Source of the DNA: a virus
DNA length: 37,312 nucleotides
Strand: one strand, 5' to 3'
Virus record (IMG/VR): IMGVR_UViG_3300025699_000023
Span: 1 to 37,312 of that record
In this document: positions 1-37,312 of the stretch, in pieces
Layout of the letters: each line of letters starts with the position of its first letter
Numbering within the stretch: the stretch's first letter is position 1
Made by a program: the position numbers and the translations under genes
Notes under the pieces: model-generated
The model's database searches: none
The model's input: the letters and a program-made list of their open reading frames with translations, nothing else
Told to the model about the DNA's origin: nothing

Positions 1-1
1 A

Positions 2-3000
2 AAAAGTAACCAAGAACTAAAAGAAGTTACAGCTAAATCTAAAAAAGAACTTGACGATATAGGTAATAACCCAGACGGGTTTAACAAAGATAATCCTAAA
101 ATATATACTATATTAAGAGGTTTTATAAAGTCTAAGTCATTAGTATTTAAAACTAAAAAAGGTAATATTGTTAATCTTAATTCATTACCTGGATTTAACG
201 TAGATAATATGGTTAGTGAAACCATAGCTAATATGTTACCTTATATTGCTAAATTTGATCCAAAGCAGAACGATTCTTTGTTTGGTTATTTAATGGCTCA
301 GTTAAACAATAGAATGAAAGGTGCTTTGAATACGGGTAAAGTAACAGATTCTCAGTTTGATGAGGACGTATCAGAAGCTAAAGGAGTTGTAGCTGATACT
401 TCTTATGATAGTGAAAATGTTGTTGTTGCTGAAAGTAAGTACAAAAATCTTATTCAGCAAAAGGTATTAAGTGTAGATGGATTAAAAGCAGTAAAAGAAA
501 AAGTAATATCTACAGTTAGAGTTTTAAAAACAAGGATTGATGCAGTTATAAGCAAGAATGCTTCTGTCACACCTATCATTGCAGAGATTAGAAAAGAAAT
601 TGGAAAACAAGCCGACATTACGTTTAAAAAAGAGATGGGTGGTATTAAGAACAACGAGATACAAGACTACCTTAAAGCCAATAAAAAGGCTATCCTGGAG
701 AACATGACTACTACTTATTTACTTACTTTTATGCCTGAGGGTGTTCAAAAGTCCGTAGGAGGTAAATACATGCTTAATGCAAAAGGAGAAAAGGTTGAAA
801 CCTCTTTTGGAGACAATGTTTTTATTCCTAAATTTGTCAATAGTGATGTGTGGAAATCTTCAGATAACATTGATAGAGAAAAAACATCTACAGGATCAAA
901 AGGTAAAACATCTGGTGCTGACATTCAGCGTAGAGTACCAAATATTGCTCAAGAGATTTCTGATGAATTCTTTATAAGTAAAATTATTGGACCTGATGGA
1001 AAGCCAATTCCTGGTAGAAAGAACTCTATAGCTAAAGCTATGGGAGAAGAGATTGGGTTTGATATGATTAGCCAGGATCTTCAAACAAACGGTCCTATTA
1101 CACAAGCATTGAAAGCAAATCAAGAAGCATTAGGTGTTCTTATTACAGAACAATTTGAAGACATTCTTGATCAACAAATGGAAAGAGGCGACGTTAAATA
1201 TAGTTTAACGAAAAAACAGCTTTTAAACGCAGTTGATATTTTAGACAATAATAAATACGATCAATTCTCTCCTGCATTTAATGAGTGGAAAGAAAATCCT
1301 GAGCACGAAGACGCTGCTAAAATATGGGAGGAAAACTTTGAAAGATTGTTTATTAAAACAGACGGAGCTGTTAGAACTCAATATACTAAAAACGCAAAGG
1401 AAATGATCAATAAATTCCCTTACTTCAAAGAGGGAATAGAAGCATACGGTAAAGGGTTTTTAAATAATGATAGCGCACCGTTAGCTGCTATAGCGGAAAA
1501 GCAATTAGCGGGTTTTTGGGAAGGTATCTCAAAATTAGTAGACCCGGCTATTTCTAAAGTAAAAGGATTAAATTTCTTAGGAGCTACTTTTAGAACACCT
1601 AACCCAAAGGCTAAGGTATTAGCTAACATAAAAAGGAAATCAAAAGTGTCACCTGAAGCTCAAAAAGCTCTTGATTTATTGATGCCAGTTTTAGATAATG
1701 TTACGGTATATTCCGGAAGCTCTTCTGCTATGAATGCCGTTAGAGAGTTTATGACCGCATCTAGTGCTGATGCATCCTTTTTATTAAATGAATTTAACAA
1801 CAGCGAAATAGGTGACAAAACAAGATTAGCAAAAGAAGCTAATATTTTACTTTTTAATTACTTAAATATCTTAGCTAAAGAAGTTGTTGCAAGTCAGCCT
1901 AATAAAGAAGCTGCAAATAAATCTTTCGCAGGTTACTTAAGATGGTTGGAAACTAATAATAATAACGATGCTGGTTTAAAAGGTTTAGCTCACGTAATTG
2001 GACTTGAAATTTTGCCTAACCAAGCACCGTATATTGATTCCGAAGGCAGAGGGTATTACTCTATAAAGTCAAAAATGGTAGTTGTTAAAGGTGAGCCAGA
2101 AGCAGGTCAACTTAAAATAAATAAAAATCATACTAACTTTAATGAAGCTAGAACTTTTATAAAAGAAACAAATAAAACAAAGAAACCAGCAAAAAGAAAA
2201 GAACTGGAAAATCTTTCGCAGTTTAAAAAAGATCAAAATACAGCAAGTTCACTACAAATCATGGGTGAACACCAGCAGTCTATGGGTCAAACCGGAATAG
2301 AATTAGCTGAAGCTGTAGCTGAAAACGTAATAGCACTTGAAAAAGGTACCTCTAAGAAAGTGGCTGACAATATTTTTAACCTTAGATTAAATAAAATAGC
2401 AAACGGATTTGGTATTGTTTTAAATTCTAGGTTTATTTCTGAAAAGCAGGATAAAATATTTGGTAAAACCAGTACTCTTGGTAAGTCTAGAGTAGCTGCT
2501 GTAAAACAAAAAATTAGTGATAATATTTTTGCATTAAACGGAGAACTAATATCTAAGCAAGGTAAGAACGAAGTAAATAATATTGTTAATCAAATAATAA
2601 AAGCTGAAGAGTTAGCCGAAGCAAACAAGGCTAATCAAAAAGCTAAAGATGATTCTTCAAGTTTCCAGAGTTTAAGTTTAACTAAAGACTTTAACAATAT
2701 GATTGAACGAAACAAAGGTGTTGCTGCTGATGTTAACTTCTCTAAAATAGTAGCCAAAAGAATGGGTGCTAATATTGGTAAATACAAGTTTTACTTACCT
2801 TCATCTGCTGAGGATTTTAGATTACTTACTAGCTACACGTTTGCAGGTAAAGGAAAAGATGGAACTCAAGATATGGCTTGGTTCGAGAAAAACTTAATAA
2901 GACCTTATACTGAAGGTATTGCCGCTATTGACGTAGCAAAGCAAACAACTAAGAATGATTTTAAAGCTTTGAATAAAGCTATGCCTGATATTGCTAAAAA

Positions 3001-4927
3001 CATGGGTAAATTAATACCTACCAAAGATTATACTAATGATCAAGCGGTTAGAGTTTACTTATGGGACAAAGCGGGTTATGCAGTTCCTGGTTTAAATAAA
3101 CAAGAAGTTGACACTTTAGTTGCTTATGTAGCAGGTAACCCTGAGTTAGCTATATATGCAAATGCTTTAGTAACAATATCTAAAAGTAATGAATGGTTAA
3201 AACCAAGCGAGCATTGGGATGTAGGTACTATATTATCAGATATAAACAATTTAACTGAAAAAGGTGGTAGAAAAGCATACTTAGCTCAGTGGATTGAAAA
3301 TGTAGATGAAATATTTAGCGACACAAACCTAAACAAGATAGAAGCTTTGTATGGCAAAAGACATAGAGAAGCCTTAGAGGATTCTTTGTATAGAATGAAA
3401 AACGGTACCAATAGACCTTCTGGTTCAAATGGTCAAGTTAATAGATGGAATAACTGGTTAAACAACTCTATTGGAGCTATCATGTTTTTTAATCGTAGAT
3501 CAGCATTGTTACAAACATTGTCAACTAGTAACTTTTTAAACTGGTCTGATAATAATCCAATTAAAGCTGCTGCAGCATTTGCAAATCAAAAGCAATACTG
3601 GGCAGATTTTTCCACATTATTTAATTCCGCTAAATTAAAGCAACGTAGGGGTGGATTAAGAGCAGATGTTAACGAAGCTGAGATTGCAAACGCAGCGGCA
3701 AATTCTAAAAACAAAGCTGTAGCAGCATTAAGCTGGTTACTAAAGAAAGGGTTTACTCCTACGCAAATAGCGGATAGCTTTGCAATTTCTTCCGGTGGTG
3801 CAACGTTTTATAGAAATAGAATTAATACATACTTAAAAGCTAAAGATGCTGAAGGTAATAGTATATACACAGAGAAGCAAGCAGAAGATAAAGCGTTTTT
3901 AGATTTTATTGAAACGTCAGATCAATCACAGCAATCAAGTGATCCGTCATTGGTTTCTATGGAGCAAGCTAGTATATTAGGTAGGTTAGTTTTAGCTTTC
4001 CAAAATACAACTCAGCAGTACTCTAGGATAATGAAAAGAAGCGCTTTAGATATTATAAAAAGGCGTCAAGTACCTGGTACTACATCTATGCTACAAAGTG
4101 ATTTTTCTAACTTTAGTAAGATAGTGTATTACGGAGCAATACAAAACGTTATATTTAACAGTTTATCTGCAGCGTTGTTTGCGCTAATACCTGGGTTTGG
4201 AGAAGAAGAGGATGACGAATTGCTAGATTTAAGTAAAGCTGACAAGTTAAGAAGAATAACTAATGGTAGTGTAGACTCTTTATTAAAAGGTATGGGCGTT
4301 AGGGGTGCTGTTATAGCTCAAATTAAAAATACTATAATGGAATACTTTAAGCAAAAAGATAAAGGCTTTAAAGGCGATCAAGCTTATACTGTATTGCAAG
4401 TAGCTAACCTATCTCCTCCAATTGGATCTAAGCTTAAGAAAATATATAGTGCTTTAACTGGTGAAAAATACGGCAGGAAGCTAATGGAAGAAAGAGGGTT
4501 TGATTTAACCGCTAATGGAAGATTGAATTTAAGCCCTACTTATGCTGTTTTAGGTAGTTTAGCCGCTGGTGCAGCAAACATACCCTTAGATCGTATGTAT
4601 GCAGAGATTCAGAGTGTATCAGAGATGCTGGACGAACGTAATACTATATATCAAAGATTAGCATTGTCTTTAGGGTTTAGGTCTTGGGATGTTAACGCAA
4701 AGAATGAAGAGGATGATTTAATTAAAGCGCAGCTTTCAGATAAAAAGAAAAGTGAAAAGAAAGAAGAGACGAAACTTAATAGAAGAATAGCTACTGATAG
4801 GAAATTATTAAATAGAGAAAAAGTTTATAAGTCTTTAACTCAAGAGCAAAAAGATTATATCCTTAGCTTAGGGAAAAATGCAAGGAAAAAAGCTTTAGAC
4901 AGATTAGCAGAACAATTAGAGGAATAG
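2..4927 (+). CDS. Giant phage late protein, C-terminal 1641 residues (5'-truncated by window edge)
   Basis: The frame is open from base 2 with no stop, so the ATG at 209 is probably internal and the gene begins left of the window. The visible part is 1641 residues, rich in Lys, Asn and Ala, mostly alpha-helical in character and without long repeats. A DPKQNDSLFGYLMAQLNNR segment lies near the visible start. A hydrophobic stretch (about 4135-4200) is followed by an acidic patch (EEEDDELLDL), and the C terminus is Lys/Arg-rich. Very large proteins of this kind in phages are often ejected inner-virion or polyvalent proteins; that role is inferred from size and late-strand position, since no catalytic motif was recognised. 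It is the last rightward gene before a terminator. Confidence 0.85.
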   Translation, partial: KSNQELKEVTAKSKKELDDIGNNPDGFNKDNPKIYTILRGFIKSKSLVFKTKKGNIVNLNSLPGFNVDNMVSETIANMLPYIAKFDPKQNDSLFGYLMAQLNNRMKGALNTGKVTDSQFDEDVSEAKGVVADTSYDSENVVVAESKYKNLIQQKVLSVDGLKAVKEKVISTVRVLKTRIDAVISKNASVTPIIAEIRKEIGKQADITFKKEMGGIKNNEIQDYLKANKKAILENMTTTYLLTFMPEGVQKSVGGKYMLNAKGEKVETSFGDNVFIPKFVNSDVWKSSDNIDREKTSTGSKGKTSGADIQRRVPNIAQEISDEFFISKIIGPDGKPIPGRKNSIAKAMGEEIGFDMISQDLQTNGPITQALKANQEALGVLITEQFEDILDQQMERGDVKYSLTKKQLLNAVDILDNNKYDQFSPAFNEWKENPEHEDAAKIWEENFERLFIKTDGAVRTQYTKNAKEMINKFPYFKEGIEAYGKGFLNNDSAPLAAIAEKQLAGFWEGISKLVDPAISKVKGLNFLGATFRTPNPKAKVLANIKRKSKVSPEAQKALDLLMPVLDNVTVYSGSSSAMNAVREFMTASSADASFLLNEFNNSEIGDKTRLAKEANILLFNYLNILAKEVVASQPNKEAANKSFAGYLRWLETNNNNDAGLKGLAHVIGLEILPNQAPYIDSEGRGYYSIKSKMVVVKGEPEAGQLKINKNHTNFNEARTFIKETNKTKKPAKRKELENLSQFKKDQNTASSLQIMGEHQQSMGQTGIELAEAVAENVIALEKGTSKKVADNIFNLRLNKIANGFGIVLNSRFISEKQDKIFGKTSTLGKSRVAAVKQKISDNIFALNGELISKQGKNEVNNIVNQIIKAEELAEANKANQKAKDDSSSFQSLSLTKDFNNMIERNKGVAADVNFSKIVAKRMGANIGKYKFYLPSSAEDFRLLTSYTFAGKGKDGTQDMAWFEKNLIRPYTEGIAAIDVAKQTTKNDFKALNKAMPDIAKNMGKLIPTKDYTNDQAVRVYLWDKAGYAVPGLNKQEVDTLVAYVAGNPELAIYANALVTISKSNEWLKPSEHWDVGTILSDINNLTEKGGRKAYLAQWIENVDEIFSDTNLNKIEALYGKRHREALEDSLYRMKNGTNRPSGSNGQVNRWNNWLNNSIGAIMFFNRRSALLQTLSTSNFLNWSDNNPIKAAAAFANQKQYWADFSTLFNSAKLKQRRGGLRADVNEAEIANAAANSKNKAVAALSWLLKKGFTPTQIADSFAISSGGATFYRNRINTYLKAKDAEGNSIYTEKQAEDKAFLDFIETSDQSQQSSDPSLVSMEQASILGRLVLAFQNTTQQYSRIMKRSALDIIKRRQVPGTTSMLQSDFSNFSKIVYYGAIQNVIFNSLSAALFALIPGFGEEEDDELLDLSKADKLRRITNGSVDSLLKGMGVRGAVIAQIKNTIMEYFKQKDKGFKGDQAYTVLQVANLSPPIGSKLKKIYSALTGEKYGRKLMEERGFDLTANGRLNLSPTYAVLGSLAAGAANIPLDRMYAEIQSVSEMLDERNTIYQRLALSLGFRSWDVNAKNEEDDLIKAQLSDKKKSEKKEETKLNRRIATDRKLLNREKVYKSLTQEQKDYILSLGKNARKKALDRLAEQLEE

Positions 4928-4963
4928 AAAAAATGAGCACCATACTCAAAATTCCTTAAATAG

Positions 4964-4997
4964 AAACGCCTCTAATTAATTTTAGAGGCGTTTTTTT
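4964..4997. terminator. Bidirectional intrinsic terminator
   Basis: An AAACGCCTCTA arm, an AT loop and a TAGAGGCGTTT arm form an 11-bp stem with an A-run on one side and a T-run on the other. It lies between the convergent giant late gene (ending 4927) and nrdA (ending 5035), so it can stop transcription from both directions. Confidence 0.9.
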
Positions 4998-5034
4998 ATT
5001 TATATGTATAGCATAAAGTTATAACTTTTAGCCT

Positions 5035-6753
5035 TTAGCCATCGCAACTTAAACAACTATCATCCATTGCTTGCTGAGCAATATCACCACGTAAAACACT
5101 CTCAGTCCTAGTATAATATAAAGTTTTAACACCTTTTTTCCAAGCATCGAAATGAACTTTATTCAACCACTTTGGTGTAGCGGTAGAAGGGAAAGCTAAG
5201 TTTAAACTAACTGACTGATCTATATATTGTTGTCTCAGTCCAGCTTGATTAACTAATTCCAGTTGATTAATTTCCTTAAACGTTTTAAATACTTCCTTAG
5301 CAGGTATGTCGTGGCCCATAGTAATATTATCAAGCTCCACGATATCTTGGACACTACCTCCGTCAGCCAGTATTTTACTCCACGTTTTCTCATTGTTTAT
5401 TTTAAGTTTTCTTAATAGTTTAACTAATGTAGGATTCTTTCTAATGAAAGTTCCAGTTGCTCCTTGCTCTGTAAATACATTAGCAGCCCAAGGTTCTATT
5501 CCTGGCGAAACATTTCCGCTAAGCTTACTATTACTAACAGTGGGAGCAACAGCACGCAAGTGAGTATTACGCATACCAGTGCCGACACACCATAAAGGTT
5601 CGCCATACACTTCAGCAAGATTCCTGGAGGCTCTTTCACTTTCGATTTTAATTTGCGAAAATATTTTCCTAGTTTCAAACTGAGATAATAAACCTTCGAA
5701 AGGAATCCCCTTGTCTTGTAAGTATGTGTGCCATCCAAGGACTCCCAAGCCCAATGCGCGCCCTTTCTGCGCAGAGCGAACAGAGTTTTCGAATCCTCGT
5801 AATCCTTTTGCTTTTTGAATAAATTCTTCCATAACTCCATCAAGAAACCAAGTGGCGTCATATATAAGGTTAGTGTCTTTCCATTCTTCATATTTTGCTA
5901 AATTTAATGATGATAAGCAACAAACAAAACTGTGGTTTTCATCGGTATGTAATGCTATTTCACTACATATGTTAGTCATGTGAACTTTTAATCCGTTTTG
6001 TTTATATGCTTCTGGATTTGCTTTATTAACATTCCCTTTAAACATAATATACGGTTCTCCAGTTGCTTTTCGCTTTCTAAGAAGTTTACTCCATCTATTT
6101 CTAGCTTCAGGATCTCCTTGTTCAAGTTTACGCATGAATTTATCACCAACAATTGCGCACTGATGTAAATTAAGCGATTGTCTATTAACATCTCCTTTAG
6201 GCTCTCTGATTTCAAGCCACTCCTCGAAGTCTCCATGTTCAATGTTGATATTAACTGAAGCAGCACCTCTTCTGACTGATCCTTGATTTGTTGCAAGGAT
6301 TGTTGAATCATAAATTTTGCAAAAAGGGACGACTCCGTCTGATGTTCCATTACCTGTTATTTTACTGCCAGCGGGTCTAATTTGATTAATACCGAGTCCT
6401 ACTCCACCGCCGTGCTTAGCGAGTAGCATCATTTCTAGATTTTTTTGTCCGATATCCTGTATGCTATCAGCAACGTCAATACCGAAACAGCTAATAGGTA
6501 AGCCGCGATCAGTCCCTGTGTTACTAAGAACCGGACTAGCGAGACATAACCAACCGTTCCAAATATAATTAAAAAACGTTTCGGCCATTTCCGGCTTATA
6601 TAATCTACGAGCAACCGTTTTACTGACGCGCATGTATGCTTCTCTAGGCGTTTCTCCGTCAAATAGATATCCCCCGGATATTGTCTTCTTGTATACGTCG
6701 TTATCACCCCACGCAGGAAAGTCAACCCCTTTTTTCCATTCATTATTCCACAT
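5035..6753 (-). CDS. nrdA: Ribonucleoside-diphosphate reductase alpha subunit, class I
   Basis: Large catalytic subunit that reduces ribonucleotides to deoxyribonucleotides for phage DNA synthesis. The 572 residues keep the class I pattern: Cys89 in PISCFG and a Cys at 278/279 as the redox pair, Asn261-Cys263-Glu265 in NICSEI as the thiyl-radical site, Tyr546-Tyr547 in TLYYTRTES for radical transfer, and a C-terminal CLSC (567-570) for re-reduction. It is much shorter than E. coli NrdA (761 residues) and starts inside the barrel region, so the N-terminal ATP cone is absent and dATP feedback inhibition is unlikely. It is last in the leftward operon; nrdB lies about 2 kb upstream, separated by five small genes and an oxygenase gene. 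The first codons match a repeat found twice more upstream (7545, 7715). Confidence 0.96.
   Translation of the reverse strand: MWNNEWKKGVDFPAWGDNDVYKKTISGGYLFDGETPREAYMRVSKTVARRLYKPEMAETFFNYIWNGWLCLASPVLSNTGTDRGLPISCFGIDVADSIQDIGQKNLEMMLLAKHGGGVGLGINQIRPAGSKITGNGTSDGVVPFCKIYDSTILATNQGSVRRGAASVNINIEHGDFEEWLEIREPKGDVNRQSLNLHQCAIVGDKFMRKLEQGDPEARNRWSKLLRKRKATGEPYIMFKGNVNKANPEAYKQNGLKVHMTNICSEIALHTDENHSFVCCLSSLNLAKYEEWKDTNLIYDATWFLDGVMEEFIQKAKGLRGFENSVRSAQKGRALGLGVLGWHTYLQDKGIPFEGLLSQFETRKIFSQIKIESERASRNLAEVYGEPLWCVGTGMRNTHLRAVAPTVSNSKLSGNVSPGIEPWAANVFTEQGATGTFIRKNPTLVKLLRKLKINNEKTWSKILADGGSVQDIVELDNITMGHDIPAKEVFKTFKEINQLELVNQAGLRQQYIDQSVSLNLAFPSTATPKWLNKVHFDAWKKGVKTLYYTRTESVLRGDIAQQAMDDSCLSCDG
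6726..6750 (-). repeat. WNNEWKKG repeat, copy 1 (start of nrdA)
   Basis: A 25-bp unit encoding WNNEWKKG at the N terminus of NrdA. Near-identical copies lie at 7545-7569 and 7715-7739 in the same orientation, differing at one to four positions. Confidence 0.85.
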
Positions 6754-6760
6754 ATTTTAT

Positions 6761-7132
6761 TTAGTTTTTTTGCCATCTTTTGTTATACTTAGGCTTGTGT
6801 TCAAATTCTAATTCTATTTCCTTGATTAATCTTTGTTTTTTAGTAAATGTTTCAATAACTTCATAAGTCCAAAACTCTTTACAGTATTGTTTTTTAAATT
6901 GACCTTTGTGAAAAGCTTTCGATTTGTCATAACCAAAATGTTCTGATAATCTTCTTGGACCATTAACTGTTTCTCCAACATAGATAATCTCACCGGTCTC
7001 ATTTTTAATTATATAAACAATTTCCATAGGTACAGGAAACTCTTTATTAAACAATGCTTCTCTTGCTTTTCTAACTGTAGCTCTTCTAGCTTCATCAGTT
7101 ACATATTCTATCTTCTCGTGTATTCTTGTCAT
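6761..7132 (-). CDS. GIY-YIG family nuclease
   Basis: A 123-residue protein with a GIY-YIG nuclease core: IVYIIK, then IIYVGET, an Arg in GPRRLSEHF, and a late Glu-rich helix ending KPKYN. These endonucleases cut DNA and are often free-standing homing enzymes in phages. The ATG at 7132 is preferred; an in-frame TTG twelve bases upstream would overlap the preceding gene. It sits directly before nrdA and between two copies of the WNNEWKKG repeat, which suits an insertion beside a ribonucleotide reductase gene, a common target of phage homing endonucleases. No separate DNA-binding domain is evident. Homing activity is inferred. Confidence 0.85.
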   Translation of the reverse strand: MTRIHEKIEYVTDEARRATVRKAREALFNKEFPVPMEIVYIIKNETGEIIYVGETVNGPRRLSEHFGYDKSKAFHKGQFKKQYCKEFWTYEVIETFTKKQRLIKEIELEFEHKPKYNKRWQKN

Positions 7133-7137
7133 AATTA

Positions 7138-7575
7138 TTACCAATTGTTTGTTTCAATATACTTATAGAGCAATTTGTTTAAATCCCATTCTTCAATACC
7201 CCACCTTTTTTTCTTACATAAAAGCTCTAGTGCTTCTGTTTTTTCACTAAAAACACCTATTATTTCAAAAGCAGGGCACCCGTGTCCTCCACCTCCGTTA
7301 TCCACTAAGTATATTTTCTTACCAATTTTGTAGTCTCCAAACCGAACCTTGCCTTCAAGGCCTTGGCAAGCACCACACCATTCACATGTGCTTTGATTGT
7401 CTTTAACTCTAATACATTTGTTATTAAAGTTGCAATTATCAGTACAGAAACTTTTAAAATTTAGATAATATAAAAACTTCTCCTTCCAGGAACCATTAAC
7501 TAAGAAACCGTTTCTTATTGATTGTCTAATTCTTCTTATAATTTCTCCTTTTTTCCATTCATTATTCCAACTCAT
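7138..7575 (-). CDS. Cys-rich 145-residue protein with an NrdA-like N-terminus
   Basis: I do not recognise the family. The protein begins MSWNNEWKKG, nearly identical to the start of NrdA, and then diverges. Six cysteines lie in the middle (FCTDNCNFNNKC and STCEWCGACQG), suggesting a zinc or redox site, followed by a Gly-rich GGGGHGCPAFE stretch. The start overlaps the end of the preceding 56-residue ORF, and the stop lies five bases before the ATG of the GIY-YIG gene, so the genes are probably co-translated. The borrowed N terminus points to duplication of the 5' end of nrdA. Confidence 0.75.
   Translation of the reverse strand: MSWNNEWKKGEIIRRIRQSIRNGFLVNGSWKEKFLYYLNFKSFCTDNCNFNNKCIRVKDNQSTCEWCGACQGLEGKVRFGDYKIGKKIYLVDNGGGGHGCPAFEIIGVFSEKTEALELLCKKKRWGIEEWDLNKLLYKYIETNNW
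7545..7569 (-). repeat. WNNEWKKG repeat, copy 2
   Basis: Second copy of the 25-bp unit, at the 5' end of the 145-residue gene; it differs from the nrdA copy at a single position. Confidence 0.85.
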
Positions 7576-7732
7576 TATTTATTTTTTGTATTTCATTTAA
7601 CACTTCTTCACTTGTTTTCAAAGTCTTATACTTACTCTCGTCTATATTTAATACCCATCTACCTTTTTCTGATCTTAATAAACCTTCACAGTGATCACTA
7701 GCTAGGGTAATCTTCTCCTTTTTTCCAATCAT
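7562..7732 (-). CDS. Small 56-residue protein
   Basis: The ATG lies inside repeat copy 3, out of frame with its MWNNDWKKG reading. The product starts MIGKKEKITLASDHCEGLL and ends in a charged helix (EEVLNEIQKINNELE). It overlaps the start of the 145-residue gene by 14 bases. The same DNA also encodes a 14-codon peptide beginning MWNNDWKKGEDYPS and then a stop, which could be a leader or a decayed nrdA-like start. No function is recognised. Confidence 0.5.
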   Translation of the reverse strand: MIGKKEKITLASDHCEGLLRSEKGRWVLNIDESKYKTLKTSEEVLNEIQKINNELE

Positions 7733-7739
7733 TGTTCCA
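7715..7739 (-). repeat. WNNEWKKG repeat, copy 3 (truncated reading frame)
   Basis: Third and most diverged copy of the 25-bp unit. It begins a peptide MWNNDWKKGEDYPS that stops after 14 codons. Confidence 0.75.
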
Positions 7740-7742
7740 CAT

Positions 7743-7904
7743 TTATAATAAGTGATTTATCCAGGCAATAAGCCCATTAATATTTAAAACTACTAAATTC
7801 CATTGCTTTCTAGAAGCTGTCTGTACTACTACTAGCATAAAGCCAACTACATATAGCTCAGGAGTTATAGTCCATTGAGCAGCGATTAAAAAACCACTGC
7901 CCAT
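7743..7904 (-). CDS. Small membrane protein, two predicted segments
   Basis: A 53-residue hydrophobic protein with segments around TPELYVVGFMLVVVQ and WNLVVLNINGLIAWI joined by a basic turn (ASRKQ). The ATG at 7904 is chosen because it directly follows the stop of the upstream coiled-coil gene (7915) and has an AGGATAGG-like ribosome site; the frame is open further upstream (to 8012) but would overlap that gene. It is probably in the inner membrane. Function unknown. Confidence 0.55.
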   Translation of the reverse strand: MGSGFLIAAQWTITPELYVVGFMLVVVQTASRKQWNLVVLNINGLIAWINHLL

Positions 7905-7914
7905 ATAGCCTATC

Positions 7915-8154
7915 CTACTCGAAAGTCTTTGTACTGGTGTTAGCTTCTTCTGCCTTACTAGACTCTGCAGCCATTTTTTCTTTAAGCTTGTTGATAGCTT
8001 CTTCATAATCACTCATATTTTTTATTGTTTCTAACGTACCTATTGATAAATCTTTTATGTAAGATGTTTCATTTATTAATTGCTGAATAACATTAGTTAC
8101 TGCAGCCATACGCTTTTCTAAATTATCTAATCTACTTTGTTTCTTGTCGCTCAT
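7915..8154 (-). CDS. Small coiled-coil protein
   Basis: A 79-residue, highly charged protein (starts MSDKKQSRLDNLEKRM) with heptad-like spacing through residues 8-65 and a Ser/Thr-rich tail. It overlaps the 3' end of the oxygenase gene by 23 bases, suggesting coupled translation. No known domain is recognised. Confidence 0.6.
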   Translation of the reverse strand: MSDKKQSRLDNLEKRMAAVTNVIQQLINETSYIKDLSIGTLETIKNMSDYEEAINKLKEKMAAESSKAEEANTSTKTFE

Positions 8155-8704
8155 ATTTATAAAACATTACTAATACTACTCTTTGATTTTTAAATTTGTT
8201 TGGATATTTACTATGAAAGTATTCAGAAGGGTATGACAATAGCCTATTATCTTTGTGCCCTATAACTGAATTTAGCTCCCACTTTGTTACATCATTGGAA
8301 TCTTCTTTTAGCATACGATTAAATTCTACTTCGTTACTTTTTTTGTAAGTGTATTTATAATCTTCATGCTTCCAAAAAGCTGTTCCATTAAGTTCGGCTT
8401 CATTACTTTTTATGTATAGCACAATTGCTCTATCCGGTTGTTGACCTTCTATTATAGAATCATTATGTATACGCCAATCAGCGTCTTGCTCTCCTTTAGC
8501 TTCTCTTAAGAATGATAATATATTCTTAATTTTTTTACCTTCTATAGCTTCTAGCTTATCTATTATGTACTTTGTTAAGTCACCAGGTATTTCCTTTACC
8601 CAAAAAGATTTACCCGGCGTTTTAACTTCTTCAAAGTTGTTGCTATAACCTACTAAAGATTGAAAAACATTATCCGGTAAAAAGTTATCTTCAACGTATA
8701 TCAT
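8132..8704 (-). CDS. 2-oxoglutarate/Fe(II)-dependent oxygenase (prolyl-hydroxylase-like)
   Basis: A 190-residue protein matching the double-stranded beta-helix oxygenase pattern: His80-Asn-Asp82 (WRIHND) as the HxD iron pair, His164 in YFHSKYP as the distal iron ligand and Arg175 in NQRVVLVMFY for the 2-oxoglutarate carboxylate. Proteins of this type are common in marine phages, usually with unknown substrate. It overlaps the nrdB stop (TAATG), so it is translated with nrdB. A role in protein or nucleotide hydroxylation is possible but nothing in the sequence fixes the substrate. Confidence 0.8.
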   Translation of the reverse strand: MIYVEDNFLPDNVFQSLVGYSNNFEEVKTPGKSFWVKEIPGDLTKYIIDKLEAIEGKKIKNILSFLREAKGEQDADWRIHNDSIIEGQQPDRAIVLYIKSNEAELNGTAFWKHEDYKYTYKKSNEVEFNRMLKEDSNDVTKWELNSVIGHKDNRLLSYPSEYFHSKYPNKFKNQRVVLVMFYKYERQETK

Positions 8705-9672
8705 TACCAGATGTCTTCATAATCCTCATCTTCACCCGCTTTCGAATAATCTGTTGGACGAATAGCGAAAAAGTCAGTATGAGTGACGCCCCCGGTAAGA
8801 TGATAAAACCAATCAAGATTAGCTGCTGCCGTCGTGTCATACGCAAAATAGTTTCCCAGATCAACATACCCGAGTTCCACAAGTTTTTCATTTGTCCTTT
8901 TCTTTATAAAGTGTTTTAAATCGTTTGATTTGATGCCCTCTATGTCACCCTTTTCAAACATCTTAGTAATGTAATTAGTTTCTAATGAAACCATCGCCTC
9001 AGCCGACTTAATGATATCCTCGCGGCACAAATCTAGCAATTGATTATCTTCTTCACACATATGTCTAAATAATTGGCAACCCATTTTACTGTGTAGAGAT
9101 TCATCTCTTACTGACCACTTCATTTGTTGTCCAATACCCTTAAGTAAATTACGTAGCTGAAAAGAATACAAAACTGCAAAAGCAGAATAGAGGCTAACAC
9201 CTTCGGCGAAAGCTGAAAAAACAGCAAGGGACTTAGCAATCCCAGTGCGGTTATTACCATTGTAAGCCACCAAATTATTAAAACGCTCCGCCGTAGCAGG
9301 CTCATGCAAAAATGCTTCATAGTCTTCTAACTTTAAAGTTTCGTTTAAATAGCTGTAAGCAACAGCGTGAATTGTTTCTTGTGATCCAAACATCATAGCC
9401 ATTTGCTGTATTTCGTGCTTAGGAAACCAACCAACAACTTTTTGTGTCCAGTAATCTGATACTGCACATTCTGTTTGAGCAAAGCCGAGAAGTATATTCC
9501 CAACTAAGTGCTTTTCTTTTTCATCTAACTTTTCATTCCAATCTTTAATGTCACCTTGCATTGATATTTCCGTGTGCAACCAAAAGGCTTGAGCTTGTTT
9601 TAGCCATCCTTCAGTGTAGTAAAGAGGGTATTCAAAAGGCTTATACGCTATTCTTTCGTCAAATAATCCCAT
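8704..9672 (-). CDS. nrdB: Ribonucleoside-diphosphate reductase beta subunit, class I
   Basis: A 322-residue radical-generating subunit partnering NrdA. The metal ligands are all visible: Glu68 (FAQTEC), Glu99 and His102 (SQETIH), Glu157 (FAEGVS), Glu191 and His194 (VRDESLH). Tyr106, seven residues after Glu99, sits at the radical tyrosine position, indicating class Ia/Ib-like chemistry rather than the tyrosine-less class Ic. The C terminus (EDEDYEDIW) is acidic and aromatic, as expected for the tail that docks on the alpha subunit. It overlaps its neighbours on both sides by TAATG junctions. Confidence 0.96.
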   Translation of the reverse strand: MGLFDERIAYKPFEYPLYYTEGWLKQAQAFWLHTEISMQGDIKDWNEKLDEKEKHLVGNILLGFAQTECAVSDYWTQKVVGWFPKHEIQQMAMMFGSQETIHAVAYSYLNETLKLEDYEAFLHEPATAERFNNLVAYNGNNRTGIAKSLAVFSAFAEGVSLYSAFAVLYSFQLRNLLKGIGQQMKWSVRDESLHSKMGCQLFRHMCEEDNQLLDLCREDIIKSAEAMVSLETNYITKMFEKGDIEGIKSNDLKHFIKKRTNEKLVELGYVDLGNYFAYDTTAAANLDWFYHLTGGVTHTDFFAIRPTDYSKAGEDEDYEDIW

Positions 9673-9836
9673 TATTTATAGTCTGTTATATATGTTACTG
9701 TTTGTAATTCATTTTCCCATGCTTGAATATATGCATACATGTCTTTTTTAGTGGTCAACTTTGTTATTAGTTTCATCTCAGCTAAAACGTTTTTTGCAAA
9801 CATATCCATCATCTCTATTTTACCCTCATTAGTCAT
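9672..9836 (-). CDS. Small 54-residue protein upstream of nrdB
   Basis: Starts MTNEGKIEMMDMFAKNVLAE and ends with an aromatic-rich tail (ENELQTVTYITDYK). Its stop overlaps the nrdB ATG by one base and its start overlaps the previous small gene by eight bases, so the coding call rests on tight operon packing. No family recognised. Confidence 0.65.
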   Translation of the reverse strand: MTNEGKIEMMDMFAKNVLAEMKLITKLTTKKDMYAYIQAWENELQTVTYITDYK

Positions 9837-9975
9837 AGTAGACTGTTAAACATAAATCCACAAGAGGAATGTAAAGAACGTGATTTGCATAGGTTTCTTC
9901 TTCATAGCTTCTGATACCAAATAATATTCCTTTATAAGTGCCTAAACTTAATTCCCAATTTTTTATTCTACTCAT
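9829..9975 (-). CDS. Small 48-residue protein
   Basis: Starts MSRIKNWELSLGTYKGILFG, then an acidic turn and a hydrophobic beta-rich end (NHVLYIPLVDLCLTVYYD). It overlaps the endonuclease stop by an ATGA junction and the next gene by eight bases. Function unknown. Confidence 0.7.
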   Translation of the reverse strand: MSRIKNWELSLGTYKGILFGIRSYEEETYANHVLYIPLVDLCLTVYYD

Positions 9976-10439
9976 CTATTTTGTTTTTCTAGAATTATTC
10001 TTACTGTTTCTTTGCATTCAACTTGATTTTGCGGTTTGTAAATTGTATAACCAGGAAACTGACTAGTAACTAACATCTTAAATAACTTCCATCGCATTGG
10101 GAAAGATTCGTTAGCTCTACCTTTTGTTTCAATTATAAAGTCTTCACCGATAAAATCTGGAGTATACTTAATAGGTAGTATTCTTTTACAACCCCTATTT
10201 TTATATTCTCCTTTACCATTAGATTGCCTTTCATACACTTCATTTTCAAAATGAAAACCTGCATTTAATACAAATGTTTCTCCTTCGTACTTGCTTTTTA
10301 TACCAGCTTCTTTCATAGCTACGTACATATGCTTCTCAAGCCCGGAGGCAAAGTCGATACCATCATATGATACCTTCTTTGCTCTTACTGGCCCACGCTT
10401 TCCGCTTTTTCTTTTAAATGGTTTCCTCATATTTAGCAT
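9972..10439 (-). CDS. PD-(D/E)XK endonuclease, T7 endonuclease I/DUF1064-like resolvase
   Basis: A 155-residue basic protein with the endonuclease I signature: Glu35 in ASGLEKHMYVAM, Asp95 in YTPDFIG, and Glu104-x-Lys106 in IIETKGR, followed by RWKLFKML. Enzymes of this fold cleave branched DNA such as Holliday junctions before packaging or during host DNA breakdown. The extremely basic N terminus (MLNMRKPFKRKSGKRG) suits DNA binding; the second Met is an alternative start. It lies among nucleotide and replication genes, as in T7-like phages. Confidence 0.85.
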   Translation of the reverse strand: MLNMRKPFKRKSGKRGPVRAKKVSYDGIDFASGLEKHMYVAMKEAGIKSKYEGETFVLNAGFHFENEVYERQSNGKGEYKNRGCKRILPIKYTPDFIGEDFIIETKGRANESFPMRWKLFKMLVTSQFPGYTIYKPQNQVECKETVRIILEKQNR

Positions 10440-10665
10440 TTAAGTTATCTTGAAGATCCTCGGTATATACTTCTTTAGCTTTTTGTAAGTATAAGACAGC
10501 ATCCATAAGTTCTTCTTGCAAATGATTAAGCCAAGCAAACATATCGGACTGATCGTCTCTTAATGTTACGCCATACTTTGCAAAGCCTATATCTGATCTT
10601 GATACAAATTTGTTTACAACACGTTCAACAACTGGATCTCTAAACTCTATTTCTTGTTTACTCAT
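10414..10665 (-). CDS. Small MazG-like/phage pyrophosphohydrolase-like protein
   Basis: An 83-residue protein with the pattern KYGVTL, then WLNHLQEELMDAVLYLQK. The EELxDA helix resembles the metal-binding helix of all-alpha NTP pyrophosphohydrolases (MazG superfamily). It is shorter than catalytic family members and may be a partial or divergent homologue. Overlaps the endonuclease start by 26 bases and abuts the larger MazG fusion gene. Confidence 0.65.
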   Translation of the reverse strand: MSKQEIEFRDPVVERVVNKFVSRSDIGFAKYGVTLRDDQSDMFAWLNHLQEELMDAVLYLQKAKEVYTEDLQDNLNAKYEETI

Positions 10666-11453
10666 TATAGTGTTTGTTTTAAACCGGTTTTTACAAATGT
10701 TCCATTTAGCATTGTACCTGTACGATTAGCTATTTCATCATAAGCTGCATCAATACAGTTTTCAATTTGCATGCCCTCTAACACAGCTAGATTAGTTAAT
10801 ACAACAACAATATCGCCAATAGCATCTTTAATTTCGTAAGCATCTTTAGTTAATAAAGCAGCAGCTAATTCGCCAGCCTCTTCCATAAGCTTAACGTACT
10901 GCGTATGTGAATTGCCTGTGTCGTATATACCTCTTTCTAGAGCCCACTGTCTTATAAGATCAAATCTCTCGCAGTCTTTAGATTTTGTAACGCAGTTTTC
11001 AGTAGTAACGTTAATACTCTCTAATAAGGCTTTGTTATATACATAGCATCTGTTATCATTAAACATAGAGGTTCTAGCGTTAGCCATTATCCAAGGTATA
11101 TTCTCGTTTGTGATTGTAAATTTTCCGTGAGATGTTTCCCAGCTTAAGTCTAAATTGTCTATTAGTTGACCTTTTAATTTGTTAAGTGGAACTGGAAATG
11201 TACTTGTTTGCTCTGTTGCGTTAATGTTCATTTTCTTGTTTTTAGTGATTAAATTCTTATAAGATTGTCTGTCTACTTTATAGCCATAAGACTTTTGAAG
11301 TTCTATCTCCTTCTGTGATATTTTGCTAATATCATCAGTTGAAAATAGAACCTCATATTCTCCAGGTTTATAACCTTGCTGTTTTGTAACCCTACTGTTA
11401 AGATTACGTGTGACTCCGATTTTTTTACCGGGAATGTGATAGATTGTATACAT
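10665..11453 (-). CDS. GIY-YIG-like / MazG-like pyrophosphohydrolase fusion protein
   Basis: The 262 residues show two modules. Residues 1-70 (TIYHIPGKKIGVTRNLNSRV) follow a GIY-YIG layout with a degenerate first motif. Residues about 160-250 form a MazG-like domain: EEAGELAAALL (191-201) gives the ExxE helix and ExxD in YEIKDAIGD (207-214) the second metal helix. MazG enzymes hydrolyse NTPs or dNTPs to monophosphates plus pyrophosphate, so pool cleansing or host alarmone control is plausible. The linker (75-160) is unrecognised. Whether the nuclease-like module is active is uncertain because the catalytic Glu is not obvious. Confidence 0.75.
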   Translation of the reverse strand: MYTIYHIPGKKIGVTRNLNSRVTKQQGYKPGEYEVLFSTDDISKISQKEIELQKSYGYKVDRQSYKNLITKNKKMNINATEQTSTFPVPLNKLKGQLIDNLDLSWETSHGKFTITNENIPWIMANARTSMFNDNRCYVYNKALLESINVTTENCVTKSKDCERFDLIRQWALERGIYDTGNSHTQYVKLMEEAGELAAALLTKDAYEIKDAIGDIVVVLTNLAVLEGMQIENCIDAAYDEIANRTGTMLNGTFVKTGLKQTL

Positions 11454-11454
11454 A

Positions 11455-11550
11455 TTATTCTGGTTTTGTTAAAATAGCTTCAGATGGTATATTGATAACC
11501 CTGTCTCCAAAGGTTTCTGTCATCATTTTGTCAAATTCTTCTTTAGTCAT
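11455..11550 (-). CDS. Very small 31-residue protein
   Basis: Reads MTKEEFDKMMTETFGDRV, then a short tail ending in TKPE. It fills the space between thyA and the MazG fusion gene, with its stop one base from the next ATG. Called on packing alone. Confidence 0.5.
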   Translation of the reverse strand: MTKEEFDKMMTETFGDRVINIPSEAILTKPE

Positions 11551-11558
11551 ATTTTTAT

Positions 11559-12392
11559 TTATTTACCAACACTTAGCTCTGCTTTAATTGCAGCATAAGG
11601 ATTGTAGTTATTTAATTTAATGGTGCTTTTGTTTGGTATAGATATTTCTGATTTATTATAAAAATCAATCATACTTATGCCTGCTTTTAATTCTAATCTA
11701 GGCATTGCTCTTCTAGGTCGATCTCTATACTCTTTAGCTTGATCTAAATGATTATTATACAAGTGACAATCTCCAAGTTGCCCAATCAATTGCCCTGCTT
11801 TTAAGCCAGCTCCTTGAGCTAACATTTCTAATAGTAGACCGTACATTGTAATATCGTAAGGTAAACCTAAGAAAACATCAGCAGATCGTTGTTGCCACAT
11901 CAAATCCATAACTCCATTATTAATATAAACTTGAAAAGCATAATGGCAAGGAGGCAACGCCATATCGCTTAGCTCGTGTGGAGCCCATGCGCTAACTATC
12001 ATACGCCTTGAATCAGGATTGTGGTTAATGCTATACACAAGATTTTTAAGCTGATCTACGCCGTTAAAATCGCGCCATTGTTTTCCGTATACAGGGCCTA
12101 ATGTTTCATCAGTTCTGCCTGAGCGTTCATAATCTGGTCGCCAGTATTTAACACCGTTATCTTCAAGATATTTTAAATCAGTTCTACCATTTAATATCCA
12201 AAGCAATTCAGTGCGTGCTGCATTGAAGCTAATTCGCTTTCCTGTGAGGATTGGAAATCCATCCGACATATCATGGCGTATAGTTCTTCCGAAGACAGAC
12301 TTTGTCCCTGTCCCTGTTCTATCCGATTTAGATAATCCTCTGTTGAGTATTTCTGAAATAAGTCCTTTGTATTCATTTTCTATGTTTGTCAT
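11559..12392 (-). CDS. thyA: Thymidylate synthase family protein, possibly dCMP-specific
   Basis: A 277-residue ThyA-fold enzyme. Catalytic Cys149 (LPPCHYAFQ), Glu62 (ARTELLW), Arg129-Arg130 (NPDSRRM), Arg169-Ser170 (QQRSADVF) and the DCHLYNNH motif are present. The ATG at 12392 (MTNIENEYKG) is chosen; the open frame upstream is not conserved in character and overlaps the neighbour. At the position of the dUMP-binding Asn (E. coli Asn177, normally PFNI) the protein has Asp180 (GLPYDI). In this family Asp here is known to favour dCMP, as in T4 dCMP hydroxymethylase (Asp179) and the L. casei Asn229Asp variant. The product may therefore be hydroxymethyl-dCMP or methyl-dCMP rather than dTMP. Confidence 0.92.
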   Translation of the reverse strand: MTNIENEYKGLISEILNRGLSKSDRTGTGTKSVFGRTIRHDMSDGFPILTGKRISFNAARTELLWILNGRTDLKYLEDNGVKYWRPDYERSGRTDETLGPVYGKQWRDFNGVDQLKNLVYSINHNPDSRRMIVSAWAPHELSDMALPPCHYAFQVYINNGVMDLMWQQRSADVFLGLPYDITMYGLLLEMLAQGAGLKAGQLIGQLGDCHLYNNHLDQAKEYRDRPRRAMPRLELKAGISMIDFYNKSEISIPNKSTIKLNNYNPYAAIKAELSVGK

Positions 12393-12621
12393 AATAGTAT
12401 TTGTAATATTCAAATATTTTTGCCCATATCTCTGTCTTACCATAAGTATCAGGACTAGTATTTGTTTTACCCTTGTTTTTAATAACAACGTACCAAGCTG
12501 TATCGTTTTTAGCTGATGGTGCAATTGCTATATCGTTTCTGATACACCAGCGTTGAGCTTCCCAAAGGATTTCTTTGAATGGGCTTTTACCCATATCGCA
12601 TTTTTTCTTTGCTACTCCCAT
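12373..12621 (-). CDS. Small conserved-type 82-residue protein
   Basis: The ATG at 12621 (MGVAKKKCDMGKSPFKEIL) overlaps the primase-helicase stop; an upstream ATG in the same frame would lie deep inside that gene. The product has WEAQRWCIRNDIAIAPS and a Tyr-rich end (FEYYKYYYDKHRK). It overlaps the thyA start by 20 bases. No domain recognised. Confidence 0.65.
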   Translation of the reverse strand: MGVAKKKCDMGKSPFKEILWEAQRWCIRNDIAIAPSAKNDTAWYVVIKNKGKTNTSPDTYGKTEIWAKIFEYYKYYYDKHRK

Positions 12622-14318
12622 GGCATTGGTGTTCCGTCTAAAGCAATTGGCTGATGAGGTATAAAGCAACCTGATTTAGGTTCCCATTTGAAATGAGCTT
12701 CAGCTCCATTCTCTCCTAAGTTTTGGAATTTAACTTTGAGAACTTTCGCTTTAACAGTTTTCGCTTCATAATCCCTGTGTACCAATATACCGTGATAACT
12801 AGCATCATACCACTCACCGCCACCTTTAATATTGTACATAGTCGGTTCTTCAATTTTACCATCTTTATCTTTATACATTTTAGTTGGATGAGCTACTATG
12901 AAAACTAATACATCATACTTTTTAGCAAAGATTTCAATCTTAGCAAGATATTCCATGGTGTACCTGTTAACATCATCGGACCCTCCGACGTCTCTAACTT
13001 TATTAAATGGATCAATAACCAAACATTTAATACCTTTACGCTTAACTAACTCAGCTGCTTTCTTTAATACAGAATCTAATGTGTAGCGCTCCATATCAAT
13101 GTGATAGTAATTGCTGTTGCAATGATCTGCTACTTGATTCCAACGCTCGCCTCCAATATCTTCTTTAGTCGGCATACCTTGCCAAGTCTTACGCATTAGT
13201 TTATGAGCATGTAGATAAGTTGGTTGATTTTCCGGCGACGCAAACGCTGTTTTCCATCCGTAGTTATTATTATATCCGACAACCATTTGATCGACGAAAT
13301 CACTCTTACCGGAACTAGGAATACCAGTAACAGTAATGAATTGACCAGTATATGTTGAAAAGATATCATCGAAATTTTGCAACCCGATTTGAAATCCAGG
13401 TTTAAAGCCATTACGCACAAAGTCTGTAACCTCATCTTCGATATCTCTGAACGTTGTAACATTTTCGAGTGGGACTGGCTTTGATTTTGAAATACGCTCT
13501 GATAACCTTTCTTTTCCATACTTTAGTAAATATTCATTAGCGTCTTTACAATCTTCAAATGTAGTTATGTAACAAACTTCAGATCCTAATCTACGGATTA
13601 ACTCTGCTTGTAATGCTTGCCCTGCTTCATCTGAATCACATGCTAGTATAATCTTATCTTTGTCTTCAAAGTAATCAATACAGCTGTCTAAATAATCTAA
13701 ATTGTTAGTATTAAGTGTTGCTCCGTTTGGAACTGATACTGCGTTTGTTATACCAGCTTCGTGTAGTGCAAGCACATCCATTTCGCCTTCAACAATAACA
13801 CAATACTCAAAACCTACAATGCTGTCAATATTATAAAATACTTTTTCAGCACCTTTGTATAATTTAAAATTCTTTCTTCCATCACGGTATTTAACATTAG
13901 TTAATTCACCGCCCATAAAATAATTGAACTTTATTACATTCTCGGTCTTTTGTGTTTGTGGCATCCACTCAGGACCCTCAGTAACTTTTAAGTCGATGAG
14001 AGTCTGATGTGAAATACCTCTTGTTTTAAACCACTCTTCAACTTTCATTCCAGGTTCGTTGTGTATAGCAACTTGCTCAGGTTTGATGTATACTTTTTCA
14101 GCTTTACCCTTACGCTGATAAGTATGTAATTGAAATGATTTATCACAATTGTGACAAGTACCGAGACCCCGTTCCCAATCATAAGAAGCACACTTTGCTT
14201 TCTGATTTTTAGGTTTTCTATCAGCAGAACAAAGAGGGCATATACCCTGCTTATTGCCTTCTTCAAGCTTATGCACATTGAAATCTTCAATTGCAAATCC
14301 ATTGATCTCTGTATTCAT
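12612..14318 (-). CDS. Bifunctional DNA primase-helicase (T7 gp4-like)
   Basis: A 568-residue protein with the full T7 gp4 layout. An N-terminal zinc ribbon (Cys27, Cys30, Cys55, Cys58) recognises template for priming. A TOPRIM domain follows, with VEGEMDVLAL (176-185) and ACDSDEAGQ (226-234). The C-terminal RecA-like helicase has Walker A GIPSSGKSD (332-340) and Walker B KCLVIDPFNK (431-440), then VAHPTK. It would unwind the fork and lay primers; the matching DNA polymerase is not in this window. A copy of the GTATAGCA word lies in its 5' third (14061). Confidence 0.95.
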   Translation of the reverse strand: MNTEINGFAIEDFNVHKLEEGNKQGICPLCSADRKPKNQKAKCASYDWERGLGTCHNCDKSFQLHTYQRKGKAEKVYIKPEQVAIHNEPGMKVEEWFKTRGISHQTLIDLKVTEGPEWMPQTQKTENVIKFNYFMGGELTNVKYRDGRKNFKLYKGAEKVFYNIDSIVGFEYCVIVEGEMDVLALHEAGITNAVSVPNGATLNTNNLDYLDSCIDYFEDKDKIILACDSDEAGQALQAELIRRLGSEVCYITTFEDCKDANEYLLKYGKERLSERISKSKPVPLENVTTFRDIEDEVTDFVRNGFKPGFQIGLQNFDDIFSTYTGQFITVTGIPSSGKSDFVDQMVVGYNNNYGWKTAFASPENQPTYLHAHKLMRKTWQGMPTKEDIGGERWNQVADHCNSNYYHIDMERYTLDSVLKKAAELVKRKGIKCLVIDPFNKVRDVGGSDDVNRYTMEYLAKIEIFAKKYDVLVFIVAHPTKMYKDKDGKIEEPTMYNIKGGGEWYDASYHGILVHRDYEAKTVKAKVLKVKFQNLGENGAEAHFKWEPKSGCFIPHQPIALDGTPMPWE

Positions 14319-14338
14319 TTAATTAAATTGAATTGTTA

Positions 14339-14428
14339 TTACTCTTCATCTAAGCACTCTGGACATATGTCGCAATAATCAAAGTCACACTTAGTCATAA
14401 CTTCTTTGCACATTTCACATTGATCCAC
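14339..14428 (-). CDS. 29-residue zinc-ribbon-like protein
   Basis: Starts at a GTG that overlaps the stop of the SSB-like gene (TAGTG). It contains six cysteines as CEMC, then CDFDYCDICPEC, so two metal knuckles could form. An internal ATG five codons in is an alternative start. Too short for the function to be read. Confidence 0.55.
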   Translation of the reverse strand: MDQCEMCKEVMTKCDFDYCDICPECLDEE

Positions 14429-14736
14429 TAAAATGGTAAATCATCTGGTGGTCCGACTTGTGCTGCTGGCTGCTGAGGTTGATCAGTTCTAGGTGCTGCT
14501 GCTACATTTACATCGTTTGTCCACACAACTTTAACATTACCAAGGTATGTTTTAGGAGCTTTACCTTCTCGCTCTTCTTTTGTTTGATCAACAATGACTG
14601 GACCTTGATTTCCAAATTGATCTACTTCATCATTGATAGTAATTGTAATAGGTAAATACTTACCCTTCTTGCCGATGATAATCTTATCTTTCGGAATTTC
14701 ATTCAAGTTGATACTTGCTTTAATAATACTTGCCAT
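14428..14736 (-). CDS. Single-stranded DNA-binding protein-like
   Basis: A 102-residue protein with a beta-rich body (ISINLN-type strands, KYLPITITIND, NVKVVWTND) and a Pro/Gln-rich linker ending PPDDLPF. The acidic tip closing in Phe is the hallmark of SSB tails that recruit replication partners. OB-fold assignment is by character rather than a clear motif. It has its own promoter-like element just upstream (14758-14793) and lies beside primase and recombination genes. Confidence 0.65.
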   Translation of the reverse strand: MASIIKASINLNEIPKDKIIIGKKGKYLPITITINDEVDQFGNQGPVIVDQTKEEREGKAPKTYLGNVKVVWTNDVNVAAAPRTDQPQQPAAQVGPPDDLPF

Positions 14737-14757
14737 AATTTTATTGTTTTAATTTAT

Positions 14758-14793
14758 TATATTATCTATTGTTATTCGTGTTAGTTTTGTAAA
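14758..14793 (-). promoter_or_regulatory. 36-bp promoter-like element P1
   Basis: Reading leftward: TTTACAAAAC, 4 bp, ACGA, 9 bp, GATAATATA. It lies 22 bases upstream of the SSB-like gene and is the outermost member of a family of twelve elements with identical internal spacing. Confidence 0.75.
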
Positions 14794-14795
14794 CA

Positions 14796-15536
14796 TTATA
14801 ATGTCTGCTGAACTAGGTATTGAGCTGGGTCAAAGTCTTTATCTTTATAGAATAATCTATACTGATCTATCGCTTGCTCCACTTTATCTTTACCTCTTTC
14901 TAAAAACTGAGGAGAACAATCGAATATACCTATATTACCAGTTAATTTATCCGCTGTTATGAATATCATATCCATATCAAAGTACGTTGAATAAATGTAG
15001 GCCTGGCTGTCATAGTTATACTCTTTTGCACTATAAGCGAATTTATCTAAATTAGATGTTGTTTTAAGATCAACCACTAATTGTTGTGTGTTATTCTTAA
15101 TATCGCCTTTCAGTTTCCACCATTCACCACCTAGTTCTAATACTCCTGGCACTTCGTATTCAACATCAATATCTTGTATTAATTCTTGACATACTTTGTT
15201 AGCCATTAGCTTATCCCTTAAGACGGATAATGCATCCGCTTCTTTCTGTAATAAACACATTTTACCTTCTGATAACTCTTTATATATTTTAGAGTTTCTA
15301 GTAGATGCATCTATTATTTTGTATTGTTCCAGTTTGTCTGGTTCAAGTACTAATGTATGAAAATAACCACCTTTTACTAAATTTGGATTACCTTCAATAG
15401 GTTTTTTGAAACTAAGTGGATCTCGCATTAAAGACCTTATATCTGAATTGCTTAAGTACTGTTTTCCAAAATCTCCATAATAATCGTCGTCATTCTCTAA
15501 TCTTTTTAAAATTTCTAGCTTTTCTGTTTCTGTCAT
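14796..15536 (-). CDS. RecE-like exonuclease (PD-(D/E)XK)
   Basis: A 246-residue nuclease matching RecE/YqaJ-type exonucleases: YLSNSDIRSLMRDP near the start, GGYFHTLVLEP (56-66), then the catalytic Asp145 in LKGDIKN and Asp156-x-Lys158 in VVDLKTT, followed by YDSQAYIY. Such enzymes resect one DNA strand for annealing by a partner. The next gene upstream encodes that partner (Erf-like), overlapping by four bases, which makes a standard phage recombination pair. Confidence 0.88.
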   Translation of the reverse strand: MTETEKLEILKRLENDDDYYGDFGKQYLSNSDIRSLMRDPLSFKKPIEGNPNLVKGGYFHTLVLEPDKLEQYKIIDASTRNSKIYKELSEGKMCLLQKEADALSVLRDKLMANKVCQELIQDIDVEYEVPGVLELGGEWWKLKGDIKNNTQQLVVDLKTTSNLDKFAYSAKEYNYDSQAYIYSTYFDMDMIFITADKLTGNIGIFDCSPQFLERGKDKVEQAIDQYRLFYKDKDFDPAQYLVQQTL

Positions 15537-16045
15537 AAAGTTTTTAGTATTTCAGCAGGTATTTCATACTTCCCTTTAATAGCTTCTAGACTTCCCCCTG
15601 CTTTTAGGAAAGCTTTAGCTTTTGTTAATGCTTGACCTTCTAATTTAGGCTTCACAGATTCTTTCTTACCGTGATCTGCGTCTTGAGTGTCATCAATTAA
15701 GAATAGATTCCCTAACGCATATTTTTTACCATAACTAGAAGCACTACCGAATTTCTGCGGCATTTGCATACCCTTCTGAAGTAGATCTACTCCAACAACA
15801 GCTGTTGCATGTATAGCATCTACGCCGTCAGTAATAGTAGCTTTAGATTCTAGTATAGGAAAATCAGTGTTAGATATTAATTCTTCGCTGATCGTTACCG
15901 ATACGCCTAGTCTTAATAAAAAAGGTTTTGTTGCTTCAAGGATGTCTTCGGCGGACCTGAAGTTGTACTTGCCGAAAGAGTTAAATCTACTTTTTTTCGA
16001 TTTGAACTCGGTTTGGATTGTTGCTAATTTTTCGTTTAATTTCAT
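15533..16045 (-). CDS. erf: Erf-family single-strand annealing protein
   Basis: A 170-residue protein with the Erf core: GKYNFRSAEDILEATKPFL near residue 27, and the conserved FGSASSYGKKYALGNLFLI followed by DDTQDADHGK. Erf proteins coat single strands and anneal complementary ends for recombination and circularisation. The C-terminal third is Lys-rich and separate. It overlaps the RecE-like nuclease gene. Confidence 0.88.
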   Translation of the reverse strand: MKLNEKLATIQTEFKSKKSRFNSFGKYNFRSAEDILEATKPFLLRLGVSVTISEELISNTDFPILESKATITDGVDAIHATAVVGVDLLQKGMQMPQKFGSASSYGKKYALGNLFLIDDTQDADHGKKESVKPKLEGQALTKAKAFLKAGGSLEAIKGKYEIPAEILKTL

Positions 16046-16117
16046 TCGTTCTTAGTTTAGTAGCTTATATATAATTACATACACTTGCTGTTTATTTACA
16101 TCTATTTTTCACCTAAT

Positions 16118-16876
16118 TTAAAGATAATCAAGCACTTGCGTTGGGTCTACAGAGTCAATTAGTTTTTCTATAGCCTGCTTTTTAAGCTCTGAAACTCTCA
16201 CATATCCGCTTGGTCCTTTAAAGTTTAACTCTTCAGCTATAGCTTTACCTGGCATTTTATCGCAGTCTAAACCGTAGCTTAAACGCAATACCTCATACTG
16301 AATATCTGTTAGATATTTTTTACATAAGCCAGTCAAGTAAGTATTCATCAACGCTATATTGTAAGGCTCTGACGTGTCAGGTATATTCTCAGACCATTTC
16401 TCAGCAGTATCAGAATCTATATCTATACTTTTGAATACGGAATTAAAGAAGATAGCTACTAACGCTTTGTCCTTGCCAAAATCTTTTTGGATCTCGTTTA
16501 GCTTGTATTCAGGGATTCTCATATCGCCTCTATTAATGTTTATAGCGCGTCTAATTGTTCCTTTAATACGTTTAGCTAAGAATGATTTAATTGTCTTCTC
16601 AGGGTCGTCAGATTCAATCACTCTGTTAATATCTAGCTTATCAACCGCTTTAATTAAACCTATAGATCCTTCTTGTATTAAGTCATTAATACTTAGCACT
16701 CCGGATGCTTGATCAGAAGTTGAAAACTTTCTTGCTATATTTTCTACTAAAGGTAAAAACTTAACTATAAGTTCATCTCTAGTATACTCATCCCAAAACT
16801 TACCTTCTAAATTATATATAGATTTTTTTACGTCTTCTTTGTATCTTATATAGTTTTGTATATTATACTTCTTCAT
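16118..16876 (-). CDS. Phage sigma-70 family RNA polymerase sigma factor
   Basis: A 252-residue sigma factor. Region 2 spans about residues 34-112 (LIVKFLPLVENIARKF, LSINDLIQEGSIGLIKAVDK, SFLAKRIKGTIRRAI), including the core-binding DLIQEGxxGL signature. Region 3-like sequence RIPEYKLNEIQ follows, and region 4 spans about 185-240 (LTDIQYEVLRLSYGLD, then a helix-turn-helix AIAEELNFKGPSGYVRVSELKKQ). It would redirect host RNA polymerase. The twelve identically spaced promoter-like elements to its right are candidate targets. The start overlaps the neighbouring gene by 14 bases. Confidence 0.9.
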   Translation of the reverse strand: MKKYNIQNYIRYKEDVKKSIYNLEGKFWDEYTRDELIVKFLPLVENIARKFSTSDQASGVLSINDLIQEGSIGLIKAVDKLDINRVIESDDPEKTIKSFLAKRIKGTIRRAININRGDMRIPEYKLNEIQKDFGKDKALVAIFFNSVFKSIDIDSDTAEKWSENIPDTSEPYNIALMNTYLTGLCKKYLTDIQYEVLRLSYGLDCDKMPGKAIAEELNFKGPSGYVRVSELKKQAIEKLIDSVDPTQVLDYL

Positions 16877-17057
16877 ACTCGTCTATTATTTTAAAGGCTT
16901 TCGCCATTCTATTGTCATCAGCATAGTATATATTGCCGATCTTTGCCATCCACTCGTTAAATTCCTGTGTCATAGTTGGTGGTATTGTATCATTATTGTC
17001 TTGCCAAGTGTCGGCATAACAATCAAAGTTATTTTCAAATATTTGTCCTATATCCAT
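16863..17057 (-). CDS. Small acidic protein coupled to the sigma factor
   Basis: A 64-residue acidic protein starting MDIGQIFENNFDCYADTWQD, with aromatic and Asp residues spread throughout. Its 3' end overlaps the sigma start by 14 bases, so it could modulate sigma level or activity, but that is inference. No family recognised. Confidence 0.65.
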   Translation of the reverse strand: MDIGQIFENNFDCYADTWQDNNDTIPPTMTQEFNEWMAKIGNIYYADDNRMAKAFKIIDEYEEV

Positions 17058-17162
17058 AATTCTATTTATTTTAATCCGTTAAAAAACTAATCTTACCCAA
17101 ACCGTTGCACAGATCTACTATCTATTTATTTAATACACAAGCTTTTTTTACTTTATTTCATC

Positions 17163-17182
17163 ACCAACATTAAAACGTTGGT
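17163..17182. other. Hairpin H1 with conserved loop
   Basis: ACCAAC and GTTGGT arms enclose ATTAAAAC. The word CATTAAAACG at its tip recurs in hairpins H2 and H3 with different stems. Lies downstream of a 71-residue orphan gene. An adjacent imperfect stem, GATAAGAAAGC with GCTTCTTATC on the minus strand, follows the stop codon of that gene (17190-17220). Confidence 0.6.
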
Positions 17183-17224
17183 CAACAGTTGATAAGAAGC
17201 ATTACACGCTTTCTTATCTTGGTG

Positions 17225-17440
17225 TTAGCCACAATTAATTAATTCTATTAATCTATCTGCAAGCCATTCTTGGTCTTCGTGGTCTTCTATGTATTTAAGG
17301 TCAACTTCTTTTAATTCTGTAATTAACAGTTCACGTTGTTGGCTAACATCAAATAAAACCAATAACTCATCTACTGCTTCTTTAGGTTCTAAATGTCCAC
17401 TTTCAACTTTACCTACTATTTGTTCAAATTTATCTTTCAT
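17225..17440 (-). CDS. 71-residue acidic orphan protein
   Basis: Starts MKDKFEQIVGKVESGHLEPK and continues as a charged helical protein (DQEWLADRLIELINCG at the end). No recognised domain. It is flanked by structured intergenic DNA and belongs to a run of small ORFs that look like acquired cassettes. Confidence 0.6.
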   Translation of the reverse strand: MKDKFEQIVGKVESGHLEPKEAVDELLVLFDVSQQRELLITELKEVDLKYIEDHEDQEWLADRLIELINCG

Positions 17441-17467
17441 ATCGTTACTTGTTTTATCTGTATTACG

Positions 17468-17629
17468 TTAGGCAACATATACTTCTGTGTATGTTATTGC
17501 AATAAACGGTATTAAGTAAATCTTACTTTTAAATTTGCACTCTCCTTTTACACCTACATTACTTTTAACATATCCAAAGCCTACGTTAAAAATTGGACTA
17601 AATGTTATTTGTTTGTCTACTAATTTCAT
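17468..17629 (-). CDS. 53-residue orphan ORF flanked by inverted repeats
   Basis: Reads MKLVDKQITFSPIFNVGFGY, then a beta-rich, mildly hydrophobic tail (KIYLIPFIAITYTEVYVA). The stop codon TAA is part of the repeat GTTGCCTAAC, and its inverse GTTAGGCAAC lies just before the start (17636-17645 on the plus strand). ORF-plus-flanking-inverse boundaries of this form are typical of mobile gene cassettes. Function unknown. Confidence 0.55.
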   Translation of the reverse strand: MKLVDKQITFSPIFNVGFGYVKSNVGVKGECKFKSKIYLIPFIAITYTEVYVA

Positions 17630-17648
17630 AATTACGTTGCCTAACAAT

Positions 17649-17720
17649 GGCTAAAGTTAATAGCCTCGCAAGGTCTTGTTATAATTTGATGGTTAATATT
17701 AAAGGCTACTAACCTTAGCC
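17649..17720. repeat. Imperfect 17-bp inverted repeat, structured intergenic DNA
   Basis: Arms 17649-17665 and 17704-17720 (GGCTA, variable centre, TAGCC) are complementary over 17 positions with only two G-U-compatible differences, and both are followed by TCG. Each arm is also a short palindrome, so the segment can fold in two ways. No gene is seen here. Confidence 0.6.
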
Positions 17721-17727
17721 TCGTCCG

Positions 17728-17790
17728 ATAAAAAACATTAAAACGATTTTTTATACTATACGTTGTAAAACATTAAAACGATTTTACAAC
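17728..17790. other. Hairpins H2 and H3 with identical 11-nt loops
   Basis: H2 (17728-17754) has ATAAAAAA/TTTTTTAT arms, H3 (17762-17790) has GTTGTAAAA/TTTTACAAC arms; both enclose CATTAAAACGA. Stems differ while pairing is kept, pointing to selection for a stem with a fixed loop. Confidence 0.7.
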
Positions 17791-17807
17791 AAAGTATATA
17801 AATAATG

Positions 17808-17990
17808 CTACATTCCGTAACTATCATCCATCATCTTTTCAACCGCTTCCATTCCTTTAATAATTTTCTTAAATGGTTCATCTAATAATTTTGGGTCTAA
17901 ATGAAATATATGACCGTATTCCTCTATCTTGTAATAGAAGTCAATTATTTCACTCATTTCCGCTTTCTTTATTTCTCTTATATCTGACAT
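17808..17990 (-). CDS. 60-residue orphan protein
   Basis: Starts MSDIREIKKAEMSEIIDFYY and ends KGMEAVEKMMDDSYGM; helical and charged. Preceded by AACGATATG, the same start context as the 71-residue orphan gene at 17440. No function recognised. Confidence 0.55.
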   Translation of the reverse strand: MSDIREIKKAEMSEIIDFYYKIEEYGHIFHLDPKLLDEPFKKIIKGMEAVEKMMDDSYGM

Positions 17991-18028
17991 ATCGTTTTAT
18001 TTAATCCGCACTATTCATATACTAAGCG

Positions 18029-18244
18029 TTATATGCAATTAAGCAAATCCGTTTCTATTTGGTTTATTTCGTCAAGGGTTCTGTTCAATGGTAAGTACTT
18101 TCTATGTGGTTCGTTATTAAGGTTGTCAATTTCAAACCACTTCCATTCATAAATCGCATCTTTAGGGTCTTTATAGTTAGGTGGTACAAATTCATTTTGC
18201 TCATCCTTAACACCCCAAAGTCCGTTCTTTTTAAATAATTTCAT
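18029..18244 (-). CDS. 71-residue orphan protein flanked by inverted repeats
   Basis: The ATG at 18244 (MKLFKKNGLWGVKDEQNEFV) is preferred because an inverted repeat, GCTTnnnnGCATATAAC, lies at 18254-18270, just upstream; the frame is open to 18337. The matching arm GTTATATGCnnnnAAGC (18028-18044) overlaps the stop codon. The product has an aromatic-rich centre (YEWKWFEIDNL). It belongs to the cassette-like run. Function unknown. Confidence 0.55.
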   Translation of the reverse strand: MKLFKKNGLWGVKDEQNEFVPPNYKDPKDAIYEWKWFEIDNLNNEPHRKYLPLNRTLDEINQIETDLLNCI

Positions 18245-18362
18245 TTCAAAATTGCTTAAAAGCATATAACACCGTATATAGTTTATATGCCTAGTTAATA
18301 TTCGTTTTAATTCAAAGTGTAGTTTAATGGCACACAAACCATATACAACACGTTGTAAACAA

Positions 18363-18611
18363 TTACATACCGTTGTATATTTGGTGCATTTTTACTGCTT
18401 CATTTCCATAACCATTAATTGCTAACTTATTTGCCAACTTAAATACTTCGGTATGCAACTGCTCGCTATCGCTTTCACAACTATGCGTATAATTAATAGC
18501 TTCTAATAGCTCTTTTGCAATGTCAGTTATGTCTTCTTGTCTAAAAAAAGAACAGTTATTCTCATTAAATCCGTGTTCTTCAAATATATTTATTATTTTT
18601 TGTAGTTCCAT
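18363..18611 (-). CDS. 82-residue orphan protein
   Basis: Starts MELQKIINIFEEHGFNENNC and ends AVKMHQIYNGM, mostly helical. An ATATACAAC/GTTGTATAT inverted repeat lies around its stop (18337-18375), resembling the borders of neighbouring ORFs. No family recognised. Confidence 0.55.
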   Translation of the reverse strand: MELQKIINIFEEHGFNENNCSFFRQEDITDIAKELLEAINYTHSCESDSEQLHTEVFKLANKLAINGYGNEAVKMHQIYNGM

Positions 18612-18671
18612 TTTTGTTAATTTTAATTATTATTCAACGCTACTAATCATACACTTTCAAGTTGTAAGTAA

Positions 18672-18863
18672 TTACAAGCGTTCTATTATTTCATCTAATT
18701 GGTCAGTGTTGTGTAATTGGCAGTTATTATAAGCGAAATCCTTTAAATCTTCAACCGCTTGTAACTTCCCTTCGGTATTGCTAACAACGGGTAAAATTAA
18801 TTCTTTAACTACCTTTATAAAAGCCTCCTTAGTCATTGCCATAACAACATCGCCATCTACCAT
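18672..18863 (-). CDS. 63-residue small protein coupled to the HTH gene
   Basis: Starts MVDGDVVMAMTKEAFIKVVK; the first ATG overlaps the stop of the helix-turn-helix gene by seven bases, and MTKEAF (18836) is an alternative start. Ends LHNTDQLDEIIERL. A TTGTAA/TTACAA hairpin overlaps the stop. Function unknown. Confidence 0.55.
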   Translation of the reverse strand: MVDGDVVMAMTKEAFIKVVKELILPVVSNTEGKLQAVEDLKDFAYNNCQLHNTDQLDEIIERL

Positions 18864-19480
18864 AGTTGTTGGTTTAGTAATTCTTTTTCTTTTTTAAGTT
18901 CATTACTCATGTTTCTATATATAGTTCTGCTAGAACACTTTAAAGTTTCAGCTAACTTAACCATAGTTATAATTTCGTTTTCGTGGTTAATAAAAATCAT
19001 AGCATCGTATATTTCACTGCTGGATATTTTAGATCTACCTACTAGCTTACCTACTATAGAGAGCTTTTGTCGCATATCAAGACCGCTATAATCCTTAAAG
19101 ATTACTTTACGTAACTTATTAGGAGGAGGTGTTTCGAGATCCATTAAAGACACATCGTATATCATGCTTTGTAGTAGTTGCTCTGAAACTTTAAACGTAA
19201 CAAATCCTGCTTTCTTATTACATATATACTTAGACATCGCTTCAAAGCCTTCTTGATCCATCTGAGGATTCAAGTACCATAATACATACAAATGCCATTT
19301 AAGACTCCTATATGTATTGATTTTAGCTTTAGAATTAAATAGTGTATAGCATTGACGTGTACCCGCTTCGTAGTAATTACCCCAATCAAATACTTCTGTT
19401 GGTTTGTCATCTACTGGATCACATCTATAGAATATCCTATGACGATCTAAATATGATGTATCTCTTGTATAATGCGACAT
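18857..19480 (-). CDS. Helix-turn-helix protein, possible regulator or replication initiator
   Basis: A 207-residue protein beginning MSHYTRDTSYLDRHRIFYRC. The N-terminal part contains aromatic-rich DWGNYYEAGTRQCYTLFNSK and WHLYVLWYLNP; the C-terminal 50 residues read as a helix-turn-helix, MVKLAETLKCSSRTIYRNMS, followed by a charged helix. No exact family is recognised. Its start codon lies inside a palindromic 52-bp site whose relatives flank the right end of the leftward genes (26455, 27836), so autoregulation or origin binding is an attractive inference. The start is preceded by AAGAGG, an unusual ribosome site here. Confidence 0.75.
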   Translation of the reverse strand: MSHYTRDTSYLDRHRIFYRCDPVDDKPTEVFDWGNYYEAGTRQCYTLFNSKAKINTYRSLKWHLYVLWYLNPQMDQEGFEAMSKYICNKKAGFVTFKVSEQLLQSMIYDVSLMDLETPPPNKLRKVIFKDYSGLDMRQKLSIVGKLVGRSKISSSEIYDAMIFINHENEIITMVKLAETLKCSSRTIYRNMSNELKKEKELLNQQLW

Positions 19481-19522
19481 TAGCCTCTTACTATTAAATA
19501 ATTAACAAGCTATCGTCACACT
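19471..19522. promoter_or_regulatory. Palindromic site, copy a
   Basis: Arms AATGCGACATTAGCCT and AAGCTATCGTCACACT flank a 20-bp AT-rich core. Reverse-complemented, it aligns along its full length with copies at 26455 and 27836. It covers the start of the helix-turn-helix gene. Confidence 0.8.
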
Positions 19523-19584
19523 TTCGTTTCGATGCTTCAGTTGTTTGTTTTGGCGGAATCATAATATTTATTGAAAATAAATAA

Positions 19585-19857
19585 TTACCGGTCATTCAAT
19601 CGTTTTTGCAGCACCTCTATCTGATCATTAATTTGAGGTACTAATTCATACTGCTCTGTTGCTATGTACTCCAATCGTTTAGCTCTAAGTACATTTAACT
19701 CCTCTTCTAAAGTTAAATATGCTTTAGGCTTTTTACCAGAATACTTATCCATTTGTATTTCGAAGTCAGCATCCCACTGTTGTTGCTTTTCAACTAACTT
19801 CTCCATTACTTTTGTTGAAACTACTTCTGCTAACTTTTCAATTTGTTTATCAGTCAT
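19585..19857 (-). CDS. Small coiled-coil protein with a UVR-like motif
   Basis: A 90-residue protein: helical N terminus (MTDKQIEKLAEVVSTKVMEK), a KKPKAYLT link, then EEELNVLRAKRLEYIATEQY and a final helix with QINDQIEVLQKRL, whose layout resembles the paired helices of UVR motifs in UvrB/UvrC-type proteins. Role unknown; a protein-interaction helix pair is likely. Driven by element P2 just upstream. Confidence 0.6.
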   Translation of the reverse strand: MTDKQIEKLAEVVSTKVMEKLVEKQQQWDADFEIQMDKYSGKKPKAYLTLEEELNVLRAKRLEYIATEQYELVPQINDQIEVLQKRLNDR

Positions 19858-19870
19858 TTTTTATATTTAT

Positions 19871-19906
19871 TATATTATCTATTGCCGCTCGTAGCGGTTC
19901 CGTATT
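19871..19906 (-). promoter_or_regulatory. 36-bp promoter-like element P2
   Basis: Keeps ACGA, 9 bp, GATAATATA, with a diverged upstream half (ATACGGAACC). It contains a CCGCT/AGCGG palindrome around ACGA and ends 13 bases before the 90-residue gene. The most diverged member. Confidence 0.6.
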
Positions 19907-20375
19907 ACTTTGCTCTTAATATTATGCTTTCGTTAGCATTTCTTACTGTGTGTTTTTCGTTTTCGTAATAATTCCAGTACGCATCTACACTACATTCAGT
20001 TTTATATTCGTCAGGCATACACTGTGGAGGTTGCGTAAACGCTTGGTTACTAATACGCTTAGGAAAAGTGTATAGCACATCACGACATTTACTTATTGTT
20101 AAATGCTGTTTGCCGTAACGTTTAGTATACTCTTCGCCTAGTGCTAACATATGTTCGTAAGCCCAGAAGTAATTTTCAGCAGAAGCTCGTACCCACACTG
20201 CGGACGGATGGTTTTTGTGTGTCGCTTTGTAAGGTACATCTGCTTCTTCTTCATCTAATATAATATGTGCAGTGCATAGTAATTGAGCTGTTTCAAGGAT
20301 CATCTTTACTACATGCTTATTATATTGTACTTGTGCTGCTTTTTTAGGACAGTGAGATAGATAGAATATATTCAT
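19905..20375 (-). CDS. Conserved-type phage protein of unknown function
   Basis: The 156 residues begin MNIFYLSHCPKKAAQVQYNK, then HVVKMILETAQLLCTAH, ATHKNHPSAVWVRAS and ENYFWAYEHMLALGEEYTKR. This pattern of Asp/His/Lys-rich conserved blocks recurs in many phages as a protein of unknown function, to my knowledge. The His-rich N terminus suggests a metal or nucleic-acid site. It carries a copy of the GTATAGCA word (20068). Confidence 0.75.
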   Translation of the reverse strand: MNIFYLSHCPKKAAQVQYNKHVVKMILETAQLLCTAHIILDEEEADVPYKATHKNHPSAVWVRASAENYFWAYEHMLALGEEYTKRYGKQHLTISKCRDVLYTFPKRISNQAFTQPPQCMPDEYKTECSVDAYWNYYENEKHTVRNANESIILRAK

Positions 20376-20377
20376 AG

Positions 20378-20596
20378 TTATCTTGTAAATTTAAAGTCGT
20401 TCTTAATATACTTGTTAAAGAATCTACCCTTAGATCTTGCTTCGATTAAACCATTAAAGACATGGTAAGGAACTCCCTCGTAAGTATAAACAGCTGATGG
20501 TAAATCAAGTGATAAGTTTTTAGATTCGTAGTTGTATTCTGCGCATTGTACAGCGCTTGAGTCAAATTCAAAATAGCCTTTGGTATTATTGTTCAT
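20378..20596 (-). CDS. KTSC-domain protein
   Basis: A 72-residue protein matching the KTSC domain: FDSSAVQCAEYNYESKNLSL, then YTYEGVPYHVFNGLIEA and SKGRFFNKYIKNDF. KTSC domains occur in phage and bacterial proteins and are thought to bind nucleic acid or assist lysyl-tRNA-type functions; the exact role is unknown. Transcribed from P3, 15 bases upstream. Confidence 0.8.
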   Translation of the reverse strand: MNNNTKGYFEFDSSAVQCAEYNYESKNLSLDLPSAVYTYEGVPYHVFNGLIEARSKGRFFNKYIKNDFKFTR

Positions 20597-20611
20597 AAGT
20601 TTATTGTTTAT

Positions 20612-20647
20612 TATATTATCGTTACTTGTTCGTGTTTAGTTTGTAAA
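20612..20647 (-). promoter_or_regulatory. 36-bp promoter-like element P3
   Basis: TTTACAAACT, 4 bp, ACGA, 9 bp, GATAATATA reading leftward, directly upstream of the KTSC gene and just after the preceding stop. Confidence 0.75.
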
Positions 20648-20650
20648 TTA

Positions 20651-20815
20651 TTACTCATAGAATTCGTCTATTGTTTTATGGTGATAGCCCATAGCTTTAA
20701 CTATTTCTAACCATAGCTCATGAAGTTCTTCAAGTGTTAAGTCTGAACGATCTACTTGAGTAGATATTTCTTTATTATAGTAATTTAATGTTATTTTTAA
20801 CGGTTCTTTGTGCAT
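20651..20815 (-). CDS. 54-residue small protein
   Basis: Starts MHKEPLKITLNYYNKEISTQ and has DLTLEELHELWLEIVKAMGY, an amphipathic helix. It fits exactly between the Gp88-like gene and P3. Function unknown. Confidence 0.6.
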   Translation of the reverse strand: MHKEPLKITLNYYNKEISTQVDRSDLTLEELHELWLEIVKAMGYHHKTIDEFYE

Positions 20816-20826
20816 AATTTATTATT

Positions 20827-21432
20827 TTAGTGAAATATTAATCCTACTTTATTTGTTTTATTAAACCATCTAGTAGCCATTAGATCAGTAGATGAAGCAT
20901 CGGTATAACCAGCAGAAACAAGATCGCTATGACTAGAAAATATTTTGGTGTGTCTATGTTGTCTCTCATCTATTAAATGTTTTTGCTTTCCTGAATCAGA
21001 AAATATTATATCATAATTACTTGGCAAAGATGTTTTTAACATCATATCAATCATATTGGTGTAACTGTAAAACCGCACGTTCGGATTGTGTATAGCAATC
21101 GCGATCCACTTGTTTAAATAAGCGTTAGAATAGTAATCGCCGCTGTCATGCACTCTTACGTAGTCAGGTTTCTTCTTACGTATTTCAGCATTCATAGCTT
21201 CGATAAAGTCATCAGTCTTTGATAACTGGTAACGATTTTCAAACGCTGGTTTTACATTACTCCAGATGTAGGCTCCTTTCTTAGCGTAACAGAATTTAAC
21301 ACAACTGTCAGCCATGGGGCACGTCAGCTTCCCGCTAGCAGATTTGTAGGCAGGAATACCGAAGTTAAAAACCCGAAGCCCTAATGCTTTAGATGTTTTT
21401 TTAAGTTTGGAATTTTGGGTTAGTAGATTCAT
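20827..21432 (-). CDS. Gp88-like phage protein
   Basis: A 201-residue protein that resembles the mycobacteriophage Gp88 family: TCPMADSCVKFCYAKKGAY (37-55) with closely spaced cysteines, YVRVHDSGDYYSNAYLNKW, and RFYSYTNMIDMML. The Cys cluster may bind metal. Function of the family is unknown. It contains the GTATAGCA word at 21088. Confidence 0.75.
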   Translation of the reverse strand: MNLLTQNSKLKKTSKALGLRVFNFGIPAYKSASGKLTCPMADSCVKFCYAKKGAYIWSNVKPAFENRYQLSKTDDFIEAMNAEIRKKKPDYVRVHDSGDYYSNAYLNKWIAIAIHNPNVRFYSYTNMIDMMLKTSLPSNYDIIFSDSGKQKHLIDERQHRHTKIFSSHSDLVSAGYTDASSTDLMATRWFNKTNKVGLIFH

Positions 21433-21434
21433 AA

Positions 21435-21539
21435 TTATTCTTCGTTATCTTTTTTTCGCATTCTCCAGTCAAGGTATATTGGACCTATAAAAGATGCAGA
21501 AAATATGGTTAATAGTACTAGGTTTGTAGTCGTTATCAT
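21435..21539 (-). CDS. 34-residue single-span membrane peptide
   Basis: Starts MITTTNLVLLTIFSASFIGP, a single hydrophobic segment, then DWRMRKKDNEE as a charged cytoplasmic tail. Lies immediately downstream of P4. Small phage membrane peptides of this kind can act on the host envelope, but nothing more specific is visible. Confidence 0.55.
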   Translation of the reverse strand: MITTTNLVLLTIFSASFIGPIYLDWRMRKKDNEE

Positions 21540-21544
21540 ACAAA

Positions 21545-21580
21545 TATATTATCGATAAGTGATCGTGTTAGTTTTGTAAC
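21545..21580 (-). promoter_or_regulatory. 36-bp promoter-like element P4
   Basis: TTACAAAAC, 4 bp, ACGA, 9 bp, GATAATATA reading leftward. It begins at the stop codon of the upstream gene and lies six bases before the membrane peptide ATG. Confidence 0.75.
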
Positions 21581-21747
21581 TACCAGCTAGATGGTCTTGT
21601 TCTACGTATAATAGCGGTATTAGTTTGAGTATCTATTAGTTTATCAGGAGATACAGAGGCTTGTTTACCGTCTTCATACTGTATTATGCATAGGTCATAG
21701 CCGTGATGTAATAAATCTACGGCTTGTCCTTCGAATCTATAGCTCAT
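21580..21747 (-). CDS. 55-residue small protein
   Basis: Starts MSYRFEGQAVDLLHHGYDLC, then SVSPDKLIDTQTNTAIIRRT with a basic end. The overall layout resembles a small SH3-like beta barrel, but this is weak. Its last codon touches P4. Confidence 0.6.
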   Translation of the reverse strand: MSYRFEGQAVDLLHHGYDLCIIQYEDGKQASVSPDKLIDTQTNTAIIRRTRPSSW

Positions 21748-21749
21748 AA

Positions 21750-22013
21750 TTAATCTAATAAAACCATATAGGCTTCAGTGTTGTTTTTACGAAACCACGT
21801 TAATGCTTTTTGAAACTCATTAACCTGCTTTTTTGTTACAGTTTTTGGCGCTACTTCGAATATATAGTTGCTACCCATTATATAATCGTAGATAGAGAGC
21901 TCGAGAGCGTTAAGTGTATAGCATTCGCCGCTAAAACTGTTAGTAACTTTTTCACCTTTATCATAGATCATACCTTGAAACCATTTAGGCACTTTTTGCT
22001 CGTTAGTTTTCAT
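21750..22013 (-). CDS. 87-residue early-region protein
   Basis: Starts MKTNEQKVPKWFQGMIYDKG and has SGECYTLNALELSIYDYIMG, then a Lys-rich helix. It overlaps the neighbouring coiled-coil gene by 11 bases. It contains the GTATAGCA word at 21914, read as Cys-Tyr-Thr. Function unknown. Confidence 0.7.
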   Translation of the reverse strand: MKTNEQKVPKWFQGMIYDKGEKVTNSFSGECYTLNALELSIYDYIMGSNYIFEVAPKTVTKKQVNEFQKALTWFRKNNTEAYMVLLD

Positions 22014-22362
22014 CTTCGTCGCTTATTATGTTAAACAAATTTTCTATACCATCAGATATTTCTTCAGATAATTGATCGGTATCATTAAATTCTATGCTAC
22101 CTAAAGCTAGTGAATTGTTGTAGTCAATTTCGAAATCAACCTCATAGCTATCTACGTTACTAAGACTGCTTGCGTTTATTGATTGTTCTATTACATCTCT
22201 AATGTCATTAACAATATCTCTGGTAATTTTTACTTTGTTAACGGCTTCTAATTGGCCTTCAACGATTTTAAGATCGTCTTTAACTACTTTAGCGTTTAGT
22301 TCTAGCGAGTTTAGTGTAATTTCTAACTCGTTTACTTTGTCTTGTAATTCTGCTTTTGTCAT
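22003..22362 (-). CDS. 119-residue coiled-coil acidic protein
   Basis: Residues 1-50 form a leucine-rich coiled coil (ELQDKVNELEITLNSLEL); the remainder is acidic and beta-like with an acidic end (FNIISDEDEN). Likely dimeric. No family recognised. Confidence 0.7.
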   Translation of the reverse strand: MTKAELQDKVNELEITLNSLELNAKVVKDDLKIVEGQLEAVNKVKITRDIVNDIRDVIEQSINASSLSNVDSYEVDFEIDYNNSLALGSIEFNDTDQLSEEISDGIENLFNIISDEDEN

Positions 22363-22363
22363 A

Positions 22364-22582
22364 TTATTGGGTTTTATTTGATTTTTCTATTAATTCGGCA
22401 ATATACTGCCATACTTTTAATTCTGTTTTATTACCTTCAGCAACTAATACAAATTGCTCACGTGATATGTCACCACCGTAGAAGCCACACTCGAGGTCAA
22501 CCACATCTCGACGGATCTGAAAGTTTAGCATTGAGATCTTAGCGAAAGCTTTGTCGCTAGCTCGGTTGTGTATAGCACTCAT
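22364..22582 (-). CDS. 72-residue early-region protein
   Basis: Starts MSAIHNRASDKAFAKISMLN and ends WQYIAELIEKSNKTQ. The start codon and codons 2-4 hold the GTATAGCA word (read Ser-Ala-Ile-His). Shares one base with the upstream gene. Function unknown. Confidence 0.65.
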   Translation of the reverse strand: MSAIHNRASDKAFAKISMLNFQIRRDVVDLECGFYGGDISREQFVLVAEGNKTELKVWQYIAELIEKSNKTQ

Positions 22583-22815
22583 TAGTCTTTAACGAATAAT
22601 TGTTCGCCGAATCGATACATAAACACTGAAACATAACAGTTATCAACGTCGCAGAAAGTCATAATAGACTCGACTTCGCCTATAGTAAGATCGCTATAGA
22701 ACTTGTTATCGATTAAAAGTTTTGTAACTCGAGCTACTGAGTCGGCATATTCTGGGGCGTTACTATTAAGATTAACTAATAGTTTAGGCTGCAAGCGGTC
22801 ATAAAGTGTTTTCAT
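22582..22815 (-). CDS. 77-residue early-region protein
   Basis: Starts MKTLYDRLQPKLLVNLNSNA and continues with ARVTKLLIDNKFYSDLTIGE, ending FMYRFGEQLFVKD. First gene after P5. No domain recognised. Confidence 0.65.
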   Translation of the reverse strand: MKTLYDRLQPKLLVNLNSNAPEYADSVARVTKLLIDNKFYSDLTIGEVESIMTFCDVDNCYVSVFMYRFGEQLFVKD

Positions 22816-22840
22816 TATATTATATTTAGTTTATTACAAT

Positions 22841-22876
22841 TATATTATCGAATATAGTTCGTGTTTATTTTGTAAT
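22841..22876 (-). promoter_or_regulatory. 36-bp promoter-like element P5
   Basis: ATTACAAAAT, 4 bp, ACGA, 9 bp, GATAATATA reading leftward. Its upstream half lies inside the last codons of the 60-residue gene. Confidence 0.75.
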
Positions 22877-23047
22877 TTTTGTTTGGTTTACTAAGTCATT
22901 ACCTAACATTTCGTAAGTTTCACCGTCTTCTAATGAACACTCGTTTTTCACGAAATCCCATATTTCTCTGATGTACTGACCTTCACATCCCGGTTTGTTT
23001 TGTTTTTTGAAGTACTCTATAGTATCTTCATTCCAATAGTATTTCAT
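22865..23047 (-). CDS. 60-residue early-region protein
   Basis: Starts MKYYWNEDTIEYFKKQNKPG, contains a DFVKNECSLEDGETYEML stretch, ends NQTKITK. Overlaps P5. Function unknown. Confidence 0.6.
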   Translation of the reverse strand: MKYYWNEDTIEYFKKQNKPGCEGQYIREIWDFVKNECSLEDGETYEMLGNDLVNQTKITK

Positions 23048-23048
23048 A

Positions 23049-23186
23049 TTATTTGAATTTTGCCGCGACTTCGTATATTTCTTGTCGATCGTCTTTATCT
23101 AGGTTGTTGATGTTCAAGCTAGCGTATTGTTTCAGTGCATAGTGTATAAATATGCAATCGCTTTCTGTTAATTCTATATTTCTCAT
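23049..23186 (-). CDS. 45-residue early-region protein
   Basis: Reads MRNIELTESDCIFIHYALKQ, then an acidic-to-basic tail (DKDDRQEIYEVAAKFK). It fits between two neighbours with one-base gaps, which supports the call. Confidence 0.6.
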   Translation of the reverse strand: MRNIELTESDCIFIHYALKQYASLNINNLDKDDRQEIYEVAAKFK

Positions 23187-23187
23187 A

Positions 23188-23508
23188 TTATTTAGTTTTA
23201 TAAGGTGTTGTTTTTAAGTATGCTGCTTCAAATTCTTGAGACTTTTTATAGTAAAAATCACCAAAGGTGTTTTCGCCATATAGTTGTTCGTACAAGGTTT
23301 TGAATCCAATGTATTGAACTTTTTTGTCGTTTATAAAGAAACCTAATTCTATTTCGCTAATGTCGTGACCATACTTTTTACCTATTCCAGGAACTTCTGA
23401 TACCATACTGTATACTCTTGCTTCTATTTGAAACATACCCTCATCTTTAGTGAATTTAGTGAACACACTAAGATCCGTAATTTCATCTACTTTTTTAATT
23501 TTACTCAT
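23188..23508 (-). CDS. 106-residue early-region protein
   Basis: Starts MSKIKKVDEITDLSVFTKFT; contains VPGIGKKYGHDISEIELGFF and an aromatic C-terminal half (FGDFYYKKSQEFEAAYLK). No recognised family. It is the first protein gene downstream of the tRNA-like RNA. Confidence 0.65.
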   Translation of the reverse strand: MSKIKKVDEITDLSVFTKFTKDEGMFQIEARVYSMVSEVPGIGKKYGHDISEIELGFFINDKKVQYIGFKTLYEQLYGENTFGDFYYKKSQEFEAAYLKTTPYKTK

Positions 23509-23530
23509 TTTACTTGATTTAATTTGTTAG

Positions 23531-23733
23531 TAACTAGTGAGGAATCGAACCTCATACTCGTCAGTAGTATTTGGTTTGTGGAGTCAAAGCCACAATTATT
23601 TTAAGATACCAAACCATACCTAGTTTCCGGCTCATTACGTGATCATTAATCGTATCTTTCGCCAATTGCTCTCATGCCATAACTCACCACCAATAATGCA
23701 CCACACCGTATCTCCCCCCTGAGTTCCTAGTTA
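23531..23733 (-). ncRNA. tRNA-like structured RNA
   Basis: On the minus strand a canonical T-arm, TGAGG-TTCGATT-CCTCA (23538-23554), is followed by CTAGTTA (23531-23537). Upstream lie a small hairpin TACT/AGTA resembling a long variable arm and a 6-bp stem TTGTGG/CCACAA with an 8-nt loop CTTTGACT in the anticodon position. The perfect partner of the acceptor strand, TAACTAG, is about 200 bases away (23727-23733), while the nearer AACTAG (about 23621) pairs over only six bases and gives a poor D-arm. It may be a degenerate serine- or leucine-type tRNA, a tRNA with a short intron, or a tRNA mimic. No ORF covers it, and P6 would transcribe it. Confidence 0.45.
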
Positions 23734-23779
23734 TACTTGCACCTGGATTTTATAGTTCATACCTTGTTGAGCTTTGTTA

Positions 23780-24010
23780 TTATTCAATTATATTATCGAT
23801 ACCGCTTCGTGTTAGTTCCGCAAGCATTATTGTCACCGCGCCGATCATAACTTCAGAGTGTATAGCACTGTATTCTTCGCCGTCTTGAGGAAAATCTTCC
23901 AATTGCCAATCAACACTATCTTCCATTAGTTCCAGCGTTACACTGGCAATACCCATTGCGATCTCGTCTAAAGCTACTGTTCTATCTGTTATTTCCATGT
24001 TGTCTTCCAT
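23780..24010 (-). CDS. 76-residue acidic protein with a promoter in its 3' end
   Basis: Starts MEDNMEITDRTVALDEIAMG, strongly acidic. Its last codons (LTRSGIDNIIE) are simply element P6 in translation, so the end of the gene and the promoter share sequence. A GTATAGCA word lies at 23858. Function unknown. Confidence 0.6.
   Translation of the reverse strand: MEDNMEITDRTVALDEIAMGIASVTLELMEDSVDWQLEDFPQDGEEYSAIHSEVMIGAVTIMLAELTRSGIDNIIE
23789..23824 (-). promoter_or_regulatory. 36-bp promoter-like element P6
   Basis: TTGCGGAACT, 4 bp, ACGA, 9 bp, GATAATATA reading leftward, embedded in the 3' end of a gene. The first thing downstream is the tRNA-like RNA rather than an ORF. Confidence 0.7.
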
Positions 24011-24035
24011 TTACGTTTTAAATATATATACTTCA

Positions 24036-24332
24036 TTATTGAGGGAATTCTTCTCGCTGAGCGATTGCGGTGTGAAATGTCCACATGCACTTGTTAATAA
24101 ATGATAGAGTACTTACCGATGCTTTCTCTATAGAAAAAGTGTATAGCATAGAGTTATAGAATTCCGTTAGGCCCGGATCGCTTTTGCACCAGTCTTTCTT
24201 AAAGCCCTCATAGAAATCACCTTGCATAAAGTTCATACCTATTATTTTACGTTGCTTGTTATACTCTAAGTATATCCACCGATCGTCATCTTCACACCAT
24301 ACGTGTTCTACTTTGTCTATATCGTAATTCAT
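24036..24332 (-). CDS. 98-residue early-region protein
   Basis: Starts MNYDIDKVEHVWCEDDDRWI, then YLEYNKQRKIIGMNFMQGDF and a helical C terminus. The GTATAGCA word at 24139 is read Met-Leu-Tyr-Thr. Its start shares one base with the upstream stop. Unknown function. Confidence 0.65.
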   Translation of the reverse strand: MNYDIDKVEHVWCEDDDRWIYLEYNKQRKIIGMNFMQGDFYEGFKKDWCKSDPGLTEFYNSMLYTFSIEKASVSTLSFINKCMWTFHTAIAQREEFPQ

Positions 24333-24601
24333 TAGTTCTGACAGTTTTTGTTGTTAAAGTTCATTAAGTGTTGGATGCGATCAACGTGGTTCGGTATTAA
24401 TTCTCGCTTGTAGTAATATCCGTGATTACTACTTTCTTTAAGTAATAACTTATTGATTTGGTACACCTGGGTTTTGTTGCTATAGCGATTAGGATTTTTA
24501 GTGCTCACTCTAACATAACCGTTAGTGTAGGTTATTCCGATTCTTCCGTCGTTTAATTCAAAATGTAGTGATCCGTTTTTAGTAATTTTAAATAGTTTCA
24601 T
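24332..24601 (-). CDS. 89-residue basic early-region protein
   Basis: Starts MKLFKITKNGSLHFELNDGR; beta-rich first half (IGITYTNGYVRVSTKN) and a basic second half (YYYKRELIPNHVDRI). Could bind nucleic acid; not recognised. Confidence 0.65.
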   Translation of the reverse strand: MKLFKITKNGSLHFELNDGRIGITYTNGYVRVSTKNPNRYSNKTQVYQINKLLLKESSNHGYYYKRELIPNHVDRIQHLMNFNNKNCQN

Positions 24602-24622
24602 AGGTATAGTATTTAGTTATTA

Positions 24623-24802
24623 TTAATTTTTAGGTACGTAAGTTAAGCCTTTATAGTTAAACCACTCTGTAATTCCGTCTTGTTCGTCGTATTCATTCCA
24701 GATAAAAGCGAATCTTTGTGGTAGATCGCCGATCAAGTATGGTTTGAATACTTTACCGTTTAGACTTATTAGTTTTGATTTTAGAAATTTTACTTTGTTC
24801 AT
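24623..24802 (-). CDS. 59-residue early-region protein
   Basis: The ATG at 24802 (MNKVKFLKSKLISLNGKVFK) is used; the open frame extends to 24892, but the extra residues (TNLIRCGIDNIYES) are only P7 in translation. The centre FAFIWNEYDEQDGITEWFNY is aromatic and acidic. Function unknown. Confidence 0.65.
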   Translation of the reverse strand: MNKVKFLKSKLISLNGKVFKPYLIGDLPQRFAFIWNEYDEQDGITEWFNYKGLTYVPKN

Positions 24803-24823
24803 GATTAGTATTTTAGATTCATA

Positions 24824-24859
24824 TATATTATCGATACCGCATCGTATTAGATTTGTAAT
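24824..24859 (-). promoter_or_regulatory. 36-bp promoter-like element P7
   Basis: ATTACAAATC, 4 bp, ACGA, 9 bp, GATAATATA reading leftward, 21 bases before the 59-residue gene. It differs little from P6 between ACGA and the GATAATATA box (GGTATC shared). Confidence 0.75.
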
Positions 24860-24861
24860 TA

Positions 24862-25077
24862 TTATTTGATCGGTTCGTTGTAGTGATTCCATAGATTAGT
24901 GTGTGAATGGTTTTTGCCTTTACCGCTTGCACCCTTCGACTCCATCTTCCAAGATTTATATTGTTTGTCGGTCATTTGACCACATTCTCCACCTTGTTTA
25001 ACAACATTGTTGCGGTGTATAGCATTCGCCTTCTTCTGGTTTTCAACGTATTCGCACGCTTCTTTCATAGTCATCAT
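24862..25077 (-). CDS. 71-residue basic His/Lys-rich protein
   Basis: Starts MMTMKEACEYVENQKKANAI; the C-terminal half is rich in Lys, Ser, His and Asn (SKGASGKGKNHSHTNLWNHY). It is probably a nucleic-acid or metal binder, on composition only. Overlaps the upstream stop by four bases. Contains GTATAGCA at 25015. Confidence 0.6.
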   Translation of the reverse strand: MMTMKEACEYVENQKKANAIHRNNVVKQGGECGQMTDKQYKSWKMESKGASGKGKNHSHTNLWNHYNEPIK

Positions 25078-25268
25078 AGTATTCTTTTTAGTTGTTCCTT
25101 AATTAACATTATATCTTCGTCGCTTACTAAAACTTCTTCATCGCCTGGTCGATCGTGTATAGTATCGTACATTGCATCATGAAAGTAGTTACCTACTATC
25201 TTATCTAAGCGATTAGCGATCTCTTTAATTTCTTCCCAGGTTAATTTGGTTGTGTTTATATTTCCCAT
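25074..25268 (-). CDS. 64-residue acidic helical protein
   Basis: Starts MGNINTTKLTWEEIKEIANR, with GDEEVLVSDEDIMLIKEQLK near the end. Overlaps both neighbours by a few bases. Function unknown. Confidence 0.65.
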   Translation of the reverse strand: MGNINTTKLTWEEIKEIANRLDKIVGNYFHDAMYDTIHDRPGDEEVLVSDEDIMLIKEQLKRIL

Positions 25269-25441
25269 GTTATATCGGTTGGATTATAGTCTCTATCTTC
25301 GTAGTCTAATACTGAATGCACTTCGCCTCGGTATTTACTTGCAAATTGTATAGCATCTTCGCGAGTATCGAAGTCGTAGTGATCTTCGCTATAGTCATCA
25401 CCATCTTCACTGTGTGTTCTTAATTCTACTGAATATCTCAT
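25256..25441 (-). CDS. 61-residue very acidic protein
   Basis: Starts MRYSVELRTHSEDGDDYSED; Asp/Glu-rich, then DTREDAIQFASKYRGEVH and a final acidic tail. Such compositions occur in DNA-mimic antidefence proteins, but that link is only a suggestion. A variant GTATAGCA word lies at 25346. Confidence 0.6.
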   Translation of the reverse strand: MRYSVELRTHSEDGDDYSEDHYDFDTREDAIQFASKYRGEVHSVLDYEDRDYNPTDITWEI

Positions 25442-25467
25442 AATATTGGTTTTTAGTTATTAATTAT

Positions 25468-25566
25468 TTATTCTTCATCTTCGTCAAATTCCGCCCACTC
25501 TAGGCAATCACCGCATCGATCGGAGTTCAGTAAACTTGGTTCCGCACCGCAACAATTACTCCACAT
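25468..25566 (-). CDS. 32-residue zinc-knuckle-like protein
   Basis: Starts MWSNCCGAEPSLLNSDRCGD with CC and CGDC forming a possible zinc site, followed by an acidic tail. The ATG lies in the last codons of the upstream gene, overlapping by 11 bases. Confidence 0.55.
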   Translation of the reverse strand: MWSNCCGAEPSLLNSDRCGDCLEWAEFDEDEE

Positions 25567-25876
25567 CGGTAGATAGTATTTCACCTAAATGTCTCACATT
25601 CGAAGGTAGATTAGTACTTTGACTCCAGTAACCGCGTTTCAACCAATTAGGTAGGATATTTAGTTTAGGTAACATGACCTTTAATACCTCATCGTGATTG
25701 TATTTTATGGTTTGACCCTTGTTATTGGTGAAAGTGATTTCTTGATTTCGACCGTACCACGACTTCCGAACTACGAAGTTTTTACGTGTTATTGGTGGAA
25801 ATACCGCTTTTAGTTGTTCCGGTGTTAACTCTTTTAGTAGTTGTTCTTGAGTTTTAATAGTTTGTTCAGTAGACAT
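25556..25876 (-). CDS. Paralogous early protein, copy 1
   Basis: A 106-residue protein strongly similar to the 105-residue gene at 26821: shared FPPI-RKNFVVRKSW-GRNQ-ITFTNNK, YNHD, MLPKL and KRGYWSQSTNLP-NVRHL. The N-terminal 30 residues differ. Function unknown; the Arg/Lys/aromatic-rich conserved half suggests nucleic-acid contact. Transcribed from P8. Confidence 0.8.
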   Translation of the reverse strand: MSTEQTIKTQEQLLKELTPEQLKAVFPPITRKNFVVRKSWYGRNQEITFTNNKGQTIKYNHDEVLKVMLPKLNILPNWLKRGYWSQSTNLPSNVRHLGEILSTDVE

Positions 25877-25930
25877 GATAATTTGGTTTTATAAGTTAAT
25901 AATTAAATTCGTATTTTGTTAGTATTCATA

Positions 25931-25966
25931 TATATTATCGAACGGTGTTCGTAACGGTTTTGTAAA
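25931..25966 (-). promoter_or_regulatory. 36-bp promoter-like element P8
   Basis: TTTACAAAAC, 4 bp, ACGA, 9 bp, GATAATATA reading leftward, upstream of the first paralogue. The next 60 bases to the right hold no feature I can identify. Confidence 0.8.
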
Positions 25967-26032
25967 GATCGAAGGTGTATATTTATTTTGTAGTATAAAT
26001 AGTAGAGTAGTTGTAACTCACCTCTTAAGTGC

Positions 26033-26212
26033 TTAAAACACTCGATTTATTAGGTCAATTACGAACATTTCTTCAGTTTCGTCGTCTTCGAGTATACAAT
26101 CGATCTCTACGAACTCTGTTATCGCTGCAATTGTTTGTTTTAGGGTTAAATAGTTTGATTCGAACTTAAAATGCGCTATTGTTTGGTCATTCCAGTAAAT
26201 TGGCTTCTTCAT
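26033..26212 (-). CDS. 59-residue early-region protein
   Basis: Starts MKKPIYWNDQTIAHFKFESN, then LKQTIAAITEFVEIDCILED and an acidic end. First gene after P9. Function unknown. Confidence 0.6.
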   Translation of the reverse strand: MKKPIYWNDQTIAHFKFESNYLTLKQTIAAITEFVEIDCILEDDETEEMFVIDLINRVF

Positions 26213-26253
26213 ATTCTTTGTTTTGATCTGTTATACTTAATTTGTTATTCATA

Positions 26254-26289
26254 TATATTATCAATACCTCGTCGTGTAGGTTTTGTAAA
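26254..26289 (-). promoter_or_regulatory. 36-bp promoter-like element P9
   Basis: TTTACAAAAC, 4 bp, ACGA, 9 bp, GATAATATA reading leftward. A TGCTATACGC word abuts its upstream end (26290-26299), exactly as at P12. Confidence 0.8.
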
Positions 26290-26454
26290 TGCTATACGCG
26301 GAAAAAACGGTAATTTTCAATAGAAAATACTAAGATTTAGCTAAATACCTAAAATGCTATACGCTGCCGCGTAGGGCGGAGTCTACTCTTCCGATTCTAT
26401 TGCAAGATCAGGCCATTAAACCGCTACTTATTAGGTAACGGCTGGGTAATTAAG
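26290..26454. other. Gene-free segment with two TGCTATACGC words
   Basis: No ORF is supported. TGCTATACGC occurs at 26290 and 26355, the second within a GC-rich patch (26360-26390). It lies between P9 and palindromic site b. Confidence 0.5.
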
Positions 26455-26504
26455 AGTGTGACATTAGCCTGTTATATATAATAGTAGTAGGCTATCGTCG
26501 CACT
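26455..26504. promoter_or_regulatory. Palindromic site, copy b
   Basis: Arms AGTGTGACATTAGCCT and AGGCTATCGTCGCACT (13 of 16 positions complementary) surround an 18-bp core with TTATATATAATAG. It aligns without gaps to copy c at 27836 and closely to the inverse of copy a at 19471. It directly follows the stop of the 46-residue gene. Confidence 0.82.
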
Positions 26505-26505
26505 G

Positions 26506-26646
26506 CTAGGATGATGATCCGAACTCTTGGATGCATCGTGCAGTCATCTCTTGTTCGTCTGACCATCCTGAAGGATATTCCTCGATGTATGTGCATTGCA
26601 CGTATTTGGATCCATCTGGTCTGGTAATTGTTTTGCTTGTGTACAT
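26506..26646 (-). CDS. 46-residue early-region protein
   Basis: Starts MYTSKTITRPDGSKYVQCTY and continues with YPSGWSDEQEMTARCIQEFG. It overlaps no neighbour; its stop lies beside palindromic site b. Function unknown. Confidence 0.55.
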   Translation of the reverse strand: MYTSKTITRPDGSKYVQCTYIEEYPSGWSDEQEMTARCIQEFGSSS

Positions 26647-26647
26647 A

Positions 26648-26731
26648 TTATTGTTTTATTTGGTGGATAGCTTTAGCGATTAATTTAAGTTCATCAAAGA
26701 TGGTTAGAAAGAAATTGTTGATAGTTTTCAT
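26648..26731 (-). CDS. 27-residue peptide
   Basis: Starts MKTINNFFLTIFDELKLIAK; hydrophobic-amphipathic. It lies just downstream of P10 and one base from the next gene start. Called on position only. Confidence 0.4.
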   Translation of the reverse strand: MKTINNFFLTIFDELKLIAKAIHQIKQ

Positions 26732-26753
26732 GTTATAGTTATTTAGATTCGTA

Positions 26754-26789
26754 TATATTATCAGTTGTTATTCGTAATGGTTTTGTAGG
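26754..26789 (-). promoter_or_regulatory. 36-bp promoter-like element P10
   Basis: CTACAAAAC, 4 bp, ACGA, 9 bp, GATAATATA reading leftward. A GGATC-TTTTC-GATCC hairpin (about 26787-26803) overlaps its upstream end and may terminate the upstream transcript. Confidence 0.75.
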
Positions 26790-26820
26790 GGATCGAAAAG
26801 ATCCTGTTAAGGAGGAGAGG

Positions 26821-27138
26821 TTATTTAGACCCCTCCGTTGCATCTGCAATGTCTGCTAGATGTCTAACATTAGTTGGCAGATTAGTTGACTGTGACCAGT
26901 ATCCGCGCTTGATCCAGCAAGGCATTATGCTTAGTTTCGGCAACATCGCTTCAAGTATCGTATCGTGATTGTATGTTACGACTTGGTCTTTATTGTTCGT
27001 AAAGGTAATGATCTGGTTGCGTCCGAGCCATGATTTTCTGACTACAAAGTTCTTTCGTTCGATCGGTGGGAAGATTAATGCTTTTTCTTCATTAGACATT
27101 TTTGCGATTGCATTGGTAATTAATTCTTGACTGTTCAT
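26821..27138 (-). CDS. Paralogous early protein, copy 2
   Basis: A 105-residue paralogue of the gene at 25556; the conserved block RKNFVVRKSWLGRNQ, TFTNNK, YNHD and KRGYWSQSTNLPTNVRHL is nearly unchanged while the N terminus is new. The copies are separated by small genes, so the duplication is followed by insertion or rearrangement. Transcribed from P11. Confidence 0.8.
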   Translation of the reverse strand: MNSQELITNAIAKMSNEEKALIFPPIERKNFVVRKSWLGRNQIITFTNNKDQVVTYNHDTILEAMLPKLSIMPCWIKRGYWSQSTNLPTNVRHLADIADATEGSK

Positions 27139-27182
27139 AATTTACTGTTTTTATTTATTATTATTATTATTTGTTATTCACT

Positions 27183-27218
27183 TATATTATCAGGTTGCAG
27201 TCGTGATGGTTTTGCAAC
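27183..27218 (-). promoter_or_regulatory. 36-bp promoter-like element P11
   Basis: TTGCAAAAC, 4 bp, ACGA, 9 bp, GATAATATA reading leftward, 45 bases before the second paralogue. Confidence 0.78.
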
Positions 27219-27252
27219 TATTTTTTAAAATGCAGGGGTTGAGGAGGAGAGG

Positions 27253-27423
27253 TTATGGAATTGGCGTAAAATCCATCAGATCGTTGTACTCTGCGATCAA
27301 AGCATCGTACTGAGGTGTCAGATGTTCGAACCCACCGTCTCGGATCAATATCTCAAGAGAGTCGATTATAGATTCAAGGCGCAATTCAGGGTGGGCAATC
27401 ATTAGAGATTTTTTCATGGTCAT
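27253..27423 (-). CDS. 56-residue acidic protein, first leftward gene
   Basis: Starts MTMKKSLMIAHPELRLESII, then LRDGG-like turn and AEYNDLMDFTPIP. It is the rightmost leftward gene and is driven by P12, so it should be among the first expressed. A second in-frame ATG lies two codons in. Function unknown. Confidence 0.6.
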   Translation of the reverse strand: MTMKKSLMIAHPELRLESIIDSLEILIRDGGFEHLTPQYDALIAEYNDLMDFTPIP

Positions 27424-27440
27424 TATTATTTAGATTCACT

Positions 27441-27476
27441 TATATTATCAGTAGCCGGTCGTAGTAGTCTTGTAAA
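27441..27476 (-). promoter_or_regulatory. 36-bp promoter-like element P12
   Basis: TTTACAAGAC, 4 bp, ACGA, 9 bp, GATAATATA reading leftward. The rightmost member; TGCTATACGC (27477-27486) abuts it. Confidence 0.78.
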
Positions 27477-27835
27477 TGCTATACGCTTCGCTACGCTCCG
27501 CGATCATACATGAACAAGAGAGGTTATCGGTACAGCTTCCATTAGCTACAGCATAGATCGTACGGCAACACCGCAGACCAGGACCAGAGTCATAGCGCCA
27601 ACAGACCAGGACCAGGCACCAGCACGTAGCTACATACCACAGGATACCTCAACAATACACAGGAAAACGTATCAAAAGGTCAAAGCATATGATTAAACAC
27701 CAAAAATAAACGGGGACTGGGTCAAAGCAAATGCGTTTCCTTATCGAACCGGGTCAGTAGAAATTAGTATATAACCCCCAAGCTCTAAGTATCTAATAAA
27801 AAATTTTTTTCAAAAAAAAATCTCTTTTGATCCCC
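27477..27835. other. Gene-free divergence region, candidate origin or control region
   Basis: No ORF is supported on either strand. From about 27485 to 27660 the base composition is richer in G and C than in the flanks, and CAGACCAGGACCAG occurs twice (about 27572 and 27601). From 27790 a run of A and T tracts (27798-27825) follows, just before palindromic site c. Leftward genes start on one side and rightward genes on the other, so this region must hold opposite-facing control signals and could hold a replication origin. Confidence 0.55.
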
Positions 27836-27885
27836 AGTGCGACAATAGGTAGTTATATATTATAGTAAGAGGCTAACGTCGCATT
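27836..27885. promoter_or_regulatory. Palindromic site, copy c
   Basis: Arms AGTGCGACAATAGGTA and AGGCTAACGTCGCATT surround an 18-bp core with TTATATATTATAG. The core plus AGTAAGAGGCTAA matches the region in front of the helix-turn-helix gene at 19480. It lies 46 bases before the first rightward gene. Confidence 0.82.
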
Positions 27886-27930
27886 TGATGGACCCGTAAG
27901 TACTGTCGTATATATGTAAGTATATAAGGT

Positions 27931-28197
27931 ATGGGAAAACAAAAACTAACGGCTAAGGGAGCAGCTACGAAAAAAGCTAGAGATATTGCTTATGCAAAAG
28001 GAATAGCCTGGAACGGTAAACCCACATCTCAGCACAGAAGAACAGAAAAGAAAGCGGAGAACCAAAGGATAGGGCAGAATAGTACATCGGACATACATCA
28101 TATTGATGGTAAAGTCGGTAACACTAGAAGAGTATCTATAAAAAAGAACAGAGACACGTTCGGAAGCGGGGATCGTCAAAAAACAAGAACAACGTAA
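27931..28197 (+). CDS. Small basic protein, HNH-like
   Basis: An 88-residue strongly basic protein and the first rightward gene. DIHHIDGKVGNTRRVSIKKN near residues 53-72 resembles the His-His-Asp-Gly-Asn core of HNH nucleases, but no zinc cysteines are present and the fold is not certain. It could equally be a DNA-binding virion protein. Function inferred weakly. Confidence 0.6.
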   Translation: MGKQKLTAKGAATKKARDIAYAKGIAWNGKPTSQHRRTEKKAENQRIGQNSTSDIHHIDGKVGNTRRVSIKKNRDTFGSGDRQKTRTT

Positions 28198-28208
28198 AAA
28201 AATAAAAC

Positions 28209-29486
28209 ATGGCTATAATTTATTCATACCCCACGGCAGTACCAAAGTTAATAGACAAAATAATAATCACTCAATCATACGATGTTAATGCCGCAGCTCC
28301 TATAGAGGGTAATCCTACTAGAGCAGCATTGATATCTGATATTGGAGATTTATTAGGTGTAACAACAGGTACAGCTAATACCCTTCCAATGTTTTCCAGT
28401 GCCGGATTAGTAGACTCTCCCATATACACAGTACCCGGCTCCGAGGGGGTTACTATTGAAAATGAACTAGCCGTTCCGAAAATAAACTTTGGGTTCAACA
28501 CTTATTACGGTAGAGATATGACTATCTCTGGAATTGCAGACGGAACTTTTGACGGAATACAGGTTACTAACGAACTTGTTATTGGGAAGTTAGCTAATAC
28601 CACAGGTGATCTTGCTATGTATTTTAAATACGGAGATGAAAGAGTAGGGGGAATTTATTTAGATGACGATGCCTCTCAGCAAGGACTCTCTTTTTACGTG
28701 CAGGAATCTGCAACAAATGCAAACATAGTTAAAAAGATATCTCTAAGAGAGGGAACAACTATTGGTAGCGCATTAGCAACTACTCTTCCACCTGCCAACG
28801 GATTAGCTGTGCAGGGTGACGTAAAGGCATTAGGTAACGCTACTTTCGGAGAAGATGATTCACAAGAAGTTACCATGGAATCTACTTTAAATATACAAGG
28901 ACCTGTAAAAGATAGTGGGAGTAATTTAGGGGGTGACCAGCAAGTTTTGGTTTCTAATGCAAGTGGCAATGTAGCTTGGGGAGCTCTTCCTACAGGTACG
29001 GTAAAAGGAACCGGTGCAGTAAACTTTGTTCCTAAATGGTCAGCTACCGATACACTACAAAATAGTATTATATTTGACGATGGGACTAATGTTGGTATTG
29101 GAACTTCAGGAACAAACCCTGCGGATAAACTGCATGTACAAGGTGCTGTAAGAGCGGTAGTTGCAGGTTCAAGCGGTGCTGCTTTTAATGCAACCAATGC
29201 CTTTGGTGTCACTTCGTCCATTCGTTTTGGTGATAACCACGCAGTGCTAGCATTAAAAAATAACTCAAACGTTGTAGCTGCAAGAATAAGTTCTAGTGGT
29301 TTTTCTTTTTTTAATGGTGGAAATGTAGGTATCGGAACAGAATCTCCTGCTTCACAACTTACGGTTAACGGGGGAGATATTGAGGTTGAGGATGAAAACA
29401 AAGGGTTAATATTACATTCGCCTAATAACACGCGTTATAGAATTACGGTTGCAAATGATGGAACACTATCTACAGCAGCGATATAA
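28209..29486 (+). CDS. Phage tail fibre-like protein
   Basis: A 425-residue, Gly/Ala/Thr/Asn-rich fibre. The N-terminal 60 residues (YSYPTAVPKLIDKIIITQSY, then AALISDIGDLLG) share a virion-anchor pattern with the next gene. The middle is repetitive beta structure; the C-terminal third carries the NVGIGT motif twice (about 29090 and 29325) and an LHVQGAV-type strand repeat, features of trimeric fibres in flavobacterial phages. It ends NTRYRITVANDGTLSTAAI. It likely binds host surface polymers. Confidence 0.85.
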   Translation: MAIIYSYPTAVPKLIDKIIITQSYDVNAAAPIEGNPTRAALISDIGDLLGVTTGTANTLPMFSSAGLVDSPIYTVPGSEGVTIENELAVPKINFGFNTYYGRDMTISGIADGTFDGIQVTNELVIGKLANTTGDLAMYFKYGDERVGGIYLDDDASQQGLSFYVQESATNANIVKKISLREGTTIGSALATTLPPANGLAVQGDVKALGNATFGEDDSQEVTMESTLNIQGPVKDSGSNLGGDQQVLVSNASGNVAWGALPTGTVKGTGAVNFVPKWSATDTLQNSIIFDDGTNVGIGTSGTNPADKLHVQGAVRAVVAGSSGAAFNATNAFGVTSSIRFGDNHAVLALKNNSNVVAARISSSGFSFFNGGNVGIGTESPASQLTVNGGDIEVEDENKGLILHSPNNTRYRITVANDGTLSTAAI

Positions 29487-29515
29487 AAAGTAAAAACAAT
29501 AATTAAAACATCGAT

Positions 29516-30211
29516 ATGGCAAATATATCAAGTTATCCAAAAGCCACACCTACAGTATCGGACTTGTTGGTAGGTACTTCTACATCATTGAATCAGACAA
29601 GAAACTTTTCAATTGCTGATGTAGCCACTTTTGGTTCAGGTACTGATAGTAACTCATTAATGCTTAATAATGTAAAGATGAGGTCTGAATGGTCTAACTC
29701 AATAGCGGGGCAATTTGTTATTAGCGCTTTATTTACTAATTTAAGATACCCTTTATTAAAAGTTAATTTTGAAAACCTTCAGTTAAACGTAGGGTCAACA
29801 TATAAGCTAATAATAGAAAGATTTAAAAGACCTTCCTCAAGAAAAGTTGCTGGAGGAATTCTAGAATATAGAGATGCAGGATACAAAAGACAAAAACCGT
29901 TTGACTCTGGGGCTCCTTATAACGGTAGAGTTATAGAAATACCTATAACAGCTACTAGTGGGCAATTATTTGACTTTAAATTAGATTTATACTATCCATG
30001 CGCAGGAACCGTTGTATTTAATGACACTGTTTTTCCAAAAGTAGCTGGTACTAGATCAACATTTCCTATTTCTGAATCAAAGCAATATGTAGCTTTTAGA
30101 ATATCACAAACAACAAATGGTGTTACTAAAACTTCTCCAGTGCTACAAGAGTTAACTATGCTAGGCACGTTAGATGGAGGGAATAGAAGAGTAACTTTTA
30201 TACCAAGATAA
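29516..30211 (+). CDS. Virion structural protein sharing the fibre anchor
   Basis: A 231-residue protein whose N terminus (SSYPKATPTVSDLLVGTSTS, then NFSIADVATFG) is paralogous to the preceding fibre. The rest is beta-rich (YKLIIERFKRPSSRKVAGG, PYNGRVIEIPITATSG). It probably attaches to the same virion site. No enzymatic motif is seen. Confidence 0.75.
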   Translation: MANISSYPKATPTVSDLLVGTSTSLNQTRNFSIADVATFGSGTDSNSLMLNNVKMRSEWSNSIAGQFVISALFTNLRYPLLKVNFENLQLNVGSTYKLIIERFKRPSSRKVAGGILEYRDAGYKRQKPFDSGAPYNGRVIEIPITATSGQLFDFKLDLYYPCAGTVVFNDTVFPKVAGTRSTFPISESKQYVAFRISQTTNGVTKTSPVLQELTMLGTLDGGNRRVTFIPR

Positions 30212-30235
30212 AAAATATAGAGCCTTCCTTTGAGT

Positions 30236-30297
30236 CCTCCACGTGAGGGTTCTGTTGGGTCCTCCACGTGAGGGCCCTGTTGAGGGCTTATTTTTTA
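30236..30297 (+). terminator. Tandem CCTCCACGTGAGGG hairpins and intrinsic terminator
   Basis: CCTCCACGTGAGGG occurs twice, each able to form a short hairpin. They are followed by GCCCT-GTTG-AGGGC (30274-30287) and a T-run, an intrinsic terminator closing the fibre transcript before the chaperonin genes. Confidence 0.8.
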
Positions 30298-30434
30298 AAA
30301 GTAAACGTAAAATAAAACACAGCGCACTATTTACAGCAGCTTTATAAGAAGTAAAGTTTACTTAAATCACGTAATAATAAACTTAAGGAAGTTAAAATAT
30401 AATAAATAATAAAATTTAATCAAATTAATTAAAC
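30298..30434 (+). other. groEL leader region with a fossil of a fibre gene end
   Basis: About 30325-30355 resembles the last codons and the trailer of the 425-residue fibre (CTATnTACAGCAGC, then TATAAnAAGTAAA), suggesting the stub of a deleted paralogue. A promoter for groEL is expected here but no known consensus is evident. Confidence 0.5.
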
Positions 30435-31988
30435 ATGTCAAACCAAATTGTAAAAAATCTCACCTTCGGTGAGAAGGCAAAGACCAATGTATTTAAAGGT
30501 ATCGAAAAGCTTACAAAAGCTGTTAGTTCTACCTTAGGAGCCAGTGGAAAATGCGTATTACTAGAAAACGAATTAGGTAAACCTGTTATTACCAAAGATG
30601 GTGTAACGGTTGCAAATTCAATAACACTTAGAGATCCTATTGAAAATATGGGTGCAACGCTTCTAAAGGAAGCAGCTAGGCAAACTGTTAAAGAAGCTGG
30701 AGATGGAACCACAACAGCTACAGTCTTAGCTCACTCAATATTATTAGAAGCATACGCTGCTAAAAACAGTGGATCAAGGGAAATGAAGGAAGGTGTCGAA
30801 TCGGCTACTAAAAAAGTAATTGAGTATCTAGAAAAGCTAGCGGTACCTGTTGAAGGAGATATGGTAAACCATGTTGCAACAATTTCTTCTAACAACGATA
30901 AAGAGCTTGGTAATGTTATTGCTGAGGCTTTTAAACAAGTGGGTAAGAATGGAGTTGTTACTATGGAGGTTTCAAATGATAGCGAAACAAGTTACGAAGT
31001 AATAAATGGAGCTGCAATAGATAAACCTTTAAAGAACTTCCACTTTATCACAGACGAAAGTAAAAAAGAAGCTGTACTTGAAAATCCATTAGTATTACTA
31101 GTAGAAAACAAAATAGAAAACATACGTAAGATACAAAGTGTTTTAGAGTATGTTATAAAAAACAATGAGCCTTTATTAATTATTGGCGAAGCAGATGAGC
31201 AAGTAGTATCCGCTTTAGCTATGAATAAAAAGAAAGGTAATATCAAAGTCAATATTATTGACACTCCTGACTTTGGAATATACAGAAAAGAAAAGCTTCA
31301 GGATATAGCTCTCTTAACAGGTGCTACGGTCGTGAATGAAGACCTTGGTGATGACTTAGATATGATAGAGGTAGAAATGCTAGGAAAGTGTTTAAAGTCC
31401 ATTACAAACGACCAGGAGACCATTATACAAGTAGGAGATACATCTATTAAAGTTCAAGAAGTTATCGATTCGATACAAGATGACATTAAAAAAGAAACTT
31501 TACCAGGTAAGCTTAATAGATTAGAAAAAAGATTAGGTTTATTATCTTGTAAAGTAGCTGTTATAAAAGTAGGTGCAAGCTCAGAGGTTGAGCTTAAAGA
31601 AAAGCAAGATAGAGTTGAAGATGCGATGTGTGCTACAAAAGCTGCTATTAAAGAAGGTATTGTACCAGGTGGTGGTATTGCTTTATTAAATGCTTCTACT
31701 TATGTTAAACCAAGCAACGATAATGAAAAAGTTTTACTAGAAGCTATTAAAGCGCCTTATTTAACTATACTAAAAAACGCTGGTTTAGAAGAAGTATATC
31801 CGAAAGGAAAAGGCAAAGGAATTAATGTAGTTACCGGTAAAGACGTTAATATGATTAAGTCTGGTATTATTGATCCTTTATTAGTTACTAAAAGCGCATT
31901 AAAGAACGCAGCATCAGTAGCTACAACTATATTGTCAACAGATTGTGTAATCAACAACTTAAGAGTAGAAGATGAAAGCAATAGGTAG
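30435..31988 (+). CDS. groEL: Phage-encoded GroEL-type chaperonin
   Basis: A 517-residue chaperonin of near-normal length (host GroEL is about 545). The nucleotide site is intact: ITKDGVTVA (Asp55), EAGDGTTTATVLA (Asp90) and a C-terminal VEDAMCATKAAIKEGIVPGGG containing the catalytic Asp equivalent to E. coli Asp398. The apical domain is diverged and the Gly-Gly-Met tail of host GroEL is missing, replaced by a charged end (RVEDESNR). It is co-transcribed with groES, overlapping by 17 bases, in the reverse of the usual bacterial order. It probably folds capsid or other phage proteins. Confidence 0.95.
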   Translation: MSNQIVKNLTFGEKAKTNVFKGIEKLTKAVSSTLGASGKCVLLENELGKPVITKDGVTVANSITLRDPIENMGATLLKEAARQTVKEAGDGTTTATVLAHSILLEAYAAKNSGSREMKEGVESATKKVIEYLEKLAVPVEGDMVNHVATISSNNDKELGNVIAEAFKQVGKNGVVTMEVSNDSETSYEVINGAAIDKPLKNFHFITDESKKEAVLENPLVLLVENKIENIRKIQSVLEYVIKNNEPLLIIGEADEQVVSALAMNKKKGNIKVNIIDTPDFGIYRKEKLQDIALLTGATVVNEDLGDDLDMIEVEMLGKCLKSITNDQETIIQVGDTSIKVQEVIDSIQDDIKKETLPGKLNRLEKRLGLLSCKVAVIKVGASSEVELKEKQDRVEDAMCATKAAIKEGIVPGGGIALLNASTYVKPSNDNEKVLLEAIKAPYLTILKNAGLEEVYPKGKGKGINVVTGKDVNMIKSGIIDPLLVTKSALKNAASVATTILSTDCVINNLRVEDESNR

Positions 31989-32232
31989 AAACTTGATAAT
32001 AAAGATCATTAAAGAAGCAACTACTAAAACAAAAGGTGGTTTAATACTTAATGAAAAAAGTAGAGAAGATATAAGATATCGTAAAGCTACTATTGTATCC
32101 GTTGGAACAGATGTTGAAGGTGTAACGAAAGACGATACAATCTATTTTGACAGAAACGCTGGACACGGAATAGAAATAGACAACGAGAAACTACACGTTA
32201 TAAAGAATCAAGATGTAGTAGTCGTATTATGA
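31972..32232 (+). CDS. groES: Phage-encoded GroES-type co-chaperonin
   Basis: An 86-residue GroES-like lid: KAIGRNLIIKIIKEATTKTK, a mobile-loop hydrophobic motif GGLIL (about residue 22), VGTDVEG, and DDTIYFDRNAG near the roof strand. The short length and unusual mobile loop suggest adaptation to the phage GroEL. Starts inside the end of groEL, so translation is coupled. Confidence 0.9.
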   Translation: MKAIGRNLIIKIIKEATTKTKGGLILNEKSREDIRYRKATIVSVGTDVEGVTKDDTIYFDRNAGHGIEIDNEKLHVIKNQDVVVVL

Positions 32233-32675
32233 AACGATTAGAAGCAAGGGATATTAAAGATATGAACTTGCTAAAGCACTATCGTGTTATACGTAAATGG
32301 GCATGTAGGAATAACGGTTTAAACGATGCAGATCTTGAACTACTTATTTATTTCGATTGCATGGAGTTTTTTACTAAACACGATTTTAAAATAGGTACAT
32401 ACGCTTATAGCTGGGATAATAGACGATGGAATAGGTTACTGAAAGAAGGGTGGATTGTAGTGTGGAGAACACGTAATAGAACCACTCAAAAATATAACAT
32501 ATATAAAGTATCCTTTAAGTGTAAACAGCTAATAAGCAAAATGTATCGAATAATGTTAGGAGAAGAAGATATACCTTCTAGCGAAAAAAGAAACAGTATT
32601 ATGCGTGGTAAAACGTATACAGATAAGGTTTTACAAACAGCAATACATAACGTTAACAAAGATAAAAATAGATAA
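32229..32675 (+). CDS. Winged-helix-like late protein
   Basis: A 148-residue basic protein. Residues 20-100 (ADLELLIYFDCMEFFTKHDF, WNRLLKEGWIVVWRTRNRT) have winged-helix character, with a beta-hairpin wing around VVWRTRNRTTQKY. It overlaps the groES stop by four bases. Possibly a late-gene regulator; not assigned to a known family. Confidence 0.65.
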   Translation: MKRLEARDIKDMNLLKHYRVIRKWACRNNGLNDADLELLIYFDCMEFFTKHDFKIGTYAYSWDNRRWNRLLKEGWIVVWRTRNRTTQKYNIYKVSFKCKQLISKMYRIMLGEEDIPSSEKRNSIMRGKTYTDKVLQTAIHNVNKDKNR

Positions 32676-32677
32676 TC

Positions 32678-34456
32678 ATGGCGCCTAAGAAAAAGAAAAA
32701 GAATAAATTAGGATACGAGCAAGATCCAGGGCGTGGTGAATTGAACAAAACGGGTAGAGATATACCTTCTAATTTATTGCAAGTTACAGGAGACACTCCT
32801 GAATACTATAAAGCTGCGGAAGAGGGTACTTTTGCTAATATTCCAAATGTTTTAGACGAAGTAGTTATTGTTGCTGGTAATGATTATAATAAACAGCCTA
32901 ACTTTAATAGCTTAACTAAATCAGAAAGAAAACTTTCTAAAGGAAAAGGAGTTATTGGTAGAGCTTTAAGGCAAAAAGCTAGAGGAGAGAAACCTTCACA
33001 AATGACAACCGCCTCGTTTTTAGGCGGTATTGCAGAAGGTGTTGGAAGCTTAATTCAAGCACCTCAGTCATTAGCAGTTGAGGGAATTGAAAAAATGAGA
33101 GGCAACCCTTCTTCTTTTACAAATGCAGTAACACCCGGCAAACAAAGAACGCCTTCTCAAACAATGGGTTTAGAGGATAAACCAGGGTGGGATGTAGGTG
33201 GATCTTTGAATACAGCTATGGATCTACTAGGAGACCCTTCAAATTTATTTGGAATAGGTGCAGCAAGTAAGATTATGAAAGGTGCAAAAAATGTACCTAA
33301 AGTATTAAAAAACGCGCCTAAACTTGGCGATGATGTATCTAGCTCTATTAAAAACTTTTTTAGTCCTGGGCAAAATCTAGAAGGTGTTAGTGATATAGGA
33401 GCAAGGCTTTCTACGCCAAATCCTAAGAACGCTGACAAGATGGGGTTTTTAAGTAATATAACAGGAAAAAACAAGAAAGCTGTTGCAGAAATAGAACCGT
33501 TAGTTAGAGAGCTAGCTAAAGAAGGAAAAAACTATAAGGAAGTTATAAGTGAAACTGTAACTAATATGAGTAGCCCTCAAGGCCAACAAAGACTAAAGGA
33601 TGAAGCTATTGCATATGCTAAACTTACGGGTAAAAAAATGGATGCAAAATCTATTAAAGAAGATGTTAAACAAACTATTTCAACCATAAAAAACTCGGGT
33701 AGTGCTAATATTGATGCAAGTAAAGCTATAAGGAAAGATGGCTCGTTGAATAGGAGTAAAGCTATGCAAGCTATATATGGTACAGAACAAACAGCTCGTG
33801 GCAGCAGCGTAAAGCTGAACAAAGCTGGGGGGAGTTTAATAAATAGTGGACAAGCTCAGGAGATGTCTTCTCATATAGGGGCAAACATATCAGGCAAAGC
33901 GCCTATTAAGCATGAGATAGGTCATATGATTAAAGGGAACAAGTATAACGCAACTGGAAAAGGAAGCCCTATAGATATAGAGTTAAGAGCTCTTAAGCAG
34001 ATTCCAGATGAATCATTAACTGCAACTCAAAAAGCAAGCAAAGGTTATTTTAATAAAGTAACACCATATCAAAAGTCAGAGAAACTTTATTCGGGTGGAC
34101 GCTCAATGCGTCGCGCAGCGTTAGACCCGGAGCCGTCTTCATTCGCGCAAGAGCTAAGACAGCAAATGTTAACCGACAAGTTTATATCAAATAAAAAAGG
34201 TACTTGGTCTGACATAACACAAAATGACTTAACTAAAGCTAGCGAGTTTTACAAGAAAAATCCTAGAGGAAGTATTACAACACGTAAAGATGGTTCTAAA
34301 GGAGGATTTATAAGTTCGACTAGAATGTTTGATTTTGTTGATAAATCTTCTTTTTCTGATTTAGCAAAAAGTATGAATAAGCTAACGGGGGCGGTTGCGC
34401 CAGTCGGAATAGGTGGAGCTAGTCTTAGCAGTATGTTTGGAAAAAAGAAAAAATAG
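32678..34456 (+). CDS. Large virion-type protein with an HExxH motif
   Basis: A 592-residue protein with a Lys-rich N terminus (MAPKKKKKNKLGYEQD) and low-complexity Gly/Ser/Asn stretches, typical of internal virion proteins. Residues 412-416 read HEIGH within PIKHEIGHMIKGN, matching the zinc-metallopeptidase consensus HExxH, with hydrophobic flanks as expected for a zincin helix. A possible third ligand was not located with certainty. The gene lies between regulatory and lysis genes. A peptidase role is inferred from the motif only. Confidence 0.75.
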   Translation: MAPKKKKKNKLGYEQDPGRGELNKTGRDIPSNLLQVTGDTPEYYKAAEEGTFANIPNVLDEVVIVAGNDYNKQPNFNSLTKSERKLSKGKGVIGRALRQKARGEKPSQMTTASFLGGIAEGVGSLIQAPQSLAVEGIEKMRGNPSSFTNAVTPGKQRTPSQTMGLEDKPGWDVGGSLNTAMDLLGDPSNLFGIGAASKIMKGAKNVPKVLKNAPKLGDDVSSSIKNFFSPGQNLEGVSDIGARLSTPNPKNADKMGFLSNITGKNKKAVAEIEPLVRELAKEGKNYKEVISETVTNMSSPQGQQRLKDEAIAYAKLTGKKMDAKSIKEDVKQTISTIKNSGSANIDASKAIRKDGSLNRSKAMQAIYGTEQTARGSSVKLNKAGGSLINSGQAQEMSSHIGANISGKAPIKHEIGHMIKGNKYNATGKGSPIDIELRALKQIPDESLTATQKASKGYFNKVTPYQKSEKLYSGGRSMRRAALDPEPSSFAQELRQQMLTDKFISNKKGTWSDITQNDLTKASEFYKKNPRGSITTRKDGSKGGFISSTRMFDFVDKSSFSDLAKSMNKLTGAVAPVGIGGASLSSMFGKKKK

Positions 34457-34481
34457 ATTAACTTAAAAAAAAAATAAAATT

Positions 34482-34886
34482 ATGTTTGGAGCAGCAATAG
34501 GAGGAGCTTTCGGGGGAGGCGGTGGTGGAAATGACGGCCCTTTAAATTTAGAAGGGTACGAAGGTACACGTAAAGGAATGGCTGGAATGGTGGACAAGGC
34601 TAGGTATTCAGCTGACCGTCAAGCGGGAATATTGGACAGTTATACGAACCCTGCAACAGCAGTAGCCGGAGGACCAGTGGGCTTAGAAGGAGGAGGAGCT
34701 ACATCAGCGCCTGTTATTCCTATGTCTGATTCATATAATGCAGCAGCTTCGTCACCTGTTTTCCCTCCAGCAGCTCAAGATCAAGCAGCGGCTGTATTTG
34801 GCAGCAACAATGAAAGGCAAGGTTCTACGTCTGGATTTAAACAAGAAGTTAAAGAAAGAATTATGACAGACTTAAATTCATTATAA
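34482..34886 (+). CDS. Gly/Ala-rich virion-type protein
   Basis: A 134-residue protein starting MFGAAIGGAFGGGGGGNDGP, with an Ala/Gly/Pro-rich centre (GGGATSAPVIPMS, FPPAAQDQAAAVFG) and a charged helical C terminus. Low complexity suggests a flexible virion part. No family recognised. Confidence 0.7.
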   Translation: MFGAAIGGAFGGGGGGNDGPLNLEGYEGTRKGMAGMVDKARYSADRQAGILDSYTNPATAVAGGPVGLEGGGATSAPVIPMSDSYNAAASSPVFPPAAQDQAAAVFGSNNERQGSTSGFKQEVKERIMTDLNSL

Positions 34887-34890
34887 CAAC

Positions 34891-35310
34891 ATGAGGGAGA
34901 TAAACAAAGTAATAGTACATTGCACTGCTACTCCTGAAAACAGAGTTGTTACCGTAGAAGACGTACGTCAATGGCACAAAGCTAGAGGATGGAGTGATAT
35001 TGGTTATCATATAATGATTTACTTAGATGGAACTGTTCACGAAGGAAGACCAATAGAAAGGAGTGGTGCTCATTGTAAAGGTCAGAACAAAAACTCTATA
35101 GGTATCGCTTATGTCGGAGGAGTTGATAAAGATATGAACCCTAAAGATACGCGTACGGAATGTCAAAAAGAAGCTTTGTGTAATATACTAGAACATTATA
35201 AAACTAAATATCCAAAGGTAGAAATATTTGGTCATAGAGATTTTTCTTCGAAAGCATGCCCTAGTTTTGATGCTACCAAAGAATACGAAAATATAACTAA
35301 TATGTGGTAA
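34891..35310 (+). CDS. N-acetylmuramoyl-L-alanine amidase, T7 lysozyme-like
   Basis: A 139-residue type-2 amidase. Zinc ligands His10 (VIVHCTAT), His115 (GHRDFSS) and Cys123 (KACPSFD), and active-site Tyr39 (DIGYHIMI) and Lys121, match T7 lysozyme (His17, His122, Cys130, Tyr46, Lys128). It cleaves the peptide stems of peptidoglycan during lysis. No signal peptide is evident, so it depends on the nearby holin. Confidence 0.93.
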   Translation: MREINKVIVHCTATPENRVVTVEDVRQWHKARGWSDIGYHIMIYLDGTVHEGRPIERSGAHCKGQNKNSIGIAYVGGVDKDMNPKDTRTECQKEALCNILEHYKTKYPKVEIFGHRDFSSKACPSFDATKEYENITNMW

Positions 35311-35311
35311 T

Positions 35312-35428
35312 ATGAAAAAGAAAAAGAAAACACCCTGTTGGGATTCTCACAAAATGGTAGGATTAAAAATGAAGTCAGGTAGAAAGGTACCTAATTGTGT
35401 ACCTAAAAAGAAAACACGTAAAAAATAA
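35312..35428 (+). CDS. 38-residue Lys-rich protein with a VPNCVPK motif
   Basis: MKKKKKTPCWDSHKMVGLKM, then GRKVPNCVPKKKTRKK. The GRKVPNCVPKK ending recurs in small phage virion proteins. It is one of three tiny basic late proteins in a row. Confidence 0.65.
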   Translation: MKKKKKTPCWDSHKMVGLKMKSGRKVPNCVPKKKTRKK

Positions 35429-35433
35429 ATATT

Positions 35434-35550
35434 ATGCCAGCAGGAAAAGGAACATACGGTTCAAAAAGAGGAAGACCACCAGCGAAAAAGAAAGCTAAAG
35501 TGATTAAAAAGAAAGTAATAAAAAAAAAGCCTTGCGGTTGTAAACATTAA
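35434..35550 (+). CDS. 38-residue basic AT-hook-like protein
   Basis: MPAGKGTYGSKRGRPPAKKK, then a Lys-rich end and CGCKH. The KRGRPP core is the classic AT-hook that grips the minor groove of AT-rich DNA. It may help condense the genome in the head; this is inference. Confidence 0.65.
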   Translation: MPAGKGTYGSKRGRPPAKKKAKVIKKKVIKKKPCGCKH

Positions 35551-35555
35551 TAACC

Positions 35556-35846
35556 ATGGCGGATAAAGCAAAAATGGCTTGTAATAAGCCGGTGAAATCA
35601 GATCGAGCTGGTAAAAAGAAAATGGTTAAAGGCTGCGAAGGTGGTAAAGAAAAACTAATTCATTTTGGAGCTTCTGGATATGGACATAACTACAGCGCTG
35701 CGGCTCGTAAGTCATTTAAAGCTCGCCACAAATGTAGTACTGCAAAAAGTAAGTTAACTGCTAGATATTGGTCTTGTAAGAAATTATGGGGCGGAAGCGG
35801 CGGTTCTACAAAGTCTAACCCCAAAGGAGTTCAAGGTAAATTTTAA
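35556..35846 (+). CDS. Basic 96-residue late protein
   Basis: Starts MADKAKMACNKPVKSDRAGK, then GGKEKLIHFGASGYGHNYSA and FKARHKCSTAKSKLTARYWS. The LIHFGASGYGHNYS pattern and KKLWGG end recall a family of small virion proteins of large phages and viruses. No enzymatic role is seen. Confidence 0.65.
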   Translation: MADKAKMACNKPVKSDRAGKKKMVKGCEGGKEKLIHFGASGYGHNYSAAARKSFKARHKCSTAKSKLTARYWSCKKLWGGSGGSTKSNPKGVQGKF

Positions 35847-35849
35847 TAT

Positions 35850-36248
35850 ATGAGTTGGTTAAGTAAATTATTAGGTAGTGGTACAAAAGGTTTAGGTGAT
35901 CTAGCTAAAGATATTAGAGAGGCTCTTAAAGGTAAAGAACTAGATCCTAATAAGCAGCTTGACATTGCGGCTAAGTTAGCTGAAGTACAAACTAAAATTA
36001 ATGTAGCAGAAGCTACTCACAGATCTGTATTTGTTGCAGGCTGGAGACCTTTTGTAGGGTGGGTTTGTGGATTTGGATTATTATACGCAGTATTATTAGA
36101 ACCTTTACTTAGGTTCATATTTACAGTAAACGGGTGGGAGTCAACTTTCCCTATTATAGATACAACTATTACACTGCAAGTGCTATTCGGAATGTTAGGA
36201 TTAGCAGGTTTTAGATCATACGAAAAGAAAAACAATTTAACAAAATAA
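35850..36248 (+). CDS. Holin, GTA/3TM type
   Basis: A 132-residue holin with a charged N-terminal half and the VFVAGWRPFVGWVCGFGLL signature, followed by two further hydrophobic segments (LLEPLLRFIF, LQVLFGMLGLAGFRSY). It would open the inner membrane for the amidase gene upstream. Confidence 0.88.
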   Translation: MSWLSKLLGSGTKGLGDLAKDIREALKGKELDPNKQLDIAAKLAEVQTKINVAEATHRSVFVAGWRPFVGWVCGFGLLYAVLLEPLLRFIFTVNGWESTFPIIDTTITLQVLFGMLGLAGFRSYEKKNNLTK

Positions 36249-36260
36249 TAAATAAAAGAA

Positions 36261-36539
36261 ATGGGAAGGTATTATAACTTAGAACAAGAAACAAAGGCGA
36301 TCTCAAGAGACGCTAAGGCAATAACTAAAAGTGACACAAATTTTACAGAAGCATTTGTACCTAGAGGAGAAGCTGCTTTATACGTAGGTACTGGTGGAGA
36401 TTTATCAGTTAGAATGGCTGGTGACAATAGTGATGCTACTATAGTTATTAAAAACGTAGCAGATGGTTCTTTTTTACCTATTGTAGTGAAAGCTGTATTG
36501 GTTGCAACAACAGCGAGTGATATTTTAGCTATAAACTAG
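36261..36539 (+). CDS. Small late structural-type protein
   Basis: A 92-residue protein starting MGRYYNLEQETKAISRDAKA, then ALYVGTGGDLSVRM and LPIVVKAVLVATTASDILAI. The pattern, a VGTGG turn followed by beta strands, recurs in small phage virion proteins near tail genes. Role unknown. Confidence 0.7.
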   Translation: MGRYYNLEQETKAISRDAKAITKSDTNFTEAFVPRGEAALYVGTGGDLSVRMAGDNSDATIVIKNVADGSFLPIVVKAVLVATTASDILAIN

Positions 36540-36545
36540 TAGGGT

Positions 36546-36698
36546 ATGCTGAGTCTACTTAACACGTCTTTTACTATTTTAAATAAAAAAGGATTAGTAT
36601 CTCCTCTTTTAGCTAAATTAGAAGCAAGATCGACATACTTCGAAAACAAAATTTGCACTACTGCAATTTTAAAGAAACTAGAAAACATTAAATCATAA
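36546..36698 (+). CDS. 50-residue small late protein
   Basis: MLSLLNTSFTILNKKGLVSP, then a Lys-rich helix ending KKLENIKS. Its stop overlaps the ATG of the next gene (TAATG), supporting the call. Confidence 0.55.
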   Translation: MLSLLNTSFTILNKKGLVSPLLAKLEARSTYFENKICTTAILKKLENIKS

Positions 36699-37312
36699 TG
36701 AGCAACCTACTTAAAGACGCATCAATACTTCTTACACCCACCGGATATGATAATGGCAGCATGAATGCTATTAAACCTGAAAACGGAGATGGTGATTTCA
36801 CTTTCTCACGTAATTCAGCAGCTACAAGGGTTAATGCACAAGGTTTAGTTGAGAATGTACAAATACTTTCAAGTAATTTACTATCAAATGGAGACTTTTC
36901 ACAAGAGGGTAGCGAGTTAGTAACTAATGGAGATTTTAGTAATGGATTAACTAATTGGATTTATCAAGGAGATAGTGTTACTATTGTAGATGGTGCGGCA
37001 AGAATAAATAGGGTTACAAATACAACTTTTATACAACAGAATATTTTAACATCTAATAAAACTTATTTAGTAGAGTTTGATGTTTTAAACGAGGCAGATA
37101 ATAATGGAACTTTTATAGTAAGATTAGGTAGTAATAATGTTTATGACGTTGTAACTTATGAAGGTACAAGGTTTTCTAAATATATTGTTTCTAATGGTTC
37201 TGATTTTAGATTATATTCATCTTCGGATAATGGCGTAGTTTATGTAGACAACATCTCGGTTAAAGAAGTTGGGCAAGATTGGACATTGGGAAGTGGTTGG
37301 AGTATTGGAGAT
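36698..37312 (+). CDS. Tail fibre/carbohydrate-binding protein, 3'-truncated by window edge
   Basis: Starts MSNLLKDASILLTPTGYDNG, then FTFSRNSAATRVNAQGLVEN and two NGDFS units (SNGDFSQEGS, TNGDFSNGLTNW), the start of a carbohydrate-binding beta-sandwich repeat. This arrangement is frequent in fibres of flavobacterial phages. The frame is open through 37312 without a stop, so at least 205 residues are visible. Confidence 0.85.
   Translation, partial: MSNLLKDASILLTPTGYDNGSMNAIKPENGDGDFTFSRNSAATRVNAQGLVENVQILSSNLLSNGDFSQEGSELVTNGDFSNGLTNWIYQGDSVTIVDGAARINRVTNTTFIQQNILTSNKTYLVEFDVLNEADNNGTFIVRLGSNNVYDVVTYEGTRFSKYIVSNGSDFRLYSSSDNGVVYVDNISVKEVGQDWTLGSGWSIGD

Follow-up and report, generated by a model that had tools for sequence, protein, structure and literature searches.

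A putative virion-carried, gluzincin-like metallopeptidase of a phage, related to proteins whose genes follow the muzzle gene in crAss-like contigs

Introduction

N4 vRNAP, a large virion protein that is ejected, carries an HExxH motif in its C1 domain, according to the accessible part of the report on it (PMC12633501), and the available portion of a study of Thermus phage P23-45 assigns a metallopeptidase domain to the tape measure protein of that phage and likewise to "many TMPs" (PMC10770324). Both are likened to the protein considered here by description alone, and both differ from it: the HExxH domain of N4 vRNAP is fused to an RNA polymerase, and the P23-45 tape measure, although a virion protein as we propose ours to be, has 5,002 residues. 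In phage PhicrAss001 the genes gp45, gp46 and gp47 lie right after the muzzle gene, gp44; in the accessible text of that source, the products of the genes that follow the muzzle gene are described as virion cargo, presumably ejected (PMC10172136). One of them, the RNA-polymerase-associated cargo protein gp47 (L033, 16120-23145), has the sequence HEAFH at residue 2157, whereas gp45 and gp46 are without HExxH.

Cellulophaga phage phi4:1 gp041 is annotated as a virion protein from MS/MS, has 739 residues and is placed in PHROG 24249 by the relatives that match that family and by equal profile length. Its gene directly follows that of a muzzle homologue, gp042, and it contains two HExxH motifs and a Phage_lysozyme2 (tail lysozyme) domain (5.1e-32). 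A metzincin derived from a Listeria phage is also said to have been described. To our knowledge, it is largely open how phages of Bacteroidota, the crAss-like ones included, get across the outer membrane and wall.

Here we describe P0001, a protein with one HExxH motif, encoded in a window (the whole stretch of DNA analysed) that corresponds to a whole IMG/VR virus record (37,312 bases).

Results

The P0001 gene occupies positions 32678-34456 of the plus strand and encodes 592 aa from an ATG start. Upstream on the same strand are genes for GroEL and GroES (30435-32232; PF00118, 7.2e-57; PF00166, 4.2e-12), which share a 17-base overlap; downstream, again on the plus strand, are an Amidase_2 endolysin (34891-35310; PF01510, 2.8e-15; phrog_822, 6e-60) and a holin (35850-36248; phrog_3427, 1.9e-25). 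The gene is bounded by GroES and a 148-aa ORF on one side and by the amidase on the other, beside the lysis module. At the left end of the window a plus-strand ORF of 1,572 residues (209-4927), possibly a large ejection-type protein, gave no tblastn match at E 0.01 in phage records and no good match in Pfam or PHROG, and a homing-endonuclease-like ORF (6761-7144; phrog_7168, 1.1e-5) adjoins that of the ribonucleotide reductase large subunit.

Scans of viral contigs returned copies of the protein at 98-100% identity (L001-L003), a relative at 76% identity (L004) and a relative of 1,237 residues (P0002, on L005). The record is probably a partial phage genome. The L004 terminase is closest to that of a 60.8 kb podovirus (64%) and then to those of Flavobacterium phages (44.5%), with 68 of the 89 records it matched being Flavobacterium phages and 15 of 89 Cellulophaga phages; on the basis of these matches the window's phage is most likely a podovirus of Bacteroidota. 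GroEL and GroES also occur in the two nearest TerL-relative phages examined, and in the 32 kb counterpart stretches of those two phages HExxH is absent from ORFs of at least 150 aa.

The HExxH motif of P0001, HEIGH, lies at residues 412-416 (33911-33925, plus strand), exactly where the original prediction had placed it, and no other HExxH occurs in any of the window's six frames. P0001 has three His residues in all, and any HExxH arose in 14 of 20,000 shuffles of its sequence. The flanks had been called hydrophobic; the mean Kyte-Doolittle values, which are -0.15 over residues 402-411 and -0.9 over residues 417-426, contradict this. P0001 has no usable match in Pfam, PHROGs or NCBIfam. In Pfam it matches neither SprT-like nor Peptidase_M91 above the curated cut-off, and a few members of its family match these weakly, below cut-off. 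Tblastn with P0001 or P0002 found nothing in 50,697 phage records, and a PDB sequence search found nothing meaningful for P0001 or for alignment A2.

P0001 and P0002 are colinear over P0001 residues 40-579 (BLASTP E 3e-46, 28% identity, in a two-sequence comparison with composition correction off). An N-terminal conserved block, residues 40-201 (32795-33280, plus strand), is common to P0001 and the post-muzzle proteins of crAss-like contigs. By default BLASTP this block is 50.6% identical to that of P0002 (E 2e-45), and over residues 40-198 it is 39% identical to that of P0007, on L010 (E 4e-29). Two genes upstream of the P0002 gene is an ORF that matches the Crassvirus muzzle family (PF25731, 5.8e-36), and the genes for P0006 (on L008) and P0007 lie downstream of ORFs homologous to the L005 muzzle. 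P0001 itself bears the block, with the pattern TPEYxxAxEEGxFAxxPNxLDEVV, and a C-terminal HExxH domain, as the crAss-like post-muzzle proteins do. No muzzle gene was found near its gene: there was none among the 10 window proteins scanned in Pfam, and no ORF of at least 150 aa in L001-L004 matched the L005 muzzle. A DNA pattern for the block returned 20 stretches, including copies of the window's relatives, L005 and L010; in 12 of them one to three HExxH follow in frame (in one case there is also one before the block), and in the other eight the frame runs off the end of the stretch.

Loss of the His and Glu residues in close relatives had been named as an outcome that would count against a metallopeptidase; they are kept in both L004 and L005. 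Between P0001 and its L004 counterpart, the C-terminal domain has a dN/dS of 0.16 (dN 0.16, dS 0.99, 230 codons) and is under purifying selection. Three HExxH motifs occur within a single ORF at L008:5805-10397, L052:4196-8761 and L081:665-5365.

The predicted zincin (gluzincin-like) domain spans approximately residues 340-582 (33695-34423, plus strand), as judged from alignments A8 and A9 and from pairwise scores. Thirty distinct HExxH segments were extracted, and 23, those of the window and L004 included, were aligned as A8. Seven were omitted because the ligand helix was absent or odd (L052:4538, L081:2909, L092:2423, L096:2639, L096:3617, L084:3470 and L092:1575), and P0004 was omitted for its unread bases. 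Because the helix was itself used to pick rows, its presence in all 23 is not an independent rate. Six columns of A8 are invariant (G, H, E, H, E and R), the last five corresponding to H412, E413, H416, E485 and R494 of P0001. H412 and H416 are predicted zinc ligands and E413 the predicted general base; since E485 falls on the invariant Glu column, it is the predicted third zinc ligand, at the start of a later helix (residues 485-502, 34130-34183, plus strand) that also contains R494. The search for a third ligand that the original prediction had proposed thus yields a candidate by name from the 23-domain alignment.

The placement of E485 was sensitive to alignment depth. In smaller, early alignments it stood opposite another Glu, with a 3-residue gap; deeper ones, A8 and A9 among them, and an ungapped score shift it to the ligand column. 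Against P0002 the ligand helix gives an ungapped 18-residue match scoring 29, the next best place in the protein scoring 10, and 6 of 5,000 shuffles of P0001 residues 417-592 reached the former score.

Pairwise comparison by Smith-Waterman, with HEIGH held fixed in the shuffles, argues for similarity beyond the motif. For P0001 residues 340-592 against the six nearest members, the shuffles scoring at least as high as the real sequence numbered 0, 1, 10, 35, 0 and 4 of 1,000, and the L004 protein in the same six-member test gave 0, 0, 5, 98, 0 and 1 of 1,000; for P0001 residues 417-592 alone the counts were 1, 2, 1, 18, 0 and 0 of 1,000. The weakest member for both proteins was L066 (35 of 1,000 for P0001, 98 of 1,000 for the L004 protein). 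A profile HMM built from the 21 other rows of A8 misses P0001, which scores 2.5 bits, a value equalled or exceeded by 443 of 2,000 P0001 shuffles that left HEIGH where it was; for the L004 relative the score is 7.8 bits. Alignment of two small alignments by hhalign gave a probability of 59% and an E of 9.1e-5. When A8 was compared with the PDB, a WLM/Wss1-type protease appeared at E 0.0075, level with proteasome subunits.

AlphaFold gave a pLDDT of 34 for the P0001 domain from a 7-row alignment, and a pLDDT of 77 with a pTM of 0.76 for the L005 domain from 23 rows. In the L005 model three short strands precede the HExxH helix (60-79), and Glu143 lies near the start of a helix at 141-155. Foldseek found no significant match to this model in the PDB (best E 1.5). 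When 335 candidates were aligned to it with VIA-align, rows 1-17 of the best 25 went to zinc peptidases or to proteins with the zincin fold and represented ten distinct proteins, with lethal factor taking six rows and with ArdC and PprI, which we take to have the zincin fold, among them. The best was the C-terminal domain of lethal factor (Z 4.9, rmsd 4.9, 123 residues), and the zincin structures, which also included Acel_2062 (3e11), selecase and Wss1, ranged from Z 4.9 down to 2.3. By the tool's own guidance, Z values up to 4.9 are at a level that can reflect a common arrangement; as they are weak alone, we argue zincin likeness from the uniformity of the rows. Among predicted viral structures the L005 model had no match at E 0.001. 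The top match, an uncharacterised protein, came from phage cr125_1 (E 7.6e-3, probability 0.99), gut crAss-like proteins were among the first seven, and the seventh was a 739-residue structural protein of phi4:1, the length of gp041 (E 0.68). The zinc-metallopeptidase core of the original prediction is supported by way of homologues, through E485 in A8 and the zincin-like model of the relative; the model of P0001's own domain is of low confidence (pLDDT 34). We regard the zincin reading of the C-terminal domain as probable.

Within the N-terminal block, residues 59-64 read LDEVVI (32852-32869, plus strand), a sequence resembling a TonB box that recurs in the relatives. In 15 of 20 distinct zincin proteins the pattern [LIVM][DE]E[VI][VI][VIMT] precedes the zincin, where shuffles lead one to expect 0.04. 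These 20 come from two domain searches, are related to one another and omit L069-L071, and eight are on contigs also returned by the motif scan, some of which seeded the domain searches; among the 12 proteins from contigs that the motif scan did not return, seven have the motif (about 0.03 expected). The forms seen are LDEVV[IVM] or LDEIV/LEEVV, in the window and in L005, L008, L010, L040, L045, L048, L052, L074, L077, L080, L081, L084, L089 and L092; five of the 20 are without the motif upstream, and the sequence around it differs between groups.

Discussion

The reading of P0001 that we favor, at a probability of roughly 0.5, is that of a virion-carried, gluzincin-type metallopeptidase with a putative envelope-cutting activity during entry. 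P0001 would be a particle-associated protein consisting of an N-terminal linker block and a C-terminal gluzincin-type zincin domain, with H412, H416 and E485 as the putative zinc ligands and E413 as the residue that would activate the water. Carried in or on the virion and delivered at the start of infection, it would cut a peptide bond in the envelope, either in the peptidoglycan stems or in a periplasmic or membrane protein, to allow passage of the DNA. We infer the zinc binding, catalysis, substrate and virion location of P0001; putative virion carriage and envelope cutting are plausible. Several observations weigh against this reading: P0001 is missed by the broad HMM and its own model is of low confidence, the structural matches of the relative's model are weak, the gene adjoins the lysis module instead of a muzzle gene, and the counterpart stretches in the two nearest phages examined lack HExxH in ORFs of at least 150 aa. 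The virion location in particular is suggested by a chain of homologues that leads to phi4:1 gp041. That protein has no direct BLAST match to P0001 and no LDEVV motif, and is homologous to the relative P0006 (E 1e-13). Five relatives (P0006 and those on L045, L074, L080 and L084) match its family, PHROG 24249, annotated "tail protein". P0001 has no BLAST match to PhicrAss001 gp45, gp46 or gp47 either, and none of the three has the LDEVV motif.

An envelope-cutting role in entry is favored because some of the relatives have cell-wall enzyme domains. Of the seven long relatives scanned, that on L068 matches both tail lysozyme (2.4e-20) and an L-alanyl-D-glutamate peptidase; the other six have no cell-wall domain in Pfam, and P0002 and P0006 show an NlpC/P60 match below cut-off. 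At L068:2918-6991 the HExxH domain, the L-Ala-D-Glu peptidase match and the tail lysozyme are found in a single ORF.

Such cell-wall domains bear directly on two other functions that a genuine zincin might have. One is action inside the host after ejection, with a host defence, transcription or regulatory protein as the target, and several facts would suit it: the ejected N4 vRNAP has an HExxH domain, in the accessible part of its source (PMC12633501), the RNA-polymerase-associated cargo protein gp47 of PhicrAss001 has HEAFH at 2157, its cargo role being taken from the available text (PMC10172136), and the weak Pfam matches of a few members, below cut-off, are to the M91 effector and SprT-like families. 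Several of the like proteins, however, hold peptidoglycan-cutting domains, which point to the envelope, and we find an intracellular target rather doubtful. The other is maturation, in which the enzyme would process virion proteins during assembly. The single point in its favor is that P0001, as a predicted protease, is encoded close to the genes for lysis and terminase; in several relatives one protein has two or three of these domains, in some cases adjacent to cell-wall domains, and this role strikes us as highly improbable.

It may also be asked whether there is an enzyme here at all. The fold could be that of a zincin whose peptidase activity was lost or never present, leaving a binding or structural part; the sequence of P0001 is very divergent from its family, with insertions, and the pLDDT of 34 from seven rows could be read in the same way. 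Against this, P0001 and the 76% relative both retain the predicted ligands and the catalytic Glu, under a dN/dS of 0.16, and we think an inactive domain unlikely. That the HExxH is a chance occurrence in an unrelated helical virion protein is very unlikely in our estimation: the broad HMM was negative and Pfam, PHROG and NCBIfam offered no usable match, yet a colinear homologue has its HExxH at the corresponding position, and the pairwise similarity extends beyond the motif.

The original prediction held that a virion protease acting on the wall or in capsid maturation would be unusual in this setting. This does not stand, since the counterparts of P0001 in crAss-like contigs repeatedly carry HExxH domains, and N4 vRNAP (PMC12633501) and the P23-45 tape measure (PMC10770324) have an HExxH domain and a metallopeptidase domain, respectively, going by the accessible portions of both reports. 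Because virion metallopeptidase domains are already known, we regard the P0001 gene as a divergent form of these. Our literature search found no earlier description of the group of post-muzzle zincin-like proteins in crAss-like contigs, and no paper on zincins of crAss-like phages. The group, with one to three zincin-like domains in each protein, supplies candidate entry enzymes that can be tested and whose likely catalytic residues can be named, and the YLxxPxExxARxxELR helix could help to annotate large proteins that such phages encode and that are now labelled "hypothetical" or "tail".

Group B colicins are pulled through the outer membrane by the ExbBD-TonB motor. Virion proteins of the kind described here might conceivably do something similar: by mimicking the TonB box of Bacteroidota (LDEVVI/LDEVVVTA), an N-terminal segment exposed after docking would bind periplasmic TonB of the host, whose ExbBD-TonB motor would then draw the protein with its zincin across the outer membrane. 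We offer this as a speculation, and a quite unlikely one. The tested TonB box of Bacteroides thetaiotaomicron Bt1763, a SusC-type receptor, is VDEVVV, according to the accessible part of that study (PMC7782687). It equals LDEVVI at four of six residues, with the other two conservative, and both lie in an N-terminal region; P0001, unlike the SusC-type receptors, is a phage protein and not a receptor. Solved SusC homologues show LDEVVVVGYG and VDEVVVTGY, the NCBIfam SusC signature TIGR04057 has no match in the window, and our literature search turned up nothing related, by title, on a crAss TonB box or phage DEVVV. If the idea is true, the same motif in unrelated phage proteins would point to a general phage strategy in Bacteroidota, and should LDEVV recruit TonB, the entry of the phage would be linked to the nutrient-uptake motor of the host.

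A scan of viral contigs for LDEVVVTA returned 54 stretches (L097-L150), with an open frame in 51, and 38 of these 51 had a GC content below 0.40. The open frames belong to many different proteins and contexts, and a few of the proteins look like host-type receptors. LDEVVVTA is near the C-terminus in L102, L110, L143 and L146, and in L136 it occurs in a protein with PG_binding_1.
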